Assembly (NCBI GenBank): GCA_029204225.1
Contig: CM055106.1
Location: 48,993,337 to 49,057,336 of the forward strand
From: Diphasiastrum complanatum
Lineage: Eukaryota > Streptophyta > Lycopodiopsida > Lycopodiales > Lycopodiaceae
DNA length: 64,000 bases
Direction: 5' to 3'
The notes below the pieces were generated by a model. It was given only the letters and a program-made list of their open reading frames with translations. It searched no databases and was not told where the DNA came from. The position numbers and the translations under genes are program-made. Numbering within the stretch: the stretch's first letter is position 1; each line of letters starts with the position of its first letter. Shown here one piece after another: positions 1-64,000 of this stretch.

Positions 1-420
1 CAAATGGGCTCTTGGATAGTGGTTGAACTCACAAAACAACTTTTTTTCTCCCTGTTTGATGTAGAAGCTACAAGTTTCCACAAAAACAAGTAATTATGGT
101 ATATACTTCAATTAGATACAACAATGAATACCAAGATTTACTAATCTAGAGCTTAGATTTAGATGCAAGGCCATCCGAGAATGAATAACTTCCATGCTAT
201 GAATCTTGATAGGACTTTTATTATCTTGGGTTATAAATGTTACTGTCTTGGGTCCCAACTCATTGGCTATTGTGTACTAAAAACAAATTTTTAATTCTAA
301 AATGCTCGCACAAGTTGGTGTATGTGTAGGAAAATACGAATGTTTTTGTTTATCCTTGTATTCCTACTGTGTGTAGATTAGAAGGGTCTTAACAAGTCAA
401 CTATCAAAAAAAAGTGATTT
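1..420. other. Unassigned AT-rich sequence
   Basis: No coding frame or repeat could be recognised here. It lies directly upstream of a plus-strand gypsy reverse-transcriptase relic and may be decayed upstream pol sequence of that element. Confidence 0.3.
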
Positions 421-1060
421 TGCCTAGGATGAATATCTAGTAAATTGCCTTAGTGGCGCTAAATCCTTCACCAAGATTGATGTCAAAATAGAGTATCATC
501 AAATCAGGATTCGATTAGAAGATGTACCTAAGACAACTTTCAAGAATCGGTGTGGGCACTAAATTTTGGAATAACTAATGCTCCCACTATTTTCAACAAA
601 TGGATAATTTATTTCGTCCATATCTAGGGAAATTGTGGGTTTTAAATAATATTCTTATCATTAGTAAGAAACTAGAGAAGCATGTAGAACATCTCAAGAC
701 TCTTATGGGGTTCTTAGACAGGAAACTAAAAAGACTAAATATGATTTCCTTCAACAATAATTACTTAGTCTAGTACATGTCATAGTATCCCAACATAGTA
801 TTTCAAGGCATGAGAATTGACTAGGATAAGATAAAGGCAATTGTTGAGTGGCCCATAACTGCGACTATTAAGTAGTTGACATATTTTTCAAGATTTACTG
901 TATTTTTCAAAAACTCATTAAAAATATACCAAAGTCAAGGGAAACATTAATAAACTTTCGAGATCATGGTCTGATTCATAAAGGAGTTCAATTATGAGAT
1001 TTGTTATACTATGTGTGCTAATCAAGTAGCAAATGCTCTTAGTGGGATCCATGGTAGCAA
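421..1060 (+). pseudogene. Ty3-gypsy reverse transcriptase/RNase H relic
   Basis: Conceptual translation in shifting frames gives the gypsy RT signature LSGAKSFTKIDVK followed by YHQIRI at about 445-515. About 120 bases later comes a block reading RPYLGK...ILIISKKLEKHVEHLKTL, the region around the RT active site, and then a DKIKAIVEWP-like block at about 830-860 that marks the RT/RNase H connection. Stops and frameshifts are spread through all blocks, so this is a dead fragment of a retrotransposon polyprotein that once copied element RNA into DNA. The active-site YIDD motif is not preserved. No LTR or primer-binding site was found for it. The family assignment is secure because the order of blocks is the standard one; the lineage within gypsy is not determined. 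Confidence 0.75.
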
Positions 1061-1591
1061 CCAAATGTTTCAAACGTTTGGAAAAATCACCCAACGTTTG
1101 AAAACTTTTTTCAATTTTAGGGCCTTCAAAAAAAAATTAATATTTTGTTGGAAAAATTGCTCGATATTTGTTATACAATAGAAAAGGCTACATTAAGGAG
1201 CATAGAAACATGCACAACCTTATGATATCGCTCCAAATAGGTGACAAATAAGGCACACATAGACTTAAATGGATTTTGTTTTCCAAAAAAACAAAAGCTG
1301 AAGAAAAGGTTTCAAACGTGTTTAAAACATGACAGGTCTACTTATGTCTACTATTATGCACTCAAGTATAAACAATGCCAACTCAATAAACTAGAACATC
1401 TAAGAGCATGTTGCATGTTGTTAGATGTTGGAGAAACATAGTAGGGCTAGCATCATCTGATCAACTTATGGAGAATGCCCCACCTAGCCCAGTGTCAGCT
1501 CATCTGTATGGATGATGATCACTTTTGCAATTGGTTCACTGGAGATGTGAGTGGCATTTTTATCTACAGTGTCTATATAGCAGGAAGCTCT

Positions 1592-1698
1592 AGGGGGTTC
1601 GGGGGGCAGTAGCCCCCCGAGAAACGGGGGGTTCGGGGGGAGGTAGCCCCCCGGTGGGGGGTTTGGGGGGCAACGCCCCCCAACGGCGCCCCGGCCCC
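1592..1698. repeat. Triplicated GC-rich hairpin cluster
   Basis: Three adjacent units of about 30-34 bases each contain a run of six G, a 5-6 base loop and a run of six C (GGGGGG-CAGTAG-CCCCCC, GGGGGG-AGGTAG-CCCCCC, GGGGGG-CAACG-CCCCCC). Each is preceded by GGGGGTT(C/T)GG. Each unit can fold into a hairpin, and the plus strand also holds many G-runs suited to a G-quadruplex. The surrounding DNA is AT-rich, so the cluster stands out sharply. Confidence 0.8.
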
Positions 1699-1864
1699 AA
1701 TGGTAAGGCCTCTTCATGATTTGGCCTTCCAACTCCCCGAGTCAAAAACACACTTTTTGGTGTTTCGCACCCGAAACAATCGGCAAACTACACAATCATA
1801 ATCCCCTCGATCAGAGCTTTCATCTGATACCCATATTGCCTAAAAAAAATTTAAAAAAAAAAAA

Positions 1865-1979
1865 TCGATTCTACACAATTCTGGGAAAATCCCGAATCGC
1901 GATTCGGAATCGCGAATCGATTCTACACAATTCTGGGAAAATCCCGAATCGCGAATCGGAATCGCGATTCCGAATCGCG
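1865..1979. repeat. 52-bp tandem duplication rich in CGAATCG/CGATTCG palindromes
   Basis: A block beginning TCGATTCTACACAATTCTGG at 1865 is repeated at 1917, an offset of 52 bases. Each copy ends in alternating CGAATCGCG and CGATTCGG words that pair with one another. Together with the GC hairpins just upstream and the hAT relic downstream, it could be subterminal sequence of a hAT-type transposon; that link is inference. Confidence 0.7.
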
Positions 1980-1989
1980 CTGCAACTAT

Positions 1990-2430
1990 GGTTCTAACTA
2001 GTAGCTGCTAAGTTCTAACTAGTAACTTCTAACATAATACATTCAAATTTAAATACCAAAATCAAAATTGTAAAACTTAAAAGTTTAAAATTTAAACCTT
2101 TAAGGCTTTAACCATTAGTAATTAGATAATCGACTAACATTAAACAGACTACATAGTACATACTACAACTAAAACTTAACTTCAGGAATCAGAAACTTCA
2201 AACTTCAAACTTGAAACTAGATTCTAGAATCCATAATATACCATGATTCATGAATCATAACATAATAGTAAATACATATGCCAGGTGCCTCATGAGTCCG
2301 GTCACCAATGTAATGCATGATGTGTCTGATGATAAATCATGATGTGTATATACTACACTATAAACAACTCAAGAGTCAATGCTCGTCTAGTGACATGAAC
2401 ATCTACAAACTAGTAACTACAATGATCTAA
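1990..2430. other. Non-coding AT-rich stretch
   Basis: AT-rich sequence with repeated short words such as TTCTAACTAGTA and AAACTTCAAACTT. No gene was recognised. It could be the 3' flank of the minus-strand hAT relic. Confidence 0.3.
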
Positions 2431-3760
2431 TGTACAATCATCAATGAGCACTGAGCAGTGAGCATTCTAAGCTCTCCTACGCCTGAGTCTCCTCCCACTC
2501 GCTGGTGCTGTGGAGCCTGCTGTGGCCTCTCGAGTGGCAGGCTCAGCTGCGAAATCCTCATCAGAGGCAGAGGTATGATGCCCCTCATCCTCATCCCCGC
2601 CCTCCTTGGACTCCTCATCCTCATACTCCTCCTCCTCTGAGGACTCTGACCTGACGATGCCTCAGACTCGGACTCAGACTCGTCCTCGGGGCTGTGAGCA
2701 CAGGAGCTGCTACCCTCTCCTGCCCTTCTCCTACGCTCTGCTCGAGTGACATGCCCTGCACAATGCACACAAAGAGGGACAAATGTGCTATTGCCTGCAA
2801 ATTAGTAAATTTCAATAATTAGTTCGAACTTTGAAAATTTAATTCAAGACCTTACACAATCCTAATTTCTCACCTGCACTCTGCATGGCCTCCTCATGGA
2901 GGAATGCATACACATCCCCCTCTGACTGGTCTCTCGGTGGCAACTCTGGAACCTTTGCCACATCAATCAGATCGGGATTAACCTACGCACATGTCACAAT
3001 GCACATTAAAATCAACACAAAATTTGGAGGGCCGAGTCCCGACAAAAGTTAAAATTTAGCTACTGTCTAGTATCTACTAACTGCCAACTGGGTCCTGCCA
3101 CCTGGGATGATGGATCACATGTTAGAATTTAGAAATTATAATTGATGGCTTACAAGTTACCTGGATAGGCTCTGCGGTGGTTTGGAGTCTACCCAAAAGT
3201 CTCAGGTTGGCGTGTACGTACACCAACCTCTCCAACTGTGCTGATGATAGTCAGTTCCTCTTCTTCGTGTGAATCATGGAATAGACACTCCAATTCCTCT
3301 CACAAGCGACTGCAGTGCAGTCCCGTGAGAGAATCCTGATGGCAAGGCGACGCAATTTGGGGACATCAACCCCAAACTTCGACCACCATGACACGAGACG
3401 TAGCTAGCCTGAATCACAGTTCAAGGCGCACTTAGTACTTACTACTAGCAAGTTGCAACCAAGTTCTAACAAGTTACAATATGATTGACTAACTGTGAAC
3501 GGTTCGAACCGGGTCCGAACGATTCAATGGTTCGAACCGTGAAAGGCGGTTCGAACCCCGGTTCGATACAACCTTGGTTGGAAGGTGCGCATCCAGTCTT
3601 TCTGCCACGTCCTCATGACCTGAATGAACTGCAGTTGAATTACACGGAGCACGTCACCTCCTTCCTCATCAAAAAGCGTCGTGAACAAAAGTTGCTGCCA
3701 CAATAAAGTTCAGTGGTGTCGTGGGACCGTCACCAATCTAGGTGTTGGGTAGTCATGGTG
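2430..3760 (-). pseudogene. hAT-family transposase C-terminal relic
   Basis: Read on the minus strand, about 3420-3175 translates to WWSKFGVDVPKLRRLAIRIL, then SRDCTAVACERNWSVYSMIH, then TKKRN and ERLVYVHANL. This is the C-terminal dimerisation region of plant hAT transposases, whose core reads CERNWS...IHTKKRN. Further on, at about 2990-2880, comes NPDLIDVAKVPELPPRDQSE. A strongly acidic tail (SEEEEYEDEESKEGGDEDEG) ending in RLRRRRA sits at about 2650-2465. The upstream part near 3700-3570 reads TLFDEEGGDVLRVIQ-like. The N-terminal BED finger and the catalytic core were not found. The blocks are separated by non-coding gaps, which may be introns or insertions. This is a transposon-derived remnant, not a working gene. 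Confidence 0.8.
3500..3568. repeat. Cluster of GGTTCGAACC palindromes
   Basis: Three copies of the perfect 10-base palindrome GGTTCGAACC lie at about 3501, 3529 and 3548, plus a half copy at 3560. They fall inside the hAT relic between two coding blocks. The word resembles an internal pol III B box, but no tRNA-like fold is visible. Confidence 0.6.
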
Positions 3761-4540
3761 GATGCATGCGGCAAGATTGTTTATTCAAATTTCAGTGTCC
3801 ACGTATCATAAATGCAATAAGTACAAGGGAAGATGGCCTCTTGCGAGTGTAAGCCCGCCCCAATGAGCACATATAATTGTACATACATTAGTTGTTGATT
3901 TAAAATAAAATAAATGGCTTAGGCCAATAGAGCTAAAATAGAATAGGAGAGGCCACAGTCCAGATACTTAGGCATAAGCTTAGGTGGCAGTGTCACATGG
4001 AGATCACATGGACTTCACATGGGCACCGCCTAGGCCAACCAATAGAAGTAGGAGGTGTGCCACATAGGCAAACTGATAGGATTAAGAGGTGAAGGGCCTA
4101 CCTCAACCATAAAAAGGCACCTCATGTACTCATTTTTCATGTTCAATCAAAAGGAGGAGATTATGTCAAAGTCTCATTGTGAACATCCATGCTTCTAACG
4201 TGGCTCTCTCATACTTTTGATTTCATTGAATTATTTCATGCTTGCTTTGTGTTTTTGAGTAGTGTTAATCCATGCTTTGAGAACTTAGTGTAGGTGCATG
4301 ACACATCCCTTGCTATCTTGTGATTATGAGTAGTGATATTGGGAATTTGATGCTCTTGTAGTGTTAATTACTCTTGCAACTAGTGTTAATGTGGAAATAG
4401 TGTTAGAATGACGATGGTAGTGTTCAACTGTTTGGAATAGCGTTAGTGGTACTTTCTTGCTTTTGATCTTGAATGCATGCTTTGAAAGAATGCTAGTAGC
4501 TATCTCATGGGAACAAAATGACTTGTGAAAAGTCATGACA
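3760..4540. other. LTR-like or promoter-like non-coding DNA
   Basis: No protein was recognised. Around 4110 there is a TATA-like CATAAAAAGG on the plus strand, followed by CA- and T-rich sequence. This is the arrangement seen in retrotransposon LTRs or plant promoters. No second copy was found in the window, so the identity is unproven. Confidence 0.25.
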
Positions 4541-5110
4541 GGCCGTGAAGTGATCTCTAAGCCCCCCTACATTTCTACCAACATGTGCTCTAAGCATATC
4601 CCACTTGGTTAACTTTTTCTATTTGACCGTTTGTCTAAGGATAATCAATTGTTCTCATGTTTAGTATGGAATACTGCTCTCTAAAAACCCCAATTAAATT
4701 TACTATTCGGGTCATTGACTATATCAAAAGGACGACAATAAAGTTTAGATAACCCTTCTACAAACAACCTTGCTAATTTTGGAGCTGTGATGATTGTTTT
4801 GGTCAAAATAAAATAAGCCATTTTCATCAAATGGCCAACTACGATTTTTGGGTTTTGGGCTGGCCTACCATAGAATCCATGGAGATACTCTCCCAATTAC
4901 CATACCAGTTGGTATTTCTAAAGGTTGTAATAACCTACCTACCTTTAGACTAGTGATAAGCATATTGCCATAACAATCTCTCTAAAAAAGCCAGTCCAGA
5001 TTTCAAGTACTACCAATTAGGGCAAATACCAGTCCAAATAGTGAAGAGGTCACTGGTCAGCCTACCTACAAGCAATTTTAAAAGCCCTAATCACTATAGT
5101 AGAAATAAAA
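4540..5110 (-). pseudogene. Ty3-gypsy integrase relic
   Basis: The minus strand gives a continuous integrase core segment at 4896-4681 with AQNPKIVVGHLMKMAYFI, then TKTIITAPKLARLFVEGLSK and RPFDIVNDPNSKFNWGF. The last corresponds to the family's IVSDRDSKF block with the second catalytic Asp. Upstream at about 4960-4890 an LLQPLEIP...WILW stretch matches the start of the core, where WxxISMDFI carries the first Asp. Downstream at about 4670-4590 a TNGQIEKVNQV stretch matches TDGQTERVN with the catalytic Glu. Stops and shifts break the frame. The fragment lies between the third ferrochelatase exon and the window start, so it may sit inside a long ferrochelatase intron. Confidence 0.8.
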
Positions 5111-5340
5111 AGAGGCCTTTAAGAGCCCAATAGTCCATAAAGCGCCAACAAGTCATATAGACTAAAATATTACTCTTCAACGACTTAATAATGATATGTT
5201 AAGATAAAAATATTAACATTTGTTTTCAGCAAAGAAATGAAAATAATTTGCAATCTCCTTCGAAACACAATTATTTGACAATCTTATGTCCAATTGCATG
5301 CCACAAGTCGCTGCCATCTCAACACATCGAATGAAATAAC
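5110..5340. other. Putative start of the long third ferrochelatase intron
   Basis: On the minus strand this follows the donor after the DEQ codons. It holds no recognisable continuation of ferrochelatase; the next expected conserved block, around VYVGMRYWHPFTEEA, is absent here and was not seen anywhere to the left. Confidence 0.4.
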
Positions 5341-6829
5341 CTGTTCATCAGTTATCTTTCGCAATGGTGAGCCTCCACCAATAGCAGCATAACCCTGCGC
5401 ACTTTTAGGAGCTCTCAAAGTTGAAATAAATTTTGCAAGTGGTCTCTGGAGAAATCGAAATAGCCGAGGCAGACGAATTATATCCTGTTATCAATGGTAA
5501 CGAGATTTTAGTGAGTCCCAGTTATACAAAAAGTATCATTTAGCAGCTAAGGTTAGCATGTCACAAAAAACTGAAATCAAATTATGTAACTGTCTGCTTC
5601 CAGCTGGCCCAAATTGGAGCATGAACAAAGATCAACTAACAGCAAATTAAAAAAGATATATCGACTAAGCTCAGTTGTCATGAAATCTACTAATGATCAG
5701 CAAAGCACAAAGAGAAAAACAAGCAGTCTTTGATGATCCAAAGAGGGAAAACTGAGGAGGCTCACCGGATCTGCAAAAAGGTTGTACAAAAATGGTTGGA
5801 CATCATCAAGCTTTTCTGGTCCTCCTAGATTAAGTAACAAAACTCCCACTTTTTCTTCTTTATCAAGAAAACTATCCTCCTCTTCAGTTTGACCCACAAG
5901 GGATGCTGCTGCTCTAAGGCTGTTGTTGGTTATAACGGCTTTTGCCCTTTGCTTAGATATTGATATGGGACTCTGCCCAAGCAACCTATCCTTCTTATCA
6001 AACAGAGAGGATTTCTCAGTATATGGAAGTTTATAAACATTGCTCGAATCTCCTGTTTGGCAGACAATTTGGCCCTCATACGTGAATGGCTTTGTGAAGC
6101 TTATCTGTTTACAATGAGAAAACTTATTATAGCTTGTCCTGTAGGTGAAGGTCACATGAGGTTGATCCGAATAAGAGGTAGAAAAACTGAAAATCGAGTT
6201 AAAATCTGGCCAGACTTCTTGTGCATGATTTGGAGGTTTAAGGACCAGCCTGCAAAAGCAATGAAGACCAGTTGTGATTGAATTCGAAGAAAACTAATAA
6301 AGACGCACCTGAATAATGGCCTGCTGAGAAGGCAAGTAAAATCCAAAACAATAAAAGTGGCCTTTTTCTGCTCCGGTGAATAATGCCATCTTGAACGAGA
6401 AAAAATTCAACAAGCTAAAAAACCACTAGAAGCATCAAGCCTGTAACAAATTACTCAATGCAACTTAATGTGTAGTTCAGAACCAGGGCTTTCCAAAATT
6501 TTAAAAAATTATTCTTAAACAAGCTTTTGGCTCGGGTATCCCCGGTGTGTAGGCAGGGAAATGAACCTGGGTGGGCAAGCCCAAACACAAGTTCGCCACA
6601 CAACACAGTGCACACCACACAAAGGCCGATTGTTCACCAGATCAATTGCTGATAAAAAGTTCTTCCACCAAAAAACAAAGTAAAACCCTCGATAAGTTGC
6701 ATGTGTTGGTGAAGGCCTCCGTTTTTCTCCTTGAGGTCAGAGATTTAATTCCATAATTTTGAAGATATCCAAAAGAAAACAAAAAAGAACGACGCTTGCT
6801 TACCCACTGTGCGTAGCAGCCTTCAACAT
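5341..6829 (-). CDS. Ferrochelatase, plastid type, first three coding exons (partial)
   Basis: Ferrochelatase inserts ferrous iron into protoporphyrin IX, the last step of haem synthesis, in plastids of plants. I infer three coding exons on the minus strand: 6829-6804 (ATG, eight codons plus two bases, donor GTAAGC), 6138-5766 (acceptor CTACAG, donor GTGAGC) and 5484-5341 (acceptor AACAG, donor GTTATT). Phases join cleanly and give 181 residues. Residues 1 to about 95 are a Ser/Lys-rich, poorly conserved leader fitting a transit peptide. Then come [20 protein letters not shown] and LYNLFADP, and exon 3 carries [20 protein letters not shown] and [18 protein letters not shown], the family's N-terminal domain. 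The remaining roughly 300 residues, including the catalytic His and Glu region, are not found in the 5.3 kb to the left. Either the next intron is very long and filled with transposons, or the gene is truncated. Confidence 0.85.
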
Positions 6830-6879
6830 TTGCGGTAGGAATTACTACGACACTAGACTTGCAGCGACGAAAGATGAAT

Positions 6880-7580
6880 GCAGCTTCTCATCTGTGCAAG
6901 CATAATAACAAGTCAGACAGCTCATTAACACTAAGTTACGAAGTGAATGCATTGCCAGATAAAAAGCGTATCAGATTCCAAGATCTCAAATAAACTGCCT
7001 TTGATGAAAATTACAAGAAAATATTTTATGTGCCCTAATCCCAACAAAAGAAAAATCCAGTTGACTGATTAACTTGAGAAGTTCTCGGACAAAAACAAAT
7101 CTCTAGCCAACAAAAAGTAAATAATTGTGAACGGTCACCTGCTGTCGACAAAGCTATTAAAAGGAAAAGGGGAACGACATCTAGATTCTCAAAACGAGAC
7201 GCTGCGAATACCACAAGAGTTTGTAAGGGCTTTCAGACTTGTGTGTCATGCATCAAAGGGAGGTGAAGACAGTAAAATATATTCGAGAACATTAATAGAA
7301 TCAGCAGCTACCTACGCGAAGACACGGTGATTGGAATTGCCAAAACAAGTCGTTCCTGGAAAAGTTTCGCATACACCAAAACGCTTCATGACCATGAAAA
7401 GAAAGACCAAAAATGCGAGAAGCCTGAAATGCGGTGTAGATTTAAAGGGTAGATGATTGCAACAAACAGATCTTCACAATTGATCATTGCAGCCACCGAA
7501 ATTGAGCGGCAGCAGATCTGATAAGTGTTCGCAGGCCTCTCTCTCGCTCTCTCTCTCTCACTCTCTCTCTCTCAAACATC
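6880..7580 (-). promoter_or_regulatory. Probable 5' leader and upstream region of ferrochelatase
   Basis: Minus-strand sequence upstream of the ATG has an acceptor-like TTGCACAG near 6895 just before the start exon. A possible untranslated exon ends near 7310 with CGTAG|GTAGCT. A pyrimidine/purine microsatellite (CT on plus, GA on minus) lies at about 7535-7574; GA-rich tracts are common in plant 5' leaders. No clear TATA box was identified, so the transcription start is not placed. Confidence 0.35.
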
Positions 7581-8020
7581 TCCAGGAATAAAAATATGTA
7601 TGCAGGAAATTTTGGGATGCGATATCTTCCTTGAACTTTCGCGTTGGTATGAATTCCTTGCCTCCCCAGACTCCCTTCTAATAAGCAATGCTCACACTTT
7701 TTGACCAAAGAGTCATTCATTGTCATGCTCTTAAGACTTAGACTAGCATTCTTCTTCATTGACGTATGAAACTTGTACCCTTTTTTCTTTTTTTTGGCAA
7801 GTCTCTTGTTCACAACTTTCAAAGTTGGACTATCTTTCATTCAAGTTCAAAAGTATGCTTGCAAATTGTTTTTTAAAAAATTAATTAATTCTATGCAATT
7901 TGAAACTTAATAGATAATTAAAATAATTTACAACCCTCAATAATGTATATACATTTGAAGCACTTTAAGCTAAATTTTCTCTCCCTTTACTCTCATTCAT
8001 GCTTATACATGATATCTCTT
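7580..8020. other. Intergenic AT-rich sequence
   Basis: Nothing recognisable as a gene. It separates the ferrochelatase 5' end from the LTR of a copia element. Confidence 0.3.
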
Positions 8021-8321
8021 TGGGGTTCTATACTCATTGGTGCACTATAGTGTTGATATCTTGTCTTTTTGTGTGTAGAATACAATTGTTTTATGTTTGT
8101 TCGATTCACACGTGTGAAATACAGTAGCTTACTATTTTTGTACGGACAACAATAGTACTATATCATTCATATGTCATTTTGTCAAGATCTATCTGAGTTT
8201 AGGGCTTCTATGCATTGTTAGAGCTAGATTTCTAGATTGTAAATGGTGCTAGATGTGCTATCTTTAGTAACCAAAGATCTTAGAGTTTGATTGGATCTTA
8301 ATGATCTGATTTTTTCTCACA
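8021..8321 (+). repeat. 5' LTR of copia deletion derivative
   Basis: This stretch, beginning TGGGGTTCTA and ending TCTCACA, is closely matched by 9662-9907. It shares TGCACTATAGTGTTGATATC, CAATTGTTTTATGTTTGTT and AGATCTTAGAGTTTGATTGG. It is followed at once by a copia primer-binding site. A short TCACACGTGTGAAA palindrome lies within it. Confidence 0.85.
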
Positions 8322-8333
8322 TGGTATCAGAGC
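8322..8333 (+). other. Primer-binding site (initiator-Met tRNA type)
   Basis: TGGTATCAGAGC directly follows the LTR. This is the standard plant Ty1-copia primer-binding site, complementary to initiator methionine tRNA, and it fixes the LTR 3' boundary. Confidence 0.85.
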
Positions 8334-8927
8334 TTTGGTGTAGGTTACTTGAAGGATCAGCCAAATTTAGCAAGGATTTGGAGGAGTTACCAATTCTAGA
8401 GCATGCTAGATTGATTTCTACTCAAAAATCAAGCATTTTTCATGTGTAGAATTGATCTTTTGTAAATCAAAACTCAATAGAAGGCAAAATAATTGAAGTA
8501 GGCCAATTTCACTCCATAATTGGTGGAATGTGAAGACTTTAATTGCTATGAATAGGTCTTATTGCATTCTTCAAGATACTATATCAACTTTGTAGTATTT
8601 GCATATAGAATTTGCAAGATTCAATTTTTTGTACTTTTGTCAAAATTCTCAATTTGATTGGATCCTTGTTGTTGAAGTTGCTGGACTTTTACGAGTGTTT
8701 CAAGTTTAGAAAATTAAAAATTTCATGAGATTGTAGGTTGATCAAGTATCTTCCATTCTATGTGTTGGATTTGCTAGATTTGGTGCAAGAAAGAGATTTG
8801 AGAGGTTCCATATCCTTGTGATTTCTTCTTGAGTTCATTTGTTGACATTCAAGAGAGTGCTTTGTGCATTGGAACAGGTTGAAAGAAAGGATCAAGTCAT
8901 TGCAACATGGCTACATAAAGTGAATTC

Positions 8928-9660
8928 ATGTTGGAAGGCAATGATAGGCTTACCTCAACAAATTATTCTACTTGGAAGGTGAGGATGGAGTCTTTCCTTG
9001 AGATGAATGATTTGATGGACATTGTTGTAGGTGTGGAGGAAAGACCCATGGCACAACAATATCATGGGAGGTATGACAAGAACATGGAGATTGGTGGAAC
9101 TTCCAAAGGATAAGAAAGCTATTGGATGCAAGTGGATCTTCAAGGTGAAGACAAACCAAGATGGATCAATCAACAAACACAAAGGAAGGTTGGTGGCCAA
9201 GGGATATGCACAAGAACATAGTATTGACTATGATGAGACCTTTGCACCCGTGGCAAAGATGGTAAGCATTCGGGTCATCATCTCTCTTGCTACTCTATTT
9301 GGTTGGGATCTATGGCAATTGGATATCACTAATGCAGTATTGAATGGTAATGTTGAGGAGGAAGTATATATGGAGCAACCTGAGGGCTACATCTCACATG
9401 GAAAGCCAAATAATGTTGTTTTCTACAAAAGAGTTTGTATGGTCTTAAGCAAGCTCCAAGGAGTTGGTATGCTAACCTTAACACATTTCTACTCTCTCAA
9501 AACTTTATTATGAGTGAGTATGATCATTCAAATTATTATAGATTTTTTGGAAATCATGTTACTATTCCTCTAATCTATGTGGATGATATCATATTGAGTG
9601 GAGGCAACAATCAAGATATTGATGAAATCGAGATTGCACTCAAGGAGTTTGAGGTGCGGG
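8928..9660 (+). pseudogene. Copia gag-start/reverse-transcriptase fusion remnant
   Basis: About 8928-9050 reads LTSTNYSTWKVRMESFLEMN, the copia gag N-terminus. At about 9050 the sequence jumps directly into reverse transcriptase: AIGCKWIFKVKTNQDGSINK, GRLVAKGYAQEHSIDYDETF, APVAKM, then WDLWQLDITNAVLNGNVEEE. A frameshift near 9440 moves to YGLKQAPRSWYANL, and IYVDDIIL, the catalytic Asp pair, lies at about 9575-9600. The coding region stops just after FEVRGG at the 3' LTR, so the end of RT and all of RNase H are missing. Protease and integrase are also absent. It cannot make a working polyprotein. Confidence 0.85.
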
Positions 9661-9661
9661 G

Positions 9662-9907
9662 TGGGTTCTATGCACTATAGTGTTGATATCTTGTCTTTTT
9701 GTGTATAGAATACAATTGTTTTATGTTTGTTGGATTCACACGTGTTTTTGTATGCACAAAAATAGTATTTTATCATTTATATGTCATTTTGTCAATATCT
9801 ATTTGAGTTTATGGCTTCTATACATGTTAGAGCTAGATATCTACATTGTAAATGGTGTTAGATGTGCTATCTTTTGTAACCAAAGATCTTAGAGTTTGAT
9901 TGGATCT
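9662..9907 (+). repeat. 3' LTR (partial) of copia deletion derivative
   Basis: This copy matches 8021-8321 with small indels and ends at TTGGATCT, where the 5' copy continues for about 25 further bases. It abuts a minus-strand gypsy reverse-transcriptase scrap. Confidence 0.8.
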
Positions 9908-10095
9908 AAATTTTCTTGACAAGGGATATCTATTCTTGATGGTTAAATCATTTAACATTTTAAAGTCATCACACAAACGTGTGTTGCCATCCTTTTTATT
10001 AACTAAAAGGATTGGGTGCTCCCCAAGGGGACTTACTAGGTCGAATATGGCCCATCCTAAGAAGTTCTTGTAACTATCTAGAAATTGCATCCTCA
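9908..10095 (-). pseudogene. Ty3-gypsy reverse transcriptase scrap
   Basis: The minus strand translates to [20 protein letters not shown], then [18 protein letters not shown], the first conserved block of gypsy reverse transcriptase (SPWGAPVLxVKKKDG...RLCVDYRxLN). It is clamped between a copia LTR on the left and the LTR of a different copia element on the right, so it is likely older sequence that both copia elements landed beside. Only about 60 codons remain. Confidence 0.75.
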
Positions 10096-10343
10096 GTTAA
10101 GAAACACAGTTTAAACACCCGACGGATCAATCACCACAGCACAACTCAAGTGCAACAAGACAAGACCACAGAATAGCTCACCTCAAACTGTATATTCAAC
10201 TACTCAGTAAGTACAAAGATAAAGTTACTTAAAAGCACTCAAAGGGCTCGTAAAAGAAAGACATCCCGATAATTCTAGAACTAAGCACACGTGGTGCCGT
10301 CAAAATAAGAAAGCATTGTATAAGTCGATCATTGTTATTTTAA
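10096..10343 (-). repeat. 3' LTR of minus-strand copia element
   Basis: 248 bases matching 15344-15592 almost throughout, with only scattered differences. On the element's own strand it follows a purine-rich tract (GAGGGAGAGAG) that would be the polypurine tract. The termini read TTAAAATA...CTTAAC and are not the usual TG...CA. Confidence 0.85.
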
Positions 10344-10559
10344 CTCTCTCCCTCAATGATCAACGTCTCTCTTTATTTTAGGTTTACTCTATTCATGGAA
10401 CATACCTCCATGATAGTATTACAAGTAAAATCTTTTTACATAACCAGATCTAAGCCAAGTTTGGCTCTAAAAGTTTCAAACTTTTCTTTACTTAAAGCTT
10501 TCGTAAATATATCAGCAACTTGTAACAACGTAGAAGAATGTACAATACTTATATCTTAA

Positions 10560-12243
10560 AATTGTAGTTTCTCACGCACAAAGTGATATTTTACCTCAAT
10601 ATGTTTTGTCCTAGCGTGAAAGATAGGATTCTTAGCCAATTGTATTCCACTTTGACCGTCACAGAAAATAACAATAGGATTTACCTGCTTCATGCCAATC
10701 TCACATAACAACTTACGTAGCCAAATAGCTTCCTAGGTAGCAGAACTTAACGCTTTATATTCGGCTTCTGTAGAAGAAAGAGAAATAGTATCTTGCTTCT
10801 TGCTAGACCATGAAAAACAACCGCTACCAAAATCTAGGGCATAACTTGTTGTTGACTTTCTATCATGTATACTTCCTACCCAATCAGCGTCAACATAACC
10901 CTGGCCAAGGTTAGGTGTACCTTTCACATACCTCAATATCTTTTTTGCAGCTTTCCAATGGTCCATAGTGGGTGATGACATGAATTGGCTAATCAAACTT
11001 ACAGCATAGCAGATATCAAGACGTGTAGTCGTAAGATATATCAAACTCCCAACTAGCTGACGAAATAGAGTAGCTTCAACATGTGCACTATCATCAATAC
11101 GAGATAATTTCTTACCAGCTTCGCAAGGGGTGATGGAAGGTTTGCACTCTGTCATGTGAAATCTCTCCAATACCTCATCCACGTACTTGTTTTGACATAA
11201 CCTGATATCACTGCCAATTTGCCATACTTCGATACCCAAGCAGTAGTGCATCAGATCTAAATCTGTCATCTCAAACTGCTTGCATAGGTTGGCTTTGATA
11301 GAACAAGTGAGGTTCTCATCATTGCCCATGATAATGATATCATCAACATAAAGTACATTCAAGGCAATGTTATCATCGTTTATGAGAACATAAAGGTTTG
11401 GATTTGAATTTGTTCTTACAAACCCATGAGAAAGAAAGTAATTGTCAATGCGTCCATACGATGCGCGCGACGCTTGCTTAAGGCTATAAAGTGTTTTGTG
11501 TAGTTTACATACCTTCTGTTCTTGCCCTTTTGCCATGAAGCCCTGTGTTGGACCATGTAAACTTCTTCCTCTAAGTCACCATTCAAAAATGCGGACTTCA
11601 CATCCATTTGATGGATCTTCCACCCAAAATGAGATGCTAGGGCAATGATAAGGCTAGCGTAGTCCACTTAGCCATTGGAGCAAATGTTACTTCATAGTCA
11701 ATTCCTTTGCTTTGCTCATAACCCTTCACTACTAGGCGTGCCTTATGCTTTGCTATCGTGCCATCCGCATGAAACTTTGTTCTAAACACCCATTTGTTGT
11801 CAATGGGTTTCTTTCCAAGTGGTAGATCAACCAACTCCCATGTATCATGCGTGTGGATGGATTCTATCTCCTCTTCCATTGCCCTTTGCCACTCTTTGTG
11901 ATCTTTTGCCTCATCAAAGGTTGATGGCTCTTGACACTTCAAAATGTCACTCATTAGGGCATAGTTCACAAGATAACGATCAGGAAACTTCCTTTCCCGC
12001 GTTGATCTTCTCACTTCTCTTTGTGTGCTAGATCTTGGTTAATTTAGCTTTGCGTCTTTCATGATCTTTTCATACCATTTTGGTATCTTAGATTTAGGTG
12101 ATACACTACGTGGAGAGTATGTATCCCAAGGAGTGTCTAAGTAATGTCTCTTACTTCCAACCGGTTTCTCCTTTATTGCTCCTATTGGCAAGTACCTCTC
12201 CCTAGGCTCTTGAATAGGTGATGTCCTTTCATATTCACCCTCT
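10560..12243 (-). pseudogene. Copia reverse transcriptase and RNase H (broken)
   Basis: On the minus strand a hinge region (RRSTRERKFPDRYLVNYALM) leads into RT: KKPIDNKWVFRTKFHADGTI, KARLVVKGYEQSKGIDYEVT, then a frameshift to HFGWKIHQMDVKSAFLNGDL and a further shift to KLHKTLYSLKQASRASYGRI. VLYVDDIII, with the catalytic Asp pair, is at about 11360-11335. RNase H follows with DADWVGSIHDRKSTTSYALD, SSKKQDTISLSSTEAEYKAL, one stop at about 10733, then GIQLAKNPIFHARTKHIEVK toward the polypurine tract. All core motifs are still legible; at least three frame breaks prevent expression. Confidence 0.9.
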
Positions 12244-13051
12244 CAACTCTCGTCTTCACGTGCATCATCTTGTGGAGCGTCTTCTTCATCTTCTTCTTCC
12301 AAAATTGTGGGAAGTCTTTTGATGTCGTGTTCCTTGCAAAAGTCCTCAAAATCATCAGATTTGTATTCGTCCCCTCTATCAGATCTTAGCACTTTGATGC
12401 GTGCATCCAGTTGGTTCTCTACCAAAGTCTTGAACTCGTTGAAGTGAGTAAAAGCGTCAGATTTCTTCTTCAAAAAATAAGTCCATGTCCTCCTAGAGTA
12501 ATCATCTATGAAGTCATAAAATAATATGCTTTCCCCAACGACATGGTCTTCATTGGGCTGCACAGGTCGCTGTGAATAAGTTCCAACGGTTTCTTAGCTC
12601 TTGCAGCTCCACCTTTCTTGAATGTCTCCCTGTGATGCTTTCCCATTACGCATCCTTCACATATTGCATGATGATCATCCTGCAATGTTGGTAACCCTAT
12701 TACCATCTTCAGCTTCACCATCAATCTCAAGCTCCCATAGTTCAAATGACCAAGTCTTCTGTGCCACAACTCAGATTGAGATGCTATTGAGATAGCCAAA
12801 CCATATTCTCCTGGTTTTGCAGCATCCAATTTATAAAGGCCACAGTTACTATCTCTATAACCTTTCGCCACCACTTTATGATTGTGGTTCATATCCCTCA
12901 TAAGGCATCCATCCTTGACAAATTCAACCTTAAGATGTTGATTTTCCATTATACCAATAGAAAGCAGACTCTTTTTGAGTCCAGGAAGATAAAGCACATT
13001 AGGGATGTTCTTGATTTTACCATCAGAAAACTGCACAGGTACATTGCCCAC
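12243..13051 (-). pseudogene. Copia integrase (internally deleted)
   Basis: The pre-integrase zinc-binding domain is intact: ELWHRRLGHLNYGSLRLM, followed by a CEGCVMGKHHRETF pair of cysteines at about 12800-12620. The catalytic core begins at about 12590 with [14 protein letters not shown], where the HSDL Asp is visible. After a frame break near 12540 it continues with [20 protein letters not shown] and [18 protein letters not shown], where the second catalytic Asp is visible. After KEHDIKR at about 12310 the sequence jumps to an acidic stretch ([20 protein letters not shown]), so the block carrying the catalytic Glu and the integrase C-terminus are deleted. Without that Glu it could not have integrated DNA. 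Confidence 0.85.
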
Positions 13052-14085
13052 ACCCTGTATTTGGCATCCTCTCCATTGACTTGAGTGACCTTATCCCCAT
13101 CATGGATTGGTGAGAATTTCTCAAACCAATCACGTTTCCTGGTCATGTGCCTTGTGGCGCCTGAATCTATGAACCATCTGGCACCATCATCAACTTGGGA
13201 TGCCAATGCTGATGAGAAGACACTTGTCTCGTCATCTTTTCCATCATCTTCGGCAATGTTGCCTGGTTGAGTCACTTTTCCCGCTTTTATGTCCGCTTTC
13301 TTCTTGTAACATTCGCGTGCCCAATGACCCAGTTTGTGGCAATAGTAACATTTGTCTTTCTTCTTCTTTTTCTCTTTTGATGACGACTCTCCCTCGTCAT
13401 CATCATCCTTGGATTTCTTGGGAATCCTTTTCCATCCTTTCTGCTTGCCTTTGGCAAGCAAGGCTTGATCCTCTTGTGGGGTTTGCCTTGACTTCACCAC
13501 TTCGCGACGCTGCTCTTCCTACAACATGATTCCGTGGAAGTCTTCAAAAGTAGGCAATCTCTCCCTCGAAGCAATGTCGCTCACAAACATCTGTAGCCCT
13601 TCCGAGACACCGCTCATTGTGGTATGTACCAATTCAACGTCCCTAATTGGTTCTCCGATTGCCACAAGTTCATCTCTCAGCTCCTTTATCCTGGTGAAGA
13701 AAGATCCCACTGATTCACTTTCTTCCATCCTTACTGCATTCAATCTCGACTTCAAGAACATGGCCCGAGCTGGATTGCAAGTTTGAAATTGCATTTTAAG
13801 AGCTTCCCAAGCTCCCCTAGCCGTCGTGGCATCACTTATATGAGTGATCACATGGTCTTTCACTGAAAGGTTGATCAAGGACAATGCTCTCTATGCCTTT
13901 TTATCAAAGGCCCTCATATCACCAGGAGTGGTATTTGGCCGAACTTCAATACCTGCCACGATCTCCCATAACTCTTTCTCCATCAAAATGTTTTTCATTT
14001 TGAATTTCCAGATGTTGTAGTTAGAAGCCTCATCAAGTTTGCTTGCATCGCCCAAAATTGCCTCATTGATGTTTGCCATTTTCAA
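12949..14085 (-). pseudogene. Copia gag with zinc knuckle and protease (broken)
   Basis: The gag start at 14085 reads MKMANINEAILGDASKLDEA then NYNIWKFKMKNILMEKELWE. After one TAG near 13886 it continues with ISDATTARGAWEALKMQFQT, the UBN2-type gag domain. Basic linker sequence leads to a CCHC zinc knuckle, CYYCHKLGHWARECYKKK, at about 13355-13300, and the aspartic protease motif WFIDSGATRHMT at about 13180-13145. These parts would package element RNA and process the polyprotein. A frame break near 13500 and the internal stop make it non-functional. Confidence 0.88.
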
Positions 14086-14099
14086 ACTGCTTGAAACTC

Positions 14100-15329
14100 C
14101 ACTTGTAGGCTATAAAGTGTATGTCGAAGCCAACCGTGATGTCAGAAATAAAAAATAATGACCTGCGATTTTTGGCTCACCAGGCCACCCGCTGCTCTTT
14201 CACCAAATTGAAAGCCAAACTGGCGTCACTTTCCAAAATGCTTCTCGTCACCAACTCCCAGCTACCTGCCCAATGGAATGGTGGAATCACTTCTGGCATG
14301 CTCCGAACACTTTCTCCACAGTAATCACTCTATTTTGGCATACCGTACTTGCAGGTACAGTCAGGGTGCCCTTCGTTTGGAGGCCATAGCCTTTTATTTG
14401 GCCAAAATAGGCTAAAGGAGGTGAAAATAAGGGCAACTTGGGTTTTTGAACTGTTTCTTCAGTGTGAAGAAACTTCACCTTTCACAAAACTTGGGATCCA
14501 ACAATTTTCTCACTTTGAAAATTTTTAATGAAAAGAAGGGTGCCTTTGCCCTTCAGATCTTCAGGACCCTTTCAAAGCCCATCTAAGGGTGATCCTCAAT
14601 CCTGCGGCTCTCACTCGCTCTCCCTCTTGCAATCTCTACCGTGGATGTAAACTCCATGAGATCTGACGAATACAACTGCTTCTGTGCAATGATCCCCACA
14701 CTTATATCCGTGGGCCCCTTCCAAACGCTATAAGCCTCTCCTCCTTACCACGCGCGACTCTCCCTTCTCTACCAGTGATGACAGCCCCAAGCCCTCACTC
14801 ACAAGCAATGGAGGTTTTGTTTGCTTCACTCCAGCTCGCTGGCTGATCCACGGCCACCCACGGCCTCTCCACACATCCGCAACAGTAGCATGGCGCCCAC
14901 TCCTAGCTCTTCACAGCTTCAAAAATGAATTTGTGTTGTGAGAGAACTGCTTTTTCCCTTCCTGAAACCCTAACTGTCAAAAAAGAAGATGTTTTTGGGC
15001 TTTATCTGATCTTCTTGAGAATCTATCTGAGCATCTACCTATCCCTCTGAGGTTGCCCTACAGCAAGCAATATTCTGCTCTAAACCGCTCTTCAAGCGAT
15101 GTTCGATTGGATTCAAACCAATCACAAACGCCAAGCAACCCTTCAGAAGGATTTTCAGCTTCAATCTTTGCTTGCCCTCTGATCTAGCTGACAATCTTCT
15201 GCCTCTGAATCTTCTTACAATTTTGAGCTAATTCACGAATCTCCACAGACTCAATTTTGTGCTTCCTAATCAACAAACCGTCGTGAATTTGCAGCTCTCT
15301 GTTATTGTTTGGTGATTCTTGAAACCAAG
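14100..15329 (-). other. Unusually long leader of the copia element
   Basis: About 1.2 kb separates the primer-binding site from the gag start; typical copia leaders are far shorter. No protein is legible. The sequence is richer in C and T than its surroundings, with words such as TCTCACTCGCTCTCCCTC, and may contain an older insertion or captured host sequence. Confidence 0.5.
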
Positions 15330-15342
15330 GGCTCTGATACTA
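15330..15342 (-). other. Primer-binding site of minus-strand copia element
   Basis: The minus strand reads TAGTATCAGAGCC, one mismatch from the standard TGGTATCAGAGCC, directly inside the right-hand LTR. This fixes the element's orientation. Confidence 0.85.
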
Positions 15343-15343
15343 A

Positions 15344-15592
15344 GTTAGGAAACACAGTTTAAACAGCCGACCGGATCAATCACCACAGCACAACTCAAGT
15401 GCAACAAGACAAGACCACAGAATAGCTCACCTCAAACTGTATATTCAACTACTCAGTAAGTACAAAGATAAAGTTACTTAAAAGCACTCAAAGGGCTCGT
15501 AAAAGAAAGACGGCCCGATAATTCTAGAACTAAGCACACGTGGTGCCGTCAAAATAAGAAAGCACTGTATAAGTCGATCATTGCTATTTTAA
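15344..15592 (-). repeat. 5' LTR of minus-strand copia element
   Basis: Partner of 10096-10343. Read on the minus strand it begins TTAAAATAGC and ends TTTCCTAAC next to the primer-binding site. It carries a CACGTG-containing word (AAGCACACGTGG on the plus strand). Confidence 0.85.
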
Positions 15593-15599
15593 TTTCCTC

Positions 15600-16600
15600 T
15601 TCCTTGATGCTAACCATGTATCGTCTTACCACGCAAAAACATGAGGATAGAGATGATCTTTGTACTACCAGGCAAGTTGTGCATGGAAAAGTGGCTATTC
15701 CAGCGATCGAGCCACGACAGTACAACATTTGGATGTCGGTTCTTCTTTTCACCGAAAAAGAATTCCGGATTAAACATAGGATAAAGGAGAGCAGACCACG
15801 AGTGCGTAGAAGAACGCCACTCTTGCTCGGCCGCAAAGCATGCTTAGTGCATGCTTAGCGTGCATAGGGTACAATAGGGTCCATGTCATACTAAAGAAGA
15901 AGACAAAGGAAAAATGACAAGGGCTTCACAACAAAGTGGCTTAGGAAGCTTGAAACTACTACTTAAGGAGACTAGGCCACAATTAAGCACCTCAATGGTG
16001 AGGATGTAGTCTTTACCTCCTATCCCACCACACCTTTTCCTTCCTTTTTGGCCTAACTGGAGCTCATTCACCAACCAAACCGCTTTTTGGGCTGTTAGGG
16101 GTAATTGCTCCCAAGGGCCAATGTCAGGGAGTGTGCGTTTATAATTGGGATACGACATGAGATTGAATGGAAGAAAATCTGGAATTGGGGGAGATGTTGG
16201 AGCATGAGGAAATGCAGGGGGAGGTGATTGTGGGATGATAGGAGGTGATTGCGGTATGATAGGGGGTGAATGTGGTGGTGACCGAATGCGTGTCGGAGAC
16301 GTGTGGAGTGGATTAGGTGTTATGATGGTGGATGTGGTCTGTTTTAATAATTGTAATGCAAAATCGTCTACATTGACTGCAGAGTCAAGTAGGGTGGAAG
16401 AATGTATAGGTGAGGATTATGGAATCAAAGCCCATGTTAAATGTGAATGAAGGGGTGGATGTGGTAGTAAATGGTGGGGGTAGTGGTGGAAGGGTAGTTG
16501 TGTTAGTAGGTAATGAAACCAGAATGGCTGAAGTTACCTGAGTGGATAGAACCATGCCTACTGAACCAGAACTGGAAGCGCTAGCATCCAAGGAGCCCGC
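15600..16600. other. Non-coding or fully decayed sequence
   Basis: Short open frames only. At about 16190-16310 there are repeats of the word GG(A/T)GATTG(T/C)GG and GGTGATTG. It may be the distal end of the gypsy element whose extra gene lies just to the right. Confidence 0.3.
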
Positions 16601-16621
16601 TGCTGCAACTACTGCTTGTCT

Positions 16622-17552
16622 TCATTGTTGGGCTTGTTGGAGTAGAGTCTCCTGCTGCGCTATAACCTCCTTTGAGACTTGAGAAGATTTCAAGCTTTCT
16701 CCAGATTCAGAATACTTTGTCCCTTTATCACTGGATAAGATATCAGGGGAGATGGCATCGTCCATGCTTACAACCTTACCCTTCTGCTTCTTCGTGAGAG
16801 GTGTAGGTGAGGCAGGTTCTGCTAATACATGTGGGGTGGCCCTCTTATTTGTGTTAGGATAGACTTCCTCTAGCTCTTTCAGTACAACGACCATTTGTTG
16901 TCCTAGATGTTGTGTGACCAACATGTGCAAAACATAGCCACACTTGGTAGGGGATGTTTTGGCTTTCAAGGCCGGCAACTTTCTCTGTCCACTTGTAATT
17001 GTTGGTTGGATCATCCATGGTCATAGTAAATGAAAATAGATCGCTTGGTGGGGTGCAATCCATCTTGACGATGTGTACCTCCACCATGTGCACGAGAATT
17101 TCTACGGTTGCCCGGAGCTTAGAATCCTTGATCAACTTGATGGATATGTCGTCATTGATCTACGTAATGGTTTTTCCATCATCTTGCAGGAACTTCATGA
17201 AATATTTTAAATCATAACTGGTTCCTCTGCCGTGAATCGTCTCTCCCAGATTTGGGAATCCTATGCGTTGTAAGCATTCTGGGGAGATGTCGATTATGGT
17301 GTAACTGCCATCCTTGGAGGTGAGCTTGAAGGAAAAGAACATTTCTGAATATGTGGAATAGGCCGCTCGGACCAGACTCTCATTCTGCTGATCAATGAAA
17401 TGGGTGAGATCAAAGCCAATGTTTGTTAATAGATCTTTGGCCAAATTCAGCAGTGTAGGATAATTCTTGATATAAATCAGTGATAAATCATCCGAAAAGG
17501 GTTTGGGGACCTTACGACGATGCAATGAGAGTGATGAGTCTTTGGAAGTCAT
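16622..17552 (-). pseudogene. Extra downstream ORF of a Tat-like gypsy element, unknown function
   Basis: Starting at ATG 17552, about 310 codons run leftward with one stop near 17160 and one frameshift near 17000. The product begins MTSKDSSLSLHRRKVPKPF and contains PTLLNLAKDLLTNIGFDL, IDQQNESLVRAAYSTYSEMF and YTIIDISPECLQRIGFPN. After the shift it continues with KTSPTKCGYVLHMLVTQHLG and a Pro/Ser/Lys-rich tail ending QQAQQ. I do not recognise a domain and see no membrane segment. It lies on the same strand as, and downstream of, a gypsy integrase, where plant Tat and Athila elements carry additional ORFs. A TATATATA box lies 111 bases upstream of the ATG. Assignment to the element is inference from position. 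Confidence 0.5.
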
Positions 17553-17662
17553 GATGGCATTAATTCTAGATAGTGTTGGAGATGTTGAAATTTTTGAAAT
17601 TTTTTAGCATAAACTCTCTTGTAAAAATCTAGAATGAACTTGTGGAGGGAATGGGTGAGGCC

Positions 17663-17670
17663 TATATATA
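17663..17670 (-). promoter_or_regulatory. TATA-like box upstream of the extra ORF
   Basis: TATATATA followed on the minus strand by GGCC and pyrimidine-rich sequence, 111 bases before the ATG at 17552. Spacing and context fit a core promoter that could make a subgenomic transcript of the extra ORF. Confidence 0.45.
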
Positions 17671-17689
17671 AACTTTTTTGGACAGGAAT

Positions 17690-18240
17690 TCGTAACTTCA
17701 CTCAGTAATCGTCCTCAGTGCTCATGATTTCTCAGTGAGGTTCGCGAATTTTGAGGCACTATTCTGAGGGCCAATGAGTTCTTGTAAATGATTTTTTTGT
17801 ACAAAAATGAGTAAAAATGGCTAATAGTACAAAAATTGGTTTGATCAAAATTCACGGATTTGAAAGAGAAATTGTGGAGGTGATTTTAAGGCTCAGCAAA
17901 TTATCTTTGAATTATAACAGTGAGCATCTGATGCAAAAACTAATTTTTTTTTATTTATGAAAAGTTTGACTCTAAGATAGAATTCATGGAGGTAATAAAT
18001 GAAGCGTTCATACTAAAAATGGGTCTGGGCGAATTCTATCTAATGCGATTGTGAAACAAAATCTCAGTAAAAAGAATGATTCTTGTGGTTGCATAGAAAA
18101 AGACTGATTGTATCACTTATCTGATGATATTTTGATATTCTGAAACAAGAAAACACACCAACAAAATTGTTGAAAAGGCAAGCAGGCAGTAAACAGAATT
18201 AAAGAATAAAATTTAGGAAATAAAACAACTAATATATATC
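17690..18240 (-). repeat. Spacer with GAATTCTATC-type repeated motifs
   Basis: Between integrase and the extra ORF, the words AGAATTCATGGAGG and CGAATTCTATCTAAT occur at about 17983 and 18030, with a related GAATTC at 17691. The same motif recurs in the element's leader at 20260-20760. Confidence 0.5.
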
Positions 18241-18299
18241 AAGATAAAAACATGGCTCATTGTACTTTCTAGGTCTACTCTCATTGACCACAATGTCTA

Positions 18300-19720
18300 A
18301 AATATCGCCTTGTAGGGTTTGGAGTTGTACGTAACCAAAGGCAAATATTTTTTGGATTACATAAGGTCCTTGGCCAGAAATTTTAGTTAAGGTTTGGCTT
18401 GGCATAAGAGGACCTTATCTTTGACTTGAAGCTCTTTGAGTATTAAGGATCGATCATGCCATGTCTTTTGTCGATGTTTGTGGACCTGTTGGGCATGGAT
18501 GCTGATTCGGCGAGTCTCAAAGAGTTGTTCAAGGTGGAATAATCTATTAGCTAGAATCTGTCAATGATTTATCTCGAGATTATAGGCTACTCGTAGGGAT
18601 GGAATATCGAATTTCACAAGCATGCTGGAAAAGAGTTAGTAGACCTGTGGCTCTCTTCGGGGTAGTGCGATAGGCCCATAGAGCAGTGTGAAGTTTTAGT
18701 TTCCAATCAGATCGGCTAGACTCGACGGTCTTGGTTAGAACACCAAATAATATTTTGTTGGTGGATTCTACTTGGCCATTGGATGGTGGATAATACGAGG
18801 AACTTTTGCGATGTACCACAAACAATTTTGAAAGCAAATATGCTATGAGAGAGTTAAGGAAATGTGTATCCCTATCGCTAATAAGTTCTAGGGGGCAACC
18901 GAAATGAACGATAACATGTTCATAGAGAAATTTTGAGGTAGCACAAGTGTCAGCATTGCGAACAGCTCTAGCTTCAGTCTATTTGGTACAGTAGTCCGTG
19001 GCTACTACAATATATCTTGATTGAGTGTGTCTAACAGTAGGACTAATCGGTCCAACATAATCAATTTCCCATTTCTAGAAAGCTTGATCAGTTGTGACAG
19101 AGTGTAAAGGCATGTAGTCGGTCTTTTGAAATCGTTTTGTTCTTTGACAAACATCACAGGCCTTAGTGTAGGTGTGCATATCCTTAAAAAGAGTTGGCCA
19201 CCAAAATCCAGCCAAGAAGATTTTCTTGACAGTCATTTCAGAAGAGAAATGACCTGCTCCGACACCTTCATGAGTTAGGGAGATAACATAAAGTATTTCA
19301 CCTTCAGTAAGACAACGTTGGATAATTCCATCTAACCCTTGCTTGTAAAGTTGGCCTACAATTAACGTATAAGGTTTGGTTTTGAGGACCAATGCACGTT
19401 GTTCGGGTTTAGATAAGGATGGGTCCATCTCCCCTGAAGTTAAATATTCTGTGATATCCTTGGCCCAAATGGGTGTAGAGTCAACTTGAAATAAGATGGC
19501 ATCAGGTAAATCATCGTTGACGCCTTGATCTGGAGTTGGAAGGTTAGGAATTCAAGATAGATAATCTACTAAAAAATGTTGAACTCCCTTTCGAACCACG
19601 ATCCTAAACTCAAATTCTCGCAGTAATAGGATCCATCGAGTAATACGACCAACAATCACTTTATAGATTAATCGTGCTTTATTGGCGAAGAATGCAGTCC
19701 AACCAAGAACGATTTGATAG
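18300..19720 (-). pseudogene. Tat-like gypsy RNase H tail and integrase
   Basis: On the minus strand about 19690-19550 reads RITRWILLLREFEFRIVVRK then GVQHFLVDYLS, the C-terminal end of RNase H. The integrase zinc-binding domain follows at 19290-19090: HEGVGAGHFSSEMTVKKIF, then FWWPTLFKDMHTYTKACDVC. The core has WEIDYVGPISP (first Asp, about 19060), ELISDRDTHFLNS (second Asp, about 18890) and SSYYPPSNGQVESTNK (catalytic Glu, about 18770). All three catalytic residues are legible, but stops break the frame. The SxYYPxxNGQVESTNK form is the one I associate with Tat/Athila-type elements. Reverse transcriptase is missing between here and gag. Confidence 0.8.
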
Positions 19721-19841
19721 CCATATGTTTGGTGATATTTTTGTCAACACATTCTACTTTGAGACATTTAAAATGCTCAATGTAGTTTTGAATCGACTCT
19801 TCGCTACGCATCTTAATATGGGTGATTTGGATGAATGGGCT

Positions 19842-20144
19842 CTAAGTCAGTTTAGACGGTTTGAAACGCTTGATGAGAGCATCCTTGAGAGTAGTCCAGG
19901 AAGCAAGATCAGGAGCTTCAAGGTTGAGATACCACTCTTTGGCTGTTCCATAGAGTACCATCAAAAATAGTCGGAGCTTTTCAGTTTCAGAGGTATCTCC
20001 ATAGAAACGGCATGCATTATCAAAGTCTTCAAGAAATTGAACTAGGTCAGATTCTCCATCGTACTTTGGTGCATCTATACGTGGAATTTTGTATTTTAGT
20101 CGTGGAGGAGCAGAATTGGAAGATTTAGCACAATCTTGAGACAT
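19842..20144 (-). pseudogene. Tat-like gypsy gag fragment (copy 1)
   Basis: Starts at ATG 20144 with MSQDCAKSSNSAPPRLK and continues with IPRIDAPKYDGESDLVQFLE, FYGDTSETEKLRLFLMVLYG and TAKEWYLNLEAPDLASWTTL, the retrotransposon gag capsid domain. It continues past the first stop toward SEESIQNYIEHFKCLKVECV before the deletion joint near 19720 that removes the rest of gag, protease and reverse transcriptase. A closely related gag lies on the plus strand at 40061-40715, so the family has at least two members here. Confidence 0.85.
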
Positions 20145-20199
20145 GATGCAGTATGAGGAGTAGAGTAATAGTACATATGATCAGGGCAGTACTGTACTT

Positions 20200-20995
20200 G
20201 GCCAAAAAAGGACAGTTTTTGTGCAAAATGGAGAAGTTTGGGCAAAAACTGGACTTTTGTGCTGTAATAGAATTCATGGACAATACTTGAAATCGTGGAC
20301 AGTCAAATGAATCAAACCATAGTACTCGTGAATTCTAACAAGGGGTGTTTTCTGTCAAAATACTGTTTTTTTAGGTTTTTTTGAATTTTTTTAAGGGATA
20401 GAATTCACAGAGGGTGTAGAGAAATTGTACTCATTGTGGGCAATTTCGTGGTATGGCTGGTGATTTCTGATATTGAGGTTTTGGTGACAGACAAGAGAAA
20501 TATTGAAAAAAGTGCTTTTTTGACAAAAAAAATGACTAAATCTTTGAGATAGAATTTGCGGAGCTGCTAGAGGACTGATCTTTGATAGATCTAGCCTCAA
20601 TGAAGCCAGCGATTTCTAAAACCAAGTTTTGGTTGAAAAACAATGGGCTTTAACAGTATAACAGGGTGTTTTCAAAAAATATGAGCAAGGTCAGAATTCA
20701 TGGAGGTGATAGAATGGAAAATCAGGGTCTATTATGGTTGTAGACAGCTCAGCAAATTTTGATATACCTGTTTGGTCGAAAAAAATGTCACTTGGATCAC
20801 TTCTTTCAAAGAAAATGCCCAAGTTGACACTTTTGTTGCTTCCCCCCGGCTTGATAGGTCGCTCAGCAGCTCGTTGAGGATCTGGAGAGAAGTCTCGTGC
20901 TACAGTGTGAAGAGAAAAAAACAAGCAAGCATACACACAAGCACGTGAGCGAGAAAACAAAAGACAAGGAAAGCTATCTAGAAAAAACTTAAAAA
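20200..20995 (-). other. Leader of the Tat-like gypsy element with repeated GAATTC motifs
   Basis: Non-coding leader between gag and primer-binding site. It carries diverged repeats roughly 65-150 bases apart: TAGAATTCATGGAC near 20268, GTGAATTCTAAC near 20331, TAGAATTCACAGAGG near 20400, TAGAATTTGCGG near 20550 and AGAATTCATGGAGG near 20694. Confidence 0.6.
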
Positions 20996-21011
20996 GCGAC
21001 AACGGTGCCAA
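20996..21011 (-). other. Primer-binding site, Asp-tRNA type
   Basis: The minus strand reads TTGGCACCGTTGTCGC. This is close to the TGGCGCCGTTGCCGGGG primer-binding site used by many plant gypsy elements and follows a CAACA LTR end. It shows that the 5' LTR lies to its right. Confidence 0.65.
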
Positions 21012-22597
21012 TGTTGGAAGTATTTCTAGTTCGTACGGTAGCTAGATCTACTCACAAATATAGTATAGTGTAGAAGGGTTTGTCCACTTTCTAAGATCTA
21101 CATGAAGCTTACCATGGAAATGAAAAGTGCAAACAAAAGAGAAATGAGAGCACCAAGGCTTCCCATCTGGTGCTCGAAAAACAACTAAGGTTCATCGGCT
21201 AAGGCTTTCCAACTAGCCAATACTACTAAGAAATGAACTTTGCTAAGGCGGTATCCAAATAGCAAAGGTGACTAATTTAATTCCTACTTAACACCCAAAG
21301 GGTAATATAAATAAGATTGTTGCTAATACTAAGCATAGAACAAATAGAAAGCATGCCACAATATAGAAACTGATGAAAAGGAGGCAAGAGGAGGCCCGAG
21401 CACCTTCCCTCAAGCTATGCACCTTCCCAAAGGGAACACAAATGAAATAGAGTGATAATTCTACAAAATAGAGAGCAAGATAGCTTAATCTCAAAAGTGT
21501 TATTTACAAGAGAAATGCCTCCCTTCTTATAGCAAGAAGGGCCTTCCATAAGCATACACTATCTTATGGGATTAGTATTTAAACTAGCCATTCTAAGACT
21601 TCTAAACTTCTAACTTAGAACTTTAAAACCTTAAAATTTCTAATTCTAGACTTAGGATAGCTTATAATAACTTAGAATCTTTCTAAGCTTAAGTTTTCTT
21701 AAGTCTAAGTTAAAGTTATTTTATTTGTTTAAGCTCCTTACCCATGGACTTACAAAACACATGCCATAGTAGAAGTTTATTGGCAAATACTCATACCTGG
21801 GCTTACAATACACATGCCATGGAGTTTTATTTCTTTTTTTATATTTTTCACTGTGTTTGCACAATTGCTAACATCCTATAAGGCCTGTCCTTAGACTTAG
21901 GAGGGGGTACATGTACAATTATACGTTCAAGAGGAGGAGGTGGAAGAAATTTTTTTAATTTTTTTTGTATTTGCAAATGGAGCTTTAACAAGGAGGATGA
22001 AAAGGACAAGAAAGAGGAGAAGAAGGCACACACAGATCTATACTTGCAGCAGGTACAACAACCTGCAAGCACAGACTGTGTACATTTCTTTTAATATTCT
22101 CCCCTTCTTAAAATTTAGAAGCAAAGTTATGTTTTAAGATAGCTTTTTATGTTTACAATTGGAAAAGCTTTGCAAAACAAACTTTACAATTTAAAAATGT
22201 AACTTAGAAACTTTTAAACTTAAGCTGTTTGCTTCCGTCCGCGCAGGTGCCCGCAAAAGTATTATTATTATTTTTGAGTTTTTTTTTTTTTGCAACAAAT
22301 TTTACTGGGTTGCAAAAAATTTTCAACTTCCGACTCCCAAACCAAGTTCAGAAAACATCATTGGTTTCTAGAAAAAAACAGTTGAAAAAAAAGTCTCAAA
22401 ACCGACAAACTTCCACCATAGCTACCAAAGGTGGCTCATTTTCTATTCAAACAACCTCAGATTGAGACGAACCAAAAAGCAAAGTTGTTCATCTCGATTA
22501 AACAAAGATAACTAAGCCTTCCTAGAACATCAACCAAAAGCTTAAGCCAACCAAAAACTTTAGTAAGCTCGATTGCACCTTATATGCAATGATCGGT
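21012..22597 (-). repeat. Probable LTR and flank of the Tat-like gypsy element
   Basis: By position, the 5' LTR of the Tat-like element begins at 21012 and runs rightward, but its far end is not fixed because no second copy was found. Contents include AT-rich DNA with repeated TCTAAACTTCTAACTTAGAAC words near 21600-21720. No gene is recognised. Confidence 0.4.
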
Positions 22598-22925
22598 GGC
22601 TCTGATGCCAAATGTAAGAATCCCCATTGTTGATCCGGTCATTGCTAAAGTACAAATAGGTGACGAACACTACATTACCGCCCAACCATAGAGGTACTGC
22701 CACCTCACCCCAGTGCACTAAAGCCCTAGACCACCATCAAGTAAGCTCGGATCTCCGATAAGCCACGGTGTGCCATACCACCATACCTTACTCTCAATCC
22801 TCGCCTAACTACATGCTGAGTCTTAGATAATCATCCTGACCATAAACTTATGTACACTTTTGTATGCATGGATGAGAGACCCCATGCATCCTCCTCCCTC
22901 ACCCATGCATACAATTTTTACCATA
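22598..22925 (-). repeat. Primer-binding site and partial LTR of another retroelement
   Basis: On the minus strand TGGCATCAGAGCC (22610-22598) follows a CTTACA end, as at the junction of a copia-type LTR and primer-binding site. The DNA to the right would be the LTR. No coding region of this element remains to the left. Confidence 0.45.
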
Positions 22926-24498
22926 TAATGTTGAAAATTATATGCTAGCCCAAACCGATGATCCTCATCCTTTTTGTATAGATGCATTTAGTACACCAAA
23001 TGCTTTCACATGATGCATTTGTTACACCTGATGTTTAGCCGCTGTTAACACTGGCTGTCTTAGTGAAAGAGCACCTGCCGACTGATGTTCCCATAGCATT
23101 ACATCATTTGCTCCTACATTTCATGCCATATAAAAATCACAAAGAAGTTTCAAATAAGAGAGAAATTTGGTCTTTAGAAACGTGGCTAACTATAACGGCT
23201 ACATGAGAGCAGAAATGATATTCCTATAATGATACCAATGGCAGTCCGAGGTGTGATGTCAAAAGCCTCCGTCATCCCTGACATTCTCGCAGTTTCTAAA
23301 GATATTTATGTTTGTTTTTATCAAATCCGGTGCCATTCCTCTCATTGACTATTGAACCACTAACAGAATGCCATGCGTGCGTATCCGCAAGCCTGACCTA
23401 ATGATCCTTATCAAAGTCGTCGTCTTGATGCGCAAAAGAAGAAGCAGATGTAGAAATACTGAGGATTCTTTTCATAGATTTTGCTTGGCTTAAATGCCCA
23501 AGCCTAAGGTAAGCAAATATATTATTGCAATTCTGTCTTCTGGAATTATTATCGCTGTTATTAAGGGATTGGTGCCTTCTTATATTTGATTGCAAGATGG
23601 CTACTCTGCCTGCACGTTTAAGCAAGGAAGAGTATTATAAAAAGAATATCGACTAAGAAAAAATCGCATCATGCTCATGCTCATCTTAGAAATCCTTTTC
23701 ACTTCCAATAGAAACTGCCCTCAATAATATTCATACCCCGCTCTACACTTCTCAATTTCTGATCATCTTTTCACTGTATGAAAACATCTGATAATTATCG
23801 ATGCTTTCACAAATCTGAACCGAAAATGCATCAAAGAATCTGATAATGACTGTTGTTTTCACAACTCTGAACATCAAATGCATCAAATGCATCAAAGCAT
23901 CCAATGATTACTTATTATTGATGCTTTGATGAATCTGAACTCTTGAAGACTTGAAAGTAGCTCAATATGCACAATACATTTTGGCCCAAATGGAAATGGA
24001 AAAACAACCAAACTCTGTCCTGTTGAGGAGCACTTGAGAGGTTCATCCACCTACTTAGTACTGACTTCATTTATTAAATATTCATCAATCCGAATTGTGG
24101 AGTCTTAAACATTATTATTCCGCTAGAGAAGACGATCCCTATACATAGTATGGTTGTTCTTTACTGCCTCAATATCTTCAGAATGTTGTAAGAATCTTGG
24201 ACACTGATTGACAGGAATAGAGCCAGTTGAAACTATGAAACTGGGATGATTGTCCTTACATACCTACTGATTGATAAGTGGTTATAAATTTCATGCGTCT
24301 AATCCATTTTGAGATCCCGCTCAGTTCAAAATTCACATAATGGATAAGACGTCCATGATAACTATAACAAGATAAAATCTGAATTTTTCAGTTTTTTTTA
24401 CACAAAAGAATCGATCATTTAGTCGATTATTTTTTTTCTATCTAAACATCTTAAAAATCCTAGCTATGAAAAAACCCTAAAAAAATTCATCAAATTCG

Positions 24499-24510
<12 letters not shown>
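22925..24510. other. AT-rich DNA with a short tandem repeat
   Basis: No gene is supported. At 23788-23940 three diverged units of about 52-61 bases repeat the words TCTGATAAT...CTTTCACAA.TCTGAAC...AAATGCATCAAA. The rest shows nothing recognisable. Confidence 0.4.
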
Positions 24511-25109
<599 letters not shown>

Positions 25110-25110
<1 letters not shown>

Positions 25111-27430
25111 AAACTCGAATTTTTGGAGGTTTCAATTTTTGGAGTCTCGAAATTTTTGAAACTCGAAACTCGAAATTTTTCTAGACTCGAAAATTTCGAG
25201 ACTCAATTTTTGGAGACTCCAAATTGTCGAGACTCAATTTGTGGAGAGACGAATTTTTGGAGACTCAAGACACGAATTTTTAAACATATTTTTGAGGTAC
25301 ATTTCGAGACTTCAATTTTTGGAGACACAAAACTTTTGAGACTCAAAACTCGAATTTTTTAAGACTTCAATGTTTTGAGTCTCGAAATTTTCGAGACACG
25401 AAAATTTTGAGACTTGAAACTCAAATTTTTGGAGGCATTTTCGGAGACACAAAATTTTTGATACACAAATTTTTCGAGACTCAAAACTCGGATTTTTGGA
25501 TATTTCAATTTTTGGAGTCTCAAAATTTTTGAGACTCGAAACTTGAACTTTTCTAGACTCAAATTTTTGGAGTCTCCAAATTTTTGAGACTCAATTTTTG
25601 GAGATTCCAAATTATCGAGACTCAATTTGTATAGAGACGAATGTTTAGGACTCAAGACACGAATTTTTGGAGGTATTTTCGAGGTACATTTCGAGACTTC
25701 AATTTTTGGAGACACAAAGTTTTTGAGAGTCGAAACTCGAATTTCTGGAGTCTCGAATTTTTGGAGATTTCAATTTTTGGAGACTCCAAATTTTTGAAAC
25801 ACAATTTGTGGAGAGACGAATTTTCTAAGACTCAAGACACGAATTTTTCGAGATATTTTTTGAGACTTTAATTTTGGAGACATCAATTTGTGGAGACTCG
25901 AAATTTTCAAGACTCAAAATTTTCGAGACTCGAATTTTTGGAGATTTCGATTTTTGGAGACTTGAAACTCAAATTTTTGGAGTCTCCAAATTTTTGAGAC
26001 TCAATTTTTGGAGACTCCAAATTTTCGAAGTACATTTCGAGGGTCATTGTCAATTTGTGGAGAGAGAAATTTTTGGAGACTCAAGACACGAATTTTTGGT
26101 GGTATTTTCGAGGTAAATTTCGAGGTACATTTCAAGGTATTTTTGGAGACTTCAATTTTTTGAGACACGAAATTTTCGAGACTCGAGACTCGAATTTTTG
26201 GAGACTTCAATGTTTTGAGTCTCGAAATTTGAATGACTCGAAACTCGAATTTTTGGAGTCTCCAATTTTTTGAGACACAATTTGTGGAGAGACAAAATTT
26301 TGGAAAATCAAGACACGAATTTTTGAAGGCATTTTCGGAGACTTCAATTTTTTAAGACACGAAATTTTCAAGACTCGAAACTCAAATTTTTGAAGATTTC
26401 AATTTTTGGAGTCTCGAAATTTTTGAGACTTGAAACTTGAATTTTTTTAGACTCGAATTTTTGGAGTCTCCAAATTTTCGAGACTCAATTTTTGGAGACT
26501 CCAAATTGTCAAGACTCAATTTGTAGAGAGACAAATTTTTAGAGACTCAAGACACGAATTTTTGAAGATATTTTCGAGGTGCATGCATTTTGAGACTTCA
26601 ATTTTTGGAGACACGAAATTTTTGAGACTCGAAACTCAAATTTTTGGAGACGTCAATGTTTTGAGTCTTGAAATTTGGATGACTCAAAACTCGAATTTTT
26701 GGAGAGACAAAAGTTTGGAAAATCAAGACGCGAATTTTTGGAGGCATTTTCGGAGACTTCAATTTTTGGAGACACGAAATTTTCGAAACTCAAATTTGGA
26801 TGACTCGAAATTTGAATTTTTGGAGAGACAAAATTTTGGAATATCAAGACACGAATTTTTTGAGGCATTTTCGGAGACTTCAATTTTTGGAGACACGAAA
26901 TTTTCGAGACTCGAAACTCGAATTTTTGGAGACCTCAATGTTTTGAGTCTCGAAAATTTCGAGACTTGAAACTCGATTTTTTGGAGTCTCTCCAAAATTT
27001 CGTCTAAATTTTCGAGACACAATTTGTGGAGAGACGAAATTTTGGAGAATCAAGACATGAACTTTTGGAGGCATTTTCGAAGACGTCAATTTTTTAAGAC
27101 TCGAAACTCGAATTTTTGGAGACTCCAGATTGTCGAGACTCAATTTGTGGAGAGATGAATTTTCGGAGACTCAAGACACGAATTTTTGGAGGTATTTTTG
27201 AGGTACAATTTTCGAGACACGAAATTTTTGAGACTCGAAACTCGAATTTTTGGAGATTCAATTTTTGGAGACTCCAAATTTTCGAGAAACAATTTGTGGA
27301 GAGACGAATTGCGAAGTACATTTTGAGTATTTTCGAGTATTTTTGGAGACTTCAATTTTTGAAGACACGAAATTTTCGAGACTCAAGACTCGAATTTTTA
27401 GAGATTTCGATTTTTAGAGACACGAAACGA
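25110..27430. repeat. 2.3-kb array of short palindromic words
   Basis: The whole stretch is built from a small vocabulary: GAATTTTTGGAGACT, AAATTTTCGAGACTCGAAA, TTTGGAGACTCCAAATT, CAATTTGTGGAGAGACGAA and GTATTTTCGAGGTACATTTC. Several are perfect odd palindromes such as TTTGGAGACTCCAAA and TTTCGAGACTCGAAA. The anchor word CAATTTGTGGAGAGACGAA, with variants, recurs at about 25235, 25623, 25802, 26051, 26278, 26517, 27010, 27138 and 27288, so spacing is irregular and this is not a simple fixed-period satellite. All frames encode repetitive peptides by chance of composition; no real gene is claimed. Confidence 0.9.
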
Positions 27431-27604
27431 TGATGCCTTTGATACCAGTCGTTCTGGGATCAGATATAAACATTCATAGAAAGCATTCACTGGCTCCGTT
27501 TGAGTTAGATAGGTTCATGACGTTTTGATGAAGAACTAATTTCAGCCATCAATGGTCCTCTCTCTCGCTCCTTTGTCACTGCCATCTTCTTTTGATCACA
27601 AAAG

Positions 27605-28515
<911 letters not shown>

Positions 28516-28884
28516 GCTGGCCAGACCAACACTCTCTCTGTGGCCTAATTTAATTTATGAATGCAAAATTTTACCCAATGTTATAACTAACTTCCCACAA
28601 TAGCAAATACTTTTATAGATAACATCAAAAAATCATTGAATTTAAGGACGCTTATATTTAATAGTACCCTTAGACTTTATAAAAATAATTGATTTTTACT
28701 TAATAGGTGTAACGTTAATATTAAACATAGATAGTTTATGTTTGTGTTTTTACTTATACTTGTTTGTTAGGTAGAATTTGATCTTTTCGTTGATACTGTA
28801 CAATAAACCTAATGATTTTTGTTCTAATTAACAGGCCATTTCTATTTGAAAAACTGAAAAAAGAATCCATGTGGGTTTATCGAC

Positions 28885-29849
28885 ATGGACACTCCTGAGT
28901 GTGTGCGAAACAACCCTTTGTATATTACTCCAGAGCATGAAAGTAGGTCTGCAAGGAAAAGGAGATTAAATAGGAGATGCAATGCGGCTCGAAGAGCATT
29001 GTTGGCTGCATCTAGATGCCAGAGAGTTATCGAGGATACGGCATGTCCGAGTGCAAGTTTGGGGCCAGACTCGCGTAGCGTTGAGGGTGTGTCGGCCGTT
29101 ACTATTGATGTTGTAGGTAGTATTGGTGGGACGCCGGATCATGTTTGTTGTGATCCCACCTATAGTACGTTAGAGTTAGAGTCTGCATCGGAGAGGAGAG
29201 GTAGAGTAGAGAGAGAGAGATAAGAGCAAGGAGGAGACTAATTCCATACTAGTTGGAGCAGGTGCAGGAGTTGATTCATAGGGATGGATCTGATTTTTGC
29301 ACTGTTTCTGGTGTTGTTGATGATAGTGGAGTGGATATTGGTTTGTCTGTAGGTGGGCTTGAGTTGCCATATGATGTTGTGCCGAGTACATCTGAAGTAG
29401 GGTCTATAGGTGTCCATATGATTCCACCTGTTACAACATTGGATTTGATGTCCAATGTTGATAATATAGAGAGAGTTTGTCCGTTCGTGAGAGACAGAGA
29501 AGAATTAGAGGGAGTAGAATCGAATTTAGTAGCATTTGTTATACCTGAGGCTATGCGTAATCACGCATCATATAGGACTCCAGAGATAGAGTCTAGAACA
29601 GAGCGGGTTAAAAGGTTGCAACATAGATATTATGCAAGGAAGAGATATTTTGATAGGAGTGGTCCAAGATCGGTAGCTATCGTTACTCTAGAGGAAGTGC
29701 GTAGCAACCCGTCTTATATGACCCCTAAGGTAGAGTCCAAAATGGAGTGGACTCTAAGATTGCAATGTAGGTATTACGCAAGAAAGAGATATTTGGATAG
29801 AATTACGTCTACGCATGCTCGAAGAAGTTTGTTTGAGGTAGGTAGATAG
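28885..29849 (+). pseudogene. Helitron N-terminal repeat region
   Basis: ATG at 28885 opens a 112-codon frame; after a stop and frameshift a second frame of about 198 codons follows from 29253. Four diverged modules of about 20 residues are visible: NNPLYITPEHESRSARKRRL (about 28909), CDPTYSTLELESASERRGRV (29149), NHASYRTPEIESRTERVKRL (29559) and SNPSYMTPKVESKMEWTLRL (29703). Each is followed by Arg-rich sequence such as RYYARKRYFDR. They resemble the TPE-x-R-x-x-R-L arginine-rich repeats (STPR-like) found before Rep in many Helitrons. They probably bind DNA; that is inference. Confidence 0.65.
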
Positions 29850-32540
29850 TCTCAAACACCAACGTGTCATGATTTGGGAGGAATGGAGTTTGTTTGTAGT
29901 TGTCGTTCAGCCCTACAGTGGAAACCGAAAAAAAGTTCATCTTTTGTTGCATGAAAGGCAAGGTGCGTTTGCCATTGATGCCTTCGCCCCCTCTTGAGCT
30001 CCACGAGTTGTACACATCTTCTGATGACGTCGAAGTTCATTTTAGAAAAAATGTGCAAAGTCATAATAACTCATTGGCCTTTGCTTCTCTTGGTGTGAAT
30101 CTAGATAGATCCATTGCCAGTTCCATAGGTGGTGCATATACATTTCGAGTGTCAGATCGGTTGTATCATCATATTGGTGGTTTGTTGCATGTAGATAGAC
30201 CTTCTTTTTCACAGATCTACATCATGGATGGTGATGATCTACAGATAGATCAAAGATTATCTTTGAACCCCAAGCTCAGATGTGATGTTCTCTCTCTTTT
30301 GCAGAGCATGATGATGGAGGTGAATCCATTTGCTCAATGTTTTAAGAACGTTTCTCGAATCATGTGTAAGAACATTACGAAGGATATTCGTCTCCTCATA
30401 GTGTCTGGTTGTTCGCAGAGTAGAGCCAATAGGCAATTCAATGCTCCTACAAGCAATGAGATTGCCATGCTTATGCCTATAGATGAGACCCCAAGTGATG
30501 GAATGCGGGATATCATATTGTACTCCATTCAAGATGGTTTGCAGCATATTACGGAGCATCATTCATCGTATGACCCATTGCATTTTGTTCTTCTCTTTCC
30601 TTACGGTACCGACGGGTGGTATCAGGGGATCCCCCATGTGCATGTGAGAGAGGATTCACATGGTGATGATAATGATATTCATGGTGTACATTTTGACCCT
30701 CATGAAGAGCATTTAGAGGGTGGACACAAAGTTGTCACTATTCGAGAGTTTTACAGCTACCATTTTCAGGTTCGAACGGAGCATGTTTCACCTATACATT
30801 TGGGTGGAAGGCTACTACAAGAGTATACGTGTGATGTGGTAGCAAAAATGGTGCTAAACAACATGAACTATATCTATAACAATCGAGATAGATTTCGTAG
30901 AGAGATTCATAGTGGTATCGTTGATGCTCTTGGAGCTCATTCAACTAGCGACATAGGGCAACAGATAGTCCTTCCATCATCTTATATTGGTTCACCATGT
31001 CATATGCATCAACAGTACCAAGATGCCATGGCTGTCGTTAGGGAGTTGGGTTCTCCTGATCTGTTTATTATGATGAAAACAAACCCAAACTGGTTAGAAG
31101 TGATACGTGAGTTGAGATTTCAGCAGACACCCTCAAATAGGCCGGATTGGTTGTCAAGAGTTTTTAACTTGAAGCTCCAACATTTGATTCATTTGTTGAA
31201 GAAGAGATATTTAGGCGCATTATAGGAAGGCTTCATGTCGTCGAGTTCCAAAAGAGAGAATTGCCTCATGCCCACCTGCTGATTATATTAGAGGAGCGAA
31301 GCAAACCCATCACTGTTGGAGATTATGATTGTATGGTGTGCGCAGAGATACCTTTGAGGGAGGATGATCCGGAGTTGTATGAGATAGTGAAAATATGTAT
31401 GATGCACGGGCCATGTGGAACATCTTTTCCAAATGCGCCGTGCATGAAGATGGAAAATGCTTGAAAAACTATCAAAGGAGTTTCATTGATGAAACATCGA
31501 TAGTGAACTGGTATCTTTCGTATAGACATAGGGACAATGGAGTGAAGGTCCGATTGCATGGAGTAGATTTAGACAACAGGCGGGTAGTACCATATAACAG
31601 ATGGTTGACACTACATTTTCAGTGTCACATCAACATGGAGATATGCGTACACATACACAGTGTGAAGTAATTGTACAAATATGTGTACAAGGGACCAGAT
31701 ATGATTACGGCGGAGGCTATGGAGGTTGGTGGTCAGATAGCAGGGTCAGTGAATGAGATAGATCAATTCTTGAATGCTCGATATTTTTTTGCGAGTGAGG
31801 CTTGCTGGCGACTATTTGGGTTTTCTATGGGTGTTCATAAGCCAGTTGTGACCTGACTAGCAGTCCATCTTCCTGGACAGGTGTTGGTGTATTTAGTGAG
31901 GGAGCCGACTTAGAGGAGGTCGTAGATGGTCACTCAAGTACCACTTTGACAGCTTTCTTTGAGCTAAATAGAAGTGGTGATTCATGTGCCAGAGAGTTGT
32001 TGTACCAGAACTTGCCACGATTTTACGTTTATAACAGAACAATGTGAAAGTGGGCCCGTCGAATCAACACACAATCGATTCCAACTGTTGGTCGTAGGTA
32101 TTTTGTCCATCCGTCTGAAGGAGAGAGATTCTATTTATGAGTTCTTTTGGCTCATGTCAGAGGTGCAAAAAGTTTTGAGGACTTGCGCACCGTTGACGGC
32201 AAGTTGTTTTCGTCGTTTAGAGATGCTTGCAAGCAAAGACTTCTCATAGATGACATGATGGAGTGGAGTAAGTGTCTATGTGAGGCGATTTTATGGGGGA
32301 CTCCATCGCAGTTTTGACTCATGTTCGCTGTACTTCTCTTGACATGTTCCCCTTCCGACCCTTTAGAGCTTTGGAAGAGTATAGAGCCGCATTTAGTAGA
32401 GGATTATGCGCACGATTTAGGTCAACCAGTCATATGCGAGACCATTATTGTGAGCCAGATTATGGCCATTTGTCTACATTTGTTTGGATTGTTTTGAGGT
32501 GCTATCAATGTGTACTTGATTTTCAGGTTTGAGTCCGTAC
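29850..32540 (+). pseudogene. Helitron Rep/helicase-like protein (broken)
   Basis: Near 29870 the frame fragment LGGMEFVCSCRSALQW matches the Cys-containing block that starts Helitron proteins, followed after a shift by FCCMKGKVRLPLMPSPP. A 441-codon open stretch to 31225 carries DPLHFVLLFPYGTDGW, LLQEYTCDVVAKM and GSPCHMHQQYQDAMAVVREL, the Helitron_like_N domain. The HUH motif is at 31262 (PHAHLL), and the Rep tyrosine block LYKYVYKG at about 31671 is preceded by a TAA stop. Later fragments (FYVYN, RRYFVHPSEGERFYL, LLAHVRGAKSFEDLRT, LLIDDMMEWSKCLCEAI) match the linker before helicase. Several frameshifts and stops show it is dead. Confidence 0.85.
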
Positions 32541-32587
32541 TCAGACAGGGTTTCACACGTGGGATACTAGAAAGTACACCTACCTTC

Positions 32588-32741
32588 AATTAATGATTGT
32601 TCTTGTTAGGATTTTGTGTCTAGAATTGTTCTAGATTGATCTTAATCTCAAGTAGATTGATAGATCAAGTAATGTGACAACCAATCCCTCTTGAGGATCA
32701 GATTAGGATCCACTCTTGGTCCTTTTTGTACTTTTTGCACA
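32588..32741 (+). repeat. Putative 5' LTR end of copia element
   Basis: Sequence between the broken Helitron and a copia primer-binding site, ending TTTTTGCACA. It resembles the LTR at 8021-8321 in style but is shorter. Its left border is uncertain because no 3' LTR copy was found. Confidence 0.45.
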
Positions 32742-32754
32742 TGGTATTAGAGCC
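32742..32754 (+). other. Primer-binding site of copia element
   Basis: TGGTATTAGAGCC, one change from the standard TGGTATCAGAGCC, about 390 bases before the gag ATG. Confidence 0.8.
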
Positions 32755-33146
32755 TAGTACAAGAGGTTTTGTAGGCTGTAGGAACCCTTTTCACACGTGT
32801 GAGGCCATACAACTCCAGTTTTGACTAAGAAATTTCAAAATTTTGTAGAATTTGACTCACATACCCAATTTGAGTGACTTTTGGTGCAAAATCAAGCATT
32901 TTCTAGAGTTAATCTAATCCTTTGATTAGTTCTTGGATTAGATCAGCCAAAAAATAAAAAAATTGAAGCTTGAATTAGGTGCACTAATTGATCGTCTCTG
33001 ATTTTTTGAGTGTATGTTTCCATCATTCTAGATTTGTTCATGAGTAATAGGATTGAGTCTATAAGCTTTCTAAATTGCTAGAAGACTTTAGGTTCAGATC
33101 TCTTAGAGAAACCATAAGAGTTTCTAGTGCTTTTTCACATTCAAAA

Positions 33147-34250
33147 ATGGCATCAATGGGTGGTTTTTTGCTTGAAGCTAGTGAAAGACTTACATCCACT
33201 AATTATGCTACTTGGATAGTTCGAATGGAGTCTTTGCTTGTACTTCATGATCTTTATGACATAGTACTTGAGGTGGAAGTAGAAGCTCAAGGAGGAGTTG
33301 AATTGACTAAGTACAAAAAGAGATGTAGAGTTGCATTACACTGCATAAAAATAAATGTAAGTAATGAACTTTTGAGAGAAATCTCATCTTGTACCACATC
33401 CAAAGAGGCATGGGATTCATTAAAAGCCATTTATGGATCCAAGAACACTTCAAGGATACTCATGCTTAGGAATCAAATCCTTCAAAGCATGAAAGGAAGT
33501 AGTGAAAGTGCCCAAAATTATGTCTTTAGGATCAAATCTTTGAATAAAGAGTTATCTTCTATAGATGATAAAATCAAAGATGATGAATTAGTCCAAATCA
33601 TTTTGAATGGATTAGGAGATGATTATTCCAATCTTGTTCAAACCTTTGCTATTCAGGATTCACTTCCTAGTATTGAAAAACTTCAAAGTGTGCTTGTTAG
33701 TGAGGAGAGTAGAATGCTTCATATCAAAAGTAGGATGAGTTCCTTATCTTTGAATGATGATGATGAAAAAGCTAACTTTTCTTTGAAAGGCAAGAAGAAG
33801 AAGTTTCCATCCAAGAAGACTCAAGACATGGAGATGGAGAACAAAGATGGAGCATCAAGTTCCAAAGGCAAGAGCAAGAAGGACAAGAAGAAGCTAAAGT
33901 GTTTCTTTTGTGGAAAAAAGGACATTTTGCATCCGAGTGCTACAAGAAGAAGAATGCCCAAGAGAAGGACAATCAAGGCAATCTTGTGCTTGAGGAGGAG
34001 GAAGAAGGCAATCTATCTTTGATGGTATCCTCACCACAAACATCTAGTCAAGACACTTGGTGGATTGATAGTGGGGCAAGCTCTCACATGTCTCACCAAA
34101 AAGACTACTTTTCTAATCTACTTTCTTACAATAGTTCTAAGAGATTTATCTTCACTGGAAGTGATCAAGAATGTGAGATTTTAGGTGTTGGATCCATTCC
34201 TTTATGTCTAGGATCATCTAAAAAAGTAGATCTAGACAGTGTTTTTTAAG
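33147..34250 (+). pseudogene. Copia gag and protease, one frameshift
   Basis: ATG at 33147 in an AAAATGG context starts MASMGGFLLEASERLTSTNY, with WIVRMESLLVLHDLYDIVLE next. About residues 60-210 form the gag capsid domain (SCTTSKEAWDSLKAIYGSKN, YVFRIKSLNKELSS, IILNGLGDDYSNLVQTF). A Lys-rich linker precedes a CCHC zinc knuckle that is split by a frameshift at about 33915: CFFCGKK then GHFASECYKKK. The protease motif WWIDSGASSHMS is at about 34060-34095. A stop at 34249 ends the frame before integrase. This is one of the least decayed gag genes in the window. Confidence 0.9.
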
Positions 34251-34270
34251 TACCTTTAATTACAAAGAAC

Positions 34271-35176
34271 TTGTTGAGTGTAGGACAACTTATGGATAGT
34301 GGATTACATGTACATTTCAAGCATGGAGCATGTTTTATCTTGAAAGATGAAAAATGTATTGCTAGTGGTTTCAAACAAGAGAGGTTATTCAAATTGGATG
34401 CTAATGTGATGGTTGGAAGTGTGAACATGGCAAGGGAGGAGCTCACTCAAGTAGAATTATGGCACAAAAGGTTAGGCCATCCTAACTACAAAGCTATGGA
34501 GACCATGGTGACAAAGGAGCTAGCAAGAGGACTTCCCAAAACCATATCCAAGTGTGGCAAGCTTTGTGAAGCTTGTGGACTCTCCAAATCTCATAAGCTT
34601 CCTTTCAAGAGATCTTTGATAAGATCTAACTCTCCTCTTAACCTTATACACTCGGATGTTCATTCATTTTCACATGAATCAAATGGTGGAGCTCTAATGT
34701 ATGTCACTTTTATTGATGATAAATCAAGATACTCTTGGGTTTATCTCTTGTCTAAGAATAGTGAAGTTTTTGAGTCCTTTGTAAAGTTCAAAACTCTTGT
34801 GGAAAAGCAACTTAATACTAGCCTGAAAGTATTAAGAAGTGATAATGGAGGGGAGTACATCTCCAATAGGATGAAAGAGTTTTGTGAAACTAATGGCATA
34901 AAGAGAGAGTTTACTTGTACATATACTCCACAACAAAATGGAGTAGTTGAGAGAAAGAATAGGACACTATGTGAGTGTGCTAAATCTATGAGATTAGATG
35001 CATCTCTTTCTATTTCATTTTGGGGAGAAGCTATTTTATGTGCAAACTTTCTTTGTAATAGAATGACTAATAGTGCCATTAAAGGACTTACACCTTATGA
35101 AGTATTGTTTGGCAAAAAGCCAAATCTTAGTGATTTGAAAGTTTTTGCATGTACTTGTTTGTACATATTCCTTTAG
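34271..35176 (+). pseudogene. Copia integrase
   Basis: One open stretch of about 300 codons holds the zinc-binding domain (VELWHKRLGHPNYKAMETMV, then CEACGLSKSHKLPFKRS) and the catalytic core: NLIHSDVHSFSHESNGG (first Asp), TFIDDKSRYSWVYLLSKNSE, LKVLRSDNGGEYISNRMKEF (second Asp) and TPQQNGVVERKNRTLCECAK (catalytic Glu). All three catalytic residues are present. It ends at a stop after VFACTCLYIFL, where family members continue with a Cys/Val-rich stretch, so a small frameshift separates it from the next segment. Confidence 0.9.
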
Positions 35177-36780
35177 AAACAAGGAAAAAGGAAGATGCCA
35201 CTTCTTTCAAAGGCATCTTTGTTGGTTATAGTAAAAGTAAGAAAGCCTATAGGATATATGATCCTATTACAAAAAAAGTTGTTGCTAGTAGAGATGTACT
35301 TTTTGATGAATCTCTCCAAGCCAAAGGAAAGGTGACTTCCAGCAACACTCAACTTGTCAAAGATCATGCTATGGCCGAGGAGGAGCTTCATGAAGATGAA
35401 GACCAAGTGGAACCTAGTCCAAGTCCAAGGGTGCCAAGAAGATCAACAAGGACAAGGATTGAGCCATCAAGGCTCACTTATAGTGACAAAGGGGAGCAAA
35501 GGGAAGATTCTCAACTACTCAACTCTTCTACTTTCTTGACTACTATGCTTGAAGAACCAACTAGTTTTGAGGAAGCAAATAAGTCTCAATATTGGAGGAA
35601 AGCTATGCAAGTAGAGTTTGATGTATTAATGGAAAATCCAGCTTGGAAACTTGTTGATTTACTTGATGGAAAGAAGCCTCTTATTTGTAAATGGATATAT
35701 AGATTGAAATATAATCAAGATGGTTCCATATATAAGTACAAAGCTAGACTTGTAGCAAAAGGTTTTTTGCAAGTCAAAGGCATAGATTATGATGAAACCT
35801 TTGCACCTGTTGCAAAGCTTGTGACATTAAATTAATCATATGTCTTACAACTTCTTTAAAATGGGAGCTCTTCCAACTTGATGTGACAAATGCTTTCTTG
35901 AATGGATTCTTGGAAGAGGAAATCTACATGTGCCAACCCGAGGGCTTCATCAAAGATGGAGAAGAAGACAAGGTGTGTCTCTTGAAGAAGAGTCTTTATG
36001 GACTCAAGCAAGCACCAAGAGCATGATACTCTAGGTTGCATTCCTATCTTATTTCCATTGGATTTGTTGTAGGTTCTTATGAACCATCATTGTACTACAA
36101 ATGTAATGATGGAAAGATCATTATCTTAGTTTTATATGTTGATGACATTATACTCACAGGAAATGATCTAGATGGCATTAAGAATGTAAAAGTTTCCTTG
36201 TCTAGTAAATTTAAGATGGTAGATCTAGGACTTCTTAAAGTTATACTTGGAATAGAAGTAACTAGAAGTAGTGATTTTACCTTCATATGTCAATCTAAGT
36301 ATGCTAGATCAATCTTAGCAAGATTTGGCATGATTGATTGTAAAGGAGTTGAAACTCCTATGGAACTAAGTGTAAAAGTTTCTAAGGAAAGTGATGAAGC
36401 ATCCTTTGAGGACATCACTACCTATAGAATGCTTATTGGTTCCTTGATATACTTAACTATCACTAGACCAGATCTTAGTTTTTGTGTTGGCAAGTTGAGT
36501 CAATACATGCAAAGTCCATTAATATGTCATTGGAAAGGAGCAAAAAGGGTGTTAAGGTACATCTCGGCTACAAAAGACTTTGGCATAGTTTATGAAAGGA
36601 CTAGTATTTGTTTGAGAGCATATTCAGACTCAAGTTTTGCAGGTGACAAGATGGATAGAAGATCCATAAGTGCATTTGCTACATTCTTATGTGGAAGAGT
36701 TATATCTTGGCTTTCCAAAAAGCAAGATACCATCTCTCTTTCATCAACAGAATCCGAATATAAAGCTATGAAAACAACAA
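35149..36780 (+). pseudogene. Copia reverse transcriptase/RNase H, truncated
   Basis: From 35149 a frame carries GIFVGYSKSKKAYRIYDPIT, a hinge with RVPRRSTRTRIEPSRLTYSD, and the RT start (KPLICKWIYRLKYNQDGSIY, DYDETFAPVAKLVTL). A frame break at 35835 is followed by WELFQLDVTNAFLNGFLEEE and LYGLKQAPRA, a TGA, then from 36036 the rest of RT with ILVLYVDDIILTGNDLDG, the catalytic Asp pair. RNase H follows to SKKQDTISLSSTESEYKAM. The usual remaining 40-60 codons and the 3' LTR are missing because the sequence breaks into CT repeats at about 36780. Confidence 0.9.
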
Positions 36781-36801
36781 CGATCACATCACGATTCCTC
36801 T

Positions 36802-36985
<184 letters not shown>

Positions 36986-37048
36986 GGTTCTCACGGTTCC
37001 TCTCTCTCTCACTAATGGTTCTCACAGTTCCTCTCTCTCTCTCTCACA

Positions 37049-37447
37049 CACACACATACCGCAAAGGATCCCATTTTGACTGCATACAACGACATTTCAT
37101 CGCAAAGGACCGCAAAGTCAACGATTGCGGTCATATATGAAGCACAATCGCAAAGTCTCGCCTATGCTCTGAATGAAGTGAACGAACCTCAACCGCACTG
37201 TAACGTATTGCTTATGGTCTGAACAAAGTGAACGAACCGCAAACCACATTGCAAGGGTCTCACCTACAGCTACATACGATCTGAATGAAGGCATAGGGAC
37301 TGCATATAGGCTGTATAAGGACCGCATTTTTGCCGCATAGGGACCACCGCCACCTAGATCGGAAAAATCATCGTCCGTCAATGACATACTGAATTTCCAA
37401 ATCATTGGCCGTCTTCTAGATCGGCCGCCATTGCCAGTCAACGACGG
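37049..37447. other. Non-coding sequence with diverged internal repeats
   Basis: The word GTGAACGAACC(G/T)C occurs at about 37168 and 37226 within related blocks of about 58 bases. ACCGCA, CGCAAAG and CTGCATA words recur. No gene was seen. Confidence 0.4.
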
Positions 37448-37610
<163 letters not shown>

Positions 37611-37899
37611 TCATCCTATCTCGCTCCAATAGCCTGCATGATGACGAAATCTGCAAAAAAGAAACATAATGTTAGTATAAGACTTATTCAAATACTAAAC
37701 CCTAAATCTTGACTATATCCAAGAACCTTCTTCTACACAACCTTCTCCGTGTACACAATATGACAGATTTTTCTCTTCAAATCTATTTCTAACTCTAACC
37801 ATAACTCTAACTCTAACTCTAAGGCCATAGTAGCAAAAAAATGCTACACCATCACTAGGTTCAATGAGGACTCGTTCTTGGCTTGTAGAATGCGACAAT

Positions 37900-38657
37900 T
37901 TTGAATTTGGTTCATTTGCAGTATCTGCAGAACATCATCTTATTTGTCGGGGGTTCAACTGCTCTTGACATTGTGTTAATTTTTGATTTGGCTTTGGTGG
38001 CTTTGGGCCTTTCTTCTACTTACTCAAGTTTCTATTGGTGTATAAGGTGTGAGAGTCTCTGGTTGAGAAACTGGAGGACTCGTTCCTTCTGGTGTCTTCT
38101 TGTAACAACATTGGTATTGTAATGACTCTTGATAGAGTCAATTCTGAGTGTGTCATGATGATCATCACCCATCTATCATATGAAGTTGGCAAGCTTGAAA
38201 GCAGTGTCATTATTGCATCTTGATCATTTATGACTAATCTGACAGTGGCCATTTGCTTCAATAGGTTTTTGAACCGGTTGATGTAATTCTGTAATGAATC
38301 ACCATTTTGTCATTTTGGGGAGAAGAATCTTCTTTTGAGGTGTAGCTTGGAAGCTACTGACATTGTGCACATTGTATAGTGTGCTCAAGATGTCCCAGAC
38401 TTCCTTGGAGGTCTGAGTTTCAAATACATGGCCAATTTGTGTGTCTGATATGTTGAGGATGATCAGCGCGAAAGCTTTGTCATCTTTAAGCTTCCATTGG
38501 GAGATTGCAGCATTGCTTCGAGTCTTGCCTCTGCACCTATGACAACATCATACAAATCCTTAGCCATTAACACATTTTTTATTTTAAATTTCCACAGATG
38601 ATAGTTGGATCCATCAAGCTTGTCCATGATGGGACTGGCTTTTTCTTGGGTATCCAT
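37900..38657 (-). pseudogene. Copia gag fragment
   Basis: Minus strand from ATG 38657: MDTQEKASPIMDKLDGSNYH, WKFKIKNVLMAKDLYDVVIG, then after a shift ILNISDTQIGHVFETQTSKE and VWDILSTLYNV, then from about 38261 VRLVINDQDAIMTLLSSLPT. These are the copia gag N-terminus and UBN2-type capsid domain. The opening DKLDGSNYHLWKFK is shared with the copia gag at 55959, so both belong to one family. Nothing after the capsid region is legible, and protease and pol are missing. Confidence 0.85.
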
Positions 38658-38679
38658 GTGGACTGCAAAGTCTGTGCCA

Positions 38680-39160
38680 TTTACTGATCTACCTATCGCA
38701 TCGGGGGTCTATTCAAATCTCAAATCTGAGAAGAATAAATACCACAATACATTGAGGCAATGGATCAAAGATTTACAAGAAGAAGAAGCCTTGGAATTTG
38801 TCATTGCTGTAGCGGAAGTTCATTATGTACCTATACCATTAACAGATTTATCAGATCCTTTGCATAGATCACATCAATATATTGATGTTAATACCCAATC
38901 ACATCATTGCGAAGAACCATTTAACATGATAGAGTCTGAGGTGCCGTAGATAGAGCTGATCGTGAATATTTTGTCTAGTAAGATGGATATTACACTGGGA
39001 GAATTCTTGAAGTTGGTGCCTCAAGCCAAGGAAGTATTAGTTGAAAGATTGACCAAAACTAAATCAGAAGTCTAGCGGGAACCACTTTATTGTGTCAGAT
39101 TTGAAGACTCAAATGAAGCACTCAATGTAGGAGCAACCTGGAAGAGTGAACAAAGGAATA
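38680..39160 (+). pseudogene. Possible retroelement polyprotein scrap
   Basis: A plus-strand frame with few stops reads SEKNKYHNTLRQWIKDLQEE, VAEVHYVPIPLTDLSDPLHR and MDITLGEFLKLVPQAKEVLV. The last block resembles the linker before protease in some gypsy polyproteins. The similarity is weak and from memory, so the identity is tentative. Confidence 0.3.
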
Positions 39161-39278
39161 TTTGTTAGAGTTCTTATGCTCACCTTCAACAAATCGTTCA
39201 AGTAATGAGCATCCTGAAAACCGAAGGCCGACAACATATTTTTAGGCCTTCAAATTTTTTCCCTTGAGATTTTCTATG

Positions 39279-39520
39279 ACTTAGAAATTATTTTAAGACA
39301 CCTTCATCTTTTCTGTCTTTTTTGCTCCTTAGCAAAAAATGCGACACACTGGCCAAGTGGCAAGAATAACTTAGAAATCATTTTAAGGCACCTTCGTCTT
39401 TTTCGTCTTTTTTGCTCCTTAGCAAAAAATGTGACACACTAACCAAGTGACCAGAATACCTTAGCAATGATTTTTAAGGCACTTTTGCCTTTTTCTGTTT
39501 TTTCCGTATTTTTGGCTGAC
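39279..39520 (+). repeat. 90-bp tandem repeat, about 2.5 copies
   Basis: Units start at 39279, 39369 and 39459 with ACTTAGAAAT(T/C)ATTTTAAG and contain TTTTTTGCTCCTTAGCAAAA and GACACACT...CCAAGTG. The array lies upstream of the second Tat-like gag and may be part of its leader. Confidence 0.85.
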
Positions 39521-39599
39521 CGACTTTGCCAACTTATGAGTAACCCTAAACACAACTGGACAAACAAATATCTCAAAGGCGGTTGACGGTTACCAAATC

Positions 39600-40060
39600 C
39601 CTTATTTCTCACCCAAATCTTTGTCCTAGAATTCGCCGGCTTCACTGAGACTAGATCTCATCAAGATTAGTCCTCCAAAAGCTCCGTGAATTCTATCTCA
39701 GAGATTTTGCCTATTTACTGTCATGAAGTCACATTTTTTTCCATATTCCCTATTTGCCAGTCAAACCTCTTTGTTAGAATTTGCCATCTAGCCTAAGAAA
39801 TCGTTTTCAAAGAATACAATTTCCTTGTCCTACCCGCGAATTCTGACAGTACAATTTTTTTTCCGGATATCTAAAAAAATCACTATTCTAACATTTAGAA
39901 GTCCCTATCAAAATTTGCGAGTATTACAGTTCCATTTATCTGCCTCTCCACATTCTGTCATGACCAAAAAGACCAGTTTTTTGTCCTACACTATCAATTT
40001 TGCAAGCAAACTGCCTTTTTACCAAGTACAGTACTGACCTGTTCATCTGTATTCTGCATC
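39600..40060 (+). other. Leader of Tat-like gag copy 2 with GAATTC motifs
   Basis: CTAGAATTCGCCGG (39628), CGTGAATTCTATCTC (39688), TTAGAATTTGCC (39776) and GCGAATTCTGAC (39836) repeat the motif seen in the minus-strand element at 17.7-18.0 and 20.2-20.7 kb, here in the corresponding orientation before gag. Confidence 0.6.
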
Positions 40061-40715
40061 ATGTCTTGTGACTGTGCTGAATCTTCTAATCCGTCTCCTC
40101 CACAACTAGAACAAAATATTCCACGTATCGATGCACCAAAGTATGATGGCGAATCTGACCCAGTCGGAGCTCCAAGACTTTGATAATGCATGCCATTTTT
40201 ATGGAGATACCTCTGAAATTGAAAAGCTTCGCCTATTTTCCATGGTACTCTATGACACCGCCAAGGAGTGGTACTTGAATATCGAAGCTCCTGATCTTGG
40301 TTCTTGGACCACCCTCAAGGACGCTCTCATCAAGCATTTCAAACCATCCAAACTGACTCAGAGCCCGTTCATTCAAATTACCCATATCAAGATGCATCCC
40401 GAAGAGTCTGTTCGAAACTACATTGAGCATTTTAAATGCCTCTAAGTAGAATGTGTTGATGAAAATATCACTGAATGTATGGCCATAAAATTGTTCTTAG
40501 TTGGATTGCCTAAAAACATCTGTCGTGGACTCAAACCAGTTGACCTTTATGATCAACTTAAAGATGTGATGACCGATGCTATCCGTGAGGAAGACGAAGG
40601 TTCCGACGATGACTTTGACCATCGTGAAAAGAAATCTAAGAATCTGGACTGTCCTAATTATCCGAAGTCTGACAATATTGCTCAATCTTTTGAACTTTTA
40701 CATCAAATGGATTAG
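40061..40715 (+). pseudogene. Tat-like gypsy gag (copy 2)
   Basis: ATG at 40061 gives MSCDCAESSNPSPPQLEQN, IPRIDAPKYDGESD, then a frameshift near 40159 and FYGDTSEIEKLRLFSMVLYD, TAKEWYLNIEAPDLGSWTTL, SVRNYIEHFKCL, one TAA, and AIKLFLVGLPKNICRGLKPV with an acidic tail DEGSDDDFDHREKKSKN. It matches gag copy 1 on the minus strand almost residue for residue over the shared region and extends about 90 codons further. No protease or pol follows; the sequence becomes AT-rich at about 40720. Confidence 0.85.
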
Positions 40716-43140
40716 AATTTGATATTTTTTAATTAAGTTCATTACTTTTTCATTGCAATATATTATTAAAAAACAAAAACAAAAAAATATTTTTCTCCTC
40801 CAAATAAGAGAAGTTGTGCATTATGCAAAACCTTGCGTAAATGAATGAATATCAATGTATTTAAATGGAGATTCACCATTTAAAAATTTATCATTTGAAA
40901 TTATCATAAGGATATCAATGATGCAAAGGGTGTGAGCACTCTTATTTCAAAAAATTGAAGATTTCTTTACAATCTCCTTTGTCAATGGTGTAGAAAGTTG
41001 GTGGATCATTAACATTTTTTGGAATAAATGTTTATATAGGATCATCTTTGACAACCATTTTTTCACCTCTTACAATTCTTTTTTGATCTCTCTTTTGTTT
41101 TCAAAATTTGTCGTTTGAATTGTTCAAGAAGAAGATTATTTCTTTTATCTGGTAAGAAATCACAAAGAGCTATGCTTAGTATAATTAAAAAAAAAACCAC
41201 TTAACATTTTAAATATTAAACTAAAGAAGCTATGCTCAGCATGGAAGGAGTTACATACCATGTCTAGAGTGCTTTAGCATTTTATCTCAGAGAATACAGC
41301 CTCTGGCATTCTTCAAAATCTTGGCAATTTAGACTCATGACCATGGTCTCTTTGAAGTTTCATGAACAATTTATTCTTGAAGTCTAGAAATTTTATTAGA
41401 ACTTAATCTTGTTTATTTATTTACAATATAATTTTTCTCATTTGATTTACTAAAAAGAAAATCTCAAAGATAAAAAAAAAAACTTACCTCAAAAAAAAAA
41501 TTTCTCATTAAAATGAGGATTTTCCATTTCATTCTCAACGATTTACTACATCTCTAGGTAGCTCAATCTCATAGTTAAAAGAACACTAACAACTAACTCC
41601 ATGGACTTGATGTCTTGCATATTTTTCCACTCAGTAATACCCTTATCAAAGGCAATGGGATTTAGTGCTGAAGAGAGAGGGAAAAGATTTTTTTTTTTTT
41701 TTGGACTTTGTTAATAAAGAAATTTATGAATAAGTGACCACAAATAAAATAAAAACACATTAAATTGGAATAAAAGTTATAATTTAAAGATAAGATGATC
41801 ATGCCAAACATAACTTAGAAAAAAAAATAGCAAAAAAGTTCCATAATCTAGATATTAGACATCAAAAATCTATATTAGACATAAGAAAGAGTTTTTACCT
41901 GGCCACTTTGAAAAGCAAGTTCAAAATAATTGTCGTATTTCGTTAGGCTCTAAGCAAAGTTTTCTGAATTGAAAGACAGTTTTGTCTCTTGAGCACAATG
42001 AGCTTTAAGTTCTAGCTGCTCCCTCCTTCGAACATATTAGATATCCCTTAAGAAAAAAATTCTACTTTTCTATATCACTGTCATTTTCATCATGTAATTC
42101 TAGGCAATGTTGTGATCTCAGGCAAGGAGTTCTACTTCCTCTACTGTTAATCTGGCAATGGTTGTGGCACTAACATTTTGAAAAGTTTAAATGTGTGGAT
42201 ACTTCCTAAAGAGTTCTTTTTGGGCTTGCAAACTATTTATGGCTCCATTTACAAAAAATTGATAGGAATCTAACAACTCAAAAATCAAAATTATTTACAA
42301 AATTACAATCCTCGAGACTAAAACTACAAAAGAAGTGACAATATTGACATGTGTGTGTGATCTTTGAAGTTTATTTTAAGATTATGTACATGGGTTCTCT
42401 AACTTTCTTTGGCCTATCACCAATCTCGGGGTCAACAAGCGGGTGGCTTGTCACATTGGTTAATGTCCAAAATTATTGTTGTTTTTTTTTAAATTTTTGG
42501 TCTAATGAATTTGCTCTCTCATTTTTGAAAATTTGAAGGAGCTCTCAAGTGGATTGATTCCCCCCCAAGGTAAAACAAGTGTGCAGAATTGAAAATTTTG
42601 GATCATAATTGGGTCTAATCAGTCCACAAGAGGGATTTGATGCATCACTAAAATAGCTTCACATGTGTGAAGTACAAGCAGTGTATGGAGATGGGGCTGA
42701 GAGCAAACTACAAATGATCATTAAAGCATTGAACTCAAAGAAATAAATGCAAATGGAAGATCTACACAAGCTTGTAAGTGAAATCTCCAAAATCTTCAAC
42801 TCTCCAATGTTCAATGTGTAGAATGAGCTCCAAAAATAGCGTATACAAAGAGTAGCTATATTGGTCTGAGCTGATTTCAACGTGTGAGGGTGCCATCAGT
42901 CCTTAACCTACCCCTAATTTGAAAATATCCAATCAAATTGCACCTCTCCAAAATTCTTAGATTCTAGGAGGTAGATCGTAACTTATAGAAACTTGCCAAA
43001 TAATGTTCTCATGACATTTGGTACCAGCATACTTAGGCCTATTCTTCACACATGGGAATAGCATCTACACGTGGAATTAACCTATGTATATACTATACGG
43101 TTTTAATCAAGCTAGCATTTGCATTTTTCACACTCCTCAT
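40716..43140. other. 2.4 kb of AT-rich DNA without recognisable genes
   Basis: Only short open frames occur, none with a known motif. Poly-A and poly-T runs are frequent (for example 41468-41500 and 41688-41702). This may be an old, fully decayed retroelement body or plain intergenic DNA. Confidence 0.4.
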
Positions 43141-43740
43141 AAAATAGCTTGTTTAAAGTACTATGACTTTCTTGAAAATCCTAGACACAATGAGATGGTA
43201 CCAACACCATCAATATTACATTCTCAATCGCTTGATGTAAAAATTGACTTCTTAGCACCATGATAAGAGAGTAGAGCTGACAAATATTCCTATTGATATG
43301 CCATGTGAGAAGATGCCCCACTATCTATCCACCAAATGTCACTTGAGTTGTCTTTGCTTGTTGATGGTGTGGTCGATGCCATGAAAGATAATTCAGAATC
43401 ATCTTCCTCTTCCTCATTTGCAAGATTATATTTTTTGCTCTCTTGTTGTGCAAGTTTCCTCCTAAAGCATTCAGATGCATAATGTCCTTTCTTACCACAA
43501 AATAAACATTTCTCCTTGGATTTGTCTTTCTTATCCTTTCTCTTAAAATTTGCTTGACCTTCTTCACCTTCAGATGGACCACCTCCTTATTGTTGGGGTG
43601 CGATAGGCTACCTCTTTGTCTTACCACTTTGCTTTTTTAGATATCTAGATTTTTGTAGATATATTCACTTGTCTTCTCAACTAAAATGTAGTCTACTCAC
43701 TAGCCTCTATCAACATGACCCTGTCAATGCCATTTTGTTT
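43140..43740 (-). pseudogene. Copia gag zinc knuckle and protease fragment
   Basis: The minus strand reads CLFCGKKGHYASECFRRKL at about 43500-43445, an acidic linker NEEEEDDSELSFMA, and WWIDSGASSHMAYQ at about 43325-43280. After a stop, a diverged stretch YLSALLSYHGAKKSIFTSSD matches the equivalent YFSNLLSYNSSKRFIFTGSD of the plus-strand element at 34.1 kb. It is therefore the same family. Integrase and beyond are missing. Its upstream gag is interrupted by CT/CA repeats at 43.85-44.02 kb. Confidence 0.85.
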
Positions 43741-43838
43741 TTAATTGGGTGCATTTTACAGAATTAAATCATCATTTTGTTATGCTCGAACATTTATCAC
43801 CTCTCTTACTTATTCATTATATTTTTTGTGGCCATCAA

Positions 43839-45187
<1,349 letters not shown>

Positions 45188-45530
45188 GCTCTGATACCAT
45201 GTCGGAGAAGGGTAGTAATGTGATTGTGATGTGAATTGGTCGAACAATAGGATCAAAATGATCTTATTGCCACACAAAAGCGATTGTTGATTGATTCCCT
45301 CGGTGCATGAACTACAACATCAGTAGGCGGACACAAAACAGAGCTTAATTGCTTTGTTGTTTGCAGAAGCAAAAAGGAGTACACAATTAGACAAAGCAGT
45401 AAGACAGTTAGATAGGAAATGTAATAGTAAGGCATACAATTCTGACAAGAAATTTGAACATAATAAAAAAATAATGACTGATTCAGATTAATGTATAACA
45501 CCATTGTGTATCAAATGAGTAATGTTGCAG
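45188..45530 (-). repeat. Primer-binding site and probable copia 5' LTR
   Basis: On the minus strand TGGTATCAGAGC (45199-45188) follows CTCCGACA, the expected LTR end. The LTR would extend right from 45200; its far border is not fixed. It could belong to the gag-protease fragment at 43.1-43.7 kb, which has the same orientation. Confidence 0.6.
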
Positions 45531-45951
45531 ATTACCTAAAATAGATTCTTGATAAAATTTGGCACTTTTCATTCTATTTTAAAAACATGCACATTATTTT
45601 TTATCCAAAAAAATTTAGAAACCTAAATTTCTTGATTAATTCATATTGTGTATAAAATTGTGAATAAATACATTTTTTAACATGCACTATTTGCGATAAA
45701 GTAAATGTTGAAAGAGAGTTCCCTTGGTATAATGCGTAATGAGCTGCAGGCGATCCATCATGTTCCTGATCACTTCCCTCCTATCCAGAACCTCATCGTC
45801 CTTCAAACATATCAATCCCTATAAAAATTCAGCTTCTTGATCGACAAATCTTCATTTGTACCACTTCCTTGTCCTTCTTTTCCTTTGTATCCTATAAATT
45901 TCTTTCTCTTACGCCTGATATGACAAAGCTTGGGTTGTTGAGGTTAAAAGT

Positions 45952-47119
45952 TCATGTTCTTTTATTGGAGTTTTGAAAGAATTTATCTTGCAAAGTGGAA
46001 GAGCTGGGTCTTTTAAATAGATGTTGAATTTCGCGAATATTTTTTGCATCGCCTAGGCTTGCAAGGAGTTTGGTAGAAGGATTAGCAGCAAGCTCAATGG
46101 ACGCATCTATCATGTGTTGGCAAAGAAAGAGAAAAGTCAAATGTGCTTTGTCAACCTCCCTAGCAGGTTTGTGAAGCCAAAGAAAAAAAACATTGAGTTG
46201 GTTATGTGTAGAAGCACCAGGAAAGAAAATGCTCAGGTTATTCATCATATACCAGATGGCATGGTCAAACCAGATAATGGAGGAGTGATTTTTGCATTTG
46301 TCATTGCATCTACATTTGAAGAAAGGTCTTTTCCAGTTCCAAGCTCTAGCTTGGTGGAGATTAATCTTGTTGAAACTGGTGTCAAAATGTCCACAAATTC
46401 GTGCTCAGGTTTGTTCAAAAGGGCAACGAGAAGGCTCAAATTTGTTCATATGTACGATCTTATCAAAGGCAATGGGAGTCTCAGAAATGGAGTTTTTGTT
46501 CAAGGCAACAAGTTTGTAGGTTTGTACTTCTTTATTAGTGAGATGTGCAAGAATGATCCAAAGCTCGATAGGTAGGGGTGCAAGAAAATTGACAGTGGGT
46601 AAGCTCCAAAGCTTGTAAAAAGTATGAGCAGAGTTGAGTTCAATAGTGCGTTTGGCAATTTTTGGATTGGCAGAATTCAAAAGTGGATTGATCACCAACA
46701 TCATACATATCTTGGGAAAAAATTTCAAGTGCTGAGGCGCTATCCTCGTCCAAATCATCTAAAAAGATGAGAGGGTGTGGAGGTGGAGGTGAATCGGAAA
46801 TAACAAGAGTGGGATCAGCAGAAAAAACATCTTTTTTTTTTTTCAAGACAAGAAAAAACTTTTTTGATATGAGAATTATAAAATTTCTCTTCCCTTTCAT
46901 ATTTTTCAACAAGCCCGACCAAGTCAATAGCAAAGTTTTTAATGATACCCAAAGGATCAGTCTTCCGTACTCCATGTAAAGCTTAACCCAATGTAATGTG
47001 TCCAATAGGTCAACCATACAAAGTACCTTATCATCAGGTCCCGTAGCGTTACACGTAGTACGATCTATTCCATTAATAAAACTATGCAACATGACAGCTT
47101 TTTTCATGCAAATAATCAA
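45952..47119 (-). pseudogene. Degenerate ORF cluster of unknown retroelement-like origin
   Basis: Four overlapping minus-strand frames chain from 47119 to 45952 as if one protein of about 390 residues had been broken by frameshifts: HSFINGIDRTTCNATGPDDK..., NFLAPLPIELWIILAHLTNK, VDILTPVSTRLISTKLELGT and IDASIELAANPSTKLLASLG. A proline/acidic stretch (SDSPPPPHPLIFLDDLDEDS) lies in the middle. A TGGTATCA word on the minus strand near 47196 looks like a retroelement primer-binding site just upstream. I recognise no domain; it may be an extra ORF or gag of an unclassified LTR element. Confidence 0.35.
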
Positions 47120-49050
47120 AATCTGAATGAATTGATTAGGGGGAGGAAGGGGCTCCCCATAACCCAGGTTTACTGCATCTTGATACCATCTTGAGGACTA
47201 GACATAACAAGAAAAAGGTCCTTGTTAGCTTATGAATCCAAGTAAGGTAAAGGTTTTGATACTATCCCGACCAAAGAATAGTCGAATTTACACCTCAAGG
47301 ATGCATAAAGGGAGATTAACAGATCAAAGCTCTTCTCAAGTCAAGACCAAAACCTTTAAAAACCCTTTATTCATAAACCAACAAGGAAAAACATAGCTGA
47401 AAAGTATACATTACTAGAAAGCACCATAAAGCAAAACATATTTCAAGACATCCAGCTGGTACCTGTCACCATCCCACCACACAAAACCATGCAAGTTAGC
47501 ACAATGAGAAAAACAGGTGTCAACGCTGAATGTCAGTTGTTATCCATGTACAAAATACGTTCAACTCAACTAATTAGCTTGCAATGTAGATGACATTTAG
47601 TAGTCCAATCTTCCCTTACTGAGAATTGCATATAGCGATAGGCCAAACCATATCACTACCGTATCAGGACGAGTGCTATATTGATCAGTTTGATGGTTTT
47701 GGTCCTTATCTTTCACTTACACAAATAAAATATAATGCACTTAGAAAAGAGCTGTAAAATATAAAGCATAATACAAACGTGTAAGTAGCTTGGACCAACA
47801 CATGAAGTTTTGGGCTAATCCATGCCATACCAAATTTTATACTTGTAAACAAGTAATGTATGGTTCTCGTGACTTCTTGAGCAAATCCATGCTATGCAAC
47901 AATCCGCAAGCATCCTTATTGTTATATTAAATTTTGAACCATGATCGTGACTTAAGATGCAATAAAGCGCAATACCCATTTTTTATAGACAAGAGCATTT
48001 ATTTATGACATCTATGAGGGCAATCATTTAAAAAAAAAAAACTTGATTCAGTATGCCACAGTCAAGCATGCTATAGAAAGGGGTATTCGACAAACTAATT
48101 AAAACATCTTCCCATGAGTATTATGATAAACCGTCTCTTAAGCAGCCAACGTATTCAATTTGAAGCTTCTATCTTAAAGTAGTGACCAAAATATGCGAGA
48201 AACACCAACCTGAACGCAAGTGACTTTTGTGAACTGGCCATGTATGCTTTTGAATGCCTTTGAGAACCGTCTAAATCCGTATGCAAGTCTATGTATATAT
48301 AGCATTACATATTAATGTCCATGATAGATATGTTATAGTTGTAATCCAGAACTTCTGTAAAACCCATTATCAAAGCTTTCGTAGTGGTATTGTACAGTAT
48401 ATCTCTTGCATGGCTTGGAGAAAAATGCTAGGTAGCACTGATCATACATTTTTTAGCAATATGCTGGAATCCAATGATATGACACTAATACTCATGCTAC
48501 ATTGCTGCTATACTGTTGAAAGACAGACATGATAGCAAGAAAACATATACATATTTCGAGTGCTCATTATGATAATAGAGATCATACATTAGAAAATCAT
48601 CAAAAAAGCTCATCACTGGATTGTAAATTGAGAATGGTTTGTTATCTCATCGCTGGACAGTCGTGATACATCTCTCCATAATGATGTATATAAAGAACTA
48701 TCCTACGATATGTATGATAGCATGCTGGAATAGCAACGAGGAGTTGCTTTTAGACACACAAATTGGTAGTGAGTGTGCTTGAAGAGTGAGTACATCATGT
48801 GTGTTATATGATAGCATGTACTCAGAAAGTATTCTCTCCTCTGGCCAGCGATAGCATGCAAAAATGTAAGTGAGCAGGTTGAATATAACATGAATGAGCG
48901 GCGATGGGCAGTGTGCACTATGAACATCATTTACTTTTGGCCAGCGATGGCAATATTCATTCATACAAGAGACATTTGGCCAGCGATGGCTTTATCATAC
49001 ATCTGGCCAGAGATCATGCTTAAACACATAAGAAAAGATGTGGTATAACA
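47120..49050. other. Intergenic DNA with repeated TGGCCAGCGATGGC words
   Basis: No gene recognised. The word TGGCCAGCGAT(G/A)GC occurs near 48842, 48937 and 48978, with a related TGGCCAGAGATC at about 49002. The rest is AT-rich. Confidence 0.4.
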
Positions 49051-49053
49051 AGG

Positions 49054-49202
49054 GCTTTCCAATGATATGTTACATGACATACTTCTGAGCTATGATTAAA
49101 AAGTTATGGCAAGTCAAAAGTATTAGTGTTATAATATTTTAGTAATATAAAAGACATCTTGCACGAATTTTTAAAGGGTCTTTTTGGAGCTCAAAACTCC
49201 CC
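49054..49202 (-). mobile_element. Partial copy of the TA-flanked inverted-repeat element
   Basis: This stretch is the reverse complement of the first 150-165 bases of the element at 56620-56985. It shares GCTTTCCAATGATAT, AAGTTATGGCAAGTCAAAAG and GGGTCTTTTTGGAGCTCAAA and ends in AACTCCCC followed by TA. The other half is missing. Confidence 0.75.
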
Positions 49203-49209
49203 TAATGCC

Positions 49210-50238
49210 TGATGTAGATATTCCTACAGCTAACAGGATCAAGCTTCTTTCTCAAGTCAAAAGGGATTTGCATATAACATAGATAGGGCACTCGAAGGTG
49301 CTTTAGAATTGGCTTGTAGCCATATTAGGCTTTGAAGAGAGTCTTTGAGTCAACTGCTTTTGTGTTCGAATAGTTTTGTAGATAGCAAGCTATAGAAACT
49401 ACTTCGGCCCAAAATTTCTTGGGTAGCTGAGCATTCGATAGCATTGTTCGTGCTGCATCTAGCAATGTTTGGTTCTTCCTTTCGGCTAATCCATTCTGCT
49501 ATGGGGTGTAGCTGGTGGTGAACTGATGATGTATGTCGCACGAAGATAGATAGACAAACATTTCATCTGTCATGTATTCTCTCCCACAATCTGTGCGTAC
49601 TTGAGCTTTCAACCAGTCTGTGTCTCAACAAACTGCTGAAATTCTTTGAAGTAGTTGAATGCCTCAGACTTGTTCTTGATGAAAATTGTCCTAGTGAATC
49701 TCGGATATTCATCAATAAAAGTGATACCTAGAGAGGGTATGCTCATAGGGCCGCACGGATCACTATGTATCAATTCTAAGATGGTCTTAGCTCTAGTGGC
49801 TTGTACTTTTGGGAATCTTGATCTAGGTTGTTTTCCTAGTAAGCACATCTCACATATAGTTCGAGTGTCTGTGGAGGTAGCATTTATGCTTAAATCCTTG
49901 ACCATACTATTGTGATGCATGTACAAGATAGCTCTCATGTTTAAGTGTCCTAATCTTTCATGCAATAGTTGGGCATTAGAATTACTCACATTTGTAGAAA
50001 GTGCATATTCATGACTCAAGATATACAAATTACCTTCTCTATTTGCAGGGAGAATTCCATTAGATTCTTCATCCAAGATGGTATATAAAATATGTAGCCT
50101 ATCAAACAAAGCTCTATAGCCTTAATATGTGATCTTGTTGATAAATAATAAATTCTTGGTTACATAAAGTACACCATCAAGTAATCTAGAAATACCATCT
50201 AATACCAAACTGTTGGTGTTTTACTCTGATACCACCCT
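49210..50238 (-). pseudogene. Copia integrase fragment with adjacent primer-binding site
   Basis: The minus strand shows LDGVLYVTKNLLFINKITY just after a TGGTATCAGAGT primer-binding site (50234-50223), so gag and protease are deleted. Then follow the zinc-binding domain (LLHERLGHLNMRAILYMHHN, CEMCLLGKQPRSRF), LELIHSDPCGPMSIPSLG with the first catalytic Asp, VRTDCGREYMTDEM with the second, and YTPQQNGLAERKNQTLLDAA-like sequence with the catalytic Glu (one stop in place of a Gln). The frame fades by about 49220. The same type of enzyme as in the other copia elements, but a distinct sequence family. Confidence 0.85.
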
Positions 50239-52780
<2,542 letters not shown>

Positions 52781-53261
52781 TTATATACGCTCTTCAGATG
52801 CATGTATTTCAACATTTGAATTGATATCCCTCTCATCATTCACATCAAGTTGTCGGAGATGACTCAATAACTCTTCCTCCTCTCCTTCCATACATTTATG
52901 CGAGGCTTTCTGCATAAAAATATCAATATTATCCCATTTTCTCTGATAATACTAAATCGATCTTTATCGATCATTCTTTTTCAGATAGGGCTCATAAGTT
53001 GTATGGATTTCTATTTCTAAAAGGCTAGAAATACACGTAATTGATGATAAACAAAATTATACATAATTGATGAAAAAAAGGATCAGTTTGTGAAACATTT
53101 TACTGCTTTACATGAGGCTATGTATATTTTGATAACAGTAACAGTGGTAGCCATGCTGCACTTACCTCATTCAAACTCTTTAAGCTCAAAGTGTAGTAGG
53201 AAGTAATGGCAGCGGCAGCAGCGATGCCAAATACCGGTACAATAATTCTTATCGGATCCAT
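52781..53261 (-). CDS. Small single-pass membrane protein, 74 residues, two coding exons
   Basis: The coding exons are 53261-53166 and 52909-52781 on the minus strand. They are joined across a 256-base intron with consensus donor GAG|GTAAGT and acceptor TTTATGCAG; phase is 0 and the stop is TAA. The product begins MDPIRIIVPVFGIAAAAAIT, a hydrophobic N-terminal helix (about residues 6-25) that would anchor it in a membrane. A short polar region and an acidic segment MEGEEEELLSHLRQLDVNDE follow. Alanine codons and splice sites are well kept, so it looks functional. It resembles small plant proteins with an N-terminal MDPxRxxVPVxG-AAAA helix, recalled from memory, of unknown role. A 5' untranslated exon probably ends in the acceptor at 53304. 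Confidence 0.7.
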
Positions 53262-54510
53262 GTACCAGAAAGTAATGTCTTGCTTGTCACCACTCCTTTT
53301 ACGCCTGAAAATCATAAACTACTAAGAGCTAAGAACCTCACATTCCTCATAAAAACCTTTTGATTCTAAAATACAGCCCACTTCAGGAAAGCCCAATGGA
53401 AAACGTTCACATAAATTGCCAGCTTCTCTTGGATTCACTGAGAAGGCAATAATACGCTGATGAAACTAATAACTACAAGCTTAGCAAGAATCAACAAACA
53501 TTGTTCCTAGGAATTCAGCTGTGCCCCAGAAACGACGTCGTGTTTATATATGATTCAACTTCAAAATGTTTTCAATTACCGACTAGTTCAAATTCCCAAA
53601 TCTGTCCATAATCAAATGCGAAAATATCAAAAAGCCAACAAGGAGATTTATAAATATGTGTGTTATTTTTTGTCATTAAAGTGTATTTTGGAAGGTAATT
53701 ATCGAAGAGAGATCAGTGAGAATGAAATGGACGATGACTCAAAACTTGTCAAAAGCAATGCAGGAGACGCAAATCACAGAAAAGTACCCAGTTGCCCGGT
53801 CAATCCTGATCCGATTTCAAATCTACATGCAAATGATCAGATGATCGACGCGATGGAAATTTTTGAGCCCTGTATCCTTTTTCAGTTTCAATATTGATTC
53901 GTGTCTTTTACAACATCAAATTACTACCGCTATAAACACAACGATCATTAAATCAAAAGTTTAATGTCTGTTATTTCTTCTGATCAGATGCGCTGTTGCT
54001 TCTGAACAGCACAAGCGAAACTATAGAAGCTATAAAAACAGTACTGTACAGAAGCCACCACCAAAAAAAAGAAACATATTTGCTAACACGAAATAGGATC
54101 GTAATGTTACATCTTAAAGGTCAATGATGAATATTAACGGTATTTTAGTGGTTCACAGCGAAAACCAATCCATATATCATGTGTGAGAACAAACAAGGAT
54201 AATCACGTCAAAACTTTGGTATATCTTCCTTCTTCTCATCATATTCATAACAAAACCGACGCCACAAAAACAATATTACTTAGTTTACAGAAGAAGCTAT
54301 AGAGGTAGAAACAATAACGGTTCCAGTGAAACGGCAGGATTGCGAGCCAACCTCGATCTCCTGTTTGGAGTAACAGCACACGAAGCTCCAATACTGGATG
54401 AATCAAATTTTCACAACTCCAAGGTCGTTATCGCCCGATTATGTATACGAATATAAGAAGAAGAAAAATAGCGATGATATTGCAGCAACGCGTTGTGTGT
54501 GCTTTACAGA
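53262..54510 (-). promoter_or_regulatory. 5' untranslated exons and promoter side of the small membrane-protein gene
   Basis: TTTTCAG|GCG at 53305 is a good acceptor for the exon holding the ATG. A likely donor GAG|GTTGGC at 54352 would close a non-coding first exon starting near 54500, with a TATA-like TTATTTAAAC on the minus strand at about 54535. The intron would be about 1.05 kb. The first-exon donor is weaker than the coding one, so this part is inference. Confidence 0.4.
53729..53897 (+). other. Short plus-strand open frame inside the predicted leader intron
   Basis: ATG at 53729 opens 55 codons (MDDDSKLVKSNAGDANHRKV...MIDAMEIFEPC) with coding-like composition but no known motif. It lies antisense within the predicted first intron of the membrane-protein gene. 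It may be a chance frame or an exon of an unrelated gene; no splice partner was found. Confidence 0.2.
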
Positions 54511-54539
54511 TGGAAGGAGTGAAGGCAGGTTGTTTAAAT

Positions 54540-55190
54540 AACGGAGAGATTTGATATGTGGATGCTGTTGTTGTTGAGAAAGAGGAGTGAAGTTGCAATT
54601 AGGAAGGGAAGGAAGGCACGTTACGGCACCACCTTTTCACACACCCGGCATTCATTTGTAAATGCCACTTGGGTTTAGGGTGAACAATATATACAGCTAG
54701 TGACACACGTCCTCTCACTCTATTCTAGATTGTGTTGTTGTTGTTGGTGGTGGGACTTTTCTTCCTCCCTTGGAAAGTGTTGTGAGAAGTGTTCCATTTT
54801 TGTATTTTTGATATGATTTTGTTGAAAAGTGGAAGATCACTCAAGATTGACTCTATTTCCATGTGTGATATGTTGTTTTTTATGAGTTTATGTCAACCAA
54901 TGATTGCTTGCCATATGCATTTGCATGTGGCATTCAATCATGAGAACTTTTGTTACTTAAAAAAGGAAAGTGTCTTGAATGTTTTGTTTTATTTTAATAT
55001 TGGCATTGCATTGCAAAGGCAACACTATGTGGTGAGGTTGGTCATTGAAGTTAGTTAAAAAGTCAACATTAAAGATATGCTCGTGGTGAGAGCCCAAACT
55101 TTAAAGGACTGTACTTTTGTTAGGGGCGTTTGTTATGCATGGCTAATTTGCCTAAAGACCCTTAAGCGTCGATGCTCGTAAATAATTGAA
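54540..55190. other. Intergenic DNA upstream of the small membrane-protein gene
   Basis: Contains TTGTTGTTG runs near 54570 and 54735 and a plus-strand CAATATATAC TATA-like word near 54687. The plus-strand frame at 54789-55058 has no known motif. No gene is claimed. Confidence 0.3.
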
Positions 55191-55826
55191 GATAGGAACC
55201 TTACTTGTTAAAGGCACTCCCTTAGATGTTGAAAGTGTTGAAATTTGATGCTCAGCCTCAAATCCATTCAATAATGAGCATCCTGAAAAACGAGAAACAG
55301 AAGGCTCGAATTTCTAAGTAGAGGATCGAAAAATTCAAGATCAAATTTTCTAGAAATTTTCGATACTAGATCGACTTTTCGAGTCATTATTTTTCAAGTC
55401 ATTGTACATTTTTCGATATTGTCAATCTAAAATCCAACCGTTGAACGACTTCGCATTGACAGTCCGCCCACTTTGTACATGCATTAACTGTAATGAGGCG
55501 GTTGTAGTAACTGCAACAAAAGGTAGTTGTAGATAGTTTGTAGAATATCAATCCTAGAATCTTCATCAGAAAACTTCTTCTAATTATTCGAGTTTTTGTA
55601 ACTAGCGTTATCACCCTCAACGACTGTAAGCTGAAGTTATCACTTCAAGCATTGTACTCACTGTTTGATATTAATCTGAGTGCAAATTTTCAGTCCCACT
55701 ACTGTATGTTTCATTGTGCATTTTTCTAAATCATTCAATTTGAACATTCTACTGCTAACTGTGGCGCTTTCGATCCTACACCAAGCTCGCTCACCAACTT
55801 CCGCACATTTCCACTGATTTACGACA
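55190..55826 (+). repeat. Probable 5' LTR of the 56-kb copia element
   Basis: Ends ATTTACGACA directly before the primer-binding site TAGTATCAGAACA (55827-55839). The left border is uncertain. The phrase AATGAGCATCCTGAAAA at about 55273 also occurs at about 39216, next to the other members of this gag family. Confidence 0.55.
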
Positions 55827-55958
55827 TAGTATCAGAACAGGTCGTTCAGTAATCCGCGCATTGTCTGTGGATTATCAAGTCTTGTTTCTACCAAGACAAT
55901 GTTTTAGCATGCGCGCAACCAACAGTATCTCGAAATCGTTGTTTCCACCTCAACCGAA

Positions 55959-57835
55959 ATGGATTCATCTACTAGTTCTTCTCTAATCGACAAACTCGAT
56001 GGGAGTAACTACCATCTCTGGAAGTTCAAAATGAAGGTCATACTACTAGCCAAGGAACTATGGGACATTGTTGATGGCATAGAAGTTAAACCTAAAGGTG
56101 ATGCAGTCACTATCACCAAATGGAGACTGAAAGATGACAAGGCTTTTGTCATGATCACTCTCAACATAAAAGATAATCAAATCAGTCACATACGTGCTGC
56201 TCAGACTGCTAAGGACGTATGGGACATCCTAGCAACCCTCTACGATATCAGGGACGCCTCCTCCAATCTCCATTTGAGGAAGAAATTCTTCACCCTGAGA
56301 ATGTCTGAAGCAGTAAGTGTTTTGAGCCACATTAACACTTTCCAAAATCTTATGGAGTAGATGACTACAACTAGCTCAGTCATTGGAGATACCGATGCTT
56401 TTGTGACTCTATTATCGAGTCTTTTTGAGGCCTATAAGAATTGGGTCCTAGCAATTTCGATCCAGGAGAAGATCACCCTTTCAAGACTAATTTCATTACT
56501 TCAACAAGAGGAGGCCAGAAGAATTGAAACCTCCTCATGCACAGGGTCGGATCCTCAAGCTCTATATTCCAAAAATCAGAAGTTTAGATCCAAAAAGAAG
56601 AGCAATATGTAGTCCATTAGAGGAGTTTTGAGCTCCAAAAAGACCCTTTAAAAATTCGTGCAAGATGTAGTTTATATTATTGAAATATTATAGCACTAAT
56701 ACTTTTGACTTGCCATAATTTTTTAATCGTAGCTTAGAAGTATGTCATCTAAGATATCATTGGAAAGCTCTTGTCGAGCACTTTCCAATGCACTAAACTC
56801 TGCTAGATTCGGACTTACCACTAAAAAGTTATGTCATTTTTAGTGTGGAATCAAAATGTGGACTCAAAAAGTTACGTTACGTAGATTTCAAATTTGAGTG
56901 TTTTGATTGGTCCATGTGTAAGAAAAAATTGAGAAAAATTAAAAAAAAATCTTTACAAAGGGTCTTAATGAATTTAGAACTCCTCTAATGATGATCGAAT
57001 TTTGACTCAGGCTCAAATTTTAGCTCTAGGTCTAATTTTGGCTCAGGGTCGAATTCGAACTCTTCATCTTTCCAACCAAAGCAAAAACTATTCTGCAGAT
57101 ACTGCAAGAAAATTGGACATGAGATCAAGGACTGTAGAACTTTAAAATTCAACAATGAGAAGAAGAAGCAATTCCAACAACAAACGAATTTTGCCTAAAC
57201 CAGTAGATGAAGCAGCCTTTATGACCAAGGTCGGAGAACAACAAAATATTGATTCATGGTATCTCGATTCTGGAGCAACTCAACACATGGCTCACCATTA
57301 AGACTGGTTCAAAGATTATAAATCTTTCACCCACTCTCGAGTTGTGCAACTTGGAGACGACTCATCATATTTGATTCAACATGAAGGAATAGACTCAAAA
57401 TCAAATTTCAGAAAGGTGAAGTCAAATTGCTATCCAACATTCTCCATGTTCCAAATCTGACCATGAATCTGCTCTCAGTTAGCAAAATCACTGATTCAGG
57501 TCAGAGGGTCAAATTCAATACAACCAGCTACACCATCCTTGACAAATCTCGAAAAGTTTTAGCTTTTGGGAGAAGAAGTGACAATCTCTACAAATTCAGC
57601 CATTGTTATTCTTCCAATAGTCAAGCTCTTCACACCTCAACTTCCGAATCATCTGATATGCTTTGGCATTTTAGATTAGGCCATTTGAACTTCAATAATA
57701 CTCAACAAATGTCGACTCAAAAACTAGTACAAGATCTGCCTTCTGTCACCAAGCCAACTTTTCCATGTAAAAGTTGTATAATCAACAAGCATGCTAGAAG
57801 TCCTTTCATTTCTGACTCAGTTCATACATTAGAGA
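55959..57835 (+). pseudogene. Copia gag-protease-integrase start, interrupted
   Basis: ATG at 55959: MDSSTSSSLIDKLDGSNYHL, then FKMKVILLAKELWDIVDGIE and the capsid domain (AQTAKDVWDILATLYDIRDA), a TAG at 56358, then SLFEAYKNWVLAISIQEKIT. After the insertion come a Ser/Asn/Gly-rich repeat encoding SNFGSGSN-like peptides, the CCHC knuckle CRYCKKIGHEIKDC (about 57099-57140) and, in a shifted frame, the protease WYLDSGATQHMAHH (about 57258-57300). From 57427 SNILHVPNLTMNLLSVSKIT leads to the zinc-binding domain (LWHFRLGHLNFNNTQQMS, CKSCIINKHARSPF), and the frame loses similarity at about 57830. Integrase core and RT are absent. Confidence 0.85.
56620..56985. mobile_element. 366-bp TA-flanked MITE inserted in copia gag
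   Basis: Ends are GAGGAGTT at 56620 and AACTCCTC at 56985, perfect inverted 8-mers, each followed outward by TA as expected for a TA target duplication. Beyond the 8-mers, AGACCCTTT near the left end and AAAGGGTCTT near the right end are also inverted. It interrupts the copia gag between capsid and zinc knuckle. It carries no ORF. An inverted partial copy sits at 49054-49202. Such features fit a Tc1/mariner-type MITE, although the termini are not the classic Stowaway sequence. Confidence 0.75.
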
Positions 57836-58292
57836 AATATAGAGCCCAACAAGGGCCTTTGAAAAAGATGTTTTTTTTTTCTTATTTTTGTTGCCATGTG
57901 GACCAATTGAAATCTTGAAATCGGGGTTCTACATAACATAGAATTTCCCAAATATAAATATAATAAAAACTTTTTAAATATATTACTATTTCGTCGGACA
58001 GCATGTGAAAATGCTATTGGTTGTTGAGGCCTGCCCTTCCAGCTCATCACTGCCCGAAGAGACCCAAAAATATCAAAAATGAATATGAAAGATGGTTGAA
58101 ATGAGAAAATCGATGTACCATTAATGTATATACATTGTGAAATCATGGTTAACAAGATTAACTAGAGTTGATTCGTAGCGCCAAATAGTTCAGTGTTTCA
58201 AATTTTTGCCAACACATATTTTCATATTTAGGGCTTTTTGCCTACGCATATTTTTAGATCCATAGTTCAGTGTTTTTGCCTACACATAACGA
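57836..58292. other. Left flank of the four-gene block
   Basis: AT-rich non-coding DNA after the copia break. Three near-copies of TTTTTGCC(A/T)AC(A/G)CATA occur at about 58204, 58238 and 58274. If the block to the right is a mobile element, its left end should lie here, but no terminal repeat could be matched. Confidence 0.35.
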
Positions 58293-59659
58293 ATGGCACC
58301 ATCAAGGAAGTCGTGCTCCTCAATCGACTCTGTGCTTCTCTTCAACAAGAAAGATGATAATGGATTATGGGTGCCAAAAAAAATTCAAAAAACTCTTGGG
58401 TTTTGACGCATCCATCATCAAGAGGAGCATTTCGAAAAAGCAAAAGGTCAAAACTACCATTTCGATCTTATTGGAAGGCCATAATTTTGGATTTCAGAAC
58501 ATCATCAGGAGGATAATCTATTTCTGAAATTCTAGTCCAACATGTATATATGCATTCAGAGATAAATGTGCAAGGATTCAACCGTCAAGATCACAAAAAA
58601 AGCAATTGTGAGTATTGATATTTTTGATACTTTGATTTTTGTCATTCGTTAATATCTATTAGTAAACTTGCCAATTTGATTATTTTTCTCTTGCAGATTT
58701 ATATCCATCCAACATAAATGAATGGGAGCCTAGTGGATCTCTAGCAGGTGTGTTAGATGCTATTCACACTGATATTGGACAGTTGCAATATCGAGGTAGA
58801 TCTGCAAAAGATCTAGCTGATAGTGAGATCCTTTTTTTTATGAATCAATGTACATTCCTGATACAAAAGGATATTTTGGACAAATAGTCTCAATTCCATT
58901 ACCTAGTTTTGAAAGTGATGAATGGGTTGCTCCAGATGCTGCAGTTTCAGAATCATTTCGTTGCAAGCTATATAATGATGTAAAAAATTCATTAAAGATA
59001 AGCACGAGATCAAAAATAGTCAGATTGAGTTGGTTTATTTCTTTGAATATACTTGTGGATTTCTTTTCAAGTGTCAATGTACACAAAACCCCAACGATGT
59101 TTGTATGCAAAAATTTATCAAATAGTTTATTATCTGAACTTATGGATGAAGGCTGGAACAAAAGATCAGATGGAGAAATAGAATGCAAAATCAAAATGTC
59201 TTCCATGTGCTTTCGTTATTAAATTGAAAAAACAAATTTGGGCTTATGCTTCCATTATCAAAGATGGAAAAAAAATAAAGGTAAATGGATGCCACTCGAT
59301 CAAGACTTGGAAGCCAGTGGACATTCAAAACGAAAAAATATTGAAATTATATACAATGATGCAGTTTTGACATGTGTTGAGGTGAAAGAAGATTGGAGTC
59401 TAAATTACATCAGGCAGGAACTATTGCTCCTACAAGATAATATACTTTCAGACTTCAGATTCATTTTCAATGCTAAACTCGTAAGTAACTATAAACACTC
59501 GATTCTTTATGAATAGTTTCTATCAAAACTTTCTCATACAATCTCTATACTAATTGTAACTCACTTTGTATTAGTTTTATGCAGGTGCGTAAAAGACATG
59601 AGCTCGAGATCAAATGCAGAGATATTGGCGAAACAATCCAACTTATGGAAGAACATTGA
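58293..59659 (+). pseudogene. Gene A: intron-containing unknown gene with a possible ubiquitin-like C-terminus
   Basis: ATG at 58293 begins MAPSRKSCSSIDSVLLFNKK. Exons 58293-58607, 58697-59480 and 59585-59659 are separated by introns of 89 and 104 bases with good donors (GTGAGT, GTAAGT) and pyrimidine-rich acceptors (TCTTGCAG, TTATGCAG); the second junction is in phase. Exon 2 carries LYPSNINEWEPSGSLAGVLD and, after a shift in a T8 run, YIPDTKGYFGQIVSIPLPSF and SLLSELMDEGWNKRSDGEIE. The C-terminus (CVEVKEDWSLNYIRQELLLL...DFRFIFNAKL|VRKRHELEIKCRDI) has the strand-helix-strand look of a beta-grasp fold. About three frame breaks, mostly in homopolymers, make it a pseudogene unless they are sequencing errors. 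AATAAA lies near 59737. I recognise no family. Confidence 0.5.
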
Positions 59660-59797
59660 GATTTATATGCAAATACATGTCAATAATCATGTCTTTTTAT
59701 CAATCTAGAAAATTGCATTCCAATCTATATTGATATCAATAAAAATCCCATAAACAGGTTGTTTATATGTAAGATTGTATTTTTTTTTTATGTATCT

Positions 59798-60205
59798 CTA
59801 TTTACAAATGAATTCATATTCAGTAAGTTTTTCTATATTTTCTATATCAGTATTAAAAACTATTAAGGCATCAATCCCCTCTTCTATAATTTCGCCTTCC
59901 TCTGTTTCGGGAAGGACTTGTATGCCTTTTAAGGTAACAGGCCTCTGTCCTATAATTTTGCCTTCCTTTGTATTTAGAAGGACTTCTATGTCTTTTTTAT
60001 CATATATAACAATATCTGCATCTTGAGCAATCTGAAAGGCTGTTAAGACAAGAGCATCATGCTTTTTCGGGCCTTCGATTTCAAGTGTAACACTTACATC
60101 ATTCTGTACATAAGTTCTGATCAAGGGCTCAAAGTTTTTTTGATCTCTGAAGTTTTTTTTATCTCTCTCAACCAGACCTGCTTTCTCACAGGCATGGAAT
60201 GGCAT
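59798..60205 (-). CDS. Gene C: small unknown acidic protein
   Basis: An uninterrupted minus-strand frame of 135 codons from ATG 60205: MPFHACEKAGLVERDKKN, SVTLEIEGPKKHDALVLTAF, QIAQDADIVIYDKKDIEVLL and a C-terminus ending TEYEFICK. An imperfect internal duplication is visible: VLLNTKEGKIIG followed by VLPETEEGEIIEEG about 22 residues later. Another ATG one frame over at about 60230 (MARTKFTAHAIP) suggests the start may once have been upstream, with a one-base shift. It converges with gene A (138 bases between stops) and diverges from gene B, sharing a 300-base upstream region. No known domain; function unknown. Confidence 0.45.
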   Translation of the reverse strand: MPFHACEKAGLVERDKKNFRDQKNFEPLIRTYVQNDVSVTLEIEGPKKHDALVLTAFQIAQDADIVIYDKKDIEVLLNTKEGKIIGQRPVTLKGIQVLPETEEGEIIEEGIDALIVFNTDIENIEKLTEYEFICK

Positions 60206-60508
60206 GGGCAGTGAATTTTGTCCTAGCCATCATTCTCAGAATCAAAAGAAGTAAATTTAAGAAAAAAAAAGTCTGTGATTTGAATATCAAAACCAAGCGC
60301 AAAGAATGAAAACAAAAAAATTTGCGAAAGAATCAAACGTGCCTTACTTTTTCATTATTGTCTGTGCTTTGTACTCGCGCTTGGATCCAATACTCGGTTT
60401 TCTAATATCTCTTTCGAGCGCATAGGATGTTGAGGTTTTGTTCTAACTTGCATTCTATGCCTGAAAGTGAGATTCAAAATCTTTCTTCTATATTTTTTTT
60501 TTGTTGAA
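60206..60508. promoter_or_regulatory. Shared upstream region of divergent genes C and B
   Basis: About 300 bases, AT-rich with poly-A and poly-T runs, separate the two divergent start codons. It is the natural place for a bidirectional promoter. No firm TATA box is identified. Confidence 0.3.
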
Positions 60509-61992
60509 ATGTCTAATTTCAATTCTAGTCTGCTATCTTTTTTTCATGAAATTGGTATTAGTGATAATATAGAATATTTCAAATCTTTTTTTTTTCTTTT
60601 TATTCTTCCTTCTATTATTGAGGGTCCTAGTGTGGAAGCATTTTTTGATATTTATCTCAGATTTAAGTCTCTGCTCAGTCCTCTCTTTTTCATACCTCAG
60701 AATAAGGACATGACTCATTATCAGGACCTGGTGGCACTCGACAAGCATAGTTATAAAGCTAAGTAAGTTACATAATGATTTCAAGTCTGTAGATGATTGT
60801 CCAATTCACAATAAAAATGTAAATTTGCTGAGTTTCAGTTTGCATTTGTTTTTTTTCTTTGGTTAAATATTACTGATGATTCGGATGCTCGCCCTTCTAC
60901 TTTTGAAGCTGTTTCTTCTAGTGGTACAAAACCTGAAAAGTCGAAGACTGTAGATATAGAAACTTTTTTTTATTGATACGAGCGTTAGTTTAGATGATTG
61001 TACAGATTTTGATCCTGCACGAAATAGGGCATCGTTTATTGGCCCTCGAACTACCAACACCCTTTCTCTTTCTAATAAATCTCTTATTACATTGCCTACT
61101 TATAATATAGATAATAATTTTTTTTTGACACTATCAGATATATCGGATCTTTTTGATTTCACAGAGGCCGAGACTCTTTGTATTTTGAGCAAAGAGCTTC
61201 ATGAATTTTCGGATATAATCGATTATGATGCTGATGATCTTCTCCATAGTGTTGACTATGTAAATAAGAATGAGTTTTATTCAAGGAAAGACTGCTTGAA
61301 AATGGTTGTGAGAAAATGTGCCAAAAAAAATGATTTTCTTTCTGATGAAGAGTTCTTGAGATTTCAAAGCCAGCTTGGTTTTCCAAATACAACTGTCTAT
61401 TCACCAACCTTATTGACATCGAAAGGTGGACATAATATTGAAGGAGAGGCAGTGATCGAAGAAGACAAAGCTGAATGTGTAAGTTTTGTATCTTTCTTGT
61501 ACTAATAGATCCGTAAGGTCAGATTTTATACTGGAGCTTACTTTGTATTTTTTTCATTTCAGGAAACAATTTTTCTTGATGATTTTGCAATTCGTCGATG
61601 GCCAGAGATCCTCTGCTGGAGAATTTTCAAGAGATCATGCACTAGATCATTATCTGAAGTTCTTCGAGAATAATGAGATAAGTGTTGTCCATTCAAAGTT
61701 TCATCAACATGGTGAGACAATGATTATGGCAATCAAGGCATTTTCTCATTTTCTTGGAGGACATAATTTTAATAAGGTGTATAAAATAATTTTTGTAAAA
61801 AGAAATATTGCACTTAAGATTTTAGGAGATGATCTAGTAAATTCCATGCTCAAGTCATCTCATTTTGCATTGTATGCAGCCTACGTTGATCTGAGTAAGC
61901 ATGAAAACTACGAGCTCTTGGAGCCTTACGAGAGAAGGTTGCATGATTCTAAATTGCAACTGTTATTAGAGAAAGTGTCGAAAGCAGAGTAG
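60509..61992 (+). pseudogene. Gene B: intron-containing unknown gene, about 430 codons
   Basis: ATG at 60509: MSNFNSSLLSFFHEIGISDN, YFKSFFFLFILPSIIEGPSV, with a donor AA|GTAAGT at 60763. The next exon region (about 60840-61478) carries DDSDARPSTFEAVSSSGTKP, LDDCTDFDPARNRASFIGPR, DISDLFDFTEAETLCILSKE and EFYSRKDCLKMVVRKCAKKN, with a frameshift in a T-run near 60970. A clear intron 61479-61562 (GTAAGT...TTTCATTTCAG, 84 bases) leads to the last exon, whose long frame holds SSAGEFSRDHALDHYLKFFE, MAIKAFSHFLGGHNFNKVYK and YERRLHDSKLQLLLEKVSKA. The splice phase into that frame is off by one base, so a further indel is likely. No family recognised. Its stop is 61 bases from that of gene D. Confidence 0.5.
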
Positions 61993-62053
61993 ATATTGGA
62001 TAACCAAACTTTGTAAACTTTTTCATTTAATATACAAAAAAAAATTTGTATGT

Positions 62054-63960
62054 CTATTGTATAAATTTTGCATTATGACAAATTTGGATTTTTCTGTAAA
62101 ACCAATGGAAAAGTTGCAGTATATAGTTGTTCTTTGTGCTAGTCCCACCATGTTGTGTACTTTTATGAAATGTCGCTCTTGCTTGCCAATGAGATTTTTT
62201 CATTCCTTGCGATGACCATACGCTAAGACTTCTACTATTTCTTGCAAAGAATGTCGAATGATGCCGTAATATGTGCTGCATGTCATAAAAATATAATCTA
62301 AATCAGTACCAAAAGTATTTAAATTAATTGCACATATTTGTCTATAGTAGTGTAACATAGAAATCTTACCATATAGTGTGTTATAGGATCAACACCCCAT
62401 GCACTTCGAACTGCATCCACAAATTCACTGGTTGTTTTCTGTATCATTTGTACATTAGTATTTGAAAATTTATCTTTTCTCAAGTATTTCACCACGTTGT
62501 CTAAGTTTTTCCAAACTTCTACTTTGTGTATACAAGTAGAACCTTCTTCTTCAAAATCTTGAGTTCCAACAATAATCTCTTTCCAAACCGGGTATTGAAT
62601 CTTGGATTGTTTGCCAAAATAATTTGATAAAAATCTTCGAGCTTTGGATCCTCCAATGCTCGGCTTGCATGGAATATTTCCTGTTTTACCTGATAGCTTG
62701 TCATCTTTTTTTTATTTTAACATGGCCTTTATTTAAGCCTGCTTTAGACAACTCATCCTCTAATCTGAAAATAGCTTCCTTCGCAGATGCCTCTGGCTCG
62801 GAATTCCATGCAAACAAGATGTGAAGATATATTATTTTTTCTATTATATGCACCTCTGCATGCAATTTACATATATGAACATTCTGAAGAGGAATTGGTA
62901 GTACAGGTTTCCAATTAGGATCTTCTCGATCTCTTGATATTCCAAACAAGGGTGTTTAGAGTTAGCGCCATACATTGAACATACATTTTAGTGTCTTCAG
63001 ATCTCCTGCTAAATGCCATTCTATGTTGTCAATTCCAAGAATATTGAGTGGAACTCCATCCATGTGATTTTTTATGGTGGCAAGATATGAAATTCTATTA
63101 AATATCCATGAGAAAATGTCATGGTCTTCTTTCATCACCTATAAGAGAAAACAAAAACGTGGTTTAGCCTCATAATATTAACACAGAGAAGATTTCCCAA
63201 ATGAAATTTATACTAAAATGATTATCCCTATTGATTATGCGAAGGAACTGCTATACCTGACATGCTGCCAACCACCAGATATCATTTTCTGATTGAACAC
63301 GGAAGTTGAGGCCTTTTGAGTCTTTTGAATTTGAAAGTGATCCATTCATGATCGTAAGACTGACTCTCTCCATTTTCTGACCTTTTATAATTTCAAACTC
63401 ATCTAACTTGAGAACAACTATCAACTTGTTATTGACATTCTCATTTGTAATACCATAAAATTTTATGATGAATGTTAGTAGCTGATTAATATCAATAAAT
63501 AACTTGTTGGAATTTTTTTATGCTAGACATTCTCCTTTCGAACAATACACTTCATTGATATGAGATGGATTACCAACTATTGTCTGCATACCTCGGTTTA
63601 ACATGTCTCTTTTTTTTAAAAGATGAAATGGTTGTGGGATTGGAAACTTCTTAATATTACCTATGCAAATGTCTCTGGTATCATCTTAAACATTCTTGCA
63701 TATGCTTCTCTACAGATGCTAAAAAATTTACATGTCCCCCTGAACCAATGTAGTGTCTAATATTTTTCCAACTTCATTCATAATGCTATCAGTAACCGAA
63801 GCCTTAATCTTTTTCATTTTTTTATTGTTTAAAATTGATTTCATAGATTTAGAAGTCAAGATAGAACCTAGTGAGTTTCCAATGGAAAGCTCATCGGCCA
63901 AATGGTCTTCAGCAACCAATGCTGATTTGCATTGCAAACATAATGTTCATGAAAATGTCA
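62054..63960 (-). pseudogene. Gene D: multi-exon transposase-like gene of an unnamed family
   Basis: At least three exons on the minus strand: about 63690-63257 (GNIKKFPIPQPFHLLKKRDM, one stop, then NNKLIVVLKLDEFEIIKG and DIWWLAACQ), 63138-62370, and 62275-62054. Introns of 118 and 94 bases have consensus splice sites (TCAG|GTATAG, CTTATAG|GTG, TATG|GTAAG, CATGCAG|CAC) and join in phase 0. The middle exon reads GIDNIEWHLAGDLKTLKCMF, a shifted GANSKHPC, then NWKPVLPIPLQNVHICKLHA, a frameshift in A8 near 62705, and GKTGNIPCKPSIGGSKARRF. The last reads WSSQGMKKSHWQARATFHKS, TQHGGTSTKN. The order (D, G-D-x-K, ANSxxPC, LH, SxQG...TQHGG) recalls an uncharacterised eukaryotic transposon-like family; recalled, not verified. 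The N-terminus runs off the window. Confidence 0.55.
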
Positions 63961-64000
63961 GTAGAAATTAGGAGACTCATAGTATTTACAACAACATGAT
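63961..64000. other. Window edge within gene D region
   Basis: The minus-strand frame encoding CLQCKSALVAEDH near 63930 points to more of gene D beyond the right edge. Nothing else can be said. Confidence 0.3.

Follow-up and report, generated by a model that had tools for sequence, protein, structure and literature searches.

A four-gene block in the clubmoss Diphasiastrum complanatum, probably the left part of a decayed DNA transposon with a CMCT-like transposase gene

Introduction

In PMC12730594, the CMCT clade is described as a group of DDE transposons that includes EnSpm/CACTA, Mirage, Chapaev, Transib/RAG1, Plavaka, ESTA and Lanisha. The marks given there for the clade are a C(2)C motif and an H(3-4)H motif, both located between the second D and the last E, and most of its elements have 5'-CA..TG-3' termini and a duplication of 2-5 bp (PMC12730594). 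Lanisha is a proposed superfamily (Repbase Reports 2020), which the same source lists as similar to EnSpm with shared motifs (PMC12730594).

The locus studied here lies at the right side of the window, that is, the whole 64,000-nt stretch of Diphasiastrum complanatum DNA that was analysed. It is composed of four closely packed genes, A to D. From 57827 to beyond 64000, the block probably represents the left-hand portion of a cut-and-paste DNA transposon with several genes, now decayed, that inserted in a copia element; D would be its DDE transposase of CMCT type.

Left End of the Block

The preliminary description had placed the start of the block directly after a copia element that is cut off at about 57.83 kb, and the present analysis agrees with it: the copia coding similarity extends to at least 57792, which is the end of gag_pre-integrase (Pfam), and the block opens at the copia break with CATTAGAG, the sequence from 57827 being CATTAGAGAAATATAGAGCCC. 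The features concerned are as follows.

57827..57866, plus strand: probable left end, CATTAGAG..., with a match to the end of the MITE, directly past the copia similarity
56615-56990: MITE of 376 bp within the copia element, bounded by inverted CATTAGAGGAGTT ends, 0.8 kb left of the block end
49207-49048, minus strand: second MITE copy, truncated, 160 bases, 92.5% identity

The first 40 bases from 57827 agree with the MITE's left terminus (56615) at 29 of 40 positions. When both strands of the window were ranked with the MITE copies set aside, this match was the best of 126,756 positions and 29 was reached nowhere else; in shorter comparisons, two other positions tie at 20 bases and one at 30. 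Since the likeness was noticed first and ranked afterwards, the evidence is a ranking rather than a p-value. No target-site duplication was recognised by eye for the 376-bp MITE. Judged from these letters, 57827 is the probable left end of the element. No further match to the CATTAGAG end was found rightward within the window; the element thus continues past the edge and has its right end outside the window.

The putative left terminus starts with CATTAG, unlike the termini of Transib, which are of the CAC type. With its 5'-CA, it resembles most CMCT elements as the source describes them.

Gene Layout and Coding Content

The block had been described as four genes alternating in orientation, with only 61-303 bases between their starts or stops. 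The six-frame reading of the region bears this out: the ORF groups A (+), C (-), B (+) and D (-) alternate in strand, with 138 bases from the stop of A to the stop of C, 303 from the start of C to the start of B, and 61 from the stop of B to the stop of D.

58293..59659, plus strand: gene A, three exons, backed by 7 relatives and by exon borders
58608-58696 and 59481-59584, plus strand: introns of gene A
59798..60205, minus strand: gene C, one uninterrupted frame that opens at 60229 and has its first Met at 60205
60509..61992, plus strand: gene B, with frame changes, a possible intron at 61479-61562 and one relative
62054..64000 and past the window edge, minus strand: gene D, DDE-type transposase-like, 8 relatives
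63256-63139 and 62369-62276, minus strand: introns of gene D

In the protein database, 7 relatives of A (37-88% identity, one of them from Diphasiastrum complanatum) and 8 of D (64-90% over a 196-residue query) were found, the identities ranging from 37 to 90% overall; the sole relative of B, also from Diphasiastrum complanatum, is 66% identical across the entire query. All eight D relatives and 6 of the 7 A relatives are carried by short contigs.

Short consensus introns had been claimed for A, B and D. GT..AG introns are indeed present in all three (89 and 104 bases in A, 84 in B, 118 and 94 in D), and the relatives mark splice points in A and D, but not in B. For A, the acceptor of intron 1 (DLYPS) is reached by 4 of 7 relatives, which diverge upstream of it, and the donor of intron 2 is reached by 6 of 7, with five diverging from the window directly past the donor; P0009, the closest copy, is still similar to the window into intron 2, and P0012 picks up the next exon again after it. 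The 8 relatives of D all extend to the donor site at TH(Y/F)MV, and six stop 3-15 residues later, while P0003 and P0005 read on through the intron and P0005 re-joins the next exon. The intron of B is without support from its one relative, which reads through with similar sequence.

B and C were also considered by codon usage. For the two pieces of B, 0 and 1 of 500 shuffles were as high; another frame scored higher for each piece, so codon usage alone leaves B unsettled. With 0 of 500 shuffles equally high, the codon usage of C resembles that of the A and D exons, and its ORF length was attained in 2 of 2000 Markov sequences; ORF length and codon usage are the only coding support for C.

At the curated cut-off, no Pfam match was obtained with 9 ORF pieces of the block or with further D pieces, unlike the adjacent copia pieces, which do reach the cut-off. 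The earlier statement that the block shows no retrotransposon, Helitron or hAT domain thus holds for the tested pieces, and A, B and C, judged by sequence, appear to match no named protein family. Structure prediction of the gene products had also been proposed; the model of A is predicted to be strand-rich in its C-terminal part, and no fold matched it well among the solved structures.

Several unfamiliar genes in close packing are also what would be expected of a virus-derived insertion, either an endogenous viral element or a Polinton-like one. Such an origin appears extremely improbable: the scanned pieces, all left of 64000, contain no viral hallmark Pfam domain, and IMG/VR viral contigs yielded no relatives when scanned with D, A, B and C.

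State of the Copy in the Window

Decay by frameshifts had been suggested for the block, and this stands in part. Frame changes occur in A, B and D, many of them in long homopolymers, and some of the latter may be sequence errors instead of decay. In addition to its frame changes, A contains one in-frame stop at 59220-59222, and about 13 codons of D are absent after HPC in comparison with P0001, P0003 and P0004; this loss and the internal stop of A are not of the homopolymer-error kind.

Relatives of A and D with open frames exist, and this, together with the introns, would be in keeping with four ordinary lineage-specific host genes, or with D as a domesticated transposase, and with no mobile element at all. 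This explanation is very improbable, because A and D each have several divergent copies, the frames of the window copy are broken, and the block starts exactly at the copia break with a MITE-like end.

Gene D and Its Comparison with CMCT Transposases

D had been called transposase-like, and it is likely, from its motifs, to be a DDE transposase of CMCT type. In its candidate DDE triad, the first catalytic Asp (LKLDEFEI) is seen in the window copy only, the second D in each of the three relatives that cover the region, and the E in the window copy and P0005. In these three relatives, P0001, P0003 and P0004, the conserved candidate second Asp is followed by Cys at +20 and +23, a C(2)C motif of the form CLYC; the second Cys is gone from the window copy with the lost codons. 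The last exon, past the predicted intron, reads ITHYM|HILRHH..WSSQGMEKSH, and P0005 is similar; HILRHH, an H(3-4)H, stands ahead of WSSQGxE and its presumed last E in both sequences that cover that part. Both motifs of D sit between the candidate second D and the candidate last E, as in CMCT transposases according to the source. D differs from the described members in that no Pfam model matched it, and the block adds three unnamed genes.

Mouse RAG1 was compared with D by directed local alignment. The last exons of D scored 57, whereas their shuffles averaged 27.7 (0 of 2000 as high); a longer window piece also scored 57, with shuffles averaging 32.9 and 5 of 2000 as high. P0005 was weaker, at 49 (shuffles as high: 3 of 2000 with its end, 21 of 2000 with the entire piece). 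The ITxYxHxxxxH..WxSxGxE of the last exon aligns with mouse RAG1 with two single gaps, and the spacing from Asp to C(2)C is +20/+23 in D relatives versus +19/+22 in mouse RAG1. However, the similarity is local only and missing from database-wide searches: RAG1 and Transib were not among the matches of the PDB sequence searches with D, and the profile comparison of D with RAG1 was not significant (probability 1.5%; 3 of 100 shuffles higher). The block also differs from RAG1 in having no recognised RAG2-like partner. The link of D to RAG1, as far as these alignments go, is weak.

Other Features of the Window

Outside the block, one clear host gene was seen, a minus-strand frame at 5697-6293 whose end gives a Pfam match to the beginning of the ferrochelatase family (E 2.2e-07). 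A Helitron_like_N domain is present at 29900-31225 on the plus strand (Pfam E 1.4e-31). Direct repeats of 228 nt, 97% identical, at 10123-10350 and 15372-15599 flank minus-strand copia-like frames and may represent the two LTRs of a single element. CT microsatellites are dense at 24475-28570, with a diverged repeat array at about 25.1-27.4 kb, and a pair of inverted repeats of 336 nt (19694-20029 and 40174-40509) is 85% complementary and 20 kb apart.

Nature of the Block

The reading as a DNA transposon is well supported by the transposase-like D, the MITE-shared end at the copia break, the multi-copy families and the absence of a retroelement domain from the tested pieces. The preliminary description had left the choice between a self-contained DNA transposon and a virus-derived element; the former is supported by D and the shared end, and the IMG/VR scans brought no viral relatives.

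As for the linkage of the genes, we infer that all four move as one unit, because of their close packing, the position of the left end next to A, with D the gene most distant from it, and the similarity of the A and D relative sets. It is possible, though rather unlikely, that D and the CATTAGAG end alone make up such a transposon, with A, B and C as independent genes or pieces of other elements beside or inside it. No copy holding the full set of four genes was seen among the database relatives, the Diphasiastrum relatives of A and B lie on different records, the conservation of B consists of one relative, and C is backed as stated above. Against this, the packing is tight and alternating with no other repeats in between, and A adjoins the left end with D farthest from it, so that any element comprising D and that end would hold all four; moreover, the relative sets of A and D are parallel, with about 90% identity and then 54-81%.

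If the block is a transposon of this kind, D would carry a zinc-binding insertion of CMCT type, bind CATTAGAG-type ends, excise the element by the DDE reaction of an RNase-H fold and insert it elsewhere. D or a sister transposase would also mobilise the 376-bp MITE, whose ends are related. It is speculated that A, B and C would be element-borne helpers in end binding, complex assembly or anti-silencing, if the element had any activity.

Lanisha has C(2)C/H motifs as D has, a likeness drawn from its description (PMC12730594). The element may turn out to be Lanisha, and thus of a known kind. A superfamily-level group in land plants (clubmoss), with large multi-gene transposons, a RAG1-like DDE transposase, three unnamed accessory proteins and MITEs of its own, apart from EnSpm, Transib and Lanisha, is a tentative and unlikely proposal. 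Lanisha is reportedly found in a moss.

Significance

If A to D are mobilised jointly, the RAG1/EnSpm group would gain, in a clubmoss, an architecture of several genes and three protein families without a name. This would provide a new comparison point for the gain of partners by RAG1-type transposases, and the products of A, B and C would be candidates for a part in end binding or in escape from silencing.
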